NCBI GenBank assembly: GCA_963169045.1
Contig: CAUJDF010000044.1
Span: 434,001 to 498,000 of the forward strand
Direction of reading: 5' to 3'
DNA from: Myxococcota bacterium
Lineage (GTDB): Bacteria > Myxococcota_A > Bradymonadia > UBA7976 > UBA1532
DNA length: 64,000 nucleotides
Part shown: positions 1-64,000 of the stretch, in pieces
Numbering within the stretch: position 1 is the stretch's first letter
Layout of the letters: each line of letters begins with the position of its first letter
Notes under the pieces: generated by a model
What the model saw: the letters and a program-made list of their open reading frames with translations, nothing else
Databases searched by the model: none
Told to the model about the DNA's origin: nothing
Position numbers and translations under genes: made by a program

Positions 1-284
1 AAGGCGATGTCGTCGCCGAACTGCTCGCGCAGCGTCTCGACGGTCGCCACCGTGTCCTCGACGGTGTCGTGGAGCAGGCCGGCGCAGACGCTGGCCGTGT
101 CCAGCCGCAGCTGGGCCACGATGTAGCTGACCTCGAGCGGGTGGATGAGATAGGGCTCGCCGTTGCGACGGGTCTGGCCGCGGTGGGCCGCCGCGCTGAA
201 CACGTAGGCGCGGCGCACGAGGTCGACGTCGGCCTCCGGGTGGTGCTGCCGCAGCTCGTCGATGACGTCGTCGAGTCGGACCAT
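1..284 (-). CDS. RelA/SpoT (p)ppGpp synthetase/hydrolase, N-terminal part
   Basis: The first 94 codons of a RelA/SpoT homologue, which makes and/or hydrolyses the alarmone (p)ppGpp; the rest lies beyond the left edge. The readable part is the start of the HD hydrolase domain: RNGEPYLIHPLEVSYIVA supplies the first His, and AGLLHDTVEDT carries the HD pair. The ATG follows gmk by 32 nt on the same strand. The usual proteobacterial order is yicC-gmk-rpoZ-spoT; rpoZ is absent here. The synthetase, TGS and ACT domains cannot be seen, so RelA, SpoT or Rel cannot be told apart. Confidence 0.88.
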   Translation of the reverse strand, partial: MVRLDDVIDELRQHHPEADVDLVRRAYVFSAAAHRGQTRRNGEPYLIHPLEVSYIVAQLRLDTASVCAGLLHDTVEDTVATVETLREQFGDDIA

Positions 285-316
285 CAGTCCCCACGATAAG
301 GCACGCGGTCGGGTCT

Positions 317-925
317 TCAACCCCCCTGCGCGGCCAGTCGTTCCAGGGTGGCGCGGCGCTCTGCCGTGCGCAGGTGCGCCGCCCGGTAGATGCAGTCGAG
401 CTCCGCCACCGCGGCGTCGAGCTGCTCGTTGAGCACCAGGTAGTCGAACGTGCGGGCTGCCTCGAGCTCGCGGCGGCCGGCGGCGAGGCGGCGCGCGATC
501 GAGGCCTCCGTCTCGGTGCCGCGGGCGCGCAGGCGGCGCTCGACTTCGGCCCACGAGGGCGGCAGGACGAAGCACGTCAGCGCGTCGGGGTAGGCGCGCT
601 TCAGGTTGGCGGCCCCCACCACGTCGATGTCGTACAGCAGGTCGACGCCGTCGCGGGCGGCGCCGTCGATCATCGAGCGCGCGGTGCCGTACAGGTTGCC
701 CGCGTACTCGGCCCACTCGGCGAACGCGTCGTCGGCGGACAGGCGCTCGAACTCGACGCGCGACGTGAAGTGGTAGTGCACGCCGTCGACCTCGTGCGCG
801 CGCGGCGCCCGCGTCGTGTGGCTCACCGACAGGCGCAGGCGCGGATATCGGTCGAGGAGGTGGCGCGCGATCGTCGACTTCCCGGTCCCGCTGACGGCGC
901 AGATGATCAGGTGGACCACGATCAC
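317..925 (-). CDS. gmk: Guanylate kinase
   Basis: Cytosolic enzyme converting GMP and ATP to GDP and ADP. At 202 aa it has the normal family length. The P-loop reads AVSGTGKST (residues 10-18) instead of the usual GPSGAGKST, keeping the Lys and Ser/Thr. The GMP-binding segment SVSHTTRAPRAHEVDGVHYHF matches the family SVSxTTRxPRxxExxGxxYxF pattern. The start is GTG at 925; its GTGA overlaps the yicC stop, so the two are translationally coupled. It sits directly upstream of the RelA/SpoT gene, linking guanine nucleotide supply to alarmone synthesis. Confidence 0.95.
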   Translation of the reverse strand: MIVVHLIICAVSGTGKSTIARHLLDRYPRLRLSVSHTTRAPRAHEVDGVHYHFTSRVEFERLSADDAFAEWAEYAGNLYGTARSMIDGAARDGVDLLYDIDVVGAANLKRAYPDALTCFVLPPSWAEVERRLRARGTETEASIARRLAAGRRELEAARTFDYLVLNEQLDAAVAELDCIYRAAHLRTAERRATLERLAAQGG

Positions 926-1827
926 TCCACGTTCTGGACCTGCTCGCGCAGCCGCTCCAACTCGGCCTTGAGGTCGAGCACGACGCGCGACATCTCCAGA
1001 TCCTGCACCTTGCTGCCGACCGTGTTCGCCTCGCGCGCCATCTCCTGACAGAGGAAGTCGAGCTGGCGGCCGACGGCCTCACGCTCGTCCTTCGACGACT
1101 CGGTCAGCAGCGACCGCGCCTGCCCCACGTGCGCCGAGAGCCGCGCCAGCTCCTCGGCGACATCGGACTTCTCGGCGAAGAGGGCGACCTCGTGCAGGAT
1201 GCGGCCGCTCTCGAGCTCGAGCCCGGCGTCGGCAGCGAGATCACGGATGCGGCGCTCGAGCCGCGCCTGGTAGGCCGCCGACAGCTCGGGCGCGCGGGCA
1301 GCCAGGCGTCCCTGCAGCTCGAGGATGCGGTCGAGCAGGCGGACGAGCTCGGAGGCGAGCGCCGCCCCCTCGTGAAGGCGCATGTCGACCGCCGCCTGCA
1401 GCGCGCGGTCCATCGCCTCGCCGAGCTCGCGTTCGATCTGGTCGTCGCCGACCGCCGGCACCGCCGGCACGAGCACACCGGGGTGCGCCGCGATGGTGGC
1501 CGAGTCGGAGATGTCGAGGATCTCGAGGGATTCGGCGATGGCTCGGTGCGCCTCGCGCACGGCGCGAGCGAGACCGAGATCGACGGCGACGCGAGATGGC
1601 CCGGTGGCCTCGCCGGTCTGCTCGTAGACGCCGACCTCGATCCGCCCGCGGCGGAGACGCGCGCCGACGCGGGCGCGCAAGGCGGCCTCCGCGGACGCGA
1701 GCTCGCGTGGGAGGCGAATGCGCAGGTCGAGGTAGCGGTGGTTGACGGCGCGGATCTCGACCGCGTAGGCGAAGCCCCCCACGGTCGCGGCGGCGCGCCC
1801 GAATCCGGTCATGCTGTGGATCGACAT
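922..1827 (-). CDS. yicC: YicC family endoribonuclease
   Basis: A 301-aa member of the YicC/YloC family (N-terminal YicC-like domain followed by DUF1732). E. coli YicC is an endoribonuclease involved in small-RNA turnover. The diagnostic start IHSMTGFGRA is present, as is the conserved segment EIRAVNHRYLDLRIRLPRE. The C-terminal domain has the family hallmarks KDEREAVGRQLDFLCQEM, REANTVGSK and the final VLDLKAELERLREQVQNVE. It is the first gene of a leftward yicC-gmk-RelA/SpoT series and overlaps gmk by four bases. Confidence 0.95.
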   Translation of the reverse strand: MSIHSMTGFGRAAATVGGFAYAVEIRAVNHRYLDLRIRLPRELASAEAALRARVGARLRRGRIEVGVYEQTGEATGPSRVAVDLGLARAVREAHRAIAESLEILDISDSATIAAHPGVLVPAVPAVGDDQIERELGEAMDRALQAAVDMRLHEGAALASELVRLLDRILELQGRLAARAPELSAAYQARLERRIRDLAADAGLELESGRILHEVALFAEKSDVAEELARLSAHVGQARSLLTESSKDEREAVGRQLDFLCQEMAREANTVGSKVQDLEMSRVVLDLKAELERLREQVQNVE

Positions 1828-1891
1828 ACGCCGCCCAATACCACGACCGCGCGGGGGCGGAAACCCCGTCCTCCGACGGCGGCGCCGGCGC

Positions 1892-2143
1892 TCAGCGGCG
1901 GCTCGCGAGCAGCGTACCGCCTTCGGTCGTCCGGTCGAGCCCCAGGCCGCGCGCGAAGCGGTCGACGAGCTCCACCGCCGCCGTCTCCGCCGCGAAGCGG
2001 TTCGACAACGACGGCAGCGGCATGTCGTTCACCGCTTGCGCCACCGCAGGGTCCAGCCGGGCGGGCTTCGCCTTCCGCGCCGGAGAGCGAGCCAGGGCGG
2101 TAGACGCGGCGAGGAGCGTGGCCAGGACGATGGTGCGCTTCAT
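1892..2143 (-). CDS. Small secreted protein of unknown function
   Basis: 83 aa beginning MKRTIVLATLLAASTALA, a clear Sec signal peptide with likely cleavage after ALA. The mature part is about 65 residues, basic at first and then with a short amphipathic stretch (VELVDRFARGLGLD). No known domain is recognised. The ATG at 2143 was chosen over a further-upstream start because it gives the signal peptide. It lies 64 nt upstream of yicC on the same strand. The gene is short and unsupported by homology I can name. Confidence 0.6.
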   Translation of the reverse strand: MKRTIVLATLLAASTALARSPARKAKPARLDPAVAQAVNDMPLPSLSNRFAAETAAVELVDRFARGLGLDRTTEGGTLLASRR

Positions 2144-2227
2144 GATGACCCCACCCGACAGGTGTTGTGATGTAGGTCTTATCACCACAAACGCCGGGTG
2201 GGCAAGACGAACTGCGCAGGAGGCGGT

Positions 2228-5050
2228 CTACTCGAGGCTCTCGAAGAAGGCGGCGTCGACGGAGCGGACGACCGGGCGGACCGTGGCGAGTCCGATGCCC
2301 TGGTCGTAGAGCAGGCGGGCGAGGCCGGCGCCGTCGACGAGGACGAGCGTCGGGCGGTCGGTGCGGGCGGCCTCGTCGCGGGCGTCCGGTCCGAACGTCC
2401 CAACGGTCAGGACGACGCCGCGGCTGGCGCCGAACTGCGCCAGACCCTCCCGCAGGGCGCGGACCGTGTCGCGGCCGATCGTCTTCCACGCGCGACGGGC
2501 GACGACGGCGCTGGTGAGGGCGGCGCTCCCCTGGTCGTAGGTGGCGAGCAGGGCGAGGTTGCCGCCCGCCTCGCGGTGCACGACCCGCACGTTCGCGTAC
2601 CCGATCTGCTCGAGCAGCATCACGACCACCTGTTCGAAGGCGGTGTCGCCCAGGCCCGCCACGCGCGCCAGCAGATCGCGGCGCACGATCTCGCGCTGCT
2701 CGGCGGTCGCCGCCTGGATCGTCTCCTCGAGTTGCAGGAACCGCTCGGACAGGCCCCACGCCGAGAGACCGACGGTCCCGTTGAAGTAGACGACGAAGGG
2801 CGCGCGCAGGCCCGCAGCGGACCGGCGCGCGTTCTCGGCGAGCAACGCGGCGCGCACGCCTCGGGACTCGGAGCCGCCACCAAGCGCGTCGATCGGCAGC
2901 GGACGCCCGCTCCGCTCCAGCGCGGCGAGCGCGCGCGACACGAGCACGTCGGTGGGAGCGATCTCGGGCAGCGCGGGACCGCGGCGCTCCGCCTCGGGCG
3001 CGGGCGCCGGCGCCGGCGTCTGGCGACGCTCGCGATAGGGCGCCTCGGTGACCGTCGCGGCCGCGGCCTGTACGGTCTCGACGGGCGACGGGGTCTGCTC
3101 GCGCCGCTCGGAGAACCGGGCGCGCAGCCGATCGCGCAGGCTCGGACGCTCGCCCGGCGCCGCGGCCGTCTCCGACGGGCTCGCCATCATCGGCTGAGCA
3201 GCGCGCGGCTCCGCCGGACGGTCGGCGGTCGACCGCTGCTCCTCACCCCGCGCCTCGGGGGGCCGCCCCTCGGGACGACGCTCCGCACGCGCGGCCTCGT
3301 CGCGGCGACCCTCGGCGGGACGGGACTCCGCCGTTCGCGCTTCCGGCGGACGACGCTCCTCGAGGCGCGGTGCCGACGAGCGCAGCTCGTCGCGCCGCGG
3401 CTCCGGACGGCGATCGTCGCGGCGCGGCTCCGGGCGCCGCTCGTCGCGCCGCGGCTCCTCGCGACGCGCCTCGGCCGGACGATGTTCTTCGCGCCGCGGC
3501 TCCTCGCGACGCCCTGCGTCGGGGCGGCGCTCTTCGCGAGCCGGCTCGGCCGGACGCACTTCCGCCGGGCGCCGCTCCTCGCGGCGCGGCTCCTCGCGGC
3601 GCCCCGCGTCAGGGCGCCGCCCCTCTCGAGCCGGCTCGGCCGGCCGCATCTCCGCCGGGCGCCGCTCATCGCGGCGAACCTCGGCCGGGCGGCGCTCGTC
3701 GCGGCGACCCTCGACCGGCGCGCGGCCGTCAGCCGGGCGCTCGTCCCGACGCGGCTCGCGCGTGAGCGCCTCGGCCGGTCGCCGCTCATCGACGCGCGCG
3801 GCCCGGACCTCGGCCACCGGCACCGTGCCCGTCTGGCGAGCCTCGTCCGGCGACGCATCGCCTCGACCGTAGCGGGCGCGCAGGCGCGCCTTGACGGAGG
3901 ACGGGTCCGCGACGCGGATCGCGGCGGGCGGCGGGGCGGCTTCGACGGCGGGCGGGGGCGGCGGCTCCATGGCCGCAGGCGCCGGCGGCGCGACGGCCTC
4001 GGGCTCGCGGGCTGGCGGCGCCGCTTCGCCCCGAGCGGCCCGGCGGGCCTTCAGTCGCTCGCCGATGGCCCGGCGCAGGTTGGCCTCGTCGCCCGCCTCC
4101 GGCTCGGGGGCTCTGGGCGCAGCCGCCCGCGGCGCCGGTTCGGCCTTCGGCGCCGCCGCCCGCGGCGCCGGTTCGGCCTTCGACGCCGCCGCCCGCGGCG
4201 CATCTTCGGTAAGGGGCGCCGCGGCCCGCGGCGCGTCTTCGGCTCTCGCTGCCGCCGCTGGAGGCGTCCGCGTCGGCTTCGTCGACGACCGCGCGGCGCG
4301 CGGCGCCTCCGCCTTGGTCGGCGCGGCGTCTGTGGGTCTCGCCAGCCGCGCCGTCGCGCGGTCCCCTTCGGGCGGCGCCGCCGACTCGGGGGCCCGCTCG
4401 GGCCGCGCCGCTGCGCGGGTCGCTTCGGGCGGCGCCGCCTCGGCGCGAGTCGGCGCTGCGTTCTCACGGCGACCACGACCGTCGCCGGCGGCGCTCTCGC
4501 GCTTCGTCGCCGGCGCCTGCTCGGCGGCGGGCTCGGACGCCTCCGCGTCCACGACCGCCGCCGCGCGCGAACGCATCCGCTCCCAGAGGCGCGAACGGAG
4601 ACGATCGCGATCCGGCGCCTGGGCAGCCACCGCCACCGCCTCCTCGACCGAGGTGGGCGCAGCGGACTCGCTGCCGACGAGGTCGGCCGCCCGCCGGCGC
4701 CGTCGCCGGCGCCGTCCGCCCTCGTCCTCCTCCTGGTCGTCGAAGTCGTCGAATTCCTCTTCGAGATCGATCTCTTCGGCGACCTCGACGACGGTCGGCG
4801 CCGCCTGACGACGCGGTGTCTCCGCCACGCTCTCCCCGAGGCCGTAGACGCCGCGGCGCACCTCGACGACCGGCTCGCGGCCGGACGGAGCGGAGCGGAT
4901 GGCATCGCGGAACGCGTCGAGCTCGGGTGTGCCGTTCGCGAACAGCCCGTCGCGCTCCCCGATGGCCAGAATCTTGCGCAGACTCAGCGGCCGCCCGCTC
5001 TCGCGCAGGACCCGTCGCGCCGCCTCAATCCAAGTCGCCGTCTCTGCCAT
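2228..5050 (-). CDS. HARE-HTH protein with Arg/Glu-rich middle and degenerate Mrr-like C-terminus
   Basis: 940 aa. Residues ~3-75 match a HARE-HTH/HB1 winged-helix module (TWIEAARRVLRESGRPLSLR, then DAFRDAIRSAP and a VVEVRRGVYGLGE wing). This DNA-binding domain is often joined to restriction-type or epigenetic enzymes. A strongly acidic stretch follows (~90-110), a tract rich in Arg (RRRRRRR), then several hundred residues rich in Ala, Pro, Arg and Glu with repeats of the type EERRPAEVR and EEPRREE, probably disordered. The last ~150 residues resemble an Mrr-type nuclease: FEQVVVMLLEQIGYANVRVV, then SRGVVLTVGTFGPDARDEA. Where active Mrr has GGVD and QxK, this protein has GGNL and VAR, so cleavage is unlikely. 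The ATG at 5050 has GAGGG seven bases upstream; a GTG lies two codons earlier. Confidence 0.8.
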   Translation of the reverse strand: MAETATWIEAARRVLRESGRPLSLRKILAIGERDGLFANGTPELDAFRDAIRSAPSGREPVVEVRRGVYGLGESVAETPRRQAAPTVVEVAEEIDLEEEFDDFDDQEEDEGGRRRRRRRRAADLVGSESAAPTSVEEAVAVAAQAPDRDRLRSRLWERMRSRAAAVVDAEASEPAAEQAPATKRESAAGDGRGRRENAAPTRAEAAPPEATRAAARPERAPESAAPPEGDRATARLARPTDAAPTKAEAPRAARSSTKPTRTPPAAAARAEDAPRAAAPLTEDAPRAAASKAEPAPRAAAPKAEPAPRAAAPRAPEPEAGDEANLRRAIGERLKARRAARGEAAPPAREPEAVAPPAPAAMEPPPPPAVEAAPPPAAIRVADPSSVKARLRARYGRGDASPDEARQTGTVPVAEVRAARVDERRPAEALTREPRRDERPADGRAPVEGRRDERRPAEVRRDERRPAEMRPAEPAREGRRPDAGRREEPRREERRPAEVRPAEPAREERRPDAGRREEPRREEHRPAEARREEPRRDERRPEPRRDDRRPEPRRDELRSSAPRLEERRPPEARTAESRPAEGRRDEAARAERRPEGRPPEARGEEQRSTADRPAEPRAAQPMMASPSETAAAPGERPSLRDRLRARFSERREQTPSPVETVQAAAATVTEAPYRERRQTPAPAPAPEAERRGPALPEIAPTDVLVSRALAALERSGRPLPIDALGGGSESRGVRAALLAENARRSAAGLRAPFVVYFNGTVGLSAWGLSERFLQLEETIQAATAEQREIVRRDLLARVAGLGDTAFEQVVVMLLEQIGYANVRVVHREAGGNLALLATYDQGSAALTSAVVARRAWKTIGRDTVRALREGLAQFGASRGVVLTVGTFGPDARDEAARTDRPTLVLVDGAGLARLLYDQGIGLATVRPVVRSVDAAFFESLE
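3340..3790. repeat. Internal repeats encoding an Arg/Glu/Pro-rich tract
   Basis: An imperfect tandem repetition within the HARE-HTH gene. On the plus strand, blocks such as GCCGGGCGCCGCTC and TCGCGCCGCGGCTCC recur many times. They encode repeated EERRPAE, EEPRREE and PRRDERR units on the minus strand. The boundaries are approximate. The repeats are imperfect and protein-coding, with no spacer structure. Confidence 0.6.
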
Positions 5051-5166
5051 CGTCACACCCTCGCCACCGTCCGGTCTGAATCGCGCGCCATCCTAGTTCC
5101 GGCCCGACCAGATTCCTACTGTTTCGGATCGGCGTCCCGCCCCCGCCTTGATGGCGAATCGGGCGC

Positions 5167-7362
5167 ATGCCACGATGCCTCGCCATGCCGAGGTTCGACC
5201 CCTTGCGACTGAGCCTCGCCGGTCGCTGGCGCGCGCACCTCGCCGACGACCGGCACGTCGGAGCGCTCACCGATCACGTCCACCTGCGCCTCGGGGCGCG
5301 TGGCCTCACCGCCCACCTCGAGGACGAGGACGTCGCCGCGCTGCTGACGGCGCTCGACGACGCGCTCGACGCGCTGGCGACGGGCGGCGAGGGAGAGACG
5401 GACGTGCCCCTGCCGCGCTCGCGACACACGCTCCGCCTGGCGCGGCGCGGCGGCGTCTCGCTCGTGTCTCTCGAGTCGGACGCCGGCCGGCCCATCGTTC
5501 GAGAAGAAGCCTTCGATGCCGGCACCTTCCGGCGCAGCGTGCGCGCCGCGGCCCGGGAGATCGTCGTGGCGCTCGGTCCGCGCGCGCCGGTCAGCTTGCG
5601 TGCGCTCCTGGCGAAGCCGCGCCGCCGTCGCGCCGAGGGCGGCACGACGACGCCACGGGCCGGCGGACAAGCGCGCCTCACCTTCGAGCTCGGTGACGCG
5701 CCGCCCGCCGACAGGCCGGCGGATCCGGGGGCGGACGCGGTGCGCCAGGTGGTGGTCCGGCTCGGCACCTCGCCGCCGCTCGTGGTCTCGCCGGTGGTGC
5801 CGCTCGACCTGCTCGAGGCGCTGACGCGGGCCGCGGAGACGGCGTTGAAGACGCGCGACTGGCCGAGGGGTCGGTGGGAGGTCGCCCTCGACGCGGAGGG
5901 CGCCTCACGGCTGGTCATCACCCGCGATGGCGCCGGCCTCGTGGTCCACCTCGCCGACCGCACCGGGCACGCGCGGCCGGGCCGCGTCCGGGTCGATCTC
6001 TGCGGCTTCGCCGTCGCGGCGGCTCGTTTCGCCGCGCACGTCGAGGTCGACCCGCACGAACGGCCCCGCCTCGCGCGCCTGCGGCGCTCCGCGCGCCATC
6101 TGCGTCGCTGGGCCGCCGCCCTCTCCGCCGGCGACTTCGCGACCGCCGACGCACCGCGACCGGCGCTCGTCCCCCCAGCGCCGGCCACGGTCAGCGCCGC
6201 CGATCCGCTGCCGGTCGACGGCCTCCGTCACCTCGCTTACCGCCGCCGCTGGCGCCGTCATGTCCCCGGCCTCGACGCCCGCCACATCTCAGTGATCGAC
6301 GAGCGCCTCGTCGTGGTGGGCCGCGACGGCCTGAGCGCCCTCGACGGCGCCACCGGGGCCACGCTGTGGTCGGCGCCGGGCGCGAGCCGAATCCCCAATA
6401 GTCCCGCTGAGTTGCGACTGTCCGCAGGCGGACGCCTCGAGCGCGTCGTGCTCGACGATGGCGCCGTCCGCTGGCATGCCCGGCCCTTCCGGGGCGACCG
6501 CCTGCCCACGCACGCCACGGCGGTGGACGATCGCATCGTCGTCGCCGCCGACGACGGCACCGTCGCCGCTCTCGACGCGGGCGCGGGACGGATCTGCTGG
6601 CGCGCGCGCACCTGGTTCGGCGCGGTGACCGGCTTCGCCGCCGCCAGCGGCGTCGTGTGGGCCAACGGCGAGGACGGGTTCGTCCACGCGTGGGAGGTCT
6701 CGACCGGGCGCCGGCTCTTCGCCGTCCGGCTGTGCGGCGAGCCTCAGGGCGCGCCCCACTTCGACGGACGCGGACTACTCTCGCTCGCCCACGTCGGGCC
6801 CGAGGCGGTCGGCCGGATCACCTGCCTGGACCCGCTCGATGGCGCCCATCGCTGGGCGCGGACGCTCGACGGCACGACCTCGGGGGATCCGCTCGTCGCC
6901 GGTTCGATTCTGCTGGTGACCGTCCACAGGCCGGAGGGCGCGCGGCTCCTGGCCGTCGACGTCGCGGACGGCGCCGCCCTCTGGGACGCGCCTGTCGGCG
7001 AGGACGTCCGCCCGCACCTTCCGCTGGCCGCCGACGGGCTCGCATTCGTCAAGGCCACCGACGGTCGTGTCCTCGCCCTCGACCTGCGCACCGGGAGCGA
7101 GCGCTGGTCGGCGCCCGCGGACGATCCCGGCGAGGTGCTCGTCCGCAATCCTCCGCCCGTACTGTGCCGTGGCCTGCTCCTCGTGCCCGGACAGACCATC
7201 CGGGCGCTCGCGCCCGGCGACGGTCGTCTCGTCACGGCGCTCGCCTGCGACGACCTCGTCCCGGAGTGGATGCACGTGTGGCCCGGCGGCGACCTGGTCG
7301 TCGCCGAGGGCGAGTCGATCACTCGCTACGTGCTCGGTGGACACCTCGCCGTCGTGGAGTGA
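5167..7362 (+). CDS. PQQ-like beta-propeller repeat protein
   Basis: 731 aa from the first ATG (a second in-frame ATG at 5185 begins MPRFDPLRLSL and is equally plausible). The C-terminal ~400 residues are a WD40/PQQ-like propeller: repeated blades of the form LDxxTGxxLWxxP, for example LDGATGATLWSAPG, LDAGAGRICWRAR and LDLRTGSERWSAP. The N-terminal ~320 residues form no domain I recognise. Unlike BamB, no signal peptide or lipobox is visible, so it is probably cytosolic. It faces the HARE-HTH gene divergently and ends 3 nt before the convergent metallophosphoesterase gene. Role unknown; the propeller suggests a binding scaffold. Confidence 0.8.
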   Translation: MPRCLAMPRFDPLRLSLAGRWRAHLADDRHVGALTDHVHLRLGARGLTAHLEDEDVAALLTALDDALDALATGGEGETDVPLPRSRHTLRLARRGGVSLVSLESDAGRPIVREEAFDAGTFRRSVRAAAREIVVALGPRAPVSLRALLAKPRRRRAEGGTTTPRAGGQARLTFELGDAPPADRPADPGADAVRQVVVRLGTSPPLVVSPVVPLDLLEALTRAAETALKTRDWPRGRWEVALDAEGASRLVITRDGAGLVVHLADRTGHARPGRVRVDLCGFAVAAARFAAHVEVDPHERPRLARLRRSARHLRRWAAALSAGDFATADAPRPALVPPAPATVSAADPLPVDGLRHLAYRRRWRRHVPGLDARHISVIDERLVVVGRDGLSALDGATGATLWSAPGASRIPNSPAELRLSAGGRLERVVLDDGAVRWHARPFRGDRLPTHATAVDDRIVVAADDGTVAALDAGAGRICWRARTWFGAVTGFAAASGVVWANGEDGFVHAWEVSTGRRLFAVRLCGEPQGAPHFDGRGLLSLAHVGPEAVGRITCLDPLDGAHRWARTLDGTTSGDPLVAGSILLVTVHRPEGARLLAVDVADGAALWDAPVGEDVRPHLPLAADGLAFVKATDGRVLALDLRTGSERWSAPADDPGEVLVRNPPPVLCRGLLLVPGQTIRALAPGDGRLVTALACDDLVPEWMHVWPGGDLVVAEGESITRYVLGGHLAVVE

Positions 7363-7365
7363 TCG

Positions 7366-8097
7366 TCACACGCCGAGGAAGAGCCGCTTGCCGAAGGCCG
7401 CGTCCAGGTCGGCGGCGACGATCTTCCGGGCGGCAGCCTCCACGTCGTAGCTCACGCGGTGATATTCGAACCAGCGCGCCTCGGTGTCGTAGATGGCGCA
7501 ACAAGCGCGGCTGTCATAGTCGCGGGGCTGCCCGACGCTGCCGACCGTGACGACGTACCGTCGCGTCGGCTCGCAGCGAAAACGCGTGTTGAGCACTTCC
7601 TCGGCGGTGTCGCGATCGAATGCGAACGACTTGCACAGGTGCGAGTGGCCGATGAAGGTGACTGGCGACAGCTCGTCGAAGCGCCGCCGCAGCTCGCGAA
7701 CCTGCTCGAGCAAGAAGACGTACTCGAACTCCTCGAGCGCCACCGGCGAGCCGTGGCAGAACGTCACGTCCCCGACGCGGTGCGCATACGGCAGCGACCG
7801 CAGCCAGGCGAGGTTCTCGGCGGAGAGGACGCGCGCGTGCAGGTCGAGCGCGTTGCGCGCGGCGGCGCGGTAGTAGCTGTAATCCATCCGGCCGCAGACG
7901 GCGGCATCGTGATTGCCCAGGATGGTCACATCGGCCCGCCTCCGAACGAGCTCGCAGCACTCGTTCGGCTGCGCGCCGTAGCCGACCACATCGCCCAGAC
8001 ACGCCAGGAAGTCGACCGGCTCCCGATCGAAAACGGCGAGGGCCGCCTGGAGCGCCTCGAGGTTGGCATGGACGTCGGAGATCAGGCCGATCCGCAT
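7366..8097 (-). CDS. Metallophosphoesterase (calcineurin-like, YfcE/MJ0936 type)
   Basis: 243 aa. A dimetal phosphoesterase with all motifs in order: MRIGLISDVHANLEAL (DxH), LGDVVGYG (GDxxG), ILGNHDAAV (GNHD), TFCHGSP (the single His) and FIGHSHLCKSF (GHSH). These are the ligands for two metal ions. This subgroup hydrolyses phosphodiesters or phosphomonoesters, some members acting on cyclic nucleotides or diadenosine tetraphosphate; the substrate here is not evident. The ATG lies one base after the stop of the CpXC gene, so both are probably one transcript. Confidence 0.9.
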   Translation of the reverse strand: MRIGLISDVHANLEALQAALAVFDREPVDFLACLGDVVGYGAQPNECCELVRRRADVTILGNHDAAVCGRMDYSYYRAAARNALDLHARVLSAENLAWLRSLPYAHRVGDVTFCHGSPVALEEFEYVFLLEQVRELRRRFDELSPVTFIGHSHLCKSFAFDRDTAEEVLNTRFRCEPTRRYVVTVGSVGQPRDYDSRACCAIYDTEARWFEYHRVSYDVEAAARKIVAADLDAAFGKRLFLGV

Positions 8098-8098
8098 G

Positions 8099-10756
8099 TC
8101 ACTTGCGCGGCGGGCCGTCGAGGCTGCCGAGGTCGACCGAGTCGTCGATGCTGGCGGCGGGCCCGAGGTCGATCGAGACGAGGTCTTCTTCGAAGTCGGG
8201 GCCCAGGTGGTCGGGGCCGCCGGCACGGAAAGCGTCGGCGAGGCGCTCGGTGAAGTCCGCCGGATCGCCGAAGCTCACCCCTCCCATCCGCTCGAGCGCT
8301 CGCGAAAAGCAAGCGCGAACGGCGGGATTGCCGGCGCGATCCTGCGCTGCGGCAAGCGCGCCACGCGCCTCGGGCCCGAGCAGGGCCAGCGTCGTCGCGA
8401 CGCGATCGCCCGCGTCGCCATGCTCGGCAACGTGATCGATGGCCGAAGTGAGGATGCGCCGCCCCATGCGGGCCGCCGCCCGGGCCAGTATCGGCCACTC
8501 GGCGTCGCCGGACTCCGAGACGAGCCGGAGCAGCGGGAGCGCCGCCCGCTCCGAGCGGATCTCGGCGAGGAACAGCGCGCTCGCGAGGCGCAAGCCTGGC
8601 CTCCGCGATCGCAAGCCCCCGAGGAAGGAGCCCTCGAACGACGGTCCGAGCGCCAGCGCCGCCGGCACCACCCGGAGCAGCTCCTCGGGCGCCATCACCT
8701 TGATGGCGTCGAAGATCGCGGGCACGTAGAGCGGCTCGCTACGAGCGAGCAGCGTCCGCGCCGCGTCTGCGCGGTGGGCGCGGTCCTCGAGCAGGTTGAT
8801 GAGCTGCTCCGCGGTCAGCTCGCCGAGATCCTCGACCTCTTCGAGCTCCACCGAGTCGACGTCGGCGTTGATCTCCATCGAGTCACCGCCCTGCGCGGCG
8901 GCCCGCGCCCGCTCGAGCGCGAGCGCGGCGAGCTCCTCGATCTCCTCGTCGACCCTAACCTCGAGCTCCTCGGCGTGGGCGAGCAGCGCCTCCCAGTTGT
9001 CCCAGGCGTCGAGCGGATCCAGCTCGTTCGGACGCAGGTTCAGGCTGACCTCGGCGAAGTGGGCGAGGCACAGCCGGACGAGGGCCGACGAGCTCTCGGC
9101 GAGGCCGAGGTCGAGGGCGCGCTGCCGCAGGTGCGGATCCATGGCCAGGCCGAAGTGGACTGCCGCCTCGAGGACGCGCCGCGACATGGAGTCGAACCAC
9201 GGCAGCGGAAACGAGCGAACGCGCACCAGGTAGTCGCGGCGCTCGGGCGCGCTCCAGTAGGAGAGGATGCCGAGGGCGAGGCGCGCCTCCGCGGCGGTGC
9301 GCACGAACGAGAACGAGTCCTCGCGGAAGTTGTGGCGCAGGCGACCCACGCGATCGAACTCGTCGGCCTCGAACGCGCGGCGGGCGCCAGCGAAGTCGGG
9401 CCGCCCCTTCAATCGGCGTGCGTGCTCGGCGAGCGCCTCCCGCGCGGCGCGAACGTTCGGCTCGAGCGGCAGCCGGAAGCGGCGGCGACCGTGGAACTCG
9501 CCATCAGGACCGTGGAACGCCACCTCGACGTCGAAGTCGGCCTCGAGCGCGTCGAGGACCGCCTCGTGGGCCGGCGCGCCCGGCTCGAGGACGAACGCGA
9601 CGTGGTCGACCACCTCGGAGGTCGCCTCCGTGCCCTCGGAACGGACGAGCAGCAGGTCGACGAGCGGCCCGGCGGGCGTGGTGTGGACCTGGAACCAGAG
9701 CGCGGCGTCGCCCTCCTCGAAGCCGCGGGCGCGGTCCTCGGCGAGACGCGCCGCCGCGTGGATGCGACCCGCCTCGGTGAAGACGTAGCGGTCACCGCCG
9801 GCCGCGCGGGCCGCGTCGAACACCGGCCCCGCGGGGCGGCGCGCCGGCACCAGGTCGTCGACCTTGACGACGTGTGTCGGATCCTCGCGCTCGACGCTGC
9901 CGCCGGGCGCCGACTCGACGGACGACCAGGCCTCATCGATGGCGGCATCCCAACCGTCGCCGCTCCGCTCCTCGGCGGCGACCGGCGATGGCGGCGGCTC
10001 CGCGAGCCCCGCGAGGGCCTCGTCCAGGAGCGAGGACCGCCGCGCCGCGCCGCGGGGCGGCGGGACCGGCGCGTCGTCTGCGGCCGCCGGCAGGTCGACG
10101 GAGAGGGGGACGTCCAAAGACATCTCGGCGTCGACGGAGACCTCCGCCTGGAGCTCCACCGAACGCGCCGGCTTCGGGGCCAGCGCCTCGATCGGGACGA
10201 TCTCCACGGGGGGCGCCGAGGCCTCTGCCCCCTTGACGGCGGGCGCCCCTGCCTTGTCGAGCTTCAGCCGCGACGCGAGCGCCGGCGGATCGAGGCGCGG
10301 CGCCGGCGTGTCGACGGACGCGGCGGGATGCAGCCGCGTCGCCAGATCGGCGGCCCCCGCGACGAGGATCGGTTCGAAGGCGTAGCCGGGCACCCGTTCC
10401 CCGGGCGTGCCGGCCACCGTCTGGATCAACGCCGCCCGGTGCTGCTGCGCGCGATGCCGATGCCCCGCCGGAATCACCAGGAAGAGCCGACCGCCGGTGC
10501 GATCGTGCAGCGCGAACGGCTCTTCGATCACATGAGCCGCGCCACAATCAGGGCACGCCGCATGCCCGATGCCCGCGAAACCGTCCCGCAGGAAGGCGTC
10601 GACGAGCGCCGGATCGGTCGAAGCGTCGATCGACACGGGGTGCCGGCCGCCGTACCAGGCGCCGCACCCACCACACCAGATGGTCGTCTCCGCCGTGCGG
10701 GTCGTCCCCGTCGCACCGGCGTAGCCGCCGGATCGTCCATTGGCCGCGCTGCCCAT
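8099..10756 (-). CDS. CpXC-domain protein with HEAT-like C-terminus
   Basis: 885 aa. The N-terminal ~110 residues fit the CpXC domain: WCGGCGAWYGGRHPVSIDA, then ACPDCGAAHVIEEPF and RLFLVIPAGH, with two CxxC pairs for a structural metal. A Pro/Ala-rich linker (~130-300) follows. The central ~300-560 region has no assignment, and the last ~300 residues contain alpha-helical pairs like HEAT repeats (RSERAALPLLRLVSES, LALLGPEARGALAAA). It has no signal peptide. The ATG has GGGGAGG six bases upstream. Function is unknown in this family; it is co-directional with the metallophosphoesterase one base downstream. Confidence 0.75.
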   Translation of the reverse strand: MGSAANGRSGGYAGATGTTRTAETTIWCGGCGAWYGGRHPVSIDASTDPALVDAFLRDGFAGIGHAACPDCGAAHVIEEPFALHDRTGGRLFLVIPAGHRHRAQQHRAALIQTVAGTPGERVPGYAFEPILVAGAADLATRLHPAASVDTPAPRLDPPALASRLKLDKAGAPAVKGAEASAPPVEIVPIEALAPKPARSVELQAEVSVDAEMSLDVPLSVDLPAAADDAPVPPPRGAARRSSLLDEALAGLAEPPPSPVAAEERSGDGWDAAIDEAWSSVESAPGGSVEREDPTHVVKVDDLVPARRPAGPVFDAARAAGGDRYVFTEAGRIHAAARLAEDRARGFEEGDAALWFQVHTTPAGPLVDLLLVRSEGTEATSEVVDHVAFVLEPGAPAHEAVLDALEADFDVEVAFHGPDGEFHGRRRFRLPLEPNVRAAREALAEHARRLKGRPDFAGARRAFEADEFDRVGRLRHNFREDSFSFVRTAAEARLALGILSYWSAPERRDYLVRVRSFPLPWFDSMSRRVLEAAVHFGLAMDPHLRQRALDLGLAESSSALVRLCLAHFAEVSLNLRPNELDPLDAWDNWEALLAHAEELEVRVDEEIEELAALALERARAAAQGGDSMEINADVDSVELEEVEDLGELTAEQLINLLEDRAHRADAARTLLARSEPLYVPAIFDAIKVMAPEELLRVVPAALALGPSFEGSFLGGLRSRRPGLRLASALFLAEIRSERAALPLLRLVSESGDAEWPILARAAARMGRRILTSAIDHVAEHGDAGDRVATTLALLGPEARGALAAAQDRAGNPAVRACFSRALERMGGVSFGDPADFTERLADAFRAGGPDHLGPDFEEDLVSIDLGPAASIDDSVDLGSLDGPPRK

Positions 10757-10847
10757 GACCGCCTCCCCGATGCGACAGGCGAGTGGAAGCGCACCCTATA
10801 GCACGGGACCCCACCGACCGCAATGACGGGCGGCCGGCCGGCGCCGC

Positions 10848-11378
10848 TCAACGCGCGAGCGCAGCGTCGATACGGGCGACGAGCGCTCGCACGTCGGCGA
10901 GCTGCAGCGCTGCCGCGCTCTCGGCGTCCGGACCGACCAGGCGGAGGCCATCGAGGTCGCGCACCGCCACGGGGTCGACCGCAGCCTCCACGACGCGGAA
11001 CTTCCCCTGGGCCATCCCCGTCGGCCGCAACCGCGCCCCCTCGGCCGGCTCGAGGAACAGGAGCACACGCTCGTCGACGTCGAACCGGGCCGTGCCCTCG
11101 ACGCGCATCTCGAGATCGTCGACGCGGCCGCCCGGCACGCGCACTTCGATGACGCGCTCGCCGCACGATCCCTTGAGGCACTCGTCGACCGCCACGTGGA
11201 CGGCGGTCATGACCAGGTTTCCCTCCCAGCGGCTCTCGAGGTCGACGACGATGCCGGTCACGATGCGCGACGAGCGCACCGCCAGGTCGTCGAGGTCGTA
11301 CGCGGTGACGGTCGTGGCGCCGGCGTTGCCGGCAACGCCGAGGAGGCCGATCGCCAGGCCCAGGTGCAGAGCGCGCAT
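10848..11378 (-). CDS. Exported partner protein of the matrixin metalloprotease
   Basis: 176 aa with the signal peptide MRALHLGLAIGLLGVAGNAGA. The mature protein reads like a small beta-rich domain (SRIVTGIVVDLESRWEGN, VDDLEMRVEGTARFDVDERV). I recognise no named Pfam family. The ATG is two bases after the stop of the matrixin gene and has GGGAG in front, so it is translated from the same message. The tight coupling suggests it works with the protease, for example as an inhibitor, chaperone or substrate; that is inference. Confidence 0.7.
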   Translation of the reverse strand: MRALHLGLAIGLLGVAGNAGATTVTAYDLDDLAVRSSRIVTGIVVDLESRWEGNLVMTAVHVAVDECLKGSCGERVIEVRVPGGRVDDLEMRVEGTARFDVDERVLLFLEPAEGARLRPTGMAQGKFRVVEAAVDPVAVRDLDGLRLVGPDAESAAALQLADVRALVARIDAALAR

Positions 11379-11380
11379 CT

Positions 11381-12238
11381 TCAAACTCCCTTGCGGCGGG
11401 GGCGAGAGCGACGGCGGGCCGCTCCCAACACCATGAGGACGGTCCAGAATCCATACGCCGGCCCGCCGGGGGCGGCGCTGCAGCTCAAGTCGGGCGCGAA
11501 CGACCGCGGATCGCGCGGACCGTCCGCCTGCGGCGGCGGTGCGACCGCGTCGTTGCGGTGCGCGCCGCCGAACACCTCCGGCGACCCGATGGCCGGCGCG
11601 GGCGCCGGCGCTTCCCCGGGGTACAGCGCGCGGAGTGCGGCGACGTCGTCGGTGCTCAGGTCGCGCTTGTGGATCTCGTGGGCGCCGGCGTGCGGGTACA
11701 TCGTCGCCTCGGACACCTCGGAGTGACCGAGGCCGATGAAGTGCCCGACCTCGTGCGCCATCGTGTTCTGGAGGTCGTTCTCCGCCTCGGGGCCGATGCC
11801 CCAGCGGTAGGCCTTCTCGTTGACGACGATGTCCGCGTCCACCAGCTCGCCGGTGCTGACGCGGAACAAGGTGAGCGTGATCGCCAGCGCGTCGGGATCG
11901 TGGACCCACGCATCGCGACTCCAGACGATGGCGTTGCGGTTGCCGTCCGGGTCGTACCGGTCGTAGCCGGGTCGCAGGCCCTCCACGCGCCCCTCGTAGC
12001 GGAAGCGCAGCGCGGCGCCCGGGGTGTGCGCCCAGGCCTCGAAGCCTGCGACGACCGCCCGCTCGGCGGCGTCGATGCCGATGTCGCGAGCACCTTCCGC
12101 CGCGATGGCGAAGGTCACCTCACCCTCGCTCCAGCGCACGGCGCGCCCTTCGTCGTCCCTCTTCAGCTCGTACGCCGACGCGCTGCCCCCCGTCGCGCAG
12201 ATGAACATGCCCAGGGCCGCTAAGGTCGAGTTTCGCAT
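11381..12238 (-). CDS. Matrixin-family metalloprotease with MYXO-CTERM-like tail
   Basis: 285 aa. Signal peptide MRNSTLAALGMFICATGGSASA. The catalytic domain has the metzincin zinc motif AHEVGHFIGLGHS (HExxHxxGxxH) and a Met-turn EATMYPHA, as in matrixins and serralysin-like peptidases. The DLSTDDVAALRALYP helix follows, then a Pro-rich linker. The C-terminus is tripartite: SCSAAPGGP, a short hydrophobic helix (YGFWTVLMVLGA) and RRRSRPRR. This fits the MYXO-CTERM sorting signal processed by myxosortases. It is probably exported and anchored at or released from the cell surface. Active-site residues are intact. Confidence 0.88.
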   Translation of the reverse strand: MRNSTLAALGMFICATGGSASAYELKRDDEGRAVRWSEGEVTFAIAAEGARDIGIDAAERAVVAGFEAWAHTPGAALRFRYEGRVEGLRPGYDRYDPDGNRNAIVWSRDAWVHDPDALAITLTLFRVSTGELVDADIVVNEKAYRWGIGPEAENDLQNTMAHEVGHFIGLGHSEVSEATMYPHAGAHEIHKRDLSTDDVAALRALYPGEAPAPAPAIGSPEVFGGAHRNDAVAPPPQADGPRDPRSFAPDLSCSAAPGGPAYGFWTVLMVLGAARRRSRPRRKGV

Positions 12239-12475
12239 CGGCGCCTCCCCGCATCGATCTCGCGGAGAGGAGATATCAAAGGGCGTGCCACGCCAGAACG
12301 TAGCGAAAATGTAGAAGCCGTCAGCATCCAGCGACCATGCCGGCGATGGTCGCGCCCGACACGGGTCCCACCGTACCTACCCACCCGTCATCCGCCGACG
12401 CCCCCTCAGGGGGCGCTTGACCCTGCGTCCGGGGTGCTCGAAGATCGCTTCAATGGCGCGTATGGAGTTTTTTTG

Positions 12476-12850
12476 TTGATCCGTCGGTGGGCTTCGGCTA
12501 CAAGATGCCCCGCGTTCGCCGCCAAGCTCCTCGCCGCGGCGGCGCTGGTGTCAACACTGTGGGCGGGTGAGGTTCAGGCCGTCGAGGCCCTCGGCCTCCC
12601 CCTCCCTCCGGGCGCGACGCCAGTTGGTTCTCACCGATTTCGTTCCCCCCTCGGCTTCGATGCCACTCTCGAGTGGTACGAACGCCACTTCAAGAAGGGG
12701 GGCGTGAAGTTCGGCTTCGAACCTTTGATTGACCTGCCCGACGTCGCCTCGGCCCACGGCGCATCCCCCAGCGGCAAGTCCCGCTGGTCGGGTTTCAACG
12801 TGAGCGAGTACGGCGGCTCGGTCGTGATCTTTATCATCGAGCGACGCTGA
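12476..12850 (+). CDS. Small exported protein, unknown function
   Basis: About 124 aa. The reading frame is open from 12434, but the GTG there has no ribosome site. TTG at 12476 has GGAG eight bases upstream and gives a signal-peptide-like N-terminus: two Arg, then AAKLLAAAALVSTLWAGEVQA. The mature ~95 residues contain PPGATPVGSHRFRSP and ATLEWYERHFKKGG, a pattern seen in small proteins that describe a residual fold around a Trp-Tyr helix; no family can be named. It ends exactly where the tRNA-Gln gene begins. The start codon is uncertain (12473, 12476 or 12434). Confidence 0.6.
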   Translation: MIRRWASATRCPAFAAKLLAAAALVSTLWAGEVQAVEALGLPLPPGATPVGSHRFRSPLGFDATLEWYERHFKKGGVKFGFEPLIDLPDVASAHGASPSGKSRWSGFNVSEYGGSVVIFIIERR

Positions 12851-12924
12851 TCGGGGATCGTCTAATGGCAGGACAGTGGGCTCTGGTCCCATCAATCTAG
12901 GTTCGACTCCTAGTCCCCGAGCCA
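12851..12924 (+). tRNA. tRNA-Gln (anticodon CTG)
   Basis: A complete cloverleaf. The acceptor stem TCGGGGA pairs with TCCCCGA; the anticodon stem GTGGG pairs with CCCAT (one G-U pair) around the loop CTCTGGT, giving anticodon CTG (codon CAG). The T-arm is CTAGG-TTCGACT-CCTAG. Discriminator G is followed by an encoded CCA (12922-12924). Confidence 0.95.
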
Positions 12925-12950
12925 GCTTGGACGCCTTCTGCGCGTCCCGT

Positions 12951-13025
12951 GGCCCGTTCGTCTAGTGGTTAGGACACCGGCCTCTCACGTCGGCAACAGG
13001 GGTTCAAGTCCCCTACGGGTCACCA
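12951..13025 (+). tRNA. tRNA-Glu (anticodon CTC)
   Basis: A complete cloverleaf. The acceptor GGCCCGT pairs with ACGGGTC (one G-U pair); anticodon stem-loop CCGGC-CTCTCAC-GTCGG gives CTC (codon GAG); the T-arm is AGGGG-TTCAAGT-CCCCT. Discriminator A is followed by encoded CCA (13023-13025). It lies 26 nt after tRNA-Gln and shares its terminator. Confidence 0.95.
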
Positions 13026-13033
13026 GTCGCTGA

Positions 13034-13070
13034 GCCCCCGGCCCCAAAAGGGCCGGGGGCTTTTCTTTTT
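13034..13070 (+). terminator. Rho-independent terminator after the tRNA pair
   Basis: An 11-bp perfect stem GCCCCCGGCCC / GGGCCGGGGGC with loop CAAAA (13034-13060), followed by TTTTCTTTTT. It ends the tRNA transcript and lies 25 bases before queD. Confidence 0.92.
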
Positions 13071-13095
13071 CTGGCGCCCCCCGCGGATCCAATCC

Positions 13096-13497
13096 ATGCG
13101 CGTACGCGTCACCTTCGAATTCTGCGCCTCCCACCAGCTGCCCTACTCGAACGGCCCCTGCCGGGAGCTTCACGGCCACAACTACGTCCTCGAGGTCGAG
13201 CTGAGCGGGCCGATGGATCCGGCGACGGGCATGGTCATGGACTTCGACGAGGTCGACCGCATCGTCAACGCGCGGCTCATCTCGGTCGTCGACCACCGCC
13301 ACCTCAACAACTTCCTCGAAACGCCGACGGCAGAGACCCTGCTGGCGTGGTTCTGGCGCCTGCTGCGGCCGCACCTGCCCCACCTCGCGGTGCTCCGCCT
13401 GCATGAGACCCGACGCTACGTCGCCGAGTTCGAGGCCGCCGATGCCGAAGCGGCGCCCGTCGTGTACGCCCCCGGCTACGCCGGTCCCGACGCCTGA
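13096..13497 (+). CDS. queD: 6-carboxytetrahydropterin synthase / PTPS family (QueD)
   Basis: 133 aa, the usual QueD size. It converts 7,8-dihydroneopterin triphosphate to 6-carboxy-tetrahydropterin in queuosine synthesis; close homologues make 6-pyruvoyl-tetrahydropterin. Zinc ligands are visible in ASHQLP and in CRELHGHNY, where Cys is also the catalytic residue. VMDFDEVDRIV and VVDHRHLNN are family hallmarks, and TAETLLAWFW plus the LHET motif (catalytic Glu) close the domain. The next gene, ribA, is convergent; both enzymes use GTP-derived substrates, but no queuosine operon is visible. Confidence 0.9.
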   Translation: MRVRVTFEFCASHQLPYSNGPCRELHGHNYVLEVELSGPMDPATGMVMDFDEVDRIVNARLISVVDHRHLNNFLETPTAETLLAWFWRLLRPHLPHLAVLRLHETRRYVAEFEAADAEAAPVVYAPGYAGPDA

Positions 13498-13527
13498 GGC
13501 GTCCGCCCCGGCCCAGGAGAGGCCGCC

Positions 13528-14157
13528 TCAGCCCGCCTTGGCGGACTCGGGGCGCAGCACACCGGGCTTGATGAGGTGGCCCATGCGGACGCGCTTCGTC
13601 TCGAGGTAGCTGACGTTGACCTCGTTCACCCCGGTGACGAGCGGCAACCGGCCCTCGACGCGGACGCCGACGTCCTCGAGGCCGCTGAGCTTCGACGGAT
13701 TGTTGGTGAGCAGCACGACGGAGCGCACACCGAGCGCGGCGAGCATCTCCGACGCCGTCTCGTAGGTGCGCAGGTCGTCGTCGAAGCCGAGGAGTCGGTT
13801 CGCTTCGACCGTGTCGGCGCCCTGCGACTGGAGCTCGTAGGCGCGGATCTTGTTGCCGAGGCCGATGCCGCGCCCTTCCTGCCGCAGGTAGAGCACCACG
13901 CCGCGACCCTCGCGCTGAATGTGCTCGAGGGCGGCATCGAGCTGCGCCTTGCAGTCACACTTCAACGAGCCGAGGACCTCGCCCGTGAGGCACTCGGAGT
14001 GCACCCGGCACGGCACCGACTCGCCGCCGTCGAGCTCGCCGACGGAGATGGCGAGGTGCTCCTTCCCGTCGGTGCCCACGTAGACGCGCACGTCGAACTC
14101 GCCGTGCTCGGTCGGCAGGCGGGTCCGCGCGTAGAAGGGGTGGGACGGCGGCTGCAT
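13528..14157 (-). CDS. ribA: GTP cyclohydrolase II
   Basis: 209 aa, standalone (no DHBP synthase domain). It opens GTP to 2,5-diamino-6-ribosylamino-pyrimidinone phosphate, the first step of riboflavin synthesis. VPCRVHSECLTGEVLGSLKC carries the GTP-binding Arg and first zinc Cys; CDCKAQL gives the other zinc cysteines. LRQEGRGIGLGNKIRAYELQ is the catalytic signature, and LTNNPSKLSGLEDVGV is typical of the family end. The ATG at 14157 is preceded by AAGGAGGAG. Confidence 0.96.
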   Translation of the reverse strand: MQPPSHPFYARTRLPTEHGEFDVRVYVGTDGKEHLAISVGELDGGESVPCRVHSECLTGEVLGSLKCDCKAQLDAALEHIQREGRGVVLYLRQEGRGIGLGNKIRAYELQSQGADTVEANRLLGFDDDLRTYETASEMLAALGVRSVVLLTNNPSKLSGLEDVGVRVEGRLPLVTGVNEVNVSYLETKRVRMGHLIKPGVLRPESAKAG

Positions 14158-14288
14158 CGGGTGTCTCCTCCTTGCCCGCCGGGCGGCGGCGGCGGATCGT
14201 AGTCGCGCCCGTTCGGGAGCGTCAAGGCGAGTGCGGGCCGGCAGGTTCGTTCTTTACAACTGGAGCAAAGTGCGCATCAATCCTACCT

Positions 14289-14933
14289 GTGGGACTTGAG
14301 CACACAACCCCTCCCCTGCTCGTCCTGCTGCTCGCGGGCTGCGGATCCCTGGTGCGTCCGTCGGAGCTGCGCCCGGCGCTCCATCCGCTCCTCGAGGGGT
14401 CCGCCACGGCGCGGCCGGCGGCGCTTCCACCCGAGCGCGATGAGGCGTCGAGCGGCACCGATGCCGATTCCGAACTGGCGGCACAGCGCCGGGCGCTGAT
14501 CCAGCGGGCGCTCCAGGCGCTCGACGGCAAACGAGGGCTCGACGGTGACGCGGCGCTCGTGAGGGCAGCGTTCGCCGAAACGCGCCTCGACGCCGCGCCG
14601 GACGCATTCGCCTCGGTGCAGACCCTTCGCGAGCGCTCGCGCCCACGGCGCGGACGGCCGAGACCGGCGGACCTCGTCTTCTTCGCCGGCGTGGACTTCG
14701 GCCCGCGGGTGGGCCTCGTCACCCGCGTCCTGCGAGGCGGCGTCGTCGAGGCGATGTTCATCGCCCGTGGCGCCGTCCGACGCATCCGCTTCGACGTGCG
14801 CCGGCCCGACGAGCGCCGCGTCGACGGCAACATCGTCAACACGTTCGTCCGACCGAAGCGTCGGGACGATCCGCCGGGCACGGCCTACCTCGCCGGTCAG
14901 CTCGTCGACTCGGTCCGCACCCTGCTCGACTGA
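14289..14933 (+). CDS. Lipoprotein with possible NlpC/P60-like C-terminus
   Basis: 214 aa from GTG at 14289, chosen because it places a lipobox (LVLLLAGC) right after the start. A longer open frame extends to 14172 but its leader is not signal-like. The C-terminal part, RPADLVFFAGVDFGPRVGLVTRV, recalls the NlpC/P60 or CHAP core where the family has GDLVFF then HVGIV; here the His position is Arg and no catalytic Cys precedes it. It is therefore perhaps a non-catalytic cell-wall-binding relative. Its 3-prime end overlaps the convergent anti-sigma-like gene by 37 nt. Confidence 0.65.
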   Translation: MGLEHTTPPLLVLLLAGCGSLVRPSELRPALHPLLEGSATARPAALPPERDEASSGTDADSELAAQRRALIQRALQALDGKRGLDGDAALVRAAFAETRLDAAPDAFASVQTLRERSRPRRGRPRPADLVFFAGVDFGPRVGLVTRVLRGGVVEAMFIARGAVRRIRFDVRRPDERRVDGNIVNTFVRPKRRDDPPGTAYLAGQLVDSVRTLLD

Positions 14934-15868
14934 AGGGCGAGCCGCAGCGCGCGCTGTCGCGGCAGTGACAGCTGATGCTCGACGAGCGCCGAGTTCAGGG
15001 CGCACGCGGCGTCCGCGTGCGTCCGCACGGCGGGGGTCAGGCGCTGCCCGGCGGCTTCGAAGTGCGCCTGGCACAGGTTGAAATGCACGATCGCGTCCGC
15101 TCCGTCGCCGGCGAGGCACGCCTCGAGCGCCGGAATCGCCTCGAGCGGGCGCCCGCCGACGATCGCCGGCAGCGTGGCGAGGCAGATCCGAGCGATCCGC
15201 GCGAGGTCCGGCGCGGCGTCGGCGGCGACGCGCCCGAAGCGCTCGGCTGCCCGCGCCTCGTCGCCCGCCTTGATCCAGGCGAGGCCCTGGTAGAACGCGG
15301 CCTTGGGCGCGAGCGCCGGCGCCGCCCGCGCGACCGCTTCCATGCCGGCGACGAGCTCCGCCAGCCGGTCGCGGTCGATCGCGGGCGGCTCGAGGCGGCG
15401 GGCGAGATCGCCGAGGTCGACGCCCTCCAGCTCGTCGGCGTCGTACCAGTCGCGCATCTCGCCGACCATGTCCGAGGCGCGCCGGCGTTCGCCGAGGGGG
15501 TCGTCGATGGCCGCCTCGCGCGCATCGACGTCATCGCCGTAGTCGAAGAGGAACTCGGCCTTGAGCACCTCGTAGAGCAGCGCGCCGAGCGCGTTCAGGT
15601 CTGCGCTCCGCAATCGCGTCGAGAGGGCGTCGAAGTCGGGGACGTCGCCCCGCCGGCCGCCGTCGTCGAGCTCGAAGGGCGCCTCCCGTACCCACCGGTG
15701 CATCACGAGCTGCGTGCGCAGCGATTGGTAGAAGCGGGCACAGCCGGCGCAGCCGCGGAAGTGGGCGTGCACGCCCTCGGCGCGCAGCGTGTCGAGCTCG
15801 CCGTCGAGCAGCCCGATCACGTCGGCCTCGACCTGTTTGCAGCTCAGCCGCGCCGCGTCTGCGTCCAT
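14897..15868 (-). CDS. Zinc-finger anti-sigma-like protein
   Basis: 323 aa. Near the N-terminus is a putative zinc-finger of anti-sigma type (zf-HC2): LSCKQVEADVIGLLDGELD, then HAHFRGCAGCARFYQ, i.e. Cys ... HxxxCxxC. The remaining ~250 residues are helical and TPR-like (AFYQGLAWIKAGDEARAAERF, IVHFNLCQAHFEAAG). There is no clear transmembrane helix, so it would be a soluble anti-sigma factor. It lies 48 nt downstream of a sigma-70 family gene on the same strand, which supports the pairing. Direct binding is inferred. Confidence 0.75.
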   Translation of the reverse strand: MDADAARLSCKQVEADVIGLLDGELDTLRAEGVHAHFRGCAGCARFYQSLRTQLVMHRWVREAPFELDDGGRRGDVPDFDALSTRLRSADLNALGALLYEVLKAEFLFDYGDDVDAREAAIDDPLGERRRASDMVGEMRDWYDADELEGVDLGDLARRLEPPAIDRDRLAELVAGMEAVARAAPALAPKAAFYQGLAWIKAGDEARAAERFGRVAADAAPDLARIARICLATLPAIVGGRPLEAIPALEACLAGDGADAIVHFNLCQAHFEAAGQRLTPAVRTHADAACALNSALVEHQLSLPRQRALRLALQSSRVRTESTS

Positions 15869-15916
15869 GTCCGCGCCTCCAAGCCAGCGGGCGCCATGGT
15901 AGCACGGCGCGGACCG

Positions 15917-16885
15917 TCAGCAGGCGTGCTCGGCCCCGTGCAGGCGGTGGCGGACGAGGCAGGCGGGACAGGGTCCGTCGCCCACCGCGGCCGACCAGGT
16001 CAACAGGTTCAGGCGCACGTGCTTGTCGGCCCGGAGCGCGTGGAAACCGCGATGGCCGGCGGCCCCCTCGAGGTCGCGGAGGAGCGGCGTGAAGGCGCGG
16101 TCGCGAAGCAATCGCGCGCGGCGGATCACGTTGCCGACGTCGGTCCGGCTCAGCCCGAGGCGCTCGGCCACCTCGTCGTAGCTGCGCCCTTCGACCTCGA
16201 CGAGGATCAGCGCGGCGCGCTCGCGGGGCGGCACGGCGTTGGAGGCCGCGAAGACAGCGTCGCGCAGCCGCCACGCCAGCGTGAGGCGCTCACGATTCTC
16301 GATGTCGGCTTCGGGGCTGATGCTCAGCCCGCCGCCGCCGAGCCACGGCGCCCACGTTGCGGCAGGCGGGGTCTCCTCGGGAAGCTCGCCGATGTCGGGG
16401 CGGCGACGCCGAAGGTGGTCGATGGCGCGATGGTCGGCGATGGACAGCAGCAGGGCGTAGCGGAGGGAGTGCTGCGCCCGGCGACCTTCGCGCAGCAGGC
16501 GCTGGATGGCGACCGCCGCGGACGACACCACGTCGGCGACCTCCTCCGGCCCGGCGCCGACGGAGGCCAGCCGTCGGCGTGCGCGCGCCGCCAGCCGCGG
16601 CCCGAGCACCGCGAACACGAAGGTGGCGAGCGGCTCGGCGCGGTAGCCGAGATCGAGGCAACGGTTGAGGATGCGCTCGAACGTCTCCACCGTGTCGACC
16701 GTGGCTTCGTCGTTGAGGGCGCGGCGCAGGATGGCTCGCACCGTGCGGCGCCGTAACGTCCGCTCCTCGTCGTCGTCGGCGCGGCGGAGGCGCGCGTCGA
16801 GCTCAGCCAGGAAGCGTAGCAGCGCAGTCCGCACGAGCAGCGGTCGCCCCGGGTCCGGCGCGTGGGTGGCGGAGAGGGCGATCAT
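15917..16885 (-). CDS. Sigma-70 family (ECF-like) RNA polymerase sigma factor
   Basis: 322 aa from ATG at 16885, preceded by a perfect GGAGGT five bases upstream. Region 2 lies around LRYALLLSIADHRAIDHLRRRRP; region 4 has AVPPRERAALILVEVEGRSY and DEVAERLGLSRTDVGNVIRRAR, a normal helix-turn-helix. There is a long N-terminal segment (~100 aa) and an unusual tail with CPACLVRHRLHGAEHAC, whose Cys/His spacing could bind zinc. Its ATGA start overlaps the stop of the MYXO-CTERM gene, and a zinc-finger anti-sigma-like gene follows. It probably directs transcription of a surface or stress regulon; target promoters are unknown. Confidence 0.85.
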   Translation of the reverse strand: MIALSATHAPDPGRPLLVRTALLRFLAELDARLRRADDDEERTLRRRTVRAILRRALNDEATVDTVETFERILNRCLDLGYRAEPLATFVFAVLGPRLAARARRRLASVGAGPEEVADVVSSAAVAIQRLLREGRRAQHSLRYALLLSIADHRAIDHLRRRRPDIGELPEETPPAATWAPWLGGGGLSISPEADIENRERLTLAWRLRDAVFAASNAVPPRERAALILVEVEGRSYDEVAERLGLSRTDVGNVIRRARLLRDRAFTPLLRDLEGAAGHRGFHALRADKHVRLNLLTWSAAVGDGPCPACLVRHRLHGAEHAC

Positions 16886-17490
16886 CGCGCACCTCCCTTC
16901 CGGCGAAGGAGACCGAGGGCCGCGGCGGCGAACAGCAGCGCCCCCGCCGAGGGACGCGCCGCGGGGGCAGCGTCGCACCCTGCGGTCGCCAGCGCCGGCG
17001 AGGGCGGCGGCGTCGCCCCGAGCGAGCGGTCGGCCCCGACGGCCTCGACGTCGATCGGGTCGACGGCGGGGATGGGCCCCGGCTCCTGGGCCGGCCGCGG
17101 CAGCGGGCGTCCGAGGCCGGGGGGCAGCGCCAGAGGGCGCACGTGTTGCTCGGCCCGCATCGGGCGCGCCGGCGGCGTCACCACGCCCGGCGTCGGCTTC
17201 GGATCCTCGCCCGGGTGTGGTGCCGGCAGCACGTAGCCGATGCCCCTGCCGAGGCGCTCACACACTTCGTCGGGCGTGAGCCAGAGGGCGTCGCCGAGGT
17301 CAGGACGCTCGTACACGCCGCGGTCGTCGAACACCAGATAGACGTCGCCGTCCAGCGCGATGTAGCCCGCCTCGGCGCCGATCAACACGCCGACGCCGTC
17401 GTGGCACTCGACGCGCGCGCCTCCGGCCGCCAGGACCGTCGCCGGCGCAAGCAGCAGCAACAGATTGGGCAGCAGCCCCCACCGTCCCAT
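16882..17490 (-). CDS. Exported protein with MYXO-CTERM tail
   Basis: 202 aa. Signal peptide MGRWGLLPNLLLLLAPATVLA. The mature part has a small domain (GVGVLIGAEAGYIALDGDVY, LTPDEVCERLGRGIGYVLP), then a Pro-rich linker. The C-terminus is a textbook MYXO-CTERM: GCDAAP, a hydrophobic helix GALLFAAAALGLL, then RRKGGAR. Start ATG at 17490 fits the signal peptide. Its stop overlaps the sigma factor start (ATGA), so expression of a surface protein and the sigma factor is coupled. Function unknown; it could be a sensed envelope component. Confidence 0.78.
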   Translation of the reverse strand: MGRWGLLPNLLLLLAPATVLAAGGARVECHDGVGVLIGAEAGYIALDGDVYLVFDDRGVYERPDLGDALWLTPDEVCERLGRGIGYVLPAPHPGEDPKPTPGVVTPPARPMRAEQHVRPLALPPGLGRPLPRPAQEPGPIPAVDPIDVEAVGADRSLGATPPPSPALATAGCDAAPAARPSAGALLFAAAALGLLRRKGGAR

Positions 17491-17587
17491 TGCACGCCCC
17501 CCTCGTGGACCGTCTCGCCGCTGCGTCAGGAAACGCACGGCCTGTCCGTGGGGGGCGTCAGTGCAAGAACCGGTGCCAGGATGGACG

Positions 17588-18049
17588 TCAGCGCAGGGCG
17601 CCGAGCAGGCGGGCCGCGGCGGGCCCTCGCGCGGCGAGCGAGGCGCGCCGGCCATCGCCCTGGTTCGTGATGCGCAGGGCCAGGACGTCGCGAGGCAGGA
17701 CATCCGGCAGGCGATCGGGCCACTCGACGAGCGCGACGCCGTCGGTGCCGAGCACCTCCTCGAGGCCGAGGCCGAGCGCCTCGTCCGGGTCCGACAGGCG
17801 GTAGAGGTCGACGTGGTAGAACGGCACTCGACCGGGGTGGATCAGGAGGATCGCGAAGGACGGACTGTTCACGTAATGACCGGGTGGGACCTCGAGCCCG
17901 ACGGCGACCCCCTGGGCCAGCGTCGTCTTGCCGGCGCCGAGCGTGCCCTCGACGGCGATCACGTCGCCAGCGCGAGCGTGCCGGCCGATGCGTTCGCCGA
18001 AGGCGCGCGTCGCGTCGGCGTCGGGCAGGAACACCTCGAGATCACTCAC
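17588..18049 (-). CDS. tsaE: tRNA threonylcarbamoyladenosine synthesis ATPase TsaE
   Basis: 153 aa from GTG at 18049. The P-loop ATPase of the t6A machinery (with TsaB and TsaD), which drives turnover of the modifying complex. The Walker A is GTLGAGKTT, followed by TLAQGVAVGL and the family block NSPSFAILLIH. PFYHVDLYRLSDPDEA carries the hallmark HxDxYRL, and LVEWPDRLPDVLP matches the VEWPER motif. It overlaps the Nudix gene upstream by four bases (GTGA). tsaC, the other t6A gene here, lies at 32.4 kb. Confidence 0.93.
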   Translation of the reverse strand: MSDLEVFLPDADATRAFGERIGRHARAGDVIAVEGTLGAGKTTLAQGVAVGLEVPPGHYVNSPSFAILLIHPGRVPFYHVDLYRLSDPDEALGLGLEEVLGTDGVALVEWPDRLPDVLPRDVLALRITNQGDGRRASLAARGPAAARLLGALR

Positions 18050-18456
18050 GTCGTGCCCACCTCTCGTCGCAGTCGCGCCATGGCGGGGCGGTCGGCGGGC
18101 GGCAGATCCAGGGTCGCCAGCTCGGCGACCGTCATCCACCGCCACTCCGCCACCTGCAGACACTGCGGCGTCCCGCCGCGCAACACGCAGCGATACACCA
18201 GCAGCAGGACCTCGCGCTCGGCCTGCAGGTCGTGACCCACGGCGAAGATGTCGCCCACCTCGACGTCGACCCCGAGCTCCTCGAGGAGCTCGCGTCGGAG
18301 GGCATCGTCCGGGGGCTCGCCGGGCTCGACCTTGCCGCCGGGGAACTCCCAGTGGCCGGCGAGGTGCGTGCCTCGGGGGCGGCGGGCGACGAGGAAGCGG
18401 CCATCCGGGGCGCCGGCGGCCGAGATGAGGCCGCCGACCACGACGAGGCGCTTCAA
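18046..18456 (-). CDS. Nudix hydrolase, MutT-type (putative 8-oxo-dGTP diphosphatase)
   Basis: 136 aa. The Nudix box is complete: GGKVEPGEPPDDALRRELLE followed by ELG (GX5EX7REUXEEXGU). RPRGTHLAGHWEFPGGK is the pattern of the MutT subfamily that removes oxidised dGTP, and DLQAEREVLLLVYRC and EWRWMTVAEL match the family C-terminus. It is translationally coupled to tsaE. MutT-like specificity is an inference from the WEFPGGK motif. Confidence 0.85.
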   Translation of the reverse strand: MKRLVVVGGLISAAGAPDGRFLVARRPRGTHLAGHWEFPGGKVEPGEPPDDALRRELLEELGVDVEVGDIFAVGHDLQAEREVLLLVYRCVLRGGTPQCLQVAEWRWMTVAELATLDLPPADRPAMARLRREVGTT

Positions 18457-18463
18457 CGCGGGC

Positions 18464-18757
18464 TCAGCGGAGGAAGCCGGTGCGCGAGGGCGTCGTGTCG
18501 CCCCGATCGCTGACCTTCACGCCGGCGATCGACTCGATGGGCAGGAGCCAGGTGCCGTCCTGCGTGATGACGGAGACGTACTCGTCGTGCACGCGCACCT
18601 CGCGCACTTTCGGGAGGGGCGAGGCCGAGCCGCTGCCGCCGCGCTGGAGCAGCTCGAGCCGGCGGTTCTCGGACACGACGTAGCGGTCCTCGTGGCGCTC
18701 GAGCCCCTCGACGGCGCCGAGCATCTTGGTGAGCAATTCACGGGTCATGTGGGCCAT
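18464..18757 (-). CDS. Small conserved-looking protein, unknown function
   Basis: 97 aa from ATG at 18757 (MAHMTREL). The frame is open further upstream, but this start lies 10 nt after the stop of the Cys-rich lipoprotein gene and avoids overlap. It has no signal peptide. A C-terminal beta-rich segment HDEYVSVITQDGTWLLP, then IESIAGVKV, may form a small Sm/SH3-like barrel. No family is recognised. Confidence 0.6.
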   Translation of the reverse strand: MAHMTRELLTKMLGAVEGLERHEDRYVVSENRRLELLQRGGSGSASPLPKVREVRVHDEYVSVITQDGTWLLPIESIAGVKVSDRGDTTPSRTGFLR

Positions 18758-18767
18758 CTCGTCCCCT

Positions 18768-20129
18768 TCACTGAACGGGGGTCTGGTCACAGCGTCGGAT
18801 GCAGAGGCGGTCGGTGACGTTGCCGTTCTCGTCCTGAAGCTCTTCGCAGCCGTACCCCTGCGGGCACTCGTTGGGCGAAGGCTGGCAGGCCTCGAAGCAG
18901 AAGTCGCCGAGGGCGTTGCCGTCCTGGTCCTGGAGGCTCAAGCAGCGCGCCGGCGCGCCGCCGCAGGCGTCCTCGGCCATCGGGTCGCAGCCGGCCTCGC
19001 AGTGGCGACCCGGCGCGGGGACGCAGTCGCCGGTCTCGAGCTGACAGACCTCGCCGAACGCGCACTGGTAGTTGGCGGCGCAGCCGCGCGGTCGGCAGCG
19101 GCCGGCGTCGCAGGCCTTGGTGGCGTCCAGGCAGTCCTCGTCGCGCTCGCAGCCGGGGACGCAGCGGTTCGTCGTCAGGTCGCAGTGCGTTTCGGGCATG
19201 CCGCAGTCGCGGCTCGTGACGCAGCCGCCGGGGATGCGGCAGTGCCCATCGGGCTGGCACTCGCCGCCCGCGGGGCAGTCGCCGTTGCCCGCGCACCTCG
19301 GACGGCAGCGCAGGTTCTCGCAGACGAGGCCCTCGGCGCAGCCCGTGTCGTTCTCGCAGCCACGCTGGCAGTAGAGCTGCTCGTTGCAGAAGTGCGCGCC
19401 GGGGCAGTCCGCGTCGGCGGCGCAGTCGCCTGGGCGGCTGCACTCGCCGCCGCGGGGGACGCACGCCCTCTGGTCGGGCATCACCTCGACGCACTCGTAG
19501 CCCGGTCCGAGGCGGCCGCACTCGACCTCGCCCGCGCAGGCGCGGAGGCAGTAAGGCAGGCCGGCGCGGCCCACGGGCGCGCACACGTCGTTGCGGCGCT
19601 CGCACGCGGCGGAGTCTGCGCAGCGACCGCAGGGTTGGACCCGTGGACGGCAGTGGCCGGTGCACGCGTCGCAGTAGTCGGAGGTCGCGCACTGCAGGTC
19701 GCGCTGGCAGGGGCTCCCCGCGGCGGCCTCGCACAGGCCGCGGCACGTACAGGTCGCCCCGGCGGCGCACGCCCCGTCGGGACCACAAGCCGGGAGCGGC
19801 ACGCAAAAGCCTTGCGGACCGCAGGTCGCGCGATCGCCGCAATCGAGGTCGACGCGACATCCCGGCCGGCAATCCCCCGCCGCGACATCGCAGCGGGCGC
19901 CGCCGAGGCAGTCGTCGTCGGACAGGCAGGCCGGCGACATGCCGCCGCCCGCGCCACCGGCGCCGCCGCCGCCCGCGCCACCGGCGCCGCCCGCGCCACC
20001 GGCGCCGCCCGCGCCACCGGCGCCGCCGCCCGCGCCACCGGCGCCGCCACCGCCCCCCTCGCCCCCCCCTCCGCCGTCACTGCAGGCGAGGAAGAGCAGC
20101 ACCGCCGCCAGGTACGCGTAATTCTTCAT
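18768..20129 (-). CDS. Cys-rich lipoprotein with poly-Gly/Ala linker
   Basis: 453 aa. Lipobox at the very N-terminus: YLAAVLLFLACSDGG, so Cys16 is acylated. A ~45-residue tract made only of Gly and Ala follows. The rest has about 60 cysteines in repeating units of the form CxxDxDCxxGxxCxxxxxxC (DDDCLGGARC, DEDCLDATKAC, NDTGCAEGLVC), like EGF- or Dickkopf-type disulphide modules of myxobacterial surface proteins. It is probably an outer-membrane lipoprotein displayed at the surface and dependent on oxidative folding. Ligand unknown. Confidence 0.82.
   Translation of the reverse strand: MKNYAYLAAVLLFLACSDGGGGGEGGGGGAGGAGGGAGGAGGAGGAGGAGGAGGGGAGGAGGGMSPACLSDDDCLGGARCDVAAGDCRPGCRVDLDCGDRATCGPQGFCVPLPACGPDGACAAGATCTCRGLCEAAAGSPCQRDLQCATSDYCDACTGHCRPRVQPCGRCADSAACERRNDVCAPVGRAGLPYCLRACAGEVECGRLGPGYECVEVMPDQRACVPRGGECSRPGDCAADADCPGAHFCNEQLYCQRGCENDTGCAEGLVCENLRCRPRCAGNGDCPAGGECQPDGHCRIPGGCVTSRDCGMPETHCDLTTNRCVPGCERDEDCLDATKACDAGRCRPRGCAANYQCAFGEVCQLETGDCVPAPGRHCEAGCDPMAEDACGGAPARCLSLQDQDGNALGDFCFEACQPSPNECPQGYGCEELQDENGNVTDRLCIRRCDQTPVQ
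19941..20084. repeat. Short tandem repeats encoding Gly/Ala linker
   Basis: A 9-bp unit GCGCCACCG alternating with GCGCCGCCC and related GCCGCC blocks, repeated about a dozen times. On the minus strand it encodes the GGAGGAGG linker behind the lipidated Cys of the Cys-rich lipoprotein. Such a tract is prone to copy-number change in frame. Confidence 0.8.
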
Positions 20130-20151
20130 GATCGGGCCCTGGGGATCGCCG

Positions 20152-22125
20152 TCACTTCTGAAACGAGAACGGCAGGCTCACGGTGAGGTTCGTGCCATCG
20201 AACGGCGGCACCTTCAGCCCCGCCAGCGCGGCGCGCACGCAAGCGTTGCCGGCGGAGCTGCCGTCGCCGAGGCGAACATTGATGAGGTCGCCGCGCGGAA
20301 TCACCGTCACCTTGACCTCGAGGCTCTTGAGGCTGGGATCGCGGCGGACCTCGTCCTGCAGGCACCGCGTCAGCTGCTGGTTGCGGCGCGCCACGGCGGC
20401 GTCGAACGACGGCCGGTCGAAGCGGCGGCCCCCGTCGCGCGCGTTGAGGTCGACCACGGCGCTCTCGTTGGCGAGGCGCTCCTCTTCGGCCAACTGCGCC
20501 GCCGCGCGCGCGGCCTCGACCCGCTGGCGCTGCTGCGTGGCGACGGCGACGGCGGCGCGGCGCTTCTCCTCGACCTCGGCCGGGGTCTCCGGCAGCTCCT
20601 CGGGGAGGTTCACCGCCGGCAGCGCCGTCTGGATCCGCGTCACCAGCGTCGGCAGGTAGGCCTTGACCGGCTCGGGGCGCGTCGCGCGGTACCAGGCGTA
20701 GCCGCCTCCGGTGCCGCCGACGACGAGCAGCGTACCGAGCACGGTGCCGAGCACGATGCGCTTGCGGCGGCGGGCAGCGCCTCGCGCCGCCTCCTCGGCC
20801 TGGCGCTTCTGACGCTCCGCCTTTTCGTGGCCCCAGGCCACGAGCGTCTCGTCGAAGACGTTGAACTCGGAGAGCGGCGCGCGGCGATCCTGCTCGATGT
20901 CGTAGAGCGTCGCGTCGGCGTTCAGCTCCTCCTTGAAGAGCTGCTCGATGACCTGCTTCGTCGAGTAGGGGCCGTAGTCGATGCCGTCGCGCTCGATGAG
21001 CCAGCGCTGGGCGGTGCCGTCGTCGTCGCTGGCCGCGACGGAGGGCTTCAGCTCGGGAATGACGAAGCCGCCGTCGTCGGCGCGCTTGCGGGCAGGCGCC
21101 TCGGCCTTGCGCGGCGCAGCCTTGCCCGGCGGCGCCGGCGCGGCCTTCGGGGGCGCGCCGGAGGCGGCCCCGAGGACCTCCTCGACCATCTCGACGGAGG
21201 CGCCCGGCGTGAGGTCCCGCTCGTCAAGCCCCGCGCCGCGCGCGGCTTCGATCACCTCGAGCAGCGCCGTCTTGAGCTCGTTCGGGTCGCGGAAACGCTG
21301 GGCCTCGTCGTCGGCGAAGCAGCGGTCGAGGATGGTGGCGAGCGCCGCCGGCAGGCGACGGGCGACCGGCTCGGGCAACGTCGGCGACGCCTGCTTCGGC
21401 GGCGCGCCGGCGAGGAGCTCGAAGAGGATCGTGCCCAGCGCGCGCAGATCGTCGACGACGGACGGGCCCTCATCGCCCGCGGGCACCGAGCCGGGCGGCA
21501 GGCAGGCCGCGTCCCAGCGCGAGAGCGCCTCGCGCTGGGCCATGAGCGACGCCCGCAGCTCGCCCAGCCCGAAGTCGGCCACCTTCACGCGACCGGTGCG
21601 GTTGATGAGCACGCAGGAGGGCCGCAGCGTGCCGTGGGGCATCGACGCGCGGGCGTGCTGCAGCGCGTTGCACACATGGGCGACCAGGTTGTAGGCGCCC
21701 TTCAGCGTGAACGCCTTGCCTGCGTCGGCCTTCTTCTCGAGCAGCTCGGAGAGGGTCTGACCGTCGACGTACTCGCGGGCGAGGTAGCGACGGCGCCCCT
21801 CCTTGCCCATGCCGTAGACCGCCACGATGTTCTTGTGCGCCAGCTCGGTGGCGGCCTTCACGCTGCGGCGGAGGCGCTCCGTGGCGGCGGCGTCGCCGGC
21901 AGCCTCGGCGGCGAACATGAGGATGGCGATCTTCTTGCCACTGCGATCGTCGACGGCGCGATAGATCGTGCCGAGGGCGTCCTCGCGCAGGCGCTCGTCG
22001 ACGACGAAGCGGCTGCCGACGGTGTCGCCCTGCTTGAGGCGCACCGGCCCGGACGGCTCGGCCCCCCCCGGCCCGGCCTCGGCCTCGGCATCGGAGACCG
22101 ACGGGTTGGCGGTGTCCACGGACAC
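20152..22125 (-). CDS. Pseudokinase-GYF-transmembrane-AgmX/TonB-like protein
   Basis: 657 aa. Residues ~35-290 follow a Hanks-type Ser/Thr kinase fold, but the catalytic residues are gone: the VAIK Lys is Leu69, HRDLKPxN reads HGTLRPSC (164-171), and the glycine loop is REDALGT. Only DFG (184-186) remains. Residues ~374-425 look like a GYF_2 domain (RDGIDYGPYSTKQVIEQL). A membrane helix spans ~456-479 (IVLGTVLGTLLVVGG). The last ~80 residues match the AgmX/PglI or TonB C-terminal type (VKVTVIPRGDLINVRL, CVRAALAGLKVPPF). It is probably a scaffold in the inner membrane reaching the periplasm. It starts a leftward gene series and is oppositely placed to no known substrate gene. Confidence 0.82.
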   Translation of the reverse strand: MSVDTANPSVSDAEAEAGPGGAEPSGPVRLKQGDTVGSRFVVDERLREDALGTIYRAVDDRSGKKIAILMFAAEAAGDAAATERLRRSVKAATELAHKNIVAVYGMGKEGRRRYLAREYVDGQTLSELLEKKADAGKAFTLKGAYNLVAHVCNALQHARASMPHGTLRPSCVLINRTGRVKVADFGLGELRASLMAQREALSRWDAACLPPGSVPAGDEGPSVVDDLRALGTILFELLAGAPPKQASPTLPEPVARRLPAALATILDRCFADDEAQRFRDPNELKTALLEVIEAARGAGLDERDLTPGASVEMVEEVLGAASGAPPKAAPAPPGKAAPRKAEAPARKRADDGGFVIPELKPSVAASDDDGTAQRWLIERDGIDYGPYSTKQVIEQLFKEELNADATLYDIEQDRRAPLSEFNVFDETLVAWGHEKAERQKRQAEEAARGAARRRKRIVLGTVLGTLLVVGGTGGGYAWYRATRPEPVKAYLPTLVTRIQTALPAVNLPEELPETPAEVEEKRRAAVAVATQQRQRVEAARAAAQLAEEERLANESAVVDLNARDGGRRFDRPSFDAAVARRNQQLTRCLQDEVRRDPSLKSLEVKVTVIPRGDLINVRLGDGSSAGNACVRAALAGLKVPPFDGTNLTVSLPFSFQK

Positions 22126-22201
22126 TGGCTCCTCGCGCAGTGGTGCGATCCCGGCCGATTGTTAGCCGACGCACGCCGAGCGCGCAATGACTGCGGTCGG
22201 C

Positions 22202-22624
22202 TCAGCTGCCAGCGGCGCCGGGGGACGTGAAGAGGTCGATGCGCCAGTCCCCGCCGACGCGCACCACCGACAGGCGGACCTCGCGACCGGCAAGCGGCGC
22301 GATGACGACGTGGCGGTCTTCGCTCGAGAGGGCCACGTCGATGCGGGCCTTGCGCGGGAAGTCGAGCTCGAGCTCGGCGCCCGGACGGACCGCGAGCCGC
22401 TCGCGTACGACGTCGGCGGCGGCGTCCGGCGCGAGCCCCAGCTTCTGGGTGAGGACCTCGCGGCTCCGGGGCGCGAGCAGCGTCCACACCGCGTCGGCGC
22501 GGCCCGCGCGCACCGCGGCGACGAACTGTTCATAGGCCACGATGGCCGGATCCTTGCGGGGCGGACCGCAGCCGGCCAGTCCGGCGGCGAGGACGAGGCC
22601 GCACGTGAGCGTGAGCGTTTTCAT
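22202..22624 (-). CDS. Lipoprotein, possible NTF2/DUF4878-like fold
   Basis: 140 aa with lipobox LAAGLAGC. The mature part has YEQFVAAVRAGRADAVWTLL near the N-terminus and VRVGGDWRIDLF at the end. This helix-then-sheet order is typical of small SnoaL/NTF2-like lipoproteins. A start one codon upstream (22627) is possible. The divergent neighbour at 22756 has the same architecture, so the two may be paralogues from an inverted duplication; this is inference. Confidence 0.7.
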   Translation of the reverse strand: MKTLTLTCGLVLAAGLAGCGPPRKDPAIVAYEQFVAAVRAGRADAVWTLLAPRSREVLTQKLGLAPDAAADVVRERLAVRPGAELELDFPRKARIDVALSSEDRHVVIAPLAGREVRLSVVRVGGDWRIDLFTSPGAAGS

Positions 22625-22755
22625 CATGTTCGGAAGATTCTGCGCCGCGGGGATCGGCCGCGCAAGGCGCGCCGTCGCGGTCGGATCGGCACCCTCCGAC
22701 CGGCTTCGGAGTTGACAGGCGGCCCCGAGATCGCCCAAGTCCAAGGACACGACCC

Positions 22756-23439
22756 GTGGGGGAGCCCATCCGCATGCGCGCCGTTCTCGTCCTCCTCTGT
22801 CTGCTGGCCTTCCTGCCGCTCGCCGGCTGCGAGGAGAACCGCGATCCCGCGACGCCCGACGGGGCGCTGCACCAGCTGCGCGACGCCGTGTCGGCCCACG
22901 ACGCCGCCGCGCTGCTCTCGCTCTCGTCGGCGGCCACGCGCAAGCACCTCGAGGAGCTCCACGCGCTCGTGCAGGGCCAGGCGGGGCGCATCGCGAAGGA
23001 CTACCCCGACGAGCACCGGACGGCCGCGCGCGGCGCCTACCCCGCCGGCGTCCTCGAAGCCGCCGACGCGCCCGCCCTGTTTGCGGCGCTCGTGGGCCCG
23101 CAGCTCGAGAAGCTCGAGGCCTCGCCCGGCCTGCGCTGGGGGCTGACCTCGCTCGGCGCGCCGTCGATCGACGGGGAGCGGGCCAGCGTGTCGACGCAGT
23201 CCGGCGAGACGCTTGAGTTCGTCCGCGAGGACGGCCAGTGGAAGACGACCGCCTTCGAGCAGCAGTTCCAGTCCAACGTCAACCGGCTCAAGCTCAACCA
23301 GCAGACGCTGGACGAGAACCTGGCGGTCTTCCAGGAGCTGGCCCGTCGCGCGGCCGCGAAGCAGGCCGCAGAGGCCGGGGCGGGCGCGGCTCCAGGAAGC
23401 GGGCCAGCCGCCGCCTCCGCACCGGTCCAATCCCCTTGA
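22756..23439 (+). CDS. Lipoprotein, related architecture to its divergent neighbour
   Basis: 227 aa from GTG at 22756; ATG at 22774 is the alternative, giving MRAVLVLLCLLAFLPLAGC with the lipobox LAGC. The mature protein has GALHQLRDAVSAHDAAALLS and ends a beta section with EFVREDGQWKTT, as in DUF4878/SnoaL-like lipoproteins. A helical Ala/Gln-rich tail follows. Its last 146 nt overlap the convergent ComEA-like gene. Confidence 0.72.
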   Translation: MGEPIRMRAVLVLLCLLAFLPLAGCEENRDPATPDGALHQLRDAVSAHDAAALLSLSSAATRKHLEELHALVQGQAGRIAKDYPDEHRTAARGAYPAGVLEAADAPALFAALVGPQLEKLEASPGLRWGLTSLGAPSIDGERASVSTQSGETLEFVREDGQWKTTAFEQQFQSNVNRLKLNQQTLDENLAVFQELARRAAAKQAAEAGAGAAPGSGPAAASAPVQSP

Positions 23440-23869
23440 CCTTCTCGAGGTCGGCGGGCGTCGCGTAGGGGCGCCCCGCCACGATCCGCGCCGCCGTCGC
23501 CGGACCGACGCCAGGCACCGCCGTCAATGCGCGGGCGCCCTCGCGGTTCGGATCGAGGCGCAGGCCGAGGCGCAGCCGAGCGCGGGCGGGCAGCGGCGAC
23601 GTCCGCGTGGTGCAGCCCAGACCGTCGGGGACCACCGTGAGCAGGTCGCCCGGGTGGACGTCGTCGGCGAGCGGGCAGCGCGCCAAGACCGGCTCGAGCG
23701 CCTCGACACCGCAGAGGTCGTGGCGCGCGCCCCGGCCATCGCGGACCGCGACCCACGCCGCGCACGGCGGCGCCGGCGCCTCGCCGACGAGCGGGCGGAC
23801 GATCGTGGCCAAGGCGCACGCGGCGAGGACGAGGGCGGCGGCGGGGCCTGCGGCGACGCGGTGGACCAC
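23294..23869 (-). CDS. ComEA-like helix-hairpin-helix protein
   Basis: 191 aa with an N-terminal hydrophobic segment (GPAAALVLAACALATIV), probably a membrane anchor. The diagnostic part is a tandem HhH module: LTAVPGVGPATAARIVAGRP, then TPADLEKVKGIGPVRRRRL. Proteins of this type bind double-stranded DNA in the periplasm during transformation uptake. The central ~80 residues carry four cysteines and no assigned fold. The final ~36 residues are Pro/Arg-rich and are read antisense to the lipoprotein gene at 22756, which it overlaps tail to tail. Confidence 0.72.
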   Translation of the reverse strand: MVHRVAAGPAAALVLAACALATIVRPLVGEAPAPPCAAWVAVRDGRGARHDLCGVEALEPVLARCPLADDVHPGDLLTVVPDGLGCTTRTSPLPARARLRLGLRLDPNREGARALTAVPGVGPATAARIVAGRPYATPADLEKVKGIGPVRRRRLARFLEPRPPRPLRPASRPRDGPAPGRPPGSRPASAG

Positions 23870-23899
23870 GCCCCTCCCTTCGGACAGGCGCGCCGAACG

Positions 23900-24616
23900 T
23901 CAACCGGATTCGGCCGCGAATTCGGCGCGGAGGGCGCCGGGACGGTCCGTGAACAGGCCGTCGACGCCCAGCCCCGCCAGTCGGCGCGCCGTGCGCAGGT
24001 CGTTGACCGTCCACACGTTCACCCGGACGCGCAGGTCGTGGAGCGCCTCGACGAGCGGCGCGCTCACCAGCAGGTGGTTCGGGTGCCAGGCGTGCGCGCG
24101 ACAGCGCCGCAGCGTCCAGAACGGAAACGACTCGCGGAAGCGGACGCGCAGATCGAGCGTCTCGGTGCCCATGATCACGGCGCGCTCGATATCGGGCGCG
24201 CGGTCCGCCGCCTCGGCGATCGCCTCGGGGACGAAGCTCGACAGCAGCACCTGGTCCTCGAGGCCGCGGGCCCGGACGGTCGCCAGGGTCGCCGCCAGCG
24301 CCGCGCCGTGCTTCAACTCCAGGTTGAGGTAGAGGCGATGTCCGACGACGTCGAGGGCCTCGTCGAGCGACGGACAGCCGAGATCACGGACCTCGGCGGC
24401 GGTCATGTCGGGGACGCCGCGCCGCTCGCGGCCGCCGGTGACCGCGGCGAAAGTGTCGTCGTGAAAGAGGAAGATCCGCCCGTCGCGCGTGGCCCAGAGG
24501 TCGGTCTCGAGGGCGTCCGCCCCGTCGCGCACCGCCTGTTCGAACGCCTCGAGCGTGTTCTCGAGCGGGCCGCCGGGGCCGTGGCTGCCGCGGTGGGCGA
24601 AGAGGAACGGGGTCAC
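23900..24616 (-). CDS. ugpQ: Glycerophosphodiester phosphodiesterase
   Basis: 238 aa from GTG at 24616. A cytosolic GDPD-fold enzyme that hydrolyses glycerophosphodiesters to glycerol-3-phosphate and an alcohol. The catalytic His pair is visible in LFAHRGSHGPGGPLENT and in FLFHDDTF, with DALETDLWATRDG giving the metal-binding Glu and Asp; LYLNLELKHG supplies the next Glu, and VNVWTVNDLRTARRL matches the family end. It overlaps crcB by four bases and is the last gene of gph-crcB-ugpQ. Confidence 0.92.
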   Translation of the reverse strand: MTPFLFAHRGSHGPGGPLENTLEAFEQAVRDGADALETDLWATRDGRIFLFHDDTFAAVTGGRERRGVPDMTAAEVRDLGCPSLDEALDVVGHRLYLNLELKHGAALAATLATVRARGLEDQVLLSSFVPEAIAEAADRAPDIERAVIMGTETLDLRVRFRESFPFWTLRRCRAHAWHPNHLLVSAPLVEALHDLRVRVNVWTVNDLRTARRLAGLGVDGLFTDRPGALRAEFAAESG

Positions 24617-24987
24617 GCGGACCGCCCCACGCACCAGAGCCCGAGCGCGGCGCCGAGCACGCCGGGCACCACGTTGGCCAGGACGTTGCCGAGCGCCATC
24701 GCGGCCTGGCCGCCCTGGAACAGGCGCGCCGTCTCGAGGCCGAACGTGCTGAACGTCGTCAGGCCGCCGAGGAAGCCGGTCGTCAGGCCGAAGCGCACCG
24801 GCGGCGACACCGGCAGACGCTCGGCGAACAGGCCCGCGAGCGCGCCGGCGGCGAAGCAGCCGGCGAGGTTCACGGCCAGCGTCGCGAAGGGAAACGGCGC
24901 CGCGGCGTGACGCCCCATCACGAGCGCCACCGCCCACCGCAGCAGCGAGCCGAGACCGCCGCCGACGAAGACCGCGACCGCCGTCAT
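24613..24987 (-). CDS. crcB: Fluoride exporter (Fluc/CrcB channel)
   Basis: 124 aa with four membrane helices, the Fluc size. It forms a dual-topology dimer that lets fluoride leave the cytoplasm. GLTTGFLGGLTTFSTFGLE is the signature segment with the Na+-binding and Phe-box residues; GGGLGSLLRW is the N-terminal hallmark. No fluoride riboswitch was seen upstream; it lies between gph and ugpQ with ATGA and GTGA overlaps on both sides. Confidence 0.93.
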   Translation of the reverse strand: MTAVAVFVGGGLGSLLRWAVALVMGRHAAAPFPFATLAVNLAGCFAAGALAGLFAERLPVSPPVRFGLTTGFLGGLTTFSTFGLETARLFQGGQAAMALGNVLANVVPGVLGAALGLWCVGRSA

Positions 24988-25619
24988 CGCAGCGCCCGCA
25001 CGCGCGCCGGCAGCTCCGCGAAGCTCGCCAGCGGCTCGGCCTCGGCCGGCGCGGCGCGCCCCCAGCCCACGCAGAGGAAGCGGACGCCGGCGGCGCTCGC
25101 GGTCTCGCGGTCCACCTCGGAGTCTCCGACGTACAGCGCGCGCGCCGGCGTGGCGCCGAGGCGCTCGATGGCGTGCAGCAGCGGCGCCGGATGCGGCTTG
25201 CGCTCGGGCAGCGCGTCCCCGCCGACGACGACGCCGAAGCGGTCGCTCCACCCGAGACCGGCGACGATCGGCGCGAGGAACATCGACGGCTTGTTGGTGA
25301 CGATGCCGAGCGGGTGGTCACGCAGCGCATCCAGCGCCTCGGCCACGCCGGCGTAGGGCCGCGTCGCGTCGAGCAGGTGCGCGCCGTACCAGGCGACGAA
25401 CGCCTCGCGCGCCTCGGGCAGGCGCACGTGCAACGGCGCCGGGATGACGTGCTGCAGCAGCCAGGCGAGGCCATGCCCCACGTGGCGACGCACGCCGGCG
25501 ACCGGGAGCGCCGCGAGGCCGAGGGCGCCGCGCGCGTGGTTGGCGGCGGCGGCGAGGTCGGCGTCGCTGTCGATCAGCGTGCCGTCGAGGTCGAACAACA
25601 GGGCGGTCGGCGCGGGCAT
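24984..25619 (-). CDS. gph: HAD-family phosphatase, phosphoglycolate phosphatase-like
   Basis: 211 aa. HAD motif I is LLFDLDGTLIDSD (nucleophile Asp and acid/base Asp), motif II is LGIVTNKPS, the Lys is in ERKPHPAP, and motif IV is LYVGDSEVDRETA. The helical cap has the type found in Gph. It dephosphorylates 2-phosphoglycolate or another small phosphoester; substrate not proven. First gene of a three-gene operon with overlapping stop/start codons. ATG at 25619 fixed by the FDLDGT motif 8 residues on. Confidence 0.88.
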   Translation of the reverse strand: MPAPTALLFDLDGTLIDSDADLAAAANHARGALGLAALPVAGVRRHVGHGLAWLLQHVIPAPLHVRLPEAREAFVAWYGAHLLDATRPYAGVAEALDALRDHPLGIVTNKPSMFLAPIVAGLGWSDRFGVVVGGDALPERKPHPAPLLHAIERLGATPARALYVGDSEVDRETASAAGVRFLCVGWGRAAPAEAEPLASFAELPARVRALR

Positions 25620-25706
25620 GGCGCGCGAGGTTAGCCGCATCCACCCGCCTTGACCAGGGCTCGCCGGGGCGACTACTAGTGCCCCGACGAGACGTCGGAG
25701 GCCGAC

Positions 25707-27380
25707 ATGTCCGCTCCCGCCGAGAACATCCGAGAAGTCCGTGCGCCCCGGGGGACGACGCTGCGCTGCAAGGGCTGGCCGCAGGAGGCTGCCCTGCGCA
25801 TGCTCATGAACAACCTCGATCCCGACGTGGCCGAGCGACCTCAGGACCTGGTCGTCTACGGCGGCAGCGGCAAGGCGGCGCGCTCCTGGGCCGACTTCGA
25901 CCGCATCGTGGCCACGCTCGAACGCCTGGAGGCCGACGAGACGATGCTCGTGCAGTCCGGGCGCGCCGTCGGTGTCTTCCGCACGCACCCCGACGCGCCG
26001 CGCGTGCTCATCGCCAACTCGCTGCTCGTGCCGGCCTGGGCCAATTGGGAGAACTTCTGGGCGCTCGAGAAGGCCGGCCTGACCATGTTCGGTCAGATGA
26101 CGGCAGGGTCGTGGATCTACATCGGCACCCAGGGGATCCTGCAGGGCACGTACGAGACGTTCGTCGCCGCCGCCCGAAAGCACTATGGTTCCGATACGTT
26201 GCGAGGCCGGACGGTGCTCACGGCGGGCCTCGGCGGCATGGGCGGCGCGCAGCCGCTGGCGGTCACGATGGCCGGCGGCGCCGCGCTCTGCATCGAGGTC
26301 GACCCCTGGCGGGCGCACCGGCGCGTCGAGACGCGCTACCTCGACGAGATCGCGCCGTCGCTCGCGGACGGCGTCGCGCGTGTGGAGCGGGCCGCCGCCG
26401 CCGGCGAGGCGCTTTCGGTGGGGGTGGTCGCCAACGCGGCCGAGGCCTTCCCAGCGCTCTTCGAGGCGGGCTTCCGCCCGGACCTCGTCACGGATCAGAC
26501 GTCGGCCCACGACCCGCTAGGCGGCTACGTCCCGGCGGGCCTCACCCTCGAGGCCGCGGCCGAGCTGCGACAGCGGGACCCCGGCGAGTACGTGGGGCGG
26601 GCGAAGGCGAGCATGGCGGCGCACGTGCGGGCGATGCTGGCGTTCCAGGACGCGGGCGCACACGTCTTCGACTACGGCAACAACCTGCGCCAGGGGGCGG
26701 CCGAGGGCGGCTGCGAGGGCGCGTTCGGCTTCCCCGGGTTCGTGCCAGCCTACATCCGGCCGCTGTTCTGCGAGGGCAAGGGCCCCTTCCGCTGGGTGGC
26801 GCTCAGCGGTGATCCCGAGGACATCTTCACGACCGACCGCGCGCTGGCCGCGCTCTTCCCGCAGGACGCGGCGCTCTCGCGCTGGCTGGACCTCGCCGGA
26901 AAACGCGTGCAGTTCCAAGGCCTTCCGGCGCGCATCTGCTGGCTGGGGTACGGCGAGCGCGCGCGGGCCGGCCTGCTGTTCAACGACCTCGTGCGCACTG
27001 GACGGGTGAAGGCGCCGATCGTGATCGGCCGCGACCACCTCGACAGCGGCTCCGTCGCCAGCCCGAACCGCGAGACGGAGGCGATGAAGGACGGCTCCGA
27101 CGCCATCGGCGACTGGCCGGTGTTGAACGCGCTGCTCAACACCGCCGCAGGGGCCACCTGGGTCAGCGTCCACCACGGCGGCGGCGTCGGCATCGGCTAC
27201 TCGCTGCACGCCGGGCAGGTCGTCGTCGCCGACGGCTCGGAGGCCGCCGCGCGCCGCATCGAGCGCGTCCTCACGACCGATCCCGGCACCGGCGTCATGC
27301 GCCACGCCCAGGCCGGCTACGAGGAGGCGGTCGCGTGCGCCCGCGAGCGCGGCGTGGACCTGCCGGGCATCACGAAGTGA
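25707..27380 (+). CDS. hutU: Urocanate hydratase
   Basis: 557 aa, the family's normal length. It hydrates urocanate to 4-imidazolone-5-propionate using NAD+ as an electrophilic cofactor, the second step of histidine degradation. Visible hallmarks are [14 protein letters not shown] (NAD-binding Gly-rich segment), [15 protein letters not shown] and [13 protein letters not shown], containing the conserved active-site Cys. The last bases TGA overlap the hutI start, so the pair is translationally coupled. hutH is not in the window. Confidence 0.96.
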
Positions 27381-28576
27381 AGCTCGACCTGCTGGTCGAG
27401 AACACGGCGAACGTCTTCACCGGCGACGCGACGCTGCCCGGTGCGGTCGTCGGCGTCCGCGACGGCCGGGTGGCCTACGTCGGACCGCCGGGCCCCGTCG
27501 CGCCCGAACGCTTCGACGCCCGCGGCGGCCTGGTCACGCCCGGGCTCGTCGACCCGCACACGCACCTCGTCTTCGCCGGCGACCGCAGCGGTGAGTTCGC
27601 CGAGCGCGCCCGGGGACGCAGCTACCTCGACATCGCCCGCGCCGGCGGCGGCATCGCCGCCACCGTCCGGGCGACGCGCGCGGCCAGCCTCGACGCGCTC
27701 GTCGCCGCCGCGCGACCGAGGCTCGACCGCCTCCTGGCCCACGGCGTGACGACCGCCGAGGTGAAATCGGGCTACGGCCTCGATCTGGCGACGGAGATCC
27801 GGATCCTCGAGGCCGTGCGCGTCCTCGACGCGAGCCAGCCGATCGACCTCGTCTCCACGTTCCTCGGGGCGCACACCGTGCCCCCGGAGCGCAAGGCCGA
27901 GCGCGAGCGCTACGTCGACGAGGTGGTGCACGAGATGATCCCCGCCGCGCGCGGCCTCGCGACGTTCTGCGACGTGTTCGTCGAGCAGTCCGCCTTCACC
28001 CTGGCGGAGGGTGAGCGTGTCCTGCGGGCCGGCCTCGACGCGGGCCTCCGGCCCAAGGTGCACGCGGACCAGCTCTCCGCGGGCGGCGGGGCCGAGCTTG
28101 CCGCCGCCCTGGGCGCGACGAGCGCCGACCACCTCGAGCATGTCAGCGAAGCCGGCATCCGCGCGCTGGCGGCGGCGGGCACGACGGCGGTGTTGCTGCC
28201 GGGCGCCGCGCTCTTCCTCGGTCAGGCGGATCGCGCGCCCGCGCGTCGGTTGGCCGAAGCCGGAGTGCCCATCGCGCTGGCGACCGACTGCAATCCCGGC
28301 ACGTGCATGACCGAGAACCTGCCGCTGATGCTCACGTTGGGCATGAGCTGGCTCGGTCTCGGTCCCGAAGAGGCGCTCGCCGCGGTGACGGTGCACGCCG
28401 CGCGCGCCGTCGGCCGCGAGGACGTCGCCGGGCGGCTCGCCATCGGCCGCCCCGCCGACGTGGCCGTGTTCGATGTCCCCTCGCCCACGCACCTCGCCTA
28501 CCACTTCGGCGTGCACCATACGCGCGCCGTCTTCAAAGCCGGCAGGCTCGCATGGAGCGCCTCCTCCCCGACCTGA
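27377..28576 (+). CDS. hutI: Imidazolonepropionase
   Basis: 399 aa from GTG at 27377 (overlapping hutU by GTGA). A metal-dependent amidohydrolase that opens imidazolone-5-propionate to N-formimidoyl-glutamate, the third Hut step. Metal ligands are in [22 protein letters not shown] and [22 protein letters not shown] is a family block. The C-terminus overlaps the next frame by 25 nt. Active-site residues are intact. Confidence 0.95.
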
Positions 28577-29232
28577 CGCTGGTGGGCGAGCGCTTCCTGC
28601 CCGGGCAGGTGGTGCTCGTCGACGGCGACCGCATCGTCGCAGTGGGCCCCGACGACGGTGCGGGCGTGCCCATCCGGCTCAGCCGACGCGCGCTGCTGCC
28701 GGGCTGCGTCGACACGGGCCGCAAGATCCCGCCTCGACTGGGGAATCCGCGCACCGATGCGCGGGTCGCGCTCGCGGAGGCGCTCCTCCGCGGCGTGACG
28801 ACGGTCGCCGTTCGGGACGCCGAACCGGAGGTCGTCCGGGCCGCCGCCGAGGTCGGCATCCGGCTCGTTCGCGACGCGGCGCCGGGCGGCACGGGCGACG
28901 GTCCCGCGAGCGTGTACGCCGCGATGCGGACCTGGGGCCTCGATCCGGCCGCCGCGCTCCGCCGGGGCACGCTCGAGGCGGCGGCGGCGCTCGGCGTCTG
29001 TGCCGGCGCGATCGAGGCCGGACGCCTCGCCGACCTGGTCGCCCTCGATCTCGATGACCTCTCGACGCTGCCGCACGCCGACCTCCTGGGCAACGTCGTC
29101 CGGCGGATGGAGGCAACGGCGGTCCGCGACGTGATGGTCGGCGGGACGTGGGTGGTCCGCGAGCGGGCGCTGCTGACGATGTCGGTGCGCAACCTCGTCC
29201 GTGAGCTCAGCGGGGACCGGCCACCCTTCTGA
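28552..29232 (+). CDS. Truncated amidohydrolase-like protein, HutF-type remnant
   Basis: 226 aa, about half the ~450 aa of formimidoylglutamate deiminase (HutF). The N-terminal beta-sandwich (LVGERFLPGQVVLVDGD) and C-terminal part (GAIEAGRLADLVALDLDD, RDVMVGGTWVV) match the amidohydrolase superfamily and are closest in style to HutF. Where the family has PGMxNAHSH, here is LPGCVDTGRKIPPR, so both His ligands are lost, and most of the metal-binding barrel is missing. The reading frame is open and coupled to hutI, so it is translated; a catalytic role is unlikely. It could be a structural partner or a decaying gene. Confidence 0.68.
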   Translation: MERLLPDLTLVGERFLPGQVVLVDGDRIVAVGPDDGAGVPIRLSRRALLPGCVDTGRKIPPRLGNPRTDARVALAEALLRGVTTVAVRDAEPEVVRAAAEVGIRLVRDAAPGGTGDGPASVYAAMRTWGLDPAAALRRGTLEAAAALGVCAGAIEAGRLADLVALDLDDLSTLPHADLLGNVVRRMEATAVRDVMVGGTWVVRERALLTMSVRNLVRELSGDRPPF

Positions 29233-29740
29233 GGTCGAGCGCGCCGTCGGTCAGCGCCTCGACCTCGGCGAGGCGCCGCTCGACGGCCTCGACCGTCACG
29301 CCGAAGTGCTCCGCGAGCAGCGGCGGCTCGTCGGCGAAGGCCCGCGCGTATGGCACGAAGAGCCGCGCCGGCATCAACAGCGAGCGCGCGAAGACCGCCG
29401 CCGCGTCGTCGGCAGCGCCCGCGCGCAGGGCCGCCTCCGGCAGCAGCGCGTCGCCCGGGCCGACGATGAGGTGCCCGAGCACGAACGCCACCATCAAGCG
29501 CTCGTCCGCCGGCGCCTCCCGGGCGCGCACGCGGAGAGCCGCGCGTTCGTCGACGACCGTCAAACCCAGCAGCGGCCGGCGCTCGCCGCTCCGCGTCACC
29601 GCCACGTCGCAGCTGCGCGCCAGCGCCACCGCGTCGATCGGCGGCACCGCGACGGCGAAGCGCGCGACGATCCGTTCGGCGCTCCAGCCCTCGCGGCGCA
29701 TGTGTGCCCACGTAGGGACAATCCGGAAGTCAACCCCCAT
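29207..29740 (-). CDS. ImmA/IrrE-like protein lacking the HExxH glutamate and first histidine
   Basis: 177 aa from ATG at 29740 (GGAGAGG seven bases upstream). The middle resembles ImmA/IrrE peptidases: ERLMVAFVLGHLIVG where the family has RFxxAHELGHLxL, and AVFARSLLMPARLF for ANxFAAxLLMP. The HExxH is FVxxH, so zinc-peptidase activity is unlikely. Residues ~135-165 (LAEHFGVTVEAVERRLAEV) are the usual helix-turn-helix-like end of these proteins. No antitoxin or phage repressor is nearby. It overlaps the amidohydrolase remnant by 26 nt. Confidence 0.65.
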   Translation of the reverse strand: MGVDFRIVPTWAHMRREGWSAERIVARFAVAVPPIDAVALARSCDVAVTRSGERRPLLGLTVVDERAALRVRAREAPADERLMVAFVLGHLIVGPGDALLPEAALRAGAADDAAAVFARSLLMPARLFVPYARAFADEPPLLAEHFGVTVEAVERRLAEVEALTDGALDLRRVAGPR

Positions 29741-29801
29741 CGACCTCTCCCGCGCTTCCCTCGAGATCACGGCGGGCGGACCGCGGCGGATGATGCGTGG
29801 G

Positions 29802-31715
29802 TCAGAAGTAGCTCAACAGCAGCAGCCCGGCCTCGGCGTGCCCGCGCACCAGACGCACCGGGAGGCGCAGCTCGTGCACGACGGAGAGCGCGAAGGACCA
29901 CGTCGCCTCGGCGCGCCACGGCGCGCCGTCGTCGTCGAGTGGCGAGGCCGACGGCGGCTCGACGCCGAAGAACGGGTAGAGGTAGCCACCCTCGACCGAC
30001 CAGCGCCAGAACGATGTCGCCTGCCAGAGGGTGCCGAGGCTGGCGCCCGCCGCCGCGCGAAAGCGGTCGCGGAAGGCCGCGCCGATCCGCAGATCGAGAT
30101 CGGCGAACGTGTACAGCACGAACGGCCCGCCTTCGACCGCCAGGCCGGGGCCCCCCGTGCCCTGGTACGTGAGACAGTCGCAGTCCGCCTCGTGCATGCG
30201 GTCGAACCCTGTGGAGAGCCGCCAGGAGGGCTTGGGCGCCCAAGCGTCGTAGGGGGCGAGCGACGCGATGCGCACGAGGTCGAGCTGCTCGAGCGTGGGG
30301 ACCGGCCCCGCATCGCCGATGCGCAGCGTCCCGCTCATCAGCTCGATCTGCGTGTTCGGCGCGTAGCCTTGCTGCGGTCCGGCGAGGTCGTGGAGAACGC
30401 CGCGCCACCCCACCTCGAGGAACGGTCGGCGCCGGTCGGCGCCCGCGCCGGCCGCCACCATCGCCGTGCCGTGGCCGGAGGCGGGATCCCGCGCTTCGGG
30501 GAACTCGAGCGCCACCGGCGCGACGGCGATCCCTCGCCGCGCCAGCAGCAGGCGACGCTCGCGCTGGCGCCGCGCCGGCTCCGCGTCCTGGCCGCCCTCG
30601 TAGCGCAGCAGGTCCACCGCGGTGTCGATGACGATCGCCTGCCGCGCCGGCGCGAGGCCGGCGAGTGAGGCGTAGGCGCCGTCGTCCCCCACCCGCGCCA
30701 GCCCCGCCGCCAGCGCGACCTCGTCGTCGTCGAGCAGGCGGCGTCGCGCGAGCATCAGCGTGTGGCGCGACGGTCGGAAGCGCTGCGCGCGGACGAGCCC
30801 CGGCGCGTCGAGCACCGCTCGCAGCGTGTCGGCGGGCACCACCCAGGGCTTGTCGATCGGCAGCAGGCGCAGGGACGGGCGCCCCACCTCGAGCAGCGCC
30901 AGGAGCTGATAGGAGCAGTTCTCGTCGAAGTAGAAGTAGTCGAGCCAGCCCGAGCCGACCTCCCAGAGGTGGGCCACCATGCGATCCACCTCGGCGCGGG
31001 TGAAGGTCAGCGGGAACTCCCAGAGGTCGCGGTTCTCGAAGTCGCCGTACTCCTTGACCTTCAGGTAGTACGGCAGCGTCGAGAACACCCCCTCGAAGCC
31101 GCCGGTGAGACCCGCCAACATGTAGATGAGCGGGTTGTCGCTCGTCGGGTTCGCCGCGAAGTTGACCGCGTAGGCCAGCAGGTCGCCGCCGGCTCCCTGC
31201 CCCACCCGATCGAGGCGCAGCAGCGTGTGTCCGAACATCGACGCGGGGTTGTTCAGGTAGGCGGCGGCGAAGATCAGCGTCGCCGACTCCGGGCGGAGGC
31301 CCATACGCCACTCGGCGTATCGCGGGCACGACTGCGCCGGGATGGCGGCGCGCAACCGCTCGGAGACCCAGCGGAACCTCGCCGGGAAGCGGCACTGGGG
31401 GTGCTGCGCCTCAAAGGACTTCGCCGCCACCTCCGGGTCGACGGGCGGCGCGAAGAAGCCGCGGAGGGTCGCCTCGAGCTCGGCATGGGGGTCGTCCTTG
31501 CCGTCGGGCGCGAGGAAGAAGTGGGGCGCGTCGACCTCGCTGCGCCAGCCGCCGAACGACCGCTCGCGCCAATGGCCGAGGACGAGCCACTCGCGCGACG
31601 TCGCCAGCCCCTCGCGCGCCGCGCGCCGGACGAGCTCGTCGGCGTCATTGGCGCGCGCCGCACCGGCCAGGGCGAGGACGAGCAAGAGGGCAGAACGCCC
31701 GACCCGCGCGAGCAA
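29802..31715 (-). CDS. DUF4105/Lnb-type periplasmic domain protein with beta-rich C-terminus
   Basis: 637 aa with the signal peptide MLARVGRSALLLVLALAGAARA. Residues ~100-330 match the DUF4105 domain, the N-terminal periplasmic part of lipoprotein N-acyl transferase Lnb: NPASMFGHTLLRLD (His) and DENCSYQLLALLEVGRP (Cys) are the expected active-site positions. The last ~250 residues are repeated amphipathic strands ending in Phe (ATWSFALSVVHELRLPV, LLLLSYF), consistent with an outer-membrane beta-barrel. It may modify lipoproteins or peptides in the envelope; enzymatic proof is lacking. TonB or Lnt neighbours are not present. Confidence 0.75.
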   Translation of the reverse strand: MLARVGRSALLLVLALAGAARANDADELVRRAAREGLATSREWLVLGHWRERSFGGWRSEVDAPHFFLAPDGKDDPHAELEATLRGFFAPPVDPEVAAKSFEAQHPQCRFPARFRWVSERLRAAIPAQSCPRYAEWRMGLRPESATLIFAAAYLNNPASMFGHTLLRLDRVGQGAGGDLLAYAVNFAANPTSDNPLIYMLAGLTGGFEGVFSTLPYYLKVKEYGDFENRDLWEFPLTFTRAEVDRMVAHLWEVGSGWLDYFYFDENCSYQLLALLEVGRPSLRLLPIDKPWVVPADTLRAVLDAPGLVRAQRFRPSRHTLMLARRRLLDDDEVALAAGLARVGDDGAYASLAGLAPARQAIVIDTAVDLLRYEGGQDAEPARRQRERRLLLARRGIAVAPVALEFPEARDPASGHGTAMVAAGAGADRRRPFLEVGWRGVLHDLAGPQQGYAPNTQIELMSGTLRIGDAGPVPTLEQLDLVRIASLAPYDAWAPKPSWRLSTGFDRMHEADCDCLTYQGTGGPGLAVEGGPFVLYTFADLDLRIGAAFRDRFRAAAGASLGTLWQATSFWRWSVEGGYLYPFFGVEPPSASPLDDDGAPWRAEATWSFALSVVHELRLPVRLVRGHAEAGLLLLSYF

Positions 31716-31780
31716 CGAAGGGACTCCTCAGCTGAGCGCGGCGAGCGTAACGGCGGGCGCGTGCGGGGTCGAGGGGCGGG

Positions 31781-32281
31781 TCAGAGGCGGGCGCAGTTCC
31801 GGGCGAAGATCTCGTTCTGGCTCGCCTGGATCTTGAAGCCGTAGAGCGCCTGCTGCGCCGTCGTCTGGTCGCTCGGGAAGACCGACGGATAGCTGCTCTG
31901 CGCGAAGCTGTAGAGCTGCGGCTGCACCGAGTCCTGGCAGCCGAGGAGCGTCGCGAACGCCGCCAGATACTCGCCGCCGCCCGCCGCCATGTCGCGCTCG
32001 AGGTTGTCGAGGTTGGACTCGACGAAGGCCTCCTGCTCCTTGTCGGCCTTGACGACCCCCGCGTTCACGCAGTTCGACGTGCCCGACGAGATGCCGAAGG
32101 TCTGAGTGCCGAAGGTGCCGTTGGTCGTCGCGGCGAACACCTGAACGAAGCCGTTCTCCTTGAAGACGAGCGACCCGAGACCGCAGCCCGCCATTCCATA
32201 GGGCGGGCTTTCGGCACCGGCCATCTGCGTTCCCGCCAGCACGAGCGCGGCGACCGCGCCGATCCCAAGGCTCAGCTTCAT
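31781..32281 (-). CDS. DUF3015 family exported protein
   Basis: 166 aa. Signal peptide MKLSLGIGAVAALVLAGTQMAGA. The mature domain has the DUF3015 hallmarks: YGMAGCGLGSLVF, TQTFGISSGTSNC, DNLERDMAAGGGEYLAAFAT. Two conserved cysteines (GCG and SNC) probably form a disulphide. The family is periplasmic and of unknown function. Confidence 0.85.
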   Translation of the reverse strand: MKLSLGIGAVAALVLAGTQMAGAESPPYGMAGCGLGSLVFKENGFVQVFAATTNGTFGTQTFGISSGTSNCVNAGVVKADKEQEAFVESNLDNLERDMAAGGGEYLAAFATLLGCQDSVQPQLYSFAQSSYPSVFPSDQTTAQQALYGFKIQASQNEIFARNCARL

Positions 32282-32415
32282 CGCGTCTCCCCCTCGAACA
32301 AGACCCGAAAGACAGGCGCCGGACGCCCGGCGCGCCGCCGACCTGGCGGCGCGCCGGAGTACACCACGGCGTCACCGGAGTGTCCAGCGGCGTCGCGAGA
32401 CGATGTTTCAGCGCC

Positions 32416-33018
32416 TCAGTAGGCGCGGGCGGTGTCCCATACGGCGCGCAGCACGGCCTCTTCGACCGGACCGGCGCGGAAGAGGTGCAGGTCACCGTCG
32501 ACGAAGCCGACGACCGTACAGTGCGTACCCGGTGCCGGGCCGCCATCGAGCACACCGTCGAGCCCCTGCAGCGCATCGCACTCCGCGGCGGTCGTCGCCG
32601 CCGGCTCGCCGCTGCGGTTGGCGCTCGTGGCCACGAGCGGCTCCCCCAGCGCGCGCACGAGGGCGCCGGCGATCGGGTGCGCGGTGACGCGGACGCCGAC
32701 CATGTTCGTGTCGGCGGTCACCTGGGCGGGCAGGCCCGGAAAGGCAGGCACGACGAGCGTCACCGGGCCGGGCCAGAAGGCGTCGGCGAGCACCAGCAGC
32801 GGCGTCTCGGGCTCGAGCCGGCGGAGCGTCTCGAGGTCCGGGAGCAGCACCGGCAGCGGCTTGCCCTCGGGTCGGTGCTTGGCCGCGACGACGCGGGCGA
32901 CCGCCCCGGCGTCGGCGGCGCGGCAGCCGATGCAGTAGCTGGTCTCGGTCGGAAAGGCGACGACGCCGCCGCTGCGGAGTCGCGCGAGGGCCGCATCGAG
33001 CGTCAGGCGCGGCAGCAT
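32416..33018 (-). CDS. tsaC: L-threonylcarbamoyladenylate synthase
   Basis: 200 aa, YrdC/Sua5 fold without the Sua5 extension. It makes threonylcarbamoyl-AMP from threonine, bicarbonate and ATP for t6A on tRNA. Hallmarks are GGVVAFPTETSYCIGC, KHRPEGKPLPVLL (family KxR), FWPGPVTLVVP and LVATSANRSGEPAAT. It starts inside nnr (16-nt overlap) and ends the leftward ftsH-to-tsaC series. It works with TsaB, TsaD and TsaE (tsaE at 17.6 kb). Confidence 0.94.
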   Translation of the reverse strand: MLPRLTLDAALARLRSGGVVAFPTETSYCIGCRAADAGAVARVVAAKHRPEGKPLPVLLPDLETLRRLEPETPLLVLADAFWPGPVTLVVPAFPGLPAQVTADTNMVGVRVTAHPIAGALVRALGEPLVATSANRSGEPAATTAAECDALQGLDGVLDGGPAPGTHCTVVGFVDGDLHLFRAGPVEEAVLRAVWDTARAY

Positions 33019-34562
33019 GTGCGCTTCTCCACCTCGGCGAGAGCCGCGATCACATCGCGGGCGATGAGTGTCGTGGGCGTGCCGCGCTCGGCGGCGACGT
33101 CGCCGGCACGCGCGTGCCAGAGGACGCCCGCCTCGGCGGCCTCCTCCGGCGAGAGGCCACGCGCCAGCAGCGCGCCGATGACGCCCGCCAGCACGTCGCC
33201 CATGCCCGCCGTGGCCATGCCCGGGTTGCCTGCGGGGCAGATGGCCAGCCGGCCGTCCGGGCGCGCCACGAGCGTGTGGGCGCCCTTCAGTACGACGACC
33301 GCGCCCGTCAGGCGCGCGAGGCGGGTGGCGGCGCCGGGCCGATCCGCCTGGATCTCCCGCGTCGTCGCCCCGAGGAGTCGCGCCGCCTCGCCCGGGTGCG
33401 GCGTGAGCACCCGGGGGCCGCCCCGCCGCAGGACGCCGGGCGACGCCGCGGCGTGGTTCAACGCGTCGGCGTCGATCACCGCCGGCACCTCGACCCTCGG
33501 CAGGAGGTCGAGCAGGAAGGCGTGGTGGGCGGCGTCCACCGGCATGCCCGGTCCGACGACCACGGCGTCGCGGGTGGCGAGGCGCGCCGCCATCCGCTCG
33601 ACGTCGCCGCCGAACCCGACCTCGGTCATGACCTCGTAGACCTGCGCGCCGATCTGCGGCAGCGCCTCGGCCGTCGTGCCGATCGTCACGAGGCCGGCGC
33701 CCGCGCGCATCGCCGCGTCCGCCACCATCCGCGCCGCGCCGGTCCTGCCCACCGAGCCGGCGAGCACGAAGACGTGGCCGAACGTCCCCTTGTGGGCGTC
33801 AGCCGCGCGCGGCGTCCGCAGCGTCGCGAGGTCGTCGTCGTCGAGGACGCGCCGGACCGGGCCGCGGCCGGTGAGCGCGAGCGCCGGGATGCCGATGTCG
33901 GCGATCACGAGCTCGCCGACGTACTCGGGGCCCGGGTGCAGCCACTGGCCCAGCTTGCTCGCGGCGAGCGCCACCGTGCGCGTCGCGCGGACCGCCGCGC
34001 CGAGGACGCGGCCGGTGTCGCCACACAGACCGCTTGGCGTGTCGACGGAGAGGATCGGCGCACCATGGCCGTTCATCCAGGCGATCGCCTCGACCGCGAC
34101 CCCCCGCACGTCGCCCTTGAGGCCCGTCCCGAGGAGTGCGTCGACGACGAGCGCGAAGCTCCCGGGCGCCGGCAGGTACTCGAACGCCTGCGCCTCGGTC
34201 GCCGGGTGGACCGGCAGGCCGAGCGCGCGCGCGACGGCGAGCTGCGGCGCCGCGTCGCCGCTCAGCGCCTCCGGCGGCGCCGCCAGCACCACCTCGACCC
34301 GCCGGCCCCACTCGGCGAGGTGCCGGGCCGCCACGAGCCCGTCGCCGCCGTTGTTGCCGCGCCCGCACACGATCGCGACGCGCGCCCCCGGCGGCGCCAT
34401 GCTCGCCGCCGCCCGGGCCACGTGCCGCCCCGCCGTCTCCATGAGCGCCGCCGCCGGGATGCCCAGCACGCCGATCGCGTGATGGTCGGCGGCCTGCATC
34501 TCCTCGGACGTGAGCACGTGTCGCGCCGCGCGCCGCTCGGCGGGCACGAACCGGACCTTCAT
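33003..34562 (-). CDS. nnr: Bifunctional NAD(P)H-hydrate epimerase/dehydratase
   Basis: 519 aa. The N-terminal ~220 residues are the YjeF_N epimerase (TSEEMQAADHHAIGVLGIP, IVCGRGNNGGDGL); the C-terminal ~300 are the ADP-dependent dehydratase of ribokinase fold (KGTFGHVFVLAGSVGRTGAA, LTPHPGEAARLLG, GNPGMATAGMGDVLAGVIGA). Together they repair hydrated NAD(P)H. Start ATG at 34562 fits the family; a longer frame upstream lacks conservation. It lies downstream of pdxJ-like; acpS, usually between them in this neighbourhood, is missing. Confidence 0.93.
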   Translation of the reverse strand: MKVRFVPAERRAARHVLTSEEMQAADHHAIGVLGIPAAALMETAGRHVARAAASMAPPGARVAIVCGRGNNGGDGLVAARHLAEWGRRVEVVLAAPPEALSGDAAPQLAVARALGLPVHPATEAQAFEYLPAPGSFALVVDALLGTGLKGDVRGVAVEAIAWMNGHGAPILSVDTPSGLCGDTGRVLGAAVRATRTVALAASKLGQWLHPGPEYVGELVIADIGIPALALTGRGPVRRVLDDDDLATLRTPRAADAHKGTFGHVFVLAGSVGRTGAARMVADAAMRAGAGLVTIGTTAEALPQIGAQVYEVMTEVGFGGDVERMAARLATRDAVVVGPGMPVDAAHHAFLLDLLPRVEVPAVIDADALNHAAASPGVLRRGGPRVLTPHPGEAARLLGATTREIQADRPGAATRLARLTGAVVVLKGAHTLVARPDGRLAICPAGNPGMATAGMGDVLAGVIGALLARGLSPEEAAEAGVLWHARAGDVAAERGTPTTLIARDVIAALAEVEKRTCCRA

Positions 34563-34590
34563 CTCGCCCCCTCCACCCCCCCGGAAGGAT

Positions 34591-35328
34591 TCAGGATCCT
34601 CGTTGTCGTCCGCGGGCGATCGCCGCGAGGAAATCACGGACGGACCGCTCGATGCCCAACAACACCGCGCGGGCCAGGCAGGCGTGGCCGACGTGGAACT
34701 CCTCGACGTGCGGCAGCCGCGCCAGCTCCTCGCACGCGGCGAGGTCGAGGCCGCCCCCCACGGCGACCTTGAGGTTGAGCCGCGCCGCCGTCGTGACGGC
34801 GTCCCCCAGGCGCGCGAGCTCCAGTCGCCGCTCCTTGCGGGTCACGGCGCGCGCGAAGTGACCCGCATACAACACCGCCACATCCACGTTCACACGGTGC
34901 AGCGCTTTGACTTGCTCGAGATCCGGCTCGATGCGTCCCGCCACCTCGATGTCGGCGTCATGGAGATGGTCGACATGGGCGCGGAGCGCGTCCTTGAGCA
35001 GCCGCACGTCGAGCCCGCCGGCGTCGGGCGCGTCCCGTGCTTCGGGCACGAGCGTGACGCGGTGCGGTCGGGTGTCGAACGCCGTCGACACGAGATCGGC
35101 CGCCGGCGCGAGCGCCAGATCGAGCCGCGTCCGCAGCGTCTCGCGCAGCAGGCGAACGTCGCGCTCCTGGACGCCGCGCAGATCGGACCGCAGCCGCAGT
35201 GAGACCCCGTCGGCGCCCGCCAGCTCGGCGAGCGTCGCCACCGTCACCGGGTCGGGCTCGCGCCCCTCGCCGCGCGCGCGGAACGCCACCGCGCCGTCCA
35301 GCACCACGTGGAACCGCGTATCGAGCAT
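34591..35328 (-). CDS. PdxJ-like protein lacking the catalytic residues
   Basis: 245 aa, full length for pyridoxine 5'-phosphate synthase PdxJ, with good alignment through REPDPVTVATLAELAGADGV, DVRLLRETLRTRLDLALA, DAGGLDV and EEFHVGHACLARAVL. But the catalytic triad (E. coli His45, Glu72, His193) is replaced: VHLRED becomes LRLRSD (Arg), NLEM becomes DLAL (Ala) and NAGHGL becomes AVGGGL (Gly). The NVDH start motif is VVLDGA. It is one base overlapped with glmM (TGATG), the normal syntenic place of pdxJ. It probably cannot make PNP and may bind a phosphate ligand or act structurally. Confidence 0.85.
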   Translation of the reverse strand: MLDTRFHVVLDGAVAFRARGEGREPDPVTVATLAELAGADGVSLRLRSDLRGVQERDVRLLRETLRTRLDLALAPAADLVSTAFDTRPHRVTLVPEARDAPDAGGLDVRLLKDALRAHVDHLHDADIEVAGRIEPDLEQVKALHRVNVDVAVLYAGHFARAVTRKERRLELARLGDAVTTAARLNLKVAVGGGLDLAACEELARLPHVEEFHVGHACLARAVLLGIERSVRDFLAAIARGRQRGS

Positions 35329-36692
35329 CAGCCCAGGTCTCCTCGGAGGGCGTCGCAGATGCGATCGGCATGCGCCCGGATCGTCGTGTCGTCCGGCCCC
35401 TCGACCATCACGCGCGCGAGGAGCTCGGTGCCCGAATACCGCACGAGCACGCGGCCGCGGTCGCCGAGACCATCCTCCGCCTCGCGGATGGCGCGCTGCA
35501 GGCCGGGCAGCTCGTCCAGCGGGGCCCTGCGCTTCACCGGCACGTTGATCAGCACTTGCGGGAAGCGGGTCATGCACGCCGCGAGCTGGCTCAACGTCGC
35601 CTTCTCGCGCACCAGGATCCCGAGCACCGTGAGGGCGGTCACCAGGCCATCGCCGGTCGTCGAGTGGTCCATGCGGATGACGTGACCGGACTGCTCGCCC
35701 CCGAAGTTCAGGCCCTGGTTGCGCATGTGCTCGACGACGTAGCGATCGCCGACGCCGACGCGCACGACGCGCCCGCCGACCTCGGCGAGCGAGCGCTCGA
35801 GGCCGATGTTGCTCATGACCGTGGCGACCACGGTGTTCTGGGCCAGCGCGCCGTCGCGGATCATGTGACGCGCGATCAGGGCCATGATCGCGTCGCCATC
35901 GACGACGCTGCCCTGCTCGTCGGCCAGGACGCAGCGGTCCGCGTCGCCGTCGAGGGCCACGCCCAGGTGGGCCCCGGCGCGCCGGACGGCGCGCGCCATG
36001 TAGTCGGGATACAGGGCGCCGACGCGCCGGTTGATGTTCACGCCGTTGGGACGCACGCCGAGGGTCACCACCTCGGCGCCGAGCTCCCGCAGCACCTCCG
36101 GGGCGACGCGATAGGCGGCGCCGTGGGCGCAGTCGACGACGATCTTGATCCCCTCGAGCGTGAGGTCCTTGGGGAACGCGCCCTTGGCGAACTGCGCATA
36201 GCGGCCGACGGCATCCTCGATGCGCGTGGCGCGTCCGATGTCCGTCGCCGTCGGCCGCCAGCGCGCGACCACCTCCGACTCCATCAGCGCCTCGAGCTCC
36301 GCCTCGACGGCGTCGGGCAGCTTGAAGCCGTCGGCGGCGAACACCTTGATGCCGTTGTCCTGGAACGGATTGTGGCTCGCGGAGATGACCACGCCCGCGT
36401 CCGCGCGCATGCTGGCCGTCAGGAACGCGATGGCCGGCGTCGGCAGGGGGCCCACCAGCAGGACGTCCGTCCCCGCGGAGCACAGGCCGCTCGCCAGCGC
36501 CGTCTCGATGAGATAGCCCGACAGCCGCGTGTCCTTGCCGATGAGCACCTTGCTGCGGTGCCCCGCGGGGCCGCGCAGCCGGTAGCCGAGAGCGCGCCCG
36601 AGACGGAGCGCGACCTCGGCGGTCATCGGATGGACGTTCGCCTCACCCCGGATGCCGTCGGTTCCGAACAGCTTGCGCTGGCCCAACCCCAA
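35328..36692 (-). CDS. glmM: Phosphoglucosamine mutase
   Basis: 454 aa. It interconverts glucosamine-6-phosphate and glucosamine-1-phosphate for UDP-GlcNAc and peptidoglycan. The start GQRKLFGTDGIRGEANVHPM is the family signature; the active phosphoserine is in VVISASHNPFQDNG (Ser106). The metal loop is VALDGDADRCVLADE, the sugar loop GGEQSGHVI, and the phosphate-binding end LVRYSGTELLARVMVEG. It sits with cdaA and ybbR as in the conserved cdaA-ybbR-glmM cluster, where YbbR and GlmM tune c-di-AMP synthesis. Confidence 0.97.
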   Translation of the reverse strand: MGLGQRKLFGTDGIRGEANVHPMTAEVALRLGRALGYRLRGPAGHRSKVLIGKDTRLSGYLIETALASGLCSAGTDVLLVGPLPTPAIAFLTASMRADAGVVISASHNPFQDNGIKVFAADGFKLPDAVEAELEALMESEVVARWRPTATDIGRATRIEDAVGRYAQFAKGAFPKDLTLEGIKIVVDCAHGAAYRVAPEVLRELGAEVVTLGVRPNGVNINRRVGALYPDYMARAVRRAGAHLGVALDGDADRCVLADEQGSVVDGDAIMALIARHMIRDGALAQNTVVATVMSNIGLERSLAEVGGRVVRVGVGDRYVVEHMRNQGLNFGGEQSGHVIRMDHSTTGDGLVTALTVLGILVREKATLSQLAACMTRFPQVLINVPVKRRAPLDELPGLQRAIREAEDGLGDRGRVLVRYSGTELLARVMVEGPDDTTIRAHADRICDALRGDLG

Positions 36693-36734
36693 TCCTCCTC
36701 AGACGCCCGGGCGCATCGTCGACCATCCCGGATG

Positions 36735-37712
36735 TCATGGCAACGGCGAGCGCGGAGCCTCCTGCCCGGGCTGACCGTCGTCGGCATGCGCGGAGCGGCG
36801 CACCAGCGTGACGCGGCTCGGCTTCAGCTCCACGAGGCTCAGGCCTTCGGGCGGATCGAACTGCAGCCGCATCGTCTGCAGGCCGCGCCGCTGAACGTCG
36901 ATGTCCTTGGCGTCGACGTAGGCCACGAGGACCTCGGCGTCGAGCTTCTGTAGCAGCCGCACCGGGCCGTGGAGCGTGACGTCGACCGTGGCCGGGCTCA
37001 CCTCCCAGCCGAGCTCGCCCTCGAGCACGCCGCGCACCTCGACGGGGCGGGCGGTGATCACGCGGGTGCCGAGCTTCTCCTCGATCGTCAACGTCACCGC
37101 ATACTCCGGCGGCCCGAGCACCGTCAGGTGCGGAGGCGGCGGCGCCAGGGGGACACGCAGCGTGGTCGACTGGTCGCGCCCCGAGAGATCGATGCGCAGC
37201 GATTGCACGCGGGTGACGCCCTCGACGGTCGACGCGGCGCCCTCGATCTTCACGTCGGGCGGCTCGACGCGAACCGACGTGAGGCGGTAGCCCTCGACCG
37301 GATCGCCCTCGATGTGCGCCTCGACCGGCACGCGCTTCGACTTCTTCTCCTCGAAGTTGACCAGCATCGCGGCGGGTCGGATCTCGCGCACCCTCAACCC
37401 GGGCGGGACCTTGAAGTCCTCGGGCTCGAAGGCCAGCTGCTCGCGCTCGTTGCCGGTCAGGTTGATCTCGAGCTGCGGCAGACCGTCGACGTCGAGCTCG
37501 CGCAGGCGGCCGTACTTGCCCTCGATCGTGACGCGCACCTTGTCGACGAGCGGGCTGACGAGGACCCGGTCCTCCGGATGGCTCACCCGCACCGGCACCG
37601 TCGCGGTCACCAGGGCGACCTTGTCCTCGCGCTTGATGACGAACAACACCAGCGCGAGCGCCAGCGCGAACATCTTCTGCGTCAGGTTCTCGAAGAGGAT
37701 CTTGCGCAACAC
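36735..37712 (-). CDS. ybbR: YbbR-like domain protein (CdaA regulator type)
   Basis: 325 aa from GTG at 37712, which has GAGG eleven bases upstream; GTG at 37724 is an alternative. N-terminal membrane helix (LTQKMFALALALVLFVI) then about four YbbR beta-domains facing outward, for example TATVPVRVSHPEDRVL and KVRVTIEGKYGRLRELDV. In firmicutes the equivalent (CdaR) binds and modulates the diadenylate cyclase. It lies directly after cdaA and before glmM, which fits that role here. Confidence 0.88.
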   Translation of the reverse strand: MLRKILFENLTQKMFALALALVLFVIKREDKVALVTATVPVRVSHPEDRVLVSPLVDKVRVTIEGKYGRLRELDVDGLPQLEINLTGNEREQLAFEPEDFKVPPGLRVREIRPAAMLVNFEEKKSKRVPVEAHIEGDPVEGYRLTSVRVEPPDVKIEGAASTVEGVTRVQSLRIDLSGRDQSTTLRVPLAPPPPHLTVLGPPEYAVTLTIEEKLGTRVITARPVEVRGVLEGELGWEVSPATVDVTLHGPVRLLQKLDAEVLVAYVDAKDIDVQRRGLQTMRLQFDPPEGLSLVELKPSRVTLVRRSAHADDGQPGQEAPRSPLP

Positions 37713-37725
37713 GGCGAGCACCACC

Positions 37726-38634
37726 TCACGGCGTCCGCGAGGCCTCCTCCGGGGCGGTGTCCGCTTTGCGCGGCGGGTTGGTCTTGGATGCCGGCGGGCG
37801 CGTGCCCTCTTCGGTGCGAGCGGGCGGCACCGAGACGACACCGCGCTCGCGCTTGAACAGGCGGGTCGGACGCCGGATCAGCAGGCGCATGAGGAGATCG
37901 CGCAGCGCGGCGGGCTTCACGTCCGGCTCGAGGCGGCCGTCGATCGCCACCGAGACGGCGCCGCGCTCCTCGCTGACGACGATCACCAGCGCGTCGGTCT
38001 CCTCGGAGAGGCCGAGCGCCGCACGGTGGCGCGTACCCAGCATGCGGTCGATCTGTGGGTTCACGCTCATCGGCAGGAACACGCCGCCGGCGGCCACCCG
38101 TCCCTCGCGCACCACCACCGCGCCGTCGTGCAGCGGGTTCTGCCGCTCGGGCACGAAGATCGAGTACAGCAGCTCCTTCGAGACGCGGGCATCGATCCGC
38201 GTCGCCTCCTGCATGTAAGGCCGCAGGTCGGCCTCGCGCTCCACCACGATCAAGGCACCGATGCCCTGGTTGGCCAGCGAGACCGACGCCTTCACGAGCT
38301 CGTCGACCACCTGGGCCTCGGAGCCGCTCGAAAAGGAGCTCAGGAACTGCGTCTGACCGAACGCCGTAAGCGCACGCCGTAGATCGGACTGGAACAGCAC
38401 CACGATGATGAGGAACAGGCTGCCGATGAACTGCTCGAGGATCCAGTTGAACGTGGAGAGTCCGAGATAGGTCTCCTGGCTGATGAAGTACAGCAGAATG
38501 ATCGTCAGGAGCCCGATCAGCATGGGCACGGCGCGCGTGCCCTTGATGATCAGCAGCAGACGGTAGATGAGGAAGTAGACGATCGCGACGTCGAGGAGCG
38601 GCGCGAGGTAGCGCGAGTAGGTGGCGAGATCCAC
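37726..38634 (-). CDS. cdaA: Diadenylate cyclase
   Basis: 302 aa. Makes the second messenger c-di-AMP from two ATP. Three N-terminal membrane helices (~10-32, ~36-54, ~64-82), then the DisA_N cyclase domain with both catalytic motifs: NPLHDGAVVV (DGA) and MLGTRHRAALGLSEETDAL (RHR). A charged C-terminal tail of ~40 residues (RPPASKTNPPRKADTAPEE) is less conserved. It is 3 nt after folP and next to ybbR and glmM. c-di-AMP would control osmolyte or cell-wall homeostasis here. Confidence 0.96.
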   Translation of the reverse strand: MDLATYSRYLAPLLDVAIVYFLIYRLLLIIKGTRAVPMLIGLLTIILLYFISQETYLGLSTFNWILEQFIGSLFLIIVVLFQSDLRRALTAFGQTQFLSSFSSGSEAQVVDELVKASVSLANQGIGALIVVEREADLRPYMQEATRIDARVSKELLYSIFVPERQNPLHDGAVVVREGRVAAGGVFLPMSVNPQIDRMLGTRHRAALGLSEETDALVIVVSEERGAVSVAIDGRLEPDVKPAALRDLLMRLLIRRPTRLFKRERGVVSVPPARTEEGTRPPASKTNPPRKADTAPEEASRTP

Positions 38635-38637
38635 GGC

Positions 38638-39483
38638 CTAGCCCCTGCCCGCGGCGCGAAGCGCCGCTGCGACCCGCGCCACGTCGCGCATCGCCGCCAC
38701 GTCGTGCACCCGGAGGATGTGCGCGCCGCGCGCGACGGCCCAGGTGCACGCCGCCGCCGTCGCCCAGCCCCGGTCCCCGACCTCGCGCCCCGTCAAGCGC
38801 CCGAGGAAGGCCTTGCGCGACACGCCGACGAGCAGCGGGCGCCCCGCCTCCGCGAGCGCCCCCAGACCGTCGACGAGCTCGAGGTTCTGCTCGACCGTCT
38901 TGCCGAAGCCGATGCCCGGATCGACGCAGATGGCCGCGCGCGAGATGCCGGCGCGCTCGGCGTCGAGCGCCCACGACTCGAGGTCGCGCGCCACCTCGGC
39001 GACGATGTCGGGGCTGCTCAGATCCCCCTGCTGCATGGTGCGCGGCTCGCCGCGCATATGCATGAGGACGACGCCCGCCCCCGCCGCCGCAACGACCCCC
39101 GCCATCTGAGGATCGCCACGCAACGCCGTGACGTCATTGACGATCTCGGCACCCGCGGACAGCGCCGCCCGAGCGACCGCGGCCTTGCACGTGTCGACGG
39201 AGAGGATCGCGTCGCACCGTGCGCGGAGGCCTTCGAGCACGGGGACGACGCGCTCGATCTCGACCTCGGTCGGCACCGGCTCGGCGCCGGGCCGGGTCGA
39301 CTCGCCGCCGATGTCGAGGACGCGCGCCCCGTCGCGGACGAGGGCGAGCCCGTGCTCGATGGCGCGCGCGCCCTCGAGGAAGTGGCCGCCGTCCGAGAAC
39401 GAGTCGGGGGTGACGTTGACGATGCCCATCAGCGCGACATCGCCGCCGAGATCGAGGCAACGCCCCCCGAACCGCCACTGCAC
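38638..39483 (-). CDS. folP: Dihydropteroate synthase
   Basis: 281 aa. Condenses p-aminobenzoate with dihydropterin pyrophosphate in folate synthesis; the target of sulphonamides. Hallmarks are MGIVNVTPDSFSDGGHFL, DIGGESTRPGAEPVP, LSVDTCKAAVA, EIVNDVTALRGDP and VLMHMRGEPRTMQ, with VDPGIGFGKTVEQNLEL and VGVSRKAFLG towards the C-terminus. All substrate-binding residues appear intact. It follows ftsH, separated by a hairpin. Confidence 0.97.
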   Translation of the reverse strand: MQWRFGGRCLDLGGDVALMGIVNVTPDSFSDGGHFLEGARAIEHGLALVRDGARVLDIGGESTRPGAEPVPTEVEIERVVPVLEGLRARCDAILSVDTCKAAVARAALSAGAEIVNDVTALRGDPQMAGVVAAAGAGVVLMHMRGEPRTMQQGDLSSPDIVAEVARDLESWALDAERAGISRAAICVDPGIGFGKTVEQNLELVDGLGALAEAGRPLLVGVSRKAFLGRLTGREVGDRGWATAAACTWAVARGAHILRVHDVAAMRDVARVAAALRAAGRG

Positions 39484-39501
39484 CGGTCGCCTCCTGCCAA
39501 A

Positions 39502-39530
39502 ACGAAAGGCCGATCCCGCGGGATCGGCCC
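39502..39530 (-). terminator. Hairpin with T-rich tail downstream of ftsH
   Basis: A 22-nt perfect palindrome GGCCGATCCCG/CGGGATCGGCC (39508-39529). Read on the minus strand it is followed by TTTCGTTTT, as for a weak rho-independent terminator or attenuator between ftsH and folP. It has no loop spacer, so the true hairpin would open a 4-nt loop. Confidence 0.6.
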
Positions 39531-39585
39531 TTCAACGACACCGCCGACGGCGATCGCCGGGTGCCGTCGTCCGCCGCCATGCGCC

Positions 39586-41526
<1,941 letters not shown>

Positions 41527-41775
41527 TTCGCCTCCATTGAGGGCGAGCGGGTCGACGGAAGGAGTGCCTCACCGGTCGCCCCGCCGGAGCGGGCCGAACG
41601 GTAGCACGGCGCCGAAATGCGGGGCAACCGCACCCCGGGCCGATGTTCCGTGGCCCCGTGAACTGTTCGTCCGGGCGGCCTCGCCTTGCCACCATCCCGG
41701 ACCGGATCAATCGAATAGACGCGCCGAGAGTGCGGATCGCTTCACGCGCTCTTCATTTTCGGCGAAACCTTTCCT

Positions 41776-43122
41776 CTACTGGACTTTCTGCCCGTATTCC
41801 CAATTCAGGCGGATTCGCCACGCCGGCTGGCCGGTACCGACGCGCGCCTCCTCGGCGATCCGCAGCGGCGCCACCCAGACCAGGCGTCCGTCGGCCTCGA
41901 CCGCCGGCATCTGCGGCCGTTGCTCGCGCGGGACGCGGGCGTCGATCCACAAGCGCGAGACGCGCTTGCCGCCAGGCGCGCCGAGGGGTCGGTAGCGTTC
42001 TCCTTCGAGCGGAGCGCGCACCCGCCACGGGAACGGCGCCGCCAGACAGGCGTCGCCCCGATCCGCCGGCAGGCCGACGACCGCCTCGATGCGGAGCGAC
42101 CACGGTCCCCAGCGCCACACGCCGGGACCAGAGACGACGATCGTCGTCGGCGCCTCTGGCTCGCGCCCCTTCACGATGACGAGGCGGCCGTAGGCCCGAC
42201 GCGCCTCGACGCCGCCAGGGAGCCCGAGACGTGCGACGCCCCCCTCCGCCACCACCAGCGCCTCGAGGCGACGGACGTGCAGTTCGATCGTCCGCAGCGG
42301 GCCGGCGACCTCGGCCAGGACGTCGCGCAAGACGCGGCGCCGCAGCGCCGGGGGCGCCTCCGCCAGCTTCGCGACGTCGAGATCGGCCCCCTCCGGCGCC
42401 GGGCGGCCGATCTCGTCGCGCCAGCGCGCCGCCAGGAACTCGAGCGCCTCCACATCGCCGCGCACGAGCGCGGCCGATCGGGCCGCGCCCCGCGACCAAC
42501 CCGCGCCGAAGACGCGGGCCATCGCGGGCGCGACGGCAATCCGTGAGCGGTTGCGCAGGAACCTCTCTGAATCATTCGAGGAATCGTGCCGCCACGGCAC
42601 GCCGTGCGCGGCAGCGAAGGCGGCGACCTCTTCCCGCGTCACAGCGAGCCACGGACGCACGACGATCCCCCGCCGCGCGGGGATGCCCGCCAGGCCCCGG
42701 CCACCGGCGCCCGCCGCGAGACGCATCAGCAGGGTCTCCGCCTGGTCGTCGGCGGTATGGGCCGTGAGCAGCCGTTCGGCCGCGTTCGCCGACGCGCATG
42801 CCTCGAGGAGCCGATACCGCTCGCGGCGCGCCGCATCCTCGGGGCCCTCGCCCGCGAGCGCGTCACCGGCGCGGAGCACCGTCACCGGGACGTCCCACCC
42901 GGCCAGCGTGGACGCGACGAAGGCGACGTCGTCCTCGGACTCGGGTCGCAAGCGGTGATCGACCGTCGCCGCGCGCACCGGCCAGCGCCCGACGAGGAGC
43001 AGCGCCCGCACCAGGCTCATCGAGTCGCGCCCGCCGCTGCAGGCCACGAGCAGCGGTCGCCCCGCGGGCAGCAGTTCGCCGGCGTTCTCGAGCGCCGCGA
43101 GGGGCGCGCTCAGGGTCGCCAC
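41776..43122 (-). CDS. tilS: tRNA(Ile)-lysidine synthase
   Basis: 448 aa. Converts cytidine 34 of tRNA-Ile(CAU) to lysidine so it reads AUA. The PP-loop is VACSGGRDSMSLV; TVDHRLRPES and LTAHTADDQAETLLMRL are family motifs, and RPWLAVTREEV closes the N-terminal ATPase domain. The C-terminal substrate-binding part is more divergent but has GPWSLRIEAVV and a final RLNWEYGQ. In most deltaproteobacteria it precedes ftsH; it is 249 nt upstream here. It overlaps the protease-like gene by 13 nt. Confidence 0.93.
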   Translation of the reverse strand: MATLSAPLAALENAGELLPAGRPLLVACSGGRDSMSLVRALLLVGRWPVRAATVDHRLRPESEDDVAFVASTLAGWDVPVTVLRAGDALAGEGPEDAARRERYRLLEACASANAAERLLTAHTADDQAETLLMRLAAGAGGRGLAGIPARRGIVVRPWLAVTREEVAAFAAAHGVPWRHDSSNDSERFLRNRSRIAVAPAMARVFGAGWSRGAARSAALVRGDVEALEFLAARWRDEIGRPAPEGADLDVAKLAEAPPALRRRVLRDVLAEVAGPLRTIELHVRRLEALVVAEGGVARLGLPGGVEARRAYGRLVIVKGREPEAPTTIVVSGPGVWRWGPWSLRIEAVVGLPADRGDACLAAPFPWRVRAPLEGERYRPLGAPGGKRVSRLWIDARVPREQRPQMPAVEADGRLVWVAPLRIAEEARVGTGQPAWRIRLNWEYGQKVQ

Positions 43123-43841
43123 GTCGCGCTCCGCGCCAGCAGGTCCTTCAGGCTCTCTGGCGGCAGGACGAGGTGACGGTCGGGCGGATCACCGGGCACC
43201 CGCACTCCGACGACCGCCACCACGCTGCCGTCGGGGGCCACGAGCGGGGTGCCCGGTGGCTGCGGCCAGCCCTCGGCGATCCAGTACCAGGCCTGCGCCT
43301 CCTCGCCGCGCGCGCGGACCAGGAGCGGTCTCAGGGGTGCGTGCGGCGCGGACACGCCGTACAGGGTTCGCCCCGCATCGAGCCGGACGTCGGCGTTGAT
43401 GGGCGCTTCGACGACGGGGACGAGGCCCGGGACGTCGAGCACCGCCAACCCGATCTTGGGATCGTCGAGCCCGACGGCCGCGGGGCGCCAGGTGCCATCG
43501 GCGCCGCGGATCTCGATCACGTCGCCCTCGCCGGCGGGCCAGCCGTCGACGATGACATGTGCCGTGACCACACGACCGGGCGCGATGACCCAGCCGGTGC
43601 CCTCCACGCGCAGGCCGCCCGGCACGGTGATGCCCGGCGGCGGCGGCAGGAGCCGTCGCACCTCGACGACCACCGCGGCGAGACGCGCGCGGACGGCGTC
43701 CCGTCCCGCCTGCGTCACGAGGTCGAGCGGACCCTGCATCACGACCGGGGCAGCGTCGACGCCCGCGTCGGCCGCGCGCGCCACGAGCGGCGCGCACGCC
43801 GCCAGCAGCGACCCGATTTGCACCGCGCGGTGCAACAACAT
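43110..43841 (-). CDS. Trypsin-like (S1C) protease homologue without catalytic Asp and Ser
   Basis: 243 aa with a signal peptide (MLLHRAVQIGSLLAACAPLVARA). The chymotrypsin-like fold is recognisable: GTGWVIAPGRVVTAHVIVDG carries the catalytic His, but the Asp position reads PKIGLAVLDV (Gly) and the nucleophile motif GNSGGPLV reads PPGTPLV (Pro for Ser). It has no PDZ domain. It is therefore probably a periplasmic binding protein with a protease fold. It overlaps tilS at its 3-prime end. Confidence 0.72.
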   Translation of the reverse strand: MLLHRAVQIGSLLAACAPLVARAADAGVDAAPVVMQGPLDLVTQAGRDAVRARLAAVVVEVRRLLPPPPGITVPGGLRVEGTGWVIAPGRVVTAHVIVDGWPAGEGDVIEIRGADGTWRPAAVGLDDPKIGLAVLDVPGLVPVVEAPINADVRLDAGRTLYGVSAPHAPLRPLLVRARGEEAQAWYWIAEGWPQPPGTPLVAPDGSVVAVVGVRVPGDPPDRHLVLPPESLKDLLARSATWRP

Positions 43842-44163
43842 GCACTCCAGCTCGTGGCGTCCCCGTGGAAAACTCTCCAGCCGCGTCGAAAAGTTCCGAT
43901 CGCCCGACGAAACGGCGGGAACTTCCAGCGGCGCACGATGTCCCTTCCGGGTAGCACCGCGACGAGCTCAAAGGTGCCGCCCGCCGGGGGTCGGGTCAAT
44001 GACCCGGTCGCCCGGGATCGGTGTTCGGAGAGCACGCGGACGGTCCTTGACCGGCCAATTCGCGCAGGGCTACCCTACCGCGACCTTGCGGTCGCAATTC
44101 GTCCGGTGGGGGGCCCTTGCCTCGGCCGTACAACGGCGGCATCGGCTGCCGGAGGTTGGGAAC
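43842..44163. other. Intergenic region, divergent, no gene seen
   Basis: A 322-nt stretch between the protease-like gene (leftward) and the AgmX-type gene (rightward). Apart from the promoter candidate at 44047-44076 and the ribosome site GGAGG at 44151-44155 region, no small reading frame with a good start or RNA structure stands out. Confidence 0.5.
44047..44076 (+). promoter_or_regulatory. Candidate sigma-70 promoter
   Basis: TTGACC (44047-44052), an 18-bp spacer and TACCCT (44071-44076), about 90 bases before the TTG start of the AgmX-type gene. The -10 keeps T1, A2 and T6 only. Read by eye. Confidence 0.4.
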
Positions 44164-45474
44164 TTGAGTTCGGAGAAGCTGACGAACCTGCGCGTGGCCG
44201 TGCTCTGGCACGACGCCATCGTCGTCGAAAAGGTCATTCCCAAGGGGAAGCCGGTCACGATCGGCGAGGGCCTCGAGAACACTCTCGTGCTGCCCGATGC
44301 CGCCGGCATCGGCGAGAAGTACCAGCTCTTCTCGCCCAGCGGCGACGGGTACACGGTCCACCTCACCCCGGCGATGAAGGGGCGCATGCGCCACGACGCC
44401 GAGGAGACGACCGTCGAGGCCGTGCGCAAGAAGAAGGGCAACGAGGTTCGGGTCGACGGCCACGACTGGGGCGTGATCGACCTCGGACCCATCGGCATCT
44501 TCTTCCAGTTCGTCGGCGAGTCCGAGCGCCTGCCGCGCAAGCCGATCTGGCTGAGCATGGAGACCGCCGCCCTTGGCGCGCTGCTCACGGCGCTCGTGCT
44601 GCACCTCGGCGGCCTCATCGCCTCCTTCCTCATGTGGGAGGAAGAGCCGAGGTACGAGGACCTCACGACCGCCGAGCGCCTCGTCCAGTTCCTCGCCGAG
44701 AAGCCGCCGCCCGAGATCAAGGAAGAAGAGCAGGAAGAGAAGGACGAGGACGTCGGCAAGAAGGCCGGCGGCGAGGAGGGCAAGTTCGGCCAGGAGGACA
44801 AGAAGGACGAGTCCAAGGTGCCCAAGCGCGATGGCCAGATGGTCGACAAGATCAAGGACATCGGCGTGCACAAGGTCCTCACGTCCAACCTGGTCGGCAC
44901 GGGCCCGCTGAAGAACGTCTTCAGCGACAAGAGCAGCTTCGACAGCAAGCTGAACGCGGCGATGAGCGGCGTCGCCGACGGCGATCTCGTGATCGGCCAC
45001 GGCGCCGGCGGCATGGGCCTCCGCGGCACCGGCGAGGGTGGCGGCGGCGAGGGCTTCGGCCGCATCCACGGCATGGGCCGCATCGACACCGGCGGCGGCC
45101 GCGGCACGAAGGCGAGCCTCGGCGGCAAGGCCAAGGCGAAGGCCACCGCGCGCACCTCCGTCGGCGCAGGCAGCATCGCCGGTTTCTGCAAGGAGGCCGA
45201 CATCCAGCGCGTCGTGAACGCGCGCCGCTCCGGCATCTCGTACTGCTACGAGAAGGAGCTCGCCCGCAATCCCGAGCTGGGCGGCAAGGTCACGCTGAAC
45301 TGGCGCATCGGCCTCGACGGCAAAGTGATGAAGGTGATCGTCGAGAGCAGCACCCTCGGCAACAAGGACGTCGAGGGTTGCATGATCCGCAACGTCGAGC
45401 GCTGGACCTTCCCGAAGCCGGAAGGCGGCATGTGCCAGATCAAGTACCCGTTCGTGTTCAACCCCGGCCTCTGA
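44164..45474 (+). CDS. AgmX/PglI-type TonB-like envelope protein
   Basis: 436 aa from TTG at 44164, which has GGAGG eight bases upstream. N-terminal ~115 residues form a beta-rich domain (GKPVTIGEGLENTLVLPDA), FHA-like in arrangement. A membrane helix follows at ~130-158 (LGALLTALVLHLGGLIASFL). Next come an acidic/Lys stretch (KEEEQEEKDEDVGKK) and a Gly-rich region (GHGAGGMGLRGTGEGGGGEG). The last ~95 residues match the AgmX/PglI C-terminal domain (RSGISYCYEKELARNPELGG, VTLNWRIGLDGKV, VERWTFPKPEGG). The order is that of Myxococcus adventurous-gliding AgmX/GltJ-type proteins. It likely spans the inner membrane and periplasm; a motility role is inferred only. Confidence 0.82.
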   Translation: MSSEKLTNLRVAVLWHDAIVVEKVIPKGKPVTIGEGLENTLVLPDAAGIGEKYQLFSPSGDGYTVHLTPAMKGRMRHDAEETTVEAVRKKKGNEVRVDGHDWGVIDLGPIGIFFQFVGESERLPRKPIWLSMETAALGALLTALVLHLGGLIASFLMWEEEPRYEDLTTAERLVQFLAEKPPPEIKEEEQEEKDEDVGKKAGGEEGKFGQEDKKDESKVPKRDGQMVDKIKDIGVHKVLTSNLVGTGPLKNVFSDKSSFDSKLNAAMSGVADGDLVIGHGAGGMGLRGTGEGGGGEGFGRIHGMGRIDTGGGRGTKASLGGKAKAKATARTSVGAGSIAGFCKEADIQRVVNARRSGISYCYEKELARNPELGGKVTLNWRIGLDGKVMKVIVESSTLGNKDVEGCMIRNVERWTFPKPEGGMCQIKYPFVFNPGL

Positions 45475-45541
45475 GCGCCGGCGGCCCGCCTCCGCCGGTC
45501 CGGCGTCCCGGACCGGCCCCCCCGAGCGTCACGTTCCCGCA

Positions 45542-45585
45542 GAAAAAAACAACGGCCGGCTCATCGGACGAATCCGCCCGGCCGT
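45542..45585 (-). terminator. Rho-independent terminator after the 55-aa gene
   Basis: Read on the minus strand: ACGGCCGG stem arm (45585-45578) pairing with CCGGCCGT (45559-45552), an inner CGGAT/TCCG pairing in the loop, then TGTTTTTTTCT. It lies about 60 nt after the stop of the small gene at 45645. Confidence 0.75.
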
Positions 45586-45644
45586 CCAGGTCGTCGATTG
45601 CTCGCCACCGGGCGGCGGCGCAGTGCAGCGGCAGGGGGTGAGCC

Positions 45645-45812
45645 TCAGAGGTCGATGACGATGACGCGGCTCGGCTCCTCCTCGGGCTCTTTCTCCCGGG
45701 GCGGCTCCGGCGGCAAGCGCTCGAGCGGAAGCTCCAGCGCAGGTCGCTCATGGACGCGACGACGCTCTTCCTCACGCTTCCGAATCTGCTCGATGATGTA
45801 GGCGTCCAGCAC
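45645..45812 (-). CDS. Small acidic/charged protein, 55 aa
   Basis: GTG at 45812 is preceded by a perfect GGAGGT five bases upstream; the frame runs 55 codons to TGA. The protein starts LDAYIIEQIRKREEERRRV (a charged amphipathic helix), has a Pro/Leu middle (ALELPLERLPPEPP) and ends EEEPSRVIVIDL. It is too short for most gene callers. Codon use and the strong ribosome site support expression, and it has its own terminator. Function unknown; the ends look like short peptide-binding motifs. Confidence 0.72.
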   Translation of the reverse strand: MLDAYIIEQIRKREEERRRVHERPALELPLERLPPEPPREKEPEEEPSRVIVIDL

Positions 45813-45891
45813 GGCACACCTCCGTGGCTCTCGGCGGTTACGCGGCGTCGATCCTCACGGATAGACACGTCGTTTCGCCCTGCCACCCTTG

Positions 45892-45920
45892 ATTGTGCAA
45901 GAAGCATGGGTCCGGCGCAA
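45892..45920 (-). promoter_or_regulatory. Candidate promoter for the 55-aa gene
   Basis: On the minus strand TTGCGC, 17-bp spacer, CACAAT, ending 80 nt before the GTG. The -35 matches the consensus in three positions and the -10 in four. Weak, by eye only. Confidence 0.3.
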
Positions 45921-45977
45921 ACCCACCCCTCGGGACGCGCGCACGTCCTGTGGCAGCAACCCCGGCATGACCGTCGA

Positions 45978-46745
45978 CTATTCGAGCCGATGGGGCGGCA
46001 CGCCGTTCCGCGCCCAGGTCGTTCTCTTCCAGACCGCCTCGGCCTGAATGACGGCCAGCGACCATCCGATGCGCCCCATGAGGAATCCGCCGCGGAGCAC
46101 ATAGGCGCGACACCAACGCCATGTGGCCCGGAGCGCCCCTGCCGCGCGGGAAGGCCGTCTTCCCTCGGCACGGAGCGCCACGGCGGAGAGCGCGGCATAG
46201 CGCAGCGACTTCGTCCGGGCGTGGGCGAGATCGCGGAAGCTGAAGTGGTCGAGCGGGACGTTCAGGGGCGCTTGACGCGATGCCCGCGGGAACCGCGGTC
46301 GTTCGTGCACACGCTGGCGCTCGTCCCATGACACCGCGTCGCGTCGGAAGACCCGCACCCGCCGTGCCGGGAAGTAGCCCGCCCAGCGCAGGAAGCGGTC
46401 ACCGAGATGCGTACGGATGGGCAGCGAGAAGGCGACGACGTCCGGGCGCGCCGACCGAAGGGCCTCACGTACCCGCTCGACACCGCGAGGCGGCAGCCGC
46501 TCGTCCGCGTCGAGCATGAGGATCCAGTCGGCGGTGGCGAGACGGGTGCCGAACGCACGGAGCGCGCCGAGCGGCCCATCGCCAGGCACCACGCGGGCGC
46601 CGGCGCTCCGGGCGACCTCGGCCGTACCGTCGCGGCTGCTGTGATCCACGACCACGACCTCGTCGACGCCCGCGGCGCTCGCCAGACACGCCGGCAGGCG
46701 CTCCACCTCGTCTCGGGCGACCACGACCAGCGCGAGGCGGCTCAT
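45978..46745 (-). CDS. Family 2 glycosyltransferase (KdtX/WaaE type)
   Basis: 255 aa. GT-A fold: LALVVVARDEVERLPACLAS at the start, VVVDHSSRDGTAEVA for nucleotide binding and LMLDADERLP as the metal-binding DxD. HLGDRFLRWAGYFPARRVRVFRRD is typical of WaaE/KdtX-type enzymes that add sugars to LPS core. A C-terminal hydrophobic stretch (YVLRGGFLMGRIGWSLAVI) may contact the membrane. Its ATG overlaps the stop of the FHA gene (ATGA), so the two are made together. Confidence 0.88.
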   Translation of the reverse strand: MSRLALVVVARDEVERLPACLASAAGVDEVVVVDHSSRDGTAEVARSAGARVVPGDGPLGALRAFGTRLATADWILMLDADERLPPRGVERVREALRSARPDVVAFSLPIRTHLGDRFLRWAGYFPARRVRVFRRDAVSWDERQRVHERPRFPRASRQAPLNVPLDHFSFRDLAHARTKSLRYAALSAVALRAEGRRPSRAAGALRATWRWCRAYVLRGGFLMGRIGWSLAVIQAEAVWKRTTWARNGVPPHRLE

Positions 46746-49700
46746 GTCTCCGCGAGGAGCAGACGGCGGAGCTGCGCGAACGCCTCGTTGGCCGCGTCCG
46801 CCGCGGCCTTGAGGCCGTCGCCGCCCTCCTTGACCTGGTGCAGCGTCTCGTGGAAGCGGTCGACCTGCGCGACTTCGTCGCTCGAGGACCGACGGACCTT
46901 GTCCTCCAGGTCGAACCAGAGGTCCACGAGGGCGCGGAGATCGTCGCGATACTGAGCGACGAGCTCGCACAGGATCTCGAGCCGGTCGTCGAGCCCGGCA
47001 GGCCAGGCACTCTGCCGCATGCGCTCCACCTCGGAGCGAAGCTGGCGTTCGGCGGCGATCGAGCGCAAGGCCTCGGCCTCCGCGCGCTCTTGCGCCTCCT
47101 GGGCCTCGGACGCGGCGCTCTGTGCAGACGACAACGCTCTCTCGAGCTCGGCGATGCGATCCTCGCGGAGACGCGCTTCCGCCGCCTGACGCTCCGCCTC
47201 CTGGGCACGACGCGTCACGGCCGCGAGCTTGACCGTCATCTGCTCGAGGCGCTGGGCCGTCTCGACGTCGACGGTGCGACCCGCCTCGACGCGGGCACGT
47301 TCCTCGCCGCTGAGCCGCAGCAGCGCCATCTGCGCTTCTTGCGCCCGGCTCTCCGCCTCGACGAGGGCGCGCTCCGTCTCTCGGAGGCGCTCGCGGAGGC
47401 CCTCGAGCTCGATGGACGGCGCCGCCGCCAGGCGCTCTTCGGCCGCGCGGGCGCGGGCGTCCACGACGGCCGCCGTCGCGCGCAGCGCTTCGAGCTCGCC
47501 GCGCGTCGCCGCGAGCGCGGACTCCGCTGCGGTGGCCCGAACAGCGGCGGCGGATGCGTCGCAGGTCGCCGCCTCAAGTCGATTCGTCGACTCGTCCTGC
47601 GTCGCTTCCGCGCGCGTGGCGCGGGCCTCGGCACGCGCCTGCACCGACCGAAGCTCCTCGGCCTCGGCGTGGGCCGCCTCGAGCTCGGCGCGCGTCGTAG
47701 CGGCCACCGCTTCGGCGGCCACGAGGCGCGCGCGAAGGTCGGCCAGCTCGTCCTCACGTCGCTCGCGCTCGGCGGCCTGTGCCGCTTCGGCCGCCGCGAG
47801 TCTGGCGACGAGGTCGGCCCGTTCGGTCTCGACCCGCGCACGTTCGGCGGCGTGCGTCCCTTCGGCAGCCGCAAGTCGTGAACGCAAGTCGTCCCGCTCG
47901 GCGGAGTACGTCGCTTCCGCCGACTCGAGGCGCTCGCGCACCTCGTTCACCTCGGCCTCGCGGCGGGACCGCTCCGACACCAGCGAGAGTTCGGCGGCGG
48001 ACAGCAGCGCACGCAGCGCGTTCACTTCGGTCTCGCCGCGTTCCCGCACCGCAGCGACGGCGGCCTCGGCGGCGGCGAGGCCCGCGCGGACCTCGAGGAC
48101 CTCCGCTTCTGCGCGGGCGCGTTCGCTCGTCGCCGCCGCCTCCGCCGCGGCGAGACGCGCCTGCAGGTCCGCCCGCTCGTTCTCCTGAGCGTCCGCCTGC
48201 GCCTCCGCGGTCGCGATCCGTTCGCGGAGCGCCGCGACCTCGGCGCGGGCGGCGTCGGCGTCCGCTTGTCGGGCTGCCAGGTCGACCCGCAGCGCCGCTT
48301 CGGCGGCCGAGCGCTCGTCGTCCGCGACCGCGAGCCGCTCGCGCAGCGTGGCCTCATGGTCGCCCAGCCGGACCGCCCCCTCTTCCGCCCGCGTCGCCCG
48401 GGCTTCCGCCGCCTCCGCGCGCGACGTCGCCGCTTCGAGCGCCAGACGTACGCGCCCGGCCTCGTCGACCTCGGCCTGCAGCGCCTGCGTACGGACGTCC
48501 AGCTGTTCGCAACGATCGCGCATCGCCGTCGCCTCGGCTTCGGCCGCCTGGAACCGCTCGCGCAGCGCGGCGAGCGCCTCGTCACCCCGCGCCGCGCCTC
48601 GCCTCAGAGCATCCGCTTCGACCTCGATGAAGCGCAGCGTCTCGCGGGCAGCGTCCAGCTCGACGGTGAGCGCCATGACCTCGGCGCTCGCCGTCGCCGC
48701 GCGCGCCTCCGCGGCGGCGAGGCGCTCCACGAGCGGGACGCGGTCATCTTCGACACCGCGCGCCCGCTGCTCGGCGAGGCGAAGGGCGGCGAACGCCTCA
48801 TCCCTCTCCCTCTCGGCGTCCGCCAGCGCGGCCTGGAGCGCCTCGACCCGTCGTGTGAGCGCGTCGAGCTGCGGCGACGCGGCGGCGCCCTCCGCGACGG
48901 CCCTCTCGGCCTGGGCGAGCGCCTCGCGCAGCGCGCGCACCTCCTCGAGCGTCCGGGTGTGCTCGACATCGAGCGCCTCGAGGGCCACCGCCGCCGCCCG
49001 CAGCGACTCGATCTCGGCGCTGGCCTCTCGCAGCGCGAGCGCCGCCGATGCCGCCTCATCCCGCAGCCCGAGCATCTCCGTCTTCAGCGATTCCAGCTCG
49101 ACGGATCGCGCACGCGCTTCGTCGAAGTGCTGATCCAGCCGCGCCCCGACCTCATCGATCGCGTCGAGCCCCAGGAGCTCCGCGACCCGCCAGGAGAGGC
49201 CACTCTCGGTCGCCTCGGGCGGCGGCACCGCGGACGGAGGGCCGGTGTCGACTTCGGTGCCGGCGGGAGGAACCGCCGCCGCCGTGGCCTCCGCGAGGCG
49301 CGCCTCGAGGCGCGATCGCTCCCCCTCGAGGCTCTCGAGTCTCGCCCGCGCCTCCGCCAGCGCTGCCTCGGCCTCCCGCCGGGCGCGCCGCGCCTGACCC
49401 GCGTCGGCCGCCGACTGCCGGGCCTCCGCCAGCGCCGCCCGCAGCTCCGTCTCGGTGCGCTCGGCCTCCGCCAGCGAAGCCCGCAGCGCCTCCATCGTGA
49501 CGTCGCGATGCGCGAGCGTCGCCAGGAGCGCGTCGAGCTGTTCGTTCTCGGGCCCGTCGACGCCGGGCGGCGCGGTCGGACCCTCCTCCCGCGCGACGCC
49601 GCCGTCGGTCGCCAGAACGACCCGCGTCATCGCCTGCGTCGCCGCAACCCCGTCGCCGCGTCCCTCGAGCGCGGCGACCCGGGTGCGCAGGCTCGCCGCC

Positions 49701-50320
49701 TCCGCCGCGAGGTCGCCCATCGCGTCCAGGCGGGCGGTGAGCTCCTCGATCTCGGCCTCGCGCGCGCGCAGGGCCTCCTCGCGCCGCCACCCGGCGGCCT
49801 CGAGCCGCTCGACCGCGCCGCGCAGAGCCGACGCCTCCTGGTCGGCCGCCGCCAGCCGAGCCGTCGCCCCCTCGGCCCGCAGCTCGGCGCCGAGGAGCTC
49901 GTCCTGCAGCTGCGCCAGCCGCTCGCCCTGGCGGCGGTTGAACTCCTCGAGCCGCCGCACCTGCGCCGCGATCCCCTGCCCGTCCGCGACGGGCGCCAGC
50001 GCGTCGGAGGTCCGCGGCCGCTCCGCATCGTCGTCGAAGAACTGGAGCAGCAAGCTGCCGCAGCGGATGAGATCCCGGGAGGCGAGTGGCCGGCGCGTGA
50101 GCGGCGCGTCGTTGACGAGCGTGCCGTTGGCGGAGCCGAGATCGCTGACGCGGTACTGACCGGCCTCGAAGGTGAAGACGCAGTGGCGCCGCGAGACGCT
50201 GGCTTCATTGGAGATGAGGTCGCAATCGGGCTGTCGGCCGACGACGACCTGCGGGCGGGCCGGGCCGATGTCGAGGACCTGCTGCCGGCCCGACCGGTCC
50301 ATGTAGACGAGGCGTGCCAT
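46742..50320 (-). CDS. FHA domain-coiled coil giant protein
   Basis: 1192 aa. Residues ~1-92 are an FHA phosphopeptide-binding domain: QVVVGRQPDCDLISN, ASVSRRHCVFTFEAG and DLGSANGTLVND, with the binding Arg, Ser-Arg-Arg-His and Asn-Gly intact. Residues ~100-1090 are a nearly unbroken Ala/Glu/Arg-rich coiled coil with repeating ~28-residue units (LRxRLAAAEA..AERxR). The last ~85 residues form a helical domain (LDDRLEILCELVAQYRDDLR, VDRFHETLHQVKEGGDGL). It has no signal peptide. It would bind a phosphothreonine protein through FHA and reach far by the rod. Translationally coupled to the glycosyltransferase downstream. Confidence 0.85.
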   Translation of the reverse strand: MARLVYMDRSGRQQVLDIGPARPQVVVGRQPDCDLISNEASVSRRHCVFTFEAGQYRVSDLGSANGTLVNDAPLTRRPLASRDLIRCGSLLLQFFDDDAERPRTSDALAPVADGQGIAAQVRRLEEFNRRQGERLAQLQDELLGAELRAEGATARLAAADQEASALRGAVERLEAAGWRREEALRAREAEIEELTARLDAMGDLAAEAASLRTRVAALEGRGDGVAATQAMTRVVLATDGGVAREEGPTAPPGVDGPENEQLDALLATLAHRDVTMEALRASLAEAERTETELRAALAEARQSAADAGQARRARREAEAALAEARARLESLEGERSRLEARLAEATAAAVPPAGTEVDTGPPSAVPPPEATESGLSWRVAELLGLDAIDEVGARLDQHFDEARARSVELESLKTEMLGLRDEAASAALALREASAEIESLRAAAVALEALDVEHTRTLEEVRALREALAQAERAVAEGAAASPQLDALTRRVEALQAALADAERERDEAFAALRLAEQRARGVEDDRVPLVERLAAAEARAATASAEVMALTVELDAARETLRFIEVEADALRRGAARGDEALAALRERFQAAEAEATAMRDRCEQLDVRTQALQAEVDEAGRVRLALEAATSRAEAAEARATRAEEGAVRLGDHEATLRERLAVADDERSAAEAALRVDLAARQADADAARAEVAALRERIATAEAQADAQENERADLQARLAAAEAAATSERARAEAEVLEVRAGLAAAEAAVAAVRERGETEVNALRALLSAAELSLVSERSRREAEVNEVRERLESAEATYSAERDDLRSRLAAAEGTHAAERARVETERADLVARLAAAEAAQAAERERREDELADLRARLVAAEAVAATTRAELEAAHAEAEELRSVQARAEARATRAEATQDESTNRLEAATCDASAAAVRATAAESALAATRGELEALRATAAVVDARARAAEERLAAAPSIELEGLRERLRETERALVEAESRAQEAQMALLRLSGEERARVEAGRTVDVETAQRLEQMTVKLAAVTRRAQEAERQAAEARLREDRIAELERALSSAQSAASEAQEAQERAEAEALRSIAAERQLRSEVERMRQSAWPAGLDDRLEILCELVAQYRDDLRALVDLWFDLEDKVRRSSSDEVAQVDRFHETLHQVKEGGDGLKAAADAANEAFAQLRRLLLAET

Positions 50321-50427
50321 CCCGCCAGCGAGAAAGGTGCCGTGTTGTCGTTATATTTCACCCCCGTCGCGACCACAAGCTCGCGCTCGGCATCAGGAAA
50401 CTGCCGACCTCGATGCGAGGAGGACGC

Positions 50428-50682
50428 ATGACATCGGTCCGCGTCTATACGACCCGCCTCTGCGGCTACTGCGTCGCCGCCAAACGCCACCTCGAGCGCA
50501 AGGGCGTGCGCTACGAGGAGATCGACGTGAGCGACGACCCCGAGAAGCGCATGTGGCTCGTCGAAGCCACGGGCCGCCGCACCGTGCCGCAGATCTTCAT
50601 CGGAGAGCAGGCGATCGGCGGCTACACGGACCTCGTCGACCTCGACAAGCGCGGCCAGCTCGACCCGATGCTCAGGGGTTGA
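50428..50682 (+). CDS. grxC: Glutaredoxin
   Basis: 84 aa, Grx3 size. Reduces disulphides or glutathione mixed disulphides. Active site is CGYC (LCGYCVAAKRHLERKGV) instead of CPYC, both Cys kept; the cis-Pro is in TGRRTVPQIFIG and GGYTDLVDLDKRG is the glutathione-binding end. ATG at 50428 has GAGGAGG upstream. It is divergent from the FHA gene and nearly convergent with the PilZ gene. Confidence 0.92.
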   Translation: MTSVRVYTTRLCGYCVAAKRHLERKGVRYEEIDVSDDPEKRMWLVEATGRRTVPQIFIGEQAIGGYTDLVDLDKRGQLDPMLRG

Positions 50683-50691
50683 GCGCGCCGC

Positions 50692-51375
50692 TCAGGACTC
50701 GAGCTCGAGGAAGTCGGCCAGGCGGGCGCGGTCGACGATGTCGACCAGCTCGAGGCGCGTCGCGGGGTCGAGGTCGAGGAACCGCAGCGCGACGTCGCGA
50801 GGGTCCTCGTCGGCCAGACCGCGCACGACCTCGCCCCGCAGCACGAGGTGGTTGCCGCCGGCGGGGCCGGGCACGTGCAAGCGGATCTCGGCGCGGTCCC
50901 CGACGTGCCATTCGCCGGGCAGGGCGGCGCGCATGCCGCTGGCGCTCAGCACGATCTCGTCGGTGATCCAGGGCGCGGCATGGGGCACCAGCGAGAGATG
51001 GCGGGCCACCCGCGCGCCCTCCTGGCCCGCCGGCAATCGGCGCGCGAGGAAGCGGACGACGATGTCGGTGCGGGCGTGGGCGCGTCGCTCGGTCGGGCGC
51101 ATGGGCTCGAGCAGCCGGACCCGTGCGACGAAGTCGCCGACCTCGCCGACCTCGACGCGTCCCCGGAAGACGCCTTCGGCGGTGCGCACGCGCATGACCG
51201 CCACGCCACCCGACCGGAGGACCTGGGTTCCCGTCGTGCGTAGGGTGAAGTCTCCGCCGCGAGCCTGCGTCACCACGCCCGAGACCGCCGTCAGGTGGCC
51301 GTCGTCGAGTGCGTAGACGCAGACGTCGCGGTTGAGGACCTCGGCGTCCGAGAGGCTGGGCACGTTTTCGCTCAT
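50692..51375 (-). CDS. PilZ domain protein
   Basis: 227 aa. The C-terminal half fits PilZ: PTERRAHARTDIVVRFLAR carries the RxxxR, and EIVLSASGMRAALPGEWHVGD the strand with the [DN]xSxxG position, here VLSASG (first residue altered). GDRAEIRLHVPG and DVALRFLDLDP complete the barrel. The N-terminal ~90 residues are an unnamed flagellar-brake-like module (VSGVVTQARGGDFTLRT). It may bind c-di-GMP weakly or not at all. Start ATG at 51375. Confidence 0.75.
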   Translation of the reverse strand: MSENVPSLSDAEVLNRDVCVYALDDGHLTAVSGVVTQARGGDFTLRTTGTQVLRSGGVAVMRVRTAEGVFRGRVEVGEVGDFVARVRLLEPMRPTERRAHARTDIVVRFLARRLPAGQEGARVARHLSLVPHAAPWITDEIVLSASGMRAALPGEWHVGDRAEIRLHVPGPAGGNHLVLRGEVVRGLADEDPRDVALRFLDLDPATRLELVDIVDRARLADFLELES

Positions 51376-51431
51376 TCCCGCTCCATCTTCGGCGGAACGG
51401 GCGGCCGGCTCAACCACCGGGTGGCGGACGC

Positions 51432-51899
51432 TCAGCGGACGCCGGCCTCGTCGAGGTCGTCGGCGGGCACACCGACGCCGATGAGGATGTCGCGGCTCAG
51501 CCCGTTGCGCTCGGCATACTCGGGCAGGACGGCCAGGAACTGCGCGCGCAGGTCGTCGGGGGCCTTCCGCGTGAGACCGGCCTCGAGCTTGCGGCGCTTG
51601 GCGAGCAGGTTGGCGCGCTCCGACGGCAGGAGGGGCAGCTCCTTCTCCTTGGTGCCGACGCGCTTGCCCGCCTTGAAGACCGGCGCCTGCTTGAAGCGCG
51701 TGCCGCGCTGCAGCATCTCGTCGATCTCGTCGATCTTGGTACGGGTCTTGTCGGCCGCACGCCCCTGCAGCGCCTTCAGGTACTTGTTGAAGATGCCGCG
51801 CTGCGACTTGGAGACGGCGCCCTTCTCACGAGCCTCGGGCGTGATGTTTCCGCGCCGCCCCTTCTTCTGACCAGTGGCCTTCTTGGTCCGCGTAGCCAA
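51432..51899 (-). CDS. Small basic protein, possible nucleic-acid binder
   Basis: 155 aa from TTG at 51899 with AGGAGG five bases upstream. The N-terminus is strongly basic (MATRTKKATGQKKGRRGN), then ITPEAREKGAVSKSQRGIFN, a helical middle (DEIDEMLQRGTRFKQAPVFK, KEKELPLLPSERANLLAKRR) and ends DILIGVGVPADDLDEAGVR. No domain is recognised. The charge pattern suggests DNA or RNA binding. An inverted repeat lies in its leader. Confidence 0.65.
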   Translation of the reverse strand: MATRTKKATGQKKGRRGNITPEAREKGAVSKSQRGIFNKYLKALQGRAADKTRTKIDEIDEMLQRGTRFKQAPVFKAGKRVGTKEKELPLLPSERANLLAKRRKLEAGLTRKAPDDLRAQFLAVLPEYAERNGLSRDILIGVGVPADDLDEAGVR

Positions 51900-52224
51900 T
51901 TTCGCCTCCTGTTGTGTCGAGCAGATCGCGTCTCAAGGCGTCTCAGACACGCCTTGGCGGGATTTCTACGCGACGTCACCGCCCCGCGCAACGTTTCCGA
52001 AGAACGTGGATACATGTCTCGCCCATGGGGATGCATGCAGGTGAACCTGAGCGTTCGCCTCCGTCTGCGACACGACTGGGCACGCGGGCATCCGCCCTGC
52101 GAGTGGAGTTCGGGGCGGACACGTCGCATGGGCCCAAAGAGACGGGTCGGGACGGTCGCGGCGCGATCGGTGGCCATGGCGAGGCGCGCACGGCGCCCCG
52201 GGGACACGGACCAGGACGAGCGGT
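51900..52224. other. Intergenic region with an inverted repeat in the leader of the basic protein
   Basis: 325 nt between the cNMP-binding protein gene (ending at 52225) and the basic protein gene (starting at 51899), both leftward. An 8-bp perfect inverted repeat CAAGGCGT-CTCAGAC-ACGCCTTG lies at 51934-51956, within 35-57 nt of the TTG start, so it would form a hairpin in the leader. No good reading frame, tRNA or terminator T-run was found elsewhere in it. Confidence 0.55.
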
Positions 52225-53475
52225 TCAGGCCAACGTATACAGGCTGTTCAGGAGGCGATGCTCGCTGAGCTCGCTCAAGGCGCGGAGCGTCTCGGGATGG
52301 CGGCGCGCCATCTCCTCGAAGTCCTCGGTTGGGAGGAACATGAGCAGGGTGCGTCGGCTCGCCGTGCAGGTGGCAGTGGCCGGGGACCTGCGCAACAGCG
52401 AGATCTCGCCCAGCACGTCGCCCTCCCGCAGCCAGTCCAGGTCATGGCGGCGCCCGTCGCGACGCCGCGTGACCTGAACCAGCCCGTCGAGGACGATGTA
52501 CAGACCGCGTCCCGTCTCGCCCTCCTGGATGATGACCTCTTCCTCTTCGACCAGCCGCGACTGGAAGCGGGACAGGATCGCGCCGCGCTCATCGGGCGGA
52601 ACCGCCCGGAAGATCGGCGAGAGGTTGAACAGGTTCGCGAGCATGCGGTCGCAGACCTGGCGGGACAGCGCGCTCTGAAGCTCGGACGCGTCCCGGCCGA
52701 GGCGCTCGAGCACCGTGCGCGGCAGCTCGAACACGTCCACCGGGCCCTCGGCAGTGACGGTGGCGACGCGGGGCGACGCCGTGACGAGCGCCATCTCGCC
52801 GAAGATGTCGCCGTCGCCGAGCTCCGCCAGCCGGACCACGTCGCCCTCCGCCCGGCGCTTGGTCACGGCGACGCGACCCACGATGACGATGAAGACCGCC
52901 TCGCCGGCCTCGCCCTCGCGGACGAGCGGTTGACCGTTCTCCATCCGGCGCAGGCGCATCGAGCGGACGACGGTGAGGAAGGTGTCCCGCGGCAGTTCGC
53001 TGAGGAGGGGGAAGCGCGGCAGGCGATCCGGGAATGTCACGCCGCGGATGATGTCGGTGGCGCGGCGGTCGACCTCGGCCACGACCTCGTCGAGGCTGTC
53101 GGGCAGCCCGTCGAGCGCCACGTGATCGCGCTGGCGCAGCGGCATCTCGAAGATCGGGTCGCCCCAGTCGCGGTTCGGGGTGCGTGCGTAGTGCTCGGCG
53201 AGCAGGTTCAACCCGCGATCGACCACACGCGCGTCGGCGCCGTGCAGTTCCAGCAGCTTGAGCGCCCAGAGAGCGCGGATAGGAAAGCCGGCGAGCGTGA
53301 AGTAGTCGGCGCAGCTGCGCAGGACGCGTACGCCGCGCGGGATGTCGCCGAGCGCGATCAGCAGCTCGCCCGCCTGCACGCGCAGGACGAAGTCGAGCGG
53401 GGCCATGCGCATGAGCGCCAGACAGCGGCGCAGCTGCCGCTCGAGCTCGGCCGGATCTGGCGAGTGCCTGCTCAC
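52225..53475 (-). CDS. Protein with two cyclic-nucleotide-binding domains
   Basis: 416 aa from GTG at 53475 (GGAG ten bases upstream). The N-terminal ~140 residues are helical (TPR-like, ALWALKLLELHGADARVVDR). Two cNMP-binding domains follow: one around GQPLVREGEAGEAVFIVIVG, then LGDGDIFGEMALVTASPRVA, with the phosphate-binding cassette; a second around EEEVIIQEGETGRGLYIVLDG, then LREGDVLGEISLLRRSPATA. It has no enzymatic domain, so it is probably a signal sensor or scaffold. Which nucleotide binds cannot be told from sequence. Confidence 0.85.
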   Translation of the reverse strand: MSRHSPDPAELERQLRRCLALMRMAPLDFVLRVQAGELLIALGDIPRGVRVLRSCADYFTLAGFPIRALWALKLLELHGADARVVDRGLNLLAEHYARTPNRDWGDPIFEMPLRQRDHVALDGLPDSLDEVVAEVDRRATDIIRGVTFPDRLPRFPLLSELPRDTFLTVVRSMRLRRMENGQPLVREGEAGEAVFIVIVGRVAVTKRRAEGDVVRLAELGDGDIFGEMALVTASPRVATVTAEGPVDVFELPRTVLERLGRDASELQSALSRQVCDRMLANLFNLSPIFRAVPPDERGAILSRFQSRLVEEEEVIIQEGETGRGLYIVLDGLVQVTRRRDGRRHDLDWLREGDVLGEISLLRRSPATATCTASRRTLLMFLPTEDFEEMARRHPETLRALSELSEHRLLNSLYTLA

Positions 53476-53566
53476 GGATCGACGTCTCCGGGCGAGGTGA
53501 GGAAATGCCCGACCACACGCGCGGCCGACTCTATCAACCGTACGGCAAAAGCGACAACTGCCGCGC

Positions 53567-56500
53567 TCACTCCCGCAGCCAGAGCCGCGACTCGCCCTCC
53601 GCCGCGCACTCGAAGACGTCGAGGTCGCCGTCGCCGTCGAAGTCGGCCACGCCGAAATCGGAGGTCGGGATGGCCAGCGACTCGGCGAACGCGCCCGGCG
53701 CCAGGTGCCACCGAGCCTCGCCATCGTTCAGGAGGGCGACGCTGGGCGACGCGTCGATCGTACCGTCCTGGAAGAGCAGCCCGAACACCGCCAACAGGAT
53801 GTCCACGTCCCCATCATCGTCGAGGTCGGCGGTGACGGTCTCGAACGCGGGCACGGGCGAAAGACCCACGATGCGTTCGTGCGCCGGCTCGAATCCAGCA
53901 GCCCCGTCGTTGAGGAACAGCGCCAGCGCGGGCATCGAGGGGTCCGAGAGCCCTTCGACGTAGTCGTGGGGCATCAGGACGTCGTGGTCGCCGTCGCCAT
54001 CGACGTCCACCAGCTCCACGTGCAGCCAGTCGCCGCGCAGGCGGTTCATCGGCGCCGGCGCGAAGCGGAAGCCGACGCGCCCTTCGCTGCCGAGCGTGTT
54101 CAGGAGCAGCCGGTTGGTGGCCGACTCGAAGGAGCCGCTGAGGTTGTCGACCGCGATCACCATATCGGGGAAGCCATCGCCATCCAGATCGGCATGATCG
54201 AGATCGTGGTCGTGCACATCGCCGCGCCCGAAGTAGACGCCCTCCGACTGCTCGACCAGACGGCCGTCGCCCTCGTTCAGGAAGAGCCGCTCCGGTCCCG
54301 TGGCGTTGCCGGCCTCAGGCGAGCCCGTCTGCAGGAGGAACACATCCAGATCGCCATCGGCGTCCACATCGATGAAGTCGGCGTCATAGCTGCCGCCGGC
54401 TGCGGGAAAGGCGGGATCGGCCCTGAAGCGGCCCTCGCCATCGTTGATGAAGAGCTCGTCTCGCACGTTCGAGAGGTTGGCCACGAGCAGGTCCGGATCG
54501 CCATCCTCATCGATGTCGCCCGCCTTCACGTTCATGCCATTGCCCTCCGGACGAAGGGCCCGCCGCCCGAAGCGGCCGCTCCCATCGTTCACGTGAACGC
54601 CGACGGGCTGGTCGACCTGCCCGAATCCGTTCAGCGCCCCGTTCGCCGTCGCCAGGTCGAGCATCCCGTCACCATCGACGTCGACGACAGTCACATCGTT
54701 ACAGTCGCGATCTGGCTCGAGGCGGCCACGCGTCCGATCCACGAACCAGCGGTACAGAAAGCCGCTCTCGAGGACCACGCCACGGCCGTCGGCGTTACGG
54801 ACCTCGACGCCCGCGGGGCCGTAGTTCCCTTCGGGCGTGACCAGGCGCCACTCCTCGTCGGACACGCGAACGAGCGCGCGCGGGCGCCGACCGCCGACCT
54901 GCACCGTCAGGCCCGGACGCAAGTCCAGGCCCGTCAGACGCACGTTCGTGAACCCCGGCACCAGGCCCTCCCGAGGCTCGAGTCCGGGTGCGACGTACTC
55001 GACGCCCGCACGGAGAAGCCCGTCGGCGCCATCGGCGTTCCGCACGCGGACGTCGGCCGGACCGGCCTCGTTCGCCGGCACCACCGCCTCGAGCTGCGCC
55101 TCGCAGCCCGCTTCGACGAGGTTCACCGACTCGGCGGCAATGCCGTCGAACGAAACGGCCAGCCCGGGCTCGAAGTCACGGCCGACGACGCGCACGGCGA
55201 CCCCACCCCAGACCGGCACCCGGAACGGCTCGACCCGATCCACGACCGGTACGACGCCGTAGACCACGAGGTCGTCGGCCCGCGCCGAGCGGCCGTCGGG
55301 ATTCTCGACGCGCACCCGCGTCGGTCCGGGCTCGCCCGGTGGCGTGCGCACCACCGCGGAGCGGCCGTCGTCGGAGACGGACACCACCTCGGCCTCCCGC
55401 TCGCCGAAGAACACGCGCACGCCCGGTTCGAAGTTGCGTCCGGAGAGCGTGACGAGGCTCCCGCCGCATCGCCCGGCCACGGGCGGCGCGGCGGCTTCGA
55501 GGACCGGCGGCCCGACGTAGCGGAACGCGGCCTCGAGCGTCGCGCTCTGTCCGTCCGGATTGAAGAGCACGACGTCCACCTCGCCCTCGCGGTGCGGTGG
55601 CGCGACGAACGTCGCGGCGCGCCCGTCGGCGGTGACCTCCACCTCGGTCGCGGGGCGTCCGTCGAGGTAGACGGCGGCGGGTGCGCGCAGGTCGGCCCCG
55701 GCAACGCGGACGCGCGTCCCGCCGAGATCCGATCCGCGATCGGGCGCGAGCGAGTCGAGCAGAGGCGGGGGCCAGTAGCGCCAACCGCCCGGAACGATTG
55801 CGGTTTGCCCATCCGGATTGACGACGGATACGTCGAGCGCGCCCGCCGGCCCCGGTGGCGTGACCCCCGCGATCGACGTCGCGTCGAGGAAGACGACGTC
55901 GGTGGCCGCGCCGGCGCCGAAGCGCAAGGTCGCGCCTCGCTGAAAACCCTCGCCCTCCACGACCACCAGCGTGCCGCCCGCCGTGGGCCCCTCGGCGGGC
56001 GAGACGCGGGCGATGCCGGGCGGCGCCACATAGGCATACGCCCCCCCGAGGACGCTCGTCCGGCCGGAGCGCTCGGCCGTCAGAGCGACGGTGCCGGGCG
56101 CGCCGGGCGGCGCGATCGCGAGCGCGAGGTGCGCCGAGACGACCACGAGCCGCGTCGCCGGCTCGGCGCCAAATCGCACGGTCATCTCGGGGGCAAACCC
56201 CTCGCCGCGCAGGGCGACCTCATTGCCGCCGGCCGCAGGGCCTCGATCGGGGGCGAGCGCCATCACGACGGGCGCGCGGCCGGACGGACCGACCACGATG
56301 GAGGCCGCGCCCTCGGCCGGCCAACGGGCGCCGTCGCCGTCGGCGTCGCGGGCGATGAGCACGTGGTGCAGCACCGTGCCGAGCGCGAACGGCGGCGCCA
56401 CGAACGTGCCTGTGAAGCGGTCGCTGCCCTCGGACTCGAGCTCGACCGTGTGGCAGGCGGCGGGTTCGCCGGCAGGTCCGGCGTCGACGCCTCGCCAGGC

Positions 56501-56740
56501 GCCGTGCGGTGGTCGGCCGGCGCACTCGCCCTCGAGCGCCGCCGCGTCGCCCGGCGCCAGCCACAGACGCACGGTCAGCGGGCCGTCACCGCCACGGACG
56601 ATGGCGGCCACCTGAAATGGGCCGTGGGGATCGTCACCATCGTTCAGAACGGAGACGTCGACGAAGCGCGGCGCGGAGTCGGAACAGGCGGCGAGCAGAA
56701 GCGCCGCCAGGAGGAGGGAGCGGGCGGACGTCGCGCTCAC
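53567..56740 (-). CDS. IPT/TIG and FG-GAP/VCBS repeat lipoprotein
   Basis: 1057 aa with a lipobox (LLLAALLLAAC). After an N-terminal domain of ~140 residues, about six IPT/TIG immunoglobulin-like domains follow, each opening with a pattern like RVSPAEGPTAGGTLV or SLAPDRGSDLGGTRV. The last ~370 residues hold about seven FG-GAP/VCBS calcium-binding repeats: DVDGDGMLDLATANG, DIDEDGDPDLLVANL, DVDADGDLDVFLLQT, DLDGDGFPDMVIAV, DVDGDGDHDVLMPH, DLDDDGDVDILLAVF, DFDGDGDLDVFECA. It is an outer-membrane lipoprotein likely displayed at the surface, with an adhesion-like repeat design. It ends 7 nt before the next gene start region. Confidence 0.9.
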   Translation of the reverse strand: MSATSARSLLLAALLLAACSDSAPRFVDVSVLNDGDDPHGPFQVAAIVRGGDGPLTVRLWLAPGDAAALEGECAGRPPHGAWRGVDAGPAGEPAACHTVELESEGSDRFTGTFVAPPFALGTVLHHVLIARDADGDGARWPAEGAASIVVGPSGRAPVVMALAPDRGPAAGGNEVALRGEGFAPEMTVRFGAEPATRLVVVSAHLALAIAPPGAPGTVALTAERSGRTSVLGGAYAYVAPPGIARVSPAEGPTAGGTLVVVEGEGFQRGATLRFGAGAATDVVFLDATSIAGVTPPGPAGALDVSVVNPDGQTAIVPGGWRYWPPPLLDSLAPDRGSDLGGTRVRVAGADLRAPAAVYLDGRPATEVEVTADGRAATFVAPPHREGEVDVVLFNPDGQSATLEAAFRYVGPPVLEAAAPPVAGRCGGSLVTLSGRNFEPGVRVFFGEREAEVVSVSDDGRSAVVRTPPGEPGPTRVRVENPDGRSARADDLVVYGVVPVVDRVEPFRVPVWGGVAVRVVGRDFEPGLAVSFDGIAAESVNLVEAGCEAQLEAVVPANEAGPADVRVRNADGADGLLRAGVEYVAPGLEPREGLVPGFTNVRLTGLDLRPGLTVQVGGRRPRALVRVSDEEWRLVTPEGNYGPAGVEVRNADGRGVVLESGFLYRWFVDRTRGRLEPDRDCNDVTVVDVDGDGMLDLATANGALNGFGQVDQPVGVHVNDGSGRFGRRALRPEGNGMNVKAGDIDEDGDPDLLVANLSNVRDELFINDGEGRFRADPAFPAAGGSYDADFIDVDADGDLDVFLLQTGSPEAGNATGPERLFLNEGDGRLVEQSEGVYFGRGDVHDHDLDHADLDGDGFPDMVIAVDNLSGSFESATNRLLLNTLGSEGRVGFRFAPAPMNRLRGDWLHVELVDVDGDGDHDVLMPHDYVEGLSDPSMPALALFLNDGAAGFEPAHERIVGLSPVPAFETVTADLDDDGDVDILLAVFGLLFQDGTIDASPSVALLNDGEARWHLAPGAFAESLAIPTSDFGVADFDGDGDLDVFECAAEGESRLWLRE

Positions 56741-56747
56741 ATGCGCA

Positions 56748-57176
56748 TCACTCGCCGAATTCCTTGCGCTCGGGCGCGGTCAGCGTGATGGCCAGGCCGA
56801 GGCCGACCAGCGCGGCGACCCCGCCGGCCACGAGGAGCGCGGTCTTGGTGCCGCTGACCTCCTTCACGTTGCCGCTCTCGATCTCACCCGCCGAGACGAG
56901 GCGGTCCTCGTCGGGTGCGACGAGCTGATTGCCGGCGAGCGTGAAGTTGAAGGGCGAGATCGCGACGTACTCGCCGTCCTTCAGCGTGACGCCGATGCGC
57001 GTGTCTTCAGTGACGACGACGTCCTGACCCTCGGCGGTCGCGACGCGGACAGCATTGCTGGTGCCGCCTTCCTGCAGCTTGCCCAGCTCGTCCATGGAGA
57101 TGTTGTAGGTGTTGTAGCACCCGGTCTGCGCGAGCAGGGCCGTCGCCATCACCGCCGAAAGGAGCTTGCGCGCCAT
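56748..57176 (-). CDS. Small exported/lipoprotein-like membrane protein
   Basis: 142 aa. N-terminus MARKLLSAVMATALLAQTGC is signal-like, with Cys20 a possible lipidation site though the lipobox is not canonical. A beta-rich middle (TRIGVTLKDGEYVAISPFNF) and one C-terminal helix (KTALLVAGGVAALVGLGLAITL). It precedes the IPT/FG-GAP lipoprotein gene on the same strand by 7 nt, so they share a transcript. Function unknown. Confidence 0.68.
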   Translation of the reverse strand: MARKLLSAVMATALLAQTGCYNTYNISMDELGKLQEGGTSNAVRVATAEGQDVVVTEDTRIGVTLKDGEYVAISPFNFTLAGNQLVAPDEDRLVSAGEIESGNVKEVSGTKTALLVAGGVAALVGLGLAITLTAPERKEFGE

Positions 57177-57304
57177 GGGGTCCCCGAACCTCCCTCTACG
57201 GGCAGTCAAGACCCCGGAATCTACTCCGGAGAAGAGTGCCGAGGAAGGTGCAAATCCTTGCACCCGAGCGTCGCCGGGCCATCGGCGGCCTGCCGGACGA
57301 ATGC

Positions 57305-57333
57305 TTGCGACCCCGGATGCCCTCTGATATGGT
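57305..57333 (+). promoter_or_regulatory. Candidate sigma-70 promoter for the Ser/Thr kinase
   Basis: TTGCGA (57305-57310), 17-bp spacer, TATGGT (57328-57333), four of six matches at each box, 88 nt before the kinase ATG. Read by eye. Confidence 0.45.
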
Positions 57334-57420
57334 CCGCCCGAGCCGTCAGCGCGCGGCGCCGGGCTCGGACGCGGCCGGGGGGCGTGGCGGCCCGTGCCGA
57401 GGAGTCGAGGACCCACTCTC

Positions 57421-58860
57421 ATGAGTGCCTGCCCGAAATGCCATGCGCCCGTCGCGGGACGCCCGAACTTCTGCCCGGCGTGCGGCGCATCGCTCACCTT
57501 CAGCGTCCGCACCGACCACGATCCGCTCCTCGGACGCGTCATCGGCGGCAATTACAAGGTCGAGAGCCTCATCGGCGAAGGCGCGATGGGTCGCGTGTAC
57601 CAGGCGACCCACATCCAGCTCCGCAACAAGGTGGCGCTGAAGATCCTTCGCTCGAACCTGGTCGACGACGCCACCGTCGTGAAGCGCTTCCAGCGCGAGG
57701 CCCAGGCCGCAAGCCGGCTCAACCACCCCAACTGCATCAGCATCTACGGGTTCGGTGAGGAGGACGACGGCGAGCTCCTGTGGATGGCGATGGAATACAT
57801 CCAGGGGCGCGACCTCGGCCGAATCATCAATGAAGACGCCCCCTTGCCGGCGGTGCGCATCGTCCACATCATCCGGCAGGTGTGCGAGGCGCTCGACGAA
57901 GCGCACGCCTCGAACATCATCCACCGTGATCTGAAGCCGGCGAACGTCGTGTGCTTCGATCACCGGCGGACGAAGGACTTCGTCAAGGTCCTCGACTTCG
58001 GCATCGCGAAGATCACCGACCCCGGCGAGGACTACCAGCCGCTGACCCGCGACGGCATCGTCTGCGGTACGCCGGCGTACATGAGCCCGGAGCAGGTCCA
58101 GGGCTTCGAGCTCGACCCGCGCTCCGACCTCTTCTCGCTGGGCATCATCCTCTACCAGACCATGACGGCGCGGCTCCCCTTCTACGCCGAGTCCGCCGTC
58201 GAGGTGGCGACCAAGATCGTCATCGAGGATCCGGTGCCGCCCTCCAAGGTGCGCCCCGACTGGTCCTATCCGCCCGAGCTCGAGGCGGTGGTGATGAAGC
58301 TGCTCTCGAAGAAGCGAGAGGAGCGCTTCCCCAACGCCATCGAGGTGCGCGACGCGCTCGACCGGTGCATGGAGACCCTCAAGGCCCGACAGGATGCCTC
58401 GCTCGAGATGAACCCCGACGAGGTGGCCGAGCTGCTGGCCGATCGCGGCGGTCCGGTCGAGGGCGCGGCGACATTGCGCCTGTCGACCGACATGATCGCC
58501 AAGGCGATGGCCGCCGAGGGACTCGTCGGGCTGGGCAAGCCGAAGGCCGCCCCCGCGCGTCCATCGACCGCGCCTTCGACGACACCGCCGGCCCGCGCCG
58601 CGGAGGCGCCGGCCTCGCCGCCGTCGCGGCCCATTCCGGTCACGCCCGCCACCGAGTCATCACCGTCGACCGCCGCCGAGGCGTCGCCTCCGCGCAACAC
58701 GGGCCGCTCCGATGTGCTGCGTCCGCCGGCGATCATGACCGGCCCGACCACCGCCTTCCGCGAGACGCAGAAGAGCTCGCGGAGCGCCGGCCTGCTCGTC
58801 GGCGTCGCGGTGTTCGTCGTCGCCGGCCTCGGCGTCGGCGCCTGGTTCTTGTTGCGCTGA
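57421..58860 (+). CDS. Ser/Thr protein kinase with N-terminal zinc ribbon
   Basis: 479 aa. A zinc ribbon (CPKCHAP ... CPACG, Cys4/7/18/21) precedes the kinase domain (~40-310). All catalytic residues are present: glycine loop GEGAMGRVYQA, VALKIL (Lys), IIHRDLKPANVVC (HRD), KVLDFGIAK (DFG), GTPAYMSPEQ activation end and DLFSLGIIL. A ~120-residue Pro/Ala/Ser linker leads to one C-terminal membrane helix (LLVGVAVFVVAGLGVGAWFLL) with no sensor domain outside. It is an inner-membrane kinase facing the cytoplasm; FHA-domain proteins such as that at 46742 are possible readers. It is convergent with the CHAT-like gene. Confidence 0.94.
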   Translation: MSACPKCHAPVAGRPNFCPACGASLTFSVRTDHDPLLGRVIGGNYKVESLIGEGAMGRVYQATHIQLRNKVALKILRSNLVDDATVVKRFQREAQAASRLNHPNCISIYGFGEEDDGELLWMAMEYIQGRDLGRIINEDAPLPAVRIVHIIRQVCEALDEAHASNIIHRDLKPANVVCFDHRRTKDFVKVLDFGIAKITDPGEDYQPLTRDGIVCGTPAYMSPEQVQGFELDPRSDLFSLGIILYQTMTARLPFYAESAVEVATKIVIEDPVPPSKVRPDWSYPPELEAVVMKLLSKKREERFPNAIEVRDALDRCMETLKARQDASLEMNPDEVAELLADRGGPVEGAATLRLSTDMIAKAMAAEGLVGLGKPKAAPARPSTAPSTTPPARAAEAPASPPSRPIPVTPATESSPSTAAEASPPRNTGRSDVLRPPAIMTGPTTAFRETQKSSRSAGLLVGVAVFVVAGLGVGAWFLLR

Positions 58861-58889
58861 TCGACAGGGCGCCCGACCGCGCCCGACGC

Positions 58890-61868
58890 TCAACCGTACT
58901 CCGGCAGAAAGAGCTCGAAGGCGGCCCAGTGCCGGGCCGGCATGCGGGCGTGGATCGCGCCCCGACGCGCGGCGCCGAGCGCGCCGATGAGATCCTGACC
59001 GTCGACGGCATCGGCCGCGTGCCGCAGGAAGTCGAGCAGGAAGGCCCCGTCCTCGTCGGCTCGCCAGTGGCGGGCAAGGACGCCGCCACGAACTGCGCTG
59101 AGCAGCGTCCCGATGGCGAGCCGTTCGCCGGGTGCCTCGACCGGCCCCATCAGCGTTGCGCAGACGGTGCCACCCCGCGCGAGCGCTTGCGCCACGTCGG
59201 CCAGCGGTACCGGCGCCTCGCCGTCGCGCAACGCCAGCGCCGCGCCGGCTTCGAGAGCGCCGACGAGGTGGACGACCCGGGCCGGCGAGAGCGCCGCGGC
59301 GAGTCCGTCCGGATCCAGATCCTCGCCGTGCCGGACGTCGACGGTCTCGTAGAGGCCCTCGCGAGCCAAGGTGCTGATGCGCAGATCGCGGCCCGTGGCG
59401 GCGTCGCCGGCGATCACCACCGACGGCGGCGCGACGTCGCCGCCCGCCGTAAGCGGCGCGGGCGCCGGCCAGCCGACCGCCAGCTCGAAGCGCTCGGCCA
59501 GCGGATGCTCCCCGAGCAGCACGCCGAAGGGCAGCGCACACAGCGGTCCGTCGGGCACGACGAAGAGCCGCTGCACGCCCGCGAGGTCCTCGAGGATGGG
59601 GCGTACGAGCAGCTGGTACAGGTCGCGGGCAGCGGCGCCGAAGTCGCGATCGGCCTTGCTGCCGGCGCGGAGCAGCCGCAGCAGCTCCGCGACCCGCGCG
59701 CGCAAGCCGGCCTTCGTCTCGGACCAGCGGTGGGCGCGTACGGTATCGGCGCGGACCACGAAGACCACGAGCCAGTCGTCGAACGCACAGTACTCGAGAC
59801 GCGCCTCGTCATCGCCGGGCGCGCGCCGCGGCCAGGCGGCGACGGGCTCGGCGTGGACGAGCCGCTCGCCGAGCGCGATCTCTGCGGCCCGCTCCACCGC
59901 CGCTCCGCCGGCGAACCGCGTCTCGAACAGGCGGAGGTGGAGGCCCCGCACCTCGGCCCCGAGCGGCGCCGCCGGCGGGTCCTCGGCGGGCGCAAGGCCC
60001 CGATGCCGCACCGCGGCGCTCAACCGGCGGGCCACGTCGACGATCCCGGCGTCGAGCAACCGCCGGGCGGCGATGTCGATGCGGAAGTCGGCCGTCGTGG
60101 GCACGAACGCGTCCCGGGGGCCGGCACCATCGGAAAACGCAGTCGTTTCGAGCACTTCGGCGGCGCGGCGCAGGTGGATGGCCACCCGCGCGGGCTCGGC
60201 CCCCTCCGCATCGCCCATGTGGCTCAGGCCGACGGCGACCTCCACGACACGGCGAACGGCGCCCGCCGAGCAGCGCTTCGCCTCGGCCGCGGCGCGCGCG
60301 AGATCCGTCCAGGCGTGGCTGCGGCTCGTGGGATCGGTGTCGACACGGGCCGCGAGGCCGCGGAACAGCGTGCCGAGCGCGATGCCGGCACGATCGCCGA
60401 TGGCGCGCGCCGCTTCGACCGCGCGGCTGGCGGCCGTCGCGTCGCCCGCGCGCGCGCCCGTCAGCTCGATCTGGACCGTCGCCTCGCCGACCAACGTCGT
60501 CGGCACGTGGGTGCGCGCGAGCGCCAGCAGGGCGCGGGCGCGGTCGAGGAGCCGGCCGCCGTCGGAAGGTTCGCCGCCTGCCCGGACGCGGCCCGCCAGG
60601 CCGATCACCGCCTGAAGGATGCGCGCCGGTGCCCGCTCGGCCAGGCACTCATCGACGAGCGCCGCCTGCTCCACCAACCGCGCCGAGCGCAGCACGCCGG
60701 GCACGGCCGCCTCCGCGGCGTCGCCATAGAGCTTCGCCGCCTCGGCCCCGAGGCCGGACCGCTCGGACACGTCGGCGGCCTCCAGCAGCACGTCCGCGGC
60801 GACGGCGAGGTCGCTGTAGGCGCAGCGGTAGGCGCGGGCCACGCACGGCGCCAACACCTCGCGGGCCCGCTCGGCCTGGCCGAGCCACCGGTGGGCGCGG
60901 GCGCGCCAGACCGCGATGCGCGCCTCGTGCTCGGCGTCGTCCGCGCGACCGCCACCGCGTCCGGCGCGTGCGGCCAGCTTCTCGCTCCACCGTTCGGCCA
61001 GCGCGAGGACGTGTCGCCACTGGCCGCGGGCGACCGCCTCCCACCCGGCGAAGCCCCCGACGACCGCCGCGAGCCGGCCGTGCAGCTCGACGGCCCGGCG
61101 CAGGCGACGCTCGACCGGTAGGCCGGGCGCGTAGTCGAGGCGCTCCGGGAGTCCCGATTGTTCGAGGGCCGAGAGGCCGACGCCGATCAAAGCCGCCGCG
61201 CCGGGCGTCGCCGGCCAGGCGCGCTCGTAGGCCTGGGCCAGCGATTGGTAGGCCCGGAAGAGGTCGCCGGCGCTACGGAAACGGACGAAGGCCTCGATCG
61301 ACTCACCGACCTCGCCCGCCTCTCCGCTCTCGCCGGCCCCCACCAGGGCCGACCAGCGGCCCCCGCCCGCCCCGCCGTCGCCCGGCACGGTCGCGCGGTC
61401 GCCGAGCAGGAGGACGGCGACGTCCTCGGCGTCGAGACCGGCGAGGACGGCGGGCGACGCCTCGACGGGGTCCGGCGCCGAGGGACGGGCGACGCTCACC
61501 GACGGCGCGATGGCCGACGCGAGGACCTGGACCGTGCGCGCCGCCTCGGCGTCCGTTCCCGGCGGCGCATCCGCGACGAGGCGCTGCAGGCCGGCGGCCA
61601 CGCTCCGGACGAGCGGGCTGCCCGGCGCCTCGACGGCGCGCAGATCCTCGGCGAGCCGCTGCATCAGCGCGCCGGTGCGCTCGGCCTCGCGCGACTCGAG
61701 CGCCACGAGCAGGCGGTTGTAGCGCAGCGCCAACAAGCCCTCGAGGAAGCCGTGCCGCTCGTAGACCGGCTCCAGCTGGTCGTACAGGCGCCCTGCCTCG
61801 TGGAGGTGTCCGCGGACGAGGGCCTCGTGTGCCCGGGCCTTCTGCGCGTCGAGGGTCGCGAGCTCCAA
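58890..61868 (-). CDS. TPR protein with CHAT-like domain lacking catalytic residues
   Basis: 992 aa from TTG at 61868, with GGAG six bases upstream. About 650 residues of helical TPR-like repeats (KARAHEALVRGHLHEAGRLY, LVALESREAER...). The last ~290 residues follow the CHAT caspase-like fold: FVVPDGPLCALPFGVLL, ARVVHLVGALEAG where CHAT has HxxxHG, and TVCATLMGPVEAPG where it has LSACETG; so the catalytic His reads Ala and the Cys reads Leu. RGGVLARHWRADEDGAFLLDF and ARHWAAFELFLPE are family ends. It is probably a pseudo-CHAT scaffold. A second TPR gene follows upstream in the same direction. Confidence 0.78.
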   Translation of the reverse strand: MELATLDAQKARAHEALVRGHLHEAGRLYDQLEPVYERHGFLEGLLALRYNRLLVALESREAERTGALMQRLAEDLRAVEAPGSPLVRSVAAGLQRLVADAPPGTDAEAARTVQVLASAIAPSVSVARPSAPDPVEASPAVLAGLDAEDVAVLLLGDRATVPGDGGAGGGRWSALVGAGESGEAGEVGESIEAFVRFRSAGDLFRAYQSLAQAYERAWPATPGAAALIGVGLSALEQSGLPERLDYAPGLPVERRLRRAVELHGRLAAVVGGFAGWEAVARGQWRHVLALAERWSEKLAARAGRGGGRADDAEHEARIAVWRARAHRWLGQAERAREVLAPCVARAYRCAYSDLAVAADVLLEAADVSERSGLGAEAAKLYGDAAEAAVPGVLRSARLVEQAALVDECLAERAPARILQAVIGLAGRVRAGGEPSDGGRLLDRARALLALARTHVPTTLVGEATVQIELTGARAGDATAASRAVEAARAIGDRAGIALGTLFRGLAARVDTDPTSRSHAWTDLARAAAEAKRCSAGAVRRVVEVAVGLSHMGDAEGAEPARVAIHLRRAAEVLETTAFSDGAGPRDAFVPTTADFRIDIAARRLLDAGIVDVARRLSAAVRHRGLAPAEDPPAAPLGAEVRGLHLRLFETRFAGGAAVERAAEIALGERLVHAEPVAAWPRRAPGDDEARLEYCAFDDWLVVFVVRADTVRAHRWSETKAGLRARVAELLRLLRAGSKADRDFGAAARDLYQLLVRPILEDLAGVQRLFVVPDGPLCALPFGVLLGEHPLAERFELAVGWPAPAPLTAGGDVAPPSVVIAGDAATGRDLRISTLAREGLYETVDVRHGEDLDPDGLAAALSPARVVHLVGALEAGAALALRDGEAPVPLADVAQALARGGTVCATLMGPVEAPGERLAIGTLLSAVRGGVLARHWRADEDGAFLLDFLRHAADAVDGQDLIGALGAARRGAIHARMPARHWAAFELFLPEYG

Positions 61869-61919
61869 GGTGCGCTCCGTGCGTGATCTCGCCGGGTGAA
61901 GTCGAAGGTCCGCGTCGCG

Positions 61920-62633
61920 TCAGGCGCTCCGCAGGGACTCGAGCCGCTGTCGCGTCTCGCGGGCCGCGTCGCCGTGGCCGGCACGCTCCTGCGCGTCGGC
62001 GAGGCGCGCGCAGAGGTCGGCGTCGTGCGGGGCGAGCGCCACGGCCTCGCCGAAGTGCCGCATGGCCCCTTCCCAGTCGCCGAGGCAGCCGGCGACGTAG
62101 CCCAGGCAGCCGAGGGGCCCCGGCTCGCGCGGCGCGCAGCGGCGGGCCTCACGGAAGGCCTGCGCGGCCTCGTCGAAGGCGCCGATGGCGAGACGGACGC
62201 CGCCGCAGCCGAGCCACGCTTCGCCGTCGTCGGGGCAGAGGTCGAGATAGGCGCGGTAGAAGTCGAGCGCCTCGTGGGGGGCTACGGCGGCGCGCTGCTC
62301 GGCGGCGAGCCGGTAGACCAGCGCCTGCTCGCGGAGGCTCGGCACGAGCACCGGCTCGAAGCCGGGCGGGACCGTCCGCGGCGGGGCGTCGGCGGCGAGG
62401 CGTCGGCCGGCCTTGCGGCGCACGACGTCGCGCACGTCTTCGGCCGGCGGCGCCTCGGCGTCGACCGTCGTCGCGCCGGGTCGGGGCGCCTCGAACGCAA
62501 ACTCGTCGAAGTGGGGCGCCGCGGGCGCCGCGACGGGCGCGCGTTTCGCGGGCTCGCTCGCGTCGACGGGCGGGTCGACTTCGAGAGTGGTTTCGGACGC
62601 AGGCCGCCTGCGCCGCCAGAATCGCCAATCCAC
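61920..62633 (-). CDS. TPR protein
   Basis: 237 aa from GTG at 62633 (GGGGGAG upstream). The first ~105 residues are Pro/Ala-rich and probably disordered. The last ~130 hold about three TPR units: EALDFYRAYLDLCPDDGEAW, AFDEAAQAFREARRCAP and DWEGAMRHFGEAVALAPHDA. It lies 51 nt upstream of the CHAT-like gene, so the two are probably co-transcribed and may assemble. No signal peptide. Confidence 0.78.
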   Translation of the reverse strand: MDWRFWRRRRPASETTLEVDPPVDASEPAKRAPVAAPAAPHFDEFAFEAPRPGATTVDAEAPPAEDVRDVVRRKAGRRLAADAPPRTVPPGFEPVLVPSLREQALVYRLAAEQRAAVAPHEALDFYRAYLDLCPDDGEAWLGCGGVRLAIGAFDEAAQAFREARRCAPREPGPLGCLGYVAGCLGDWEGAMRHFGEAVALAPHDADLCARLADAQERAGHGDAARETRQRLESLRSA

Positions 62634-62798
62634 GGGGTAACTGCTCCCCCTACGGGGTCCGGTGCGGATTCAACACCACGCGACCCCTCCGTACAACCCC
62701 GAAATCGGAGAGAAGGAAGCAGAAGGATCGCCACCAGGGCTTGAGCCCCGAGGGCGCGGTTCGTAACATCGCGCGGCCTTTCACACCGGAGTCACCGC

Positions 62799-63803
62799 AT
62801 GAGCTCGCGCCCCGACCCAAACGCGATCGTCGCGCTCGCGACCGCCTACTGGGGGAGTGCCACGCTGATCGCGGCGGTGCGCCTCAAGCTGTTCACCCAC
62901 CTCGCCGCCGGGGCCGCGTCGCCGGCGGAGGTCGCGGCGCGCGCCGGCACCGATCCGGTGGCCACCGACGCGCTGCTGACGGCCCTGGCCAGCGTCGGCC
63001 TCGTCCGCAAGGAGGGCGAGCGCTACACGAACGCCGCCGACGCCGACCTCTTCCTGGTGGAGGGCCGCCCGTCGTACCTCGGGCCGGCGCTCCTCTACAA
63101 CGGCGACGTCTACCCGCTGTGGAACCGGCTGGACGAGGTCGTGCGGACGGGCACGGTGCACGCTTCGCCCGACCAGTACCTCGGCGAGGACGCGAGCCGG
63201 ACGCGCAACTTCGTCTACGGCATGCACCACCGCGCGCTCGGCGTCGGCCGCGCGCTCGCCGAGGTGGTCGACCTGACCGGCCGTCACCGCCTCGCCGACG
63301 TCGGCGGCGGGCCGGGCACCTACTCGGCCATGCTCGCCCAGCGCACACCGGGCCTCGAGGCCGACGTCCTCGATCTGCCGGGAGTCGTCGCCATCTCGAC
63401 CGAGATCGTCACGCAGATGGGCGCGGCCGATCGCGTGCGCTGCCTGCCCTTCGACTACTACCGCGACGCGCTCCCGGGCCAGTACGACGCGGCGCTCATC
63501 TCGGGGGTGCTCCACCGGGAACAGCCTCCTCAAGTGCTTGAAATCATGAAGAAAGTCGCGGACGCCGTCCCCCCCGGCGGCGTGCTGTACATCAGCGACG
63601 TCATGCTCGACGACGACCGCGCCGGCCCGCAGTTCGCCGCCATGTTCGCGCTGAACATGCGCGTGCTCGCGCACGACGGCCGCTGCCACTCGGTGGCGGA
63701 GCAGCGCGAGTGGCTCGATGCGGTCGGCTTCACCGTCACCGACGTGCGCCACCTGCCGCCGCCGATCCACTACACCGTCATCCGCGCGGAGCGTCGCTCA
63801 TGA
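62799..63803 (+). CDS. O-methyltransferase (Methyltransf_2 family)
   Basis: 334 aa. A winged-helix dimerisation domain (~1-95, AAVRLKLFTHLAAGAASPAE) precedes a class I SAM-dependent methyltransferase: motif I LADVGGGPGTYSAML, DVLDLPGVVA as the acidic loop, DRVRCLPFDYYRD, and GGVLYISDVMLDDDRAGPQ. This family methylates phenolic hydroxyls of small molecules and polyketides. Its stop overlaps the next ATG (ATGA). Substrate cannot be predicted; no biosynthetic cluster is visible. Confidence 0.88.
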   Translation: MSSRPDPNAIVALATAYWGSATLIAAVRLKLFTHLAAGAASPAEVAARAGTDPVATDALLTALASVGLVRKEGERYTNAADADLFLVEGRPSYLGPALLYNGDVYPLWNRLDEVVRTGTVHASPDQYLGEDASRTRNFVYGMHHRALGVGRALAEVVDLTGRHRLADVGGGPGTYSAMLAQRTPGLEADVLDLPGVVAISTEIVTQMGAADRVRCLPFDYYRDALPGQYDAALISGVLHREQPPQVLEIMKKVADAVPPGGVLYISDVMLDDDRAGPQFAAMFALNMRVLAHDGRCHSVAEQREWLDAVGFTVTDVRHLPPPIHYTVIRAERRS

Positions 63804-64000
63804 GGCGCGCGTCCGGCATCTTCGTCCTCGCGCTCTCGCTTGGCGCCTGCACGTCCGAGGAGGCGAAGAAGGCGCCCACCGCGGCGGCGTCATCGGCGGC
63901 GTCGCCCGCCAGCACGGCCGCGCCCCCATCGGTGGCGGCGAAGAAGCCGAAGATCGAGCTGCCGCCGCCTTCGTTGCCGCCTCCGGGCGCGGAGCCGCCG
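63800..64000 (+). CDS. Lipoprotein, N-terminal part (runs off the window)
   Basis: The first 67 codons of a lipoprotein: MRRASGIFVLALSLGAC is a signal with lipobox, then a Lys/Ala/Pro-rich stretch (KKAPTAAASSAASPASTAAP). The remainder lies beyond the right edge. It is translationally coupled to the methyltransferase by ATGA. Confidence 0.75.
   Translation, partial: MRRASGIFVLALSLGACTSEEAKKAPTAAASSAASPASTAAPPSVAAKKPKIELPPPSLPPPGAEPP

What the first reader, a model, noticed from the sequence alone, without database searches (positions are those of the whole stretch)
2228..5050. HARE-HTH protein fused by a long charged linker to a catalytically degenerate Mrr-like domain
HARE-HTH domains are known to pair with restriction-type nucleases and epigenetic enzymes. 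Here the C-terminal Mrr-like domain has GGNL instead of GGVD and VAR instead of QxK, so cleavage is unlikely, and the ~600-residue Arg/Glu/Pro repeat linker looks like a disordered DNA- or RNA-contacting rod. No methyltransferase or helicase gene lies nearby, so it is not an ordinary restriction system. A chromatin-like, DNA-reading role is possible.
Basis: partly seen in the sequence, partly recalled or inferred. Interest (0 to 1): 0.66.

Follow-up and report, generated by a model that had tools for sequence, protein, structure and literature searches.

The report
Core myxobacterial protein from dead restriction enzyme
This gene encodes a single-copy protein, inherited across much of a bacterial phylum (probably Myxococcota), that looks like a DNA-reading restriction enzyme that lost its cutting site, gained a long charged flexible tether and settled among housekeeping genes, which suggests an anti-virus nuclease was recycled into a DNA-binding cell component.

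Summary
The gene is real. It encodes HARE-HTH, a 612-residue charged linker and a C-terminal Mrr/REase fold (AlphaFold pLDDT 91; Z 12.5 to AF1548) with the catalytic residues lost. A HARE1 profile finds it in 146 of 377 sampled genomes of the phylum, in 78 of 80 genomes of one family (41 of 41 genera) and 12 of 12 of another, nearly always single-copy. It lies among housekeeping genes (lipB, murA, ddl, gmk, yicC, topA). None of 37 aligned members keeps the D, Q or K of the active site. Thirteen related Mrr proteins keep all three; five of these have the same HARE-HARE-Mrr order with 30-43 aa linkers and look like type IV restriction enzymes. A tree separates the two groups on one branch (95/90). 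Best reading: a type IV restriction enzyme exapted into a core, non-cleaving DNA-binding protein. Active-site loss and vertical inheritance are shown; DNA binding and cellular role are inferred. The papers searched describe neither the degenerate family nor its ancestry.

The parts
2228..5056 (-). whole gene, HARE-linker-HARE2-pseudoMrr protein (941 aa from ATG5050; GTG5056 alternative start)
   Evidence: relatives of its C-terminal half in 121/282 phylum genomes
4838..5035 (-). HARE-HTH domain 1 (aa 6-71)
   Evidence: Pfam PF05066 28.0 bits; 24/25 aligned members match, best E 4e-20; best conserved part between two distant groups, 53% vs 26-29%
4721..4777 (-). acidic block EEIDLEEEFDDFDDQEEDE (aa 92-110)
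   Evidence: sequence; acidic blocks recur in other members, e.g. DDDQPI(L/F)
4691..4714 (-). Arg8 tract (aa 113-120)
   Evidence: 1 of 500 composition shuffles reaches it; R6-R10 tracts in most members
2939..4774 (-). low-complexity charged linker (aa 93-704), with basic amphipathic motifs at 4577-4600, 4055-4078, 3872-3895 and 3104-3139
   Evidence: composition; motif 5 copies vs 0.03 in shuffles; coordinates
3347..3723 (-). tandem DNA repeats encoding the RRDERRPAE/RREEPRREE repeats of the linker
   Evidence: TRF
2735..2938 (-). HARE-HTH domain 2, divergent (aa 705-772)
   Evidence: profile-profile match to HARE1, probability 90; two Pfam HARE stretches in the active relative L061
2657..2746 (-). 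long connecting helix (aa 769-798)
   Evidence: AlphaFold2 model
2309..2644 (-). degenerate Mrr / PD-(D/E)XK domain (aa 803-914)
   Evidence: Pfam Mrr_cat 62.6 bits; AF2 pLDDT 91; Z 12.5 AF1548, 11.8 AspBHI, 10.8 MspJI
2486..2566 (-). degenerate catalytic motifs: GGNLAL (2549-2566) for GG(I/V)D, VVARRAW (2486-2506) for VQVKRW
   Evidence: alignment of 37 degenerate and 13 intact members

Best explanation
A modification-dependent (type IV-like) HARE-HARE-Mrr restriction enzyme, or a close kin of one, lost its nuclease active site early in this phylum, gained a long charged flexible linker between its two HARE winged-helix domains, and became a core, vertically inherited DNA-binding protein. Proposed working: HARE1 and HARE2 each contact duplex DNA, perhaps at modified bases or particular shapes. 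The pseudo-Mrr domain acts as a non-cleaving DNA clamp or dimerisation platform. The acid/Arg linker lets the two ends engage separate sites, or partner proteins and RNA, giving an architectural or transcription-regulating chromosome protein rather than a defence enzyme. SHOWN computationally: domain make-up, active-site loss in every member aligned, conservation, near-universal single-copy presence in two families, housekeeping synteny, and separation from active relatives. INFERRED: DNA binding, tethering, regulatory or architectural role, and direction of change (active to inactive).
For: Domains: (Mrr_cat in 30/30, HARE in 24/25). REase fold closest to AF1548 and to the modification-dependent enzymes AspBHI and MspJI. 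HARE2 is a second HARE. Catalytic D, Q and K absent in 37/37 members and present in 13/13 active relatives. Five active relatives share HARE-HARE-Mrr order with 30-43 aa linkers; PADLOC matches the two tested to mREase_IV and PDC-S02. The tree puts active and degenerate on two sides of one branch, 95/90. Core gene: 78/80 genomes of f13 (41/41 genera) and 12/12 of f3. Synteny: lipB beside it in f3 and f33, ddl beside it in f17, f20, f33 and f41, the metallophosphoesterase near it in f1 and f33. HARE1 is the best conserved part between f13 and f3, 53% vs 26-29%. HARE1 of an f13 member gave no plasmid hit; the C-terminal half hit only two Salmonella-derived 'restriction endonuclease' records in the phage set.
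Against: No DNA-binding, expression or phenotype data. The tree is unrooted and some members (L062, L064, L072) sit on long branches, so a single loss is allowed but not proven. The window's own lineage has a divergent HARE1 (28 bits), and three of 13 genomes in its family gave no match (two of these under 90% complete). Net charge of HARE1 and of the pseudo-Mrr domain is near zero (+1, 0), so strong DNA affinity is not obvious from charge alone.
Confidence: 0.6

Rival explanations
1. RNA polymerase-associated factor: the HARE domain docks on RNA polymerase as the delta subunit (RpoE) of Firmicutes does, with the charged disordered region modulating nucleic-acid binding and the inactive REase fold serving as an RPB5-like module.
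For: HARE-HTH also occurs in delta (the PF05066 control search rings in Bacillus subtilis). Foldseek on HARE1 gives weak matches to delta, 2krc and 8x6g. RPB5 is the next fold after restriction enzymes, Z about 9. Acid blocks and Arg tracts recur.
Against: The HARE1 profile finds no delta chain in the PDB by sequence even at E 10, whereas it matches HARE of active Mrr enzymes at 38-51 bits. RPB5 Z is below that of Mrr enzymes (8.9-9.4 vs 12.5) and may only show a shared fold.
Confidence: 0.15
2. RNA-binding or ribonucleoprotein protein: Arg tracts with Gly-Arg runs and the RD/RE repeats bind RNA, with HARE and pseudo-Mrr as accessory domains.
For: GGRRRRRRRRRGRGG-like tracts in many members.
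Against: The folded domains are DNA-type modules; the best conserved part between distant groups is HARE1, not the tract; f3 members have Lys/Arg/Ser-rich or acidic linkers instead.
Confidence: 0.12
3. Nucleic-acid or nucleotide sensor of an anti-phage system: inactive REases act as sensors beside NTPases, and Pfam NA-iREase1 (NACHT-associated inactive REase) matches.
For: NA-iREase1 just over its cut-off in the window protein, 27.3-30.5 bits vs 27, and matched in 29/30 members. A sensor role for iREases is proposed in PMC12839542.
Against: Mrr_cat scores twice as high, and intact Mrr enzymes match NA-iREase1 too (31-57 bits), so the match is generic. No NACHT or defence gene found beside it; single-copy core gene in housekeeping synteny.
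Confidence: 0.08
4. Still an active modification-dependent restriction enzyme using substitute residues.
For: Fold and HARE domains retained.
Against: All three catalytic residues gone in 37/37, with different replacements in each lineage; core-gene distribution is unlike restriction genes.
Confidence: 0.03

Closest known systems
Active HARE-HARE-Mrr proteins of the same phylum (L061, L053, L054, L056, L057; PADLOC mREase_IV / PDC-S02)
   Same: Same domain order, homologous HARE1, HARE2 and Mrr domains
   Different: They keep the D and QxK residues, have 30-43 aa linkers, L053 adds Mrr_N, and those examined share no neighbours except between two genomes of one genus
Mrr-fold modification-dependent restriction enzymes: AspBHI, MspJI; also uncharacterised AF1548
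   Same: C-terminal fold, Z 11.8, 10.8 and 12.5
   Different: No catalytic residues here; HARE in place of the reader domains of those enzymes
NA-iREase1 (PF22722), NACHT-associated inactive REase
   Same: A REase domain that has lost catalysis; match just over the cut-off
   Different: No NACHT NTPase, not in a defence context, Mrr_cat scores far higher
RNA polymerase delta (RpoE) and ASXL/HB1 HARE proteins
   Same: N-terminal HARE domain followed by a long disordered charged region (architecture only; recalled, not tested for ASXL)
   Different: No sequence match to delta by profile; they lack a pseudo-Mrr C-terminus

Membership tests
HARE-HTH domain (PF05066) | Score over Pfam gathering cut-off | tested here: met
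   28.0 vs 25.9 bits on the N-terminal piece; 23.8 in the full protein, below the cut-off
HARE-HTH domain (PF05066) | Winged-helix fold | tested here: met
   AF2 model H-H-H-E-E, core pLDDT mostly 79-88; weak Foldseek matches to winged-helix domains including delta
Mrr / PD-(D/E)XK superfamily (fold) | Mrr_cat over cut-off and REase fold | tested here: met
   62.6 vs 21 bits; Z 12.5 to AF1548
Active Mrr nuclease | Catalytic D and QxK | tested here: not met
   Absent at the aligned positions in 37/37 members, present in 13/13 intact relatives
Type IV restriction system | Cleavage of modified DNA | not testable with these tools
   No assay; active-site loss makes it unlikely
Type IV restriction system | Patchy distribution, mobile or defence context | tested here: not met
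   78/80 and 12/12 genomes in two families, housekeeping synteny; HARE1 no plasmid hit
RNA polymerase delta | Sequence relation of the HARE domain to delta | tested here: inconclusive
   No delta chain found by profile at E 10; weak fold matches only
NA-iREase1 | Linked or fused NACHT NTPase | tested here: not met
   None in the protein, and none among the neighbours identified by Pfam or sequence

The most novel reading that the evidence does not exclude
An early bacterium of this phylum turned a modification-reading restriction enzyme into a core chromosomal protein, with two HARE winged helices joined by a long charged disordered tether and a dead nuclease domain as clamp: a bacterial chromatin-type reader or bridging protein made by domestication of a defence enzyme, in a phylum known for complex development.
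Probability: 0.35. Interest if true: 0.8.

Novelty: new variant of a known kind. Interest (0 to 1): 0.62.

Why it matters
Exaptation of defence nucleases into core cell functions is much discussed but rarely documented with intact relatives, shared synteny and near-universal retention together. If the protein reads DNA modification or shape without cutting, it would be a bacterial counterpart to eukaryotic HARE chromatin readers, and it gives a concrete gene to delete and map by ChIP in cultivable members of the phylum. The HARE domain's ligand is still unsettled (PMC11037411), and a non-cleaving natural HARE-HARE protein would be a convenient tool to find it.

Tried and rejected
First C-terminal queries (window:2228-2900:-) were out of frame; redone in frame. 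The one genome-contig scan found a single relative, so distribution rests on the genome search within the phylum; presence outside the phylum could not be sampled. PDB sequence searches with both profiles gave only chance hits (ribosomal L35, VPS72). NCBIfam hits to ribosomal S5 are far under cut-off and were ignored. The paper that defined HARE-HTH (PMC3272235) is not held. Literature for HARE in myxobacteria: nothing relevant. Active-nuclease and NACHT-sensor readings were set aside as stated. The + strand ORF of 1004 codons was rejected as a GC-rich shadow ORF: the minus frame is the one that matches relatives.

Full report
OBSERVATION. The open reading frame lies on the minus strand of the window, 2228-5056, with ATG at 5050 giving 941 aa. 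Pfam finds HARE-HTH at aa 6-71 (28.0 bits in the isolated N-terminus, cut-off 25.9; 23.8 in the full protein, so only the isolated piece passes) and Mrr_cat at aa 803-914 (62.6 bits, E 5e-17). Between them are 612 residues with 20% Arg, 20% Asp+Glu, 22% Ala, 15% Pro and only 9% of V, I, L, M, F, Y and W. Part of this is encoded by tandem DNA repeats at 3347-3723.

A SECOND HARE DOMAIN. In a family alignment it carries a conserved pattern DN-RR---G-RPRF-----LTEWGL. Profile-profile comparison matches it to the N-terminal HARE with probability 90 and E 1.6e-6 for a single comparison. In the active relative L061 Pfam itself reports two HARE stretches. The architecture is therefore HARE1 - linker - HARE2 - helix - Mrr domain.

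FOLD. AlphaFold2 on 30 family members gives the C-terminal 228 residues at pLDDT 91 and pTM 0.78. VIA-align 2 places the Mrr part nearest AF1548 (Z 12.5, rmsd 2.4, 108 aligned), AspBHI (Z 11.8) and MspJI (Z 10.8), with RNA polymerase subunit RPB5 following at about 9. The HARE1 model is of moderate confidence (mean 68.8, core blocks mostly 79-88, one at 63) with winged-helix elements and only weak PDB matches.

ACTIVE SITE. In an alignment of 37 degenerate members and 13 intact relatives from the phylum, the positions of the catalytic D, Q and K are D/Q/K in all 13 intact proteins and in none of the 37 degenerate ones. The window has GGNLAL and VVARRAW. Replacements differ by lineage (H, Y/F or A for D; V/I/L/T for Q; R, L, G, V, H and others for K), so the loss is old. 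The second refutation condition (residues present in another register) was looked at on this alignment; no member shows a restored motif.

A PHYLUM-WIDE FAMILY. The C-terminal query finds relatives in 121 of 282 genomes spread over the phylum; this count includes ordinary Mrr enzymes. A HARE1 profile finds 146 of 377. In family f13 it is in 78 of 80 genomes and 41 of 41 genera; in f3 in 12 of 12; in the window's own family the C-terminal profile matches 10 of 13, some of these being ordinary Mrr proteins or fragments. Family-type matches are single-copy per genome. HARE1 of an f13 member had no match on 72,556 plasmids; the C-terminal half matched two Salmonella-derived records in the phage set, annotated restriction endonuclease.

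SYNTENY. Relatives of the window's family keep the metallophosphoesterase, PQQ-repeat and CpXC-domain genes on one side and yicC, gmk and relA/spoT-like genes on the other. In f13 the neighbours are alaS, murB, dprA, topA and trmFO-like genes. In f3 they are murA, lipB and rpmE (murA, murB, alaS, dprA, topA, trmFO, lipB, rpmE and relA/spoT were named by reading the sequences). LipB lies directly beside the gene in f3 and in the distant f33 (Pfam LplA-B_cat for the f33 copy); D-Ala-D-Ala ligase lies beside it in members of f17, f20, f33 and f41; the metallophosphoesterase is near it in f1 and f33. This is the pattern of one ancient, vertically inherited gene, not of a mobile restriction system.

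RELATION TO RESTRICTION ENZYMES. Five loci (L053, L054, L056, L057, L061) carry HARE-HARE-Mrr with an intact site and a short linker, 30-43 aa, against 83-612 aa in the degenerate set. PADLOC matches the two tested (L061, L053) to mREase_IV and PDC-S02. The genomes of L053, L054, L056 and L057 also hold a degenerate copy, so the two are paralogous lineages. The active loci share no conserved neighbours except between two genomes of one genus. A maximum-likelihood tree puts all active rows on one side of a branch and all degenerate ones on the other, support 95/90, one change; the tree is unrooted and three degenerate rows are long.

LINKER. The linker is not featureless. Runs of six or more Arg occur in most members, beyond composition-preserving shuffles, often after an acidic block with the signature DDDQPI(L/F) in f13 and f41. 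The window's family adds a basic motif LKxRLxxR, 2-8 copies in the five members tested, against 0.01-0.04 expected. f3 members use Lys/Arg/Ser-rich or acidic linkers instead. HARE1 is the best conserved part between f13 and f3: 53% identity against 26% for HARE2 and 29% for the Mrr domain.

MECHANISM. The simplest account is exaptation: the DNA-reading and scaffolding parts of a type IV-like enzyme were kept while cleavage was lost and a long tether was added. Recognition of modified DNA by HARE in REase fusions is proposed in the literature (PMC10853773; PMC11037411), with the recognised base still debated. That the present protein binds DNA, and whether it bridges, reads modification or regulates transcription, is inference. 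The RNA polymerase rival is kept because HARE also occurs in delta, but sequence evidence favours the restriction-enzyme HARE lineage.

NOVELTY. HARE-REase fusions and inactive REases are both known. The core, single-copy, degenerate HARE-HARE-Mrr family with a long charged tether was not found in the literature searched, a library that lacks most subscription papers, including the founding HARE paper. It is scored as a new variant of a known kind.

Noticed in passing
window 2198-5212, + strand: A 1004-codon open frame runs antisense over the whole gene; typical GC-rich shadow ORF.
   Followed up: partly
L058 8526-11132, L059 9266-11134, L060 8170-10140: In families f41, f17 and f20 a charged low-complexity tail lies also AFTER the Mrr domain (94-233 aa), with Arg tracts, i.e. 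the disordered region was extended to the C-terminus.
   Followed up: partly
L035 9586-12282 and L036 9791-12193 (own family): The linker holds 6-8 similar copies of (D)xRAALKARLAARRG, a basic amphipathic repeat that looks like a multivalent binding motif for an unknown partner.
   Followed up: partly
window 1892-2188, - strand: 98-aa ORF between the gene and yicC without any Pfam match; relatives have instead a large protein with a phosphodiester glycosidase (NAGPA) domain at this place (L034 8404-11070).
   Followed up: partly
window 2309-2644 (model residues 78-208): The degenerate Mrr fold is also similar to RNA polymerase subunit RPB5 (Z about 9).
   Followed up: no

Follow-up and report, generated by a model that had tools for sequence, protein, structure and literature searches.

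A single-copy pseudokinase protein of the Bradymonadia with a GYF-like domain, a membrane helix and an AgmX/TonB-like tail

What can a kinase-like domain do in a membrane protein once the residues of its active site have been replaced? This question is raised by a gene lying at 20152-22125, on the minus strand, of a 64,000-nucleotide stretch of a Myxococcota bacterium contig (hereafter the window), where a preliminary description made from the letters alone had correctly placed it. The gene starts with GTG and encodes 657 aa. The proposed architecture, a pseudokinase followed by a GYF-like domain, a membrane helix and an AgmX/TonB-like periplasmic domain, is borne out by alignment, structural models and relatives, the order in the protein being pseudokinase, linker, GYF-like domain, one membrane helix and TonB/TolA-like tail. 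The features of the locus are listed below, with window coordinates, strand and, in brackets, the evidence.

20152..22125 (-): whole gene, encoding pseudokinase, linker, GYF-like domain, membrane helix and AgmX/TonB-like tail (ORF, AlphaFold model, alignment)
21235..22035 (-): pseudokinase domain, residues 31-297 (Pfam Pkinase, PknI structural match)
21919..21921 (-): site of the VAIK lysine, occupied by Leu69 (alignment with 7 active kinases from its own genome)
21601..21636 (-): ex-catalytic loop HGTLRPSCVLIN, residues 164-175, with Thr166 for the HRD Asp and Cys171 for the Asn (alignment)
21568..21576 (-): DFG motif, kept, residues 184-186 (alignment)
21025..21234 (-): Pro/Ala-rich disordered linker with conserved GGFVIPEL at its end (pLDDT, identity among 11 family members)
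20866..21021 (-): GYF-like domain, residues 369-420, containing DGIDYGPY (Foldseek 7z3c, VIA Z 5.8-7.3 to GYF domains, GYF_2 in relatives)
20701..20757 (-): membrane helix core, about residues 457-475 (top hydropathy window; ARRRKR on its N side)
20455..20583 (-): predicted periplasmic helix, residues 515-557 (AlphaFold models)
20155..20427 (-): AgmX/PglI (TonB/TolA-like) tail, residues 567-657, with Cys588 and Cys629 (NF033768, TonB/TolA C-terminal domain matches, cysteine count)
18768..20129 (-): downstream Cys-rich lipoprotein gene, lipobox FLAC, candidate partner in some lineages (gene order, weak Myxo_Cys_RPT)
18467..18757 (-): small conserved protein with no assigned family (conserved gene order)
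18049..18459 (-): NUDIX (MutT-like) gene, part of the conserved order
17591..18052 (-): tsaE, syntenic anchor (near the gene in 23/39 loci)
22205..22624 (-): upstream small lipoprotein gene on the same strand (conserved in 7/10 family-1 loci and both family-2 loci)

Loss of the catalytic residues in the kinase-like domain

The Pkinase profile of Pfam, the first check that had been suggested, matches the N-terminal domain of the window protein with an E of 1.7e-18. In an AlphaFold model built from 32 homologues (mean pLDDT 81.6, mostly >90 in the kinase part), VIA matches residues 28-292 to M. tuberculosis PknI (Z 27.8, with an rmsd of 2.2 for 243 residues), and Foldseek matches this part to Stk1, PknB and PknA; PknI, PknA and PknB are thus structural matches of the model, with Z about 27. 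The window protein was aligned with seven kinases from its own genome in which VAIK, HRD and DFG or DWG are intact. It has Leu69 at the position of the VAIK lysine, Thr166 at that of the HRD aspartate and Cys171 at that of the catalytic-loop asparagine, and an intact DFG (residues 184-186, with Asp184), which confirms what had been read from the sequence. Its Gly-rich loop and APE motif are likewise degraded. It had been envisaged that the catalytic residues could be hidden in unrecognised insertions; the alignment does not bear this out, as the motif columns are gap-free and the loop, HGTLRPSCVLIN, contains no acid.

The 53 proteins collected from the class were aligned with the same seven active kinases, and counts are given over 52 of them, as one (L186, 418 aa) has no kinase part. 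The HRD aspartate is present in 0/52 class members, as compared with 7/7 active controls; acids occur in 12 of the 52 loops, none of them at this position. It is also missing from the relatives outside this set (0/8) and from an overlapping set composed of 32 homologues and the window protein (0/32), in which L125 is the single row where VAIK lysine and DFG aspartate coexist. The other residues are lost differently from one family to another. In families 1 and 2, which form the clade of the window protein (13 genomes), the DFG aspartate is kept in 13/13 and the VAIK lysine in 0/13, whereas the remaining 39 class members have no DFG aspartate (0/39; 38 Asn, 1 His) and mostly keep the lysine (35/39, that is 5/5 in family 3, 4/8 in family 4, 1/1 in family 5, 20/20 in family 6 and 5/5 in family 7). 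Lysine and asparagine are both kept in 27/52 class members, lysine and DFG aspartate together in 0/52, and lysine, loop asparagine and DFG aspartate all three in 0/52. The family is thus predicted, from its sequences, to consist of pseudokinases. As the HRD aspartate is missing throughout while the losses of the lysine and of the DFG aspartate differ by family, what the family shares, on these alignments, is that the catalytic base is gone; the remainder of the active site has apparently decayed along two routes.

The domain is, to judge from its conservation, under constraint even though its catalytic residues are gone: the mean identity among 11 family members is 0.73 from the hinge to alphaE and 0.70 from the ex-catalytic loop to DFG, as compared with 0.25 in the linker. 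In a maximum-likelihood tree of 67 kinase domains, a split with 100/99 support separates all pseudokinases from the seven active controls. The class members cluster mostly by family, two label changes being needed; ext_L196 forms a very long branch. This topology suggests one ancient loss of the catalytic base followed by vertical descent, a single origin that falls short of proof because the tree includes only seven active kinases, all from this genome.

Linker, GYF-like domain and AgmX/TonB-like tail

The linker is predicted to be disordered, with a pLDDT <50 for residues 309-366 of the AlphaFold model, and it ends with a segment, FVIPEL, whose identity among the 11 family members reaches 0.79 as compared with 0.25 for the linker itself. 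In the domains that follow, Pfam reports neither GYF_2 (PF14237; no row at E up to 1 in the window protein, the gathering score being 25.8 bits) nor TonB_C, which is unrecognised in 24/25 members, so that both assignments rest on relatives and folds. GYF_2 matches 11/25 relatives at E up to 1, with a best E of 0.0014. As VIA on the whole model returned the kinase part only, a second AlphaFold model was made of the C-terminal 291 residues (pLDDT 88.1). The second Foldseek hit of this model is the solved GYF domain of M. xanthus GltJ (7z3c; prob 1.00, 22% identity, 2.2 Å), and VIA gives Z 5.8-7.5 to GYF-like domains (for 7ruq_C, Z 7.3 and rmsd 2.5 over 57). The VIA Z values for the GYF and TonB/TolA parts are modest and were weighed together with the sequence evidence; solved structures searched with the C-terminal profile yielded chance-level matches only. 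The GYF_2-type domain initially proposed thus stands as a GYF fold, on the match to 7z3c and on the relatives, but not as a Pfam GYF_2 call.

The binding of phospho- or Pro-rich ligands by the protein, as initially suggested, is hypothetical. PPPGY-type motifs are known ligands of GYF domains. The linker of the protein itself was considered as such a ligand and rejected, as PPG is found in 10/52 linkers for 6.1 expected, a fraction of 0.118 of 500 shuffles reaching the number of hits, and PPG[FWYML] in the linkers of 0 of the 52 proteins. PP[AP]P is the only one of five patterns above shuffles (12 hits, 3.6 expected, 0/500 shuffles); this excess, in a pattern picked after the fact, would reflect proline runs. 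Separately, a pseudokinase of the same type at L143:9947-11371 is followed by many PPPGY repeats, until the contig edge.

One membrane helix is found near residues 457-475, the top hydropathy window, and is preceded by ARRRKR. This positive flank on the N side of the helix would make the kinase and GYF parts cytoplasmic and the tail periplasmic. The tail matches NF033768 (AgmX/PglI) with an E of 1.8e-7 and 31.2 bits, under the 40-bit cut-off, and this model is matched by 25/25 relatives at E up to 0.01. TonB/TolA domains lead the matches of residues 200-291 of the C-terminal model, with a VIA Z of only about 5 and a best Foldseek E of 7.4e-3. The TonB-like periplasmic tail of the preliminary description is thus retained on its sub-threshold similarity to AgmX/PglI and on weak matches to the TonB/TolA fold, and not as a Pfam TonB_C domain. 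While its fold may resemble that of TonB/TolA C-terminal domains, the tail differs from them by its sequence and by two invariant cysteines, Cys588 and Cys629, which are present in 37/37 sequences. The C-terminal alignment excludes L125 (which ends at its contig), L143 and L144; two proteins, L017 and L115, were N-terminally trimmed. A periplasmic disulfide between Cys588 and Cys629 would fit this invariance and is probably formed.

Distribution of the family and its gene neighbourhood

A search with the C-terminal profile over 57 Bradymonadia genomes found exactly one copy in 53 of them, and in all 29 genomes with a completeness of 90% or more and a contamination of 5% or less; the genomes without a match (G003, G010, G015 and G050) are 77-89% complete. 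The domain arrangement is not due to chance, since it is single-copy in 53/57 genomes of the class. This class, whose members are described as facultative prey-dependent predators (PMC11509652), includes Bradymonas and Lujinxingia, and the C-terminal part of the Lujinxingia vulgaris TMQ2 copy (L134:9833-11830) is 96% identical to that of the G029 copy. L186 (G021:C203) is the sole class copy lacking the kinase part, and its GYF-membrane-tail part is intact.

Outside the class, 14 matches were obtained in 140 genomes drawn from the phylum, and architectures were counted for 10 of these 14. Four of the ten (L193-L196) have the same four-part order, with pseudokinases devoid of the HRD aspartate. 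The other six are kinase-less, in frames of about 300-360 residues that contain the GYF domain, the membrane helix and the tail only. The named loci L120, L121, L123 and L125, also outside the class, carry the pseudokinase as well, L125 being cut by its contig. The survey that had been called for therefore finds the same order both in the class and beyond it: the four-part order is real, but less unusual than first thought, as it characterises a family conserved in more than one class. As six of the ten out-of-class homologues are kinase-less, the membrane part can work without the kinase domain. The pseudokinase may have been added to a pre-existing GYF-membrane-tail protein before the classes diverged, or else some lineages have lost it. 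A search near the kinase-less homologues found neither tsaE nor any kinase-like match, and a weak Cys-rich match in L142 only. In G121, no kinase was detected by a motif search over 2.3 kb, although both other carriers in its family have the fusion; this record may be broken or incomplete.

In the window, the genes follow each other on the same strand in the order small lipoprotein, pseudokinase gene, Cys-rich lipoprotein, small protein, NUDIX and tsaE. The Cys-rich lipoprotein gene, which has a lipobox and a weak Myxo_Cys_RPT repeat (E 0.011), begins 22 bases downstream of the pseudokinase gene. A Cys-rich homologue lies directly downstream in 6/8 evaluable family-1 loci (the window being counted; it is missing in L047 and L050), in 2/2 family-2 loci and in 3/3 family-7 loci. 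In family 6, the largest family of the class, it is absent and tsaE comes after the gene. This lipoprotein, initially suggested as the outer partner of the protein, thus adjoins the gene in families 1, 2 and 7 but cannot be a universal partner, since it is absent from the family-6 loci; it is a candidate partner in part of the class. tsaE is near the pseudokinase gene in 23/39 searched loci, a set that includes a few second records of one genome, and it is absent from the sequence examined for the family-2 and family-5 loci. Weak Bud32 matches beside tsaE were set aside as general kinase similarity. On the minus strand of the window, a gene for a Sigma-70-like factor (Pfam region 4) adjoins one for a zf-HC2 putative anti-sigma protein (14900-15868 and 15920-16885), a pair that is conserved near the locus in several family-1 genomes.

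The same genome contains 68 other matches to the window protein, mostly over the kinase part, and, at E up to 0.001, 20 matches to the AgmX/PglI tail domain. Such a tail also occurs elsewhere in the window, in the protein encoded at 43177-45471 (+), where it is strong (45193-45462, 111 bits). This protein resembles GltG/PglI; a region before its membrane segment reads as FHA-like, and Pfam on 44125-45468 gave no family. At least three further proteins, L151 (G000:C44:620365-621852), L152/L069 (C58) and L154/L073 (C69), are composed of a GYF domain, a membrane segment and an AgmX tail, and two of them (L151 and L152) start, like GltJ, with a zinc ribbon. Another kinase-GYF fusion, L037 (C58:11185-12498), combines a kinase that appears to be active with a GYF-like segment behind it and then an additional C-terminal region.

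Proposed role of the protein and its alternatives

The membrane part is reminiscent of GltJ/AgmX of M. xanthus gliding, which likewise has a GYF fold, a single membrane helix and an AgmX C-terminal domain. GltJ binds MglA/AglZ and is an effector of MglA. In the GltJ-like proteins that this genome encodes, the N-terminus is a zinc ribbon and extended Pro-rich stretches are present, whereas the window protein has an N-terminal pseudokinase. GltG/PglI also combines a cytoplasmic recognition domain, one membrane helix and a TonB-like tail, with an FHA domain (PMC3169522) instead of a pseudokinase and a GYF domain, and M. xanthus GltG and GltJ have both been described as TolA/TonB-like, with one membrane helix and TonB-C motifs (PMC5349195). 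The GYF-like domain also drew attention to Bd0075 of Bdellovibrio, which was rejected as a relative as its periplasmic part is TPR (PMC12034629). The GltJ equivalog NF033761 gives 16.1 bits on the window protein for a whole-protein cut-off of 450.

As to the pseudokinase, EssB/YukC of type VII secretion is a protein of Firmicutes that is not known to have a GYF domain or a TonB-like tail, and no secretion-system genes were noticed around the window gene. Like the window protein, it has an N-terminal pseudokinase, with all catalytic motifs degraded, and one membrane helix, and its role is in assembly, without catalysis (PMC12599244). MviN/ActPs3 of mycobacteria is likewise a membrane protein whose pseudokinase serves as a recruitment platform, for FhaA upon phosphorylation by PknB (PMC12599244), but it is an actinobacterial protein with another membrane part, another domain order and other motifs kept. 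The window protein would thus work like GltJ or EssB without being assigned to either family, given its GltJ score and a likeness to EssB that is one of description. No protein of this kind is described in the literature searched outside subscription journals (pseudokinase with GYF, and GYF with TonB, kinase or Myxococc), nor does the main text of a 2025 review of bacterial pseudokinase families contain GYF, TonB or Myxococc (PMC12599244); a pseudokinase family in a GltJ-like frame is so far undescribed in these sources.

The loss of the catalytic machinery, together with the near-universal retention of one copy, indicates that the protein is probably a physical connector and not an enzyme. 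By analogy with the GltJ/GltG-type membrane design, and with EssB/YukC and MviN as membrane pseudokinase platforms, we propose that it is a docking adaptor, and consider it rather likely that it is a non-catalytic inner-membrane protein serving cytosolic and envelope partners. The pseudokinase and the GYF-like domain would be the cytoplasmic docking surfaces for the cytosolic partners; the membrane helix and the periplasmic helix would carry the TonB/TolA-like tail toward the peptidoglycan or the outer membrane; and the tail, probably closed by its disulfide, would engage an envelope protein, in some lineages maybe the adjoining Cys-rich lipoprotein. The protein could operate in the manner of Myxococcus GltJ, with the zinc-ribbon input swapped for a pseudokinase, or alternatively in that of EssB/YukC, as a membrane pseudokinase assembling an envelope machine. 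A link between cytoplasm and envelope without phosphorylation, as first put forward, is what this layout suits.

Other roles have to be weighed against this adaptor. The protein could truly belong to a gliding or force-transmitting motor of the Agl-Glt type, as a lineage-specific GltJ whose tail contacts outer-membrane proteins under a TolQR-like channel, as would fit the match to the GltJ GYF fold and the fact that the GltJ model touches 17/25 members. We nevertheless hold this to be unlikely, as the score of the window protein is far under the GltJ cut-off, the same genome has separate zinc-ribbon-GYF-membrane-tail proteins resembling GltJ proper (L151, L152), no agl or glt genes were seen in the conserved neighbourhood, and the motility reported for Bradymonadia is T4P-mediated S-motility, in an article whose main text does not contain the word gliding (PMC11509652). 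A regulated phospho-acceptor, in which an active kinase would phosphorylate the linker or the pseudokinase and an FHA protein would then be recruited to the membrane, has the precedent of MviN and FhaA after PknB phosphorylation (PMC12599244), and the long disordered linker, the 68 other matches in the genome, mostly over the kinase part, and the AgmX-tailed protein of the window, FHA-like by reading and with no Pfam match in the scanned part, could provide its elements. The low identity of the linker (0.25), in which no conserved phosphosite was identified, and the conserved neighbourhood, in which no FHA gene was noticed, make this equally improbable.

An enzyme of the SelO type needs the lysine, the loop asparagine and the DFG aspartate. 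That another activity is kept by the family, be it SelO-like AMPylation, glutamylation or other, is very unlikely: lysine and DFG aspartate never occur together in the 52 class members, the window protein lacks lysine, asparagine, Gly-rich loop and any acid in the catalytic loop, and the acids of the 12 loops that have one sit away from the HRD position, even if lysine and asparagine subsist in 27/52 members and SelO, whose loop is of the HG type, and SidJ are pseudokinases with new activities (PMC12599244). A role connected with the adjoining housekeeping genes mutT and tsaE is scarcely credible despite the proximity of tsaE in 23/39 loci, since a stable locus inherited vertically would fit the gene order, TsaE takes part in tRNA modification in the cytosol, and tsaE was not found in the family-2 and family-5 sequence examined.

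The docking adaptor can be extended, tentatively, to a more ambitious reading, which is possible without being likely. The protein would belong to a core envelope-spanning machine of this whole predatory class, recurring elsewhere in the phylum, with the pseudokinase as its cytoplasmic input. The catalytic base would have been lost once, at the origin, and what was left of the active site would then have been taken apart in two lineages along complementary lines, the DFG aspartate surviving in one and the VAIK lysine in the other, only the docking surface being selected. Rather than serving gliding, the machine would be of general use, tethering the cytoplasm to the outer membrane or passing force between them, and might be essential.

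A role is known for only a few bacterial pseudokinases, and the main text of the 2025 review (PMC12599244) names none that carries GYF or TonB-like domains. The one described here is single-copy and near-universal in a class that has cultured members (Bradymonas, Lujinxingia), and lies inside a protein predicted to span the envelope. GltJ-type membrane design appears to accept varied input domains, zinc ribbon, FHA or pseudokinase, and the pattern of catalysis loss makes the notion of a dead kinase as a pure docking domain testable by genetics and binding assays.
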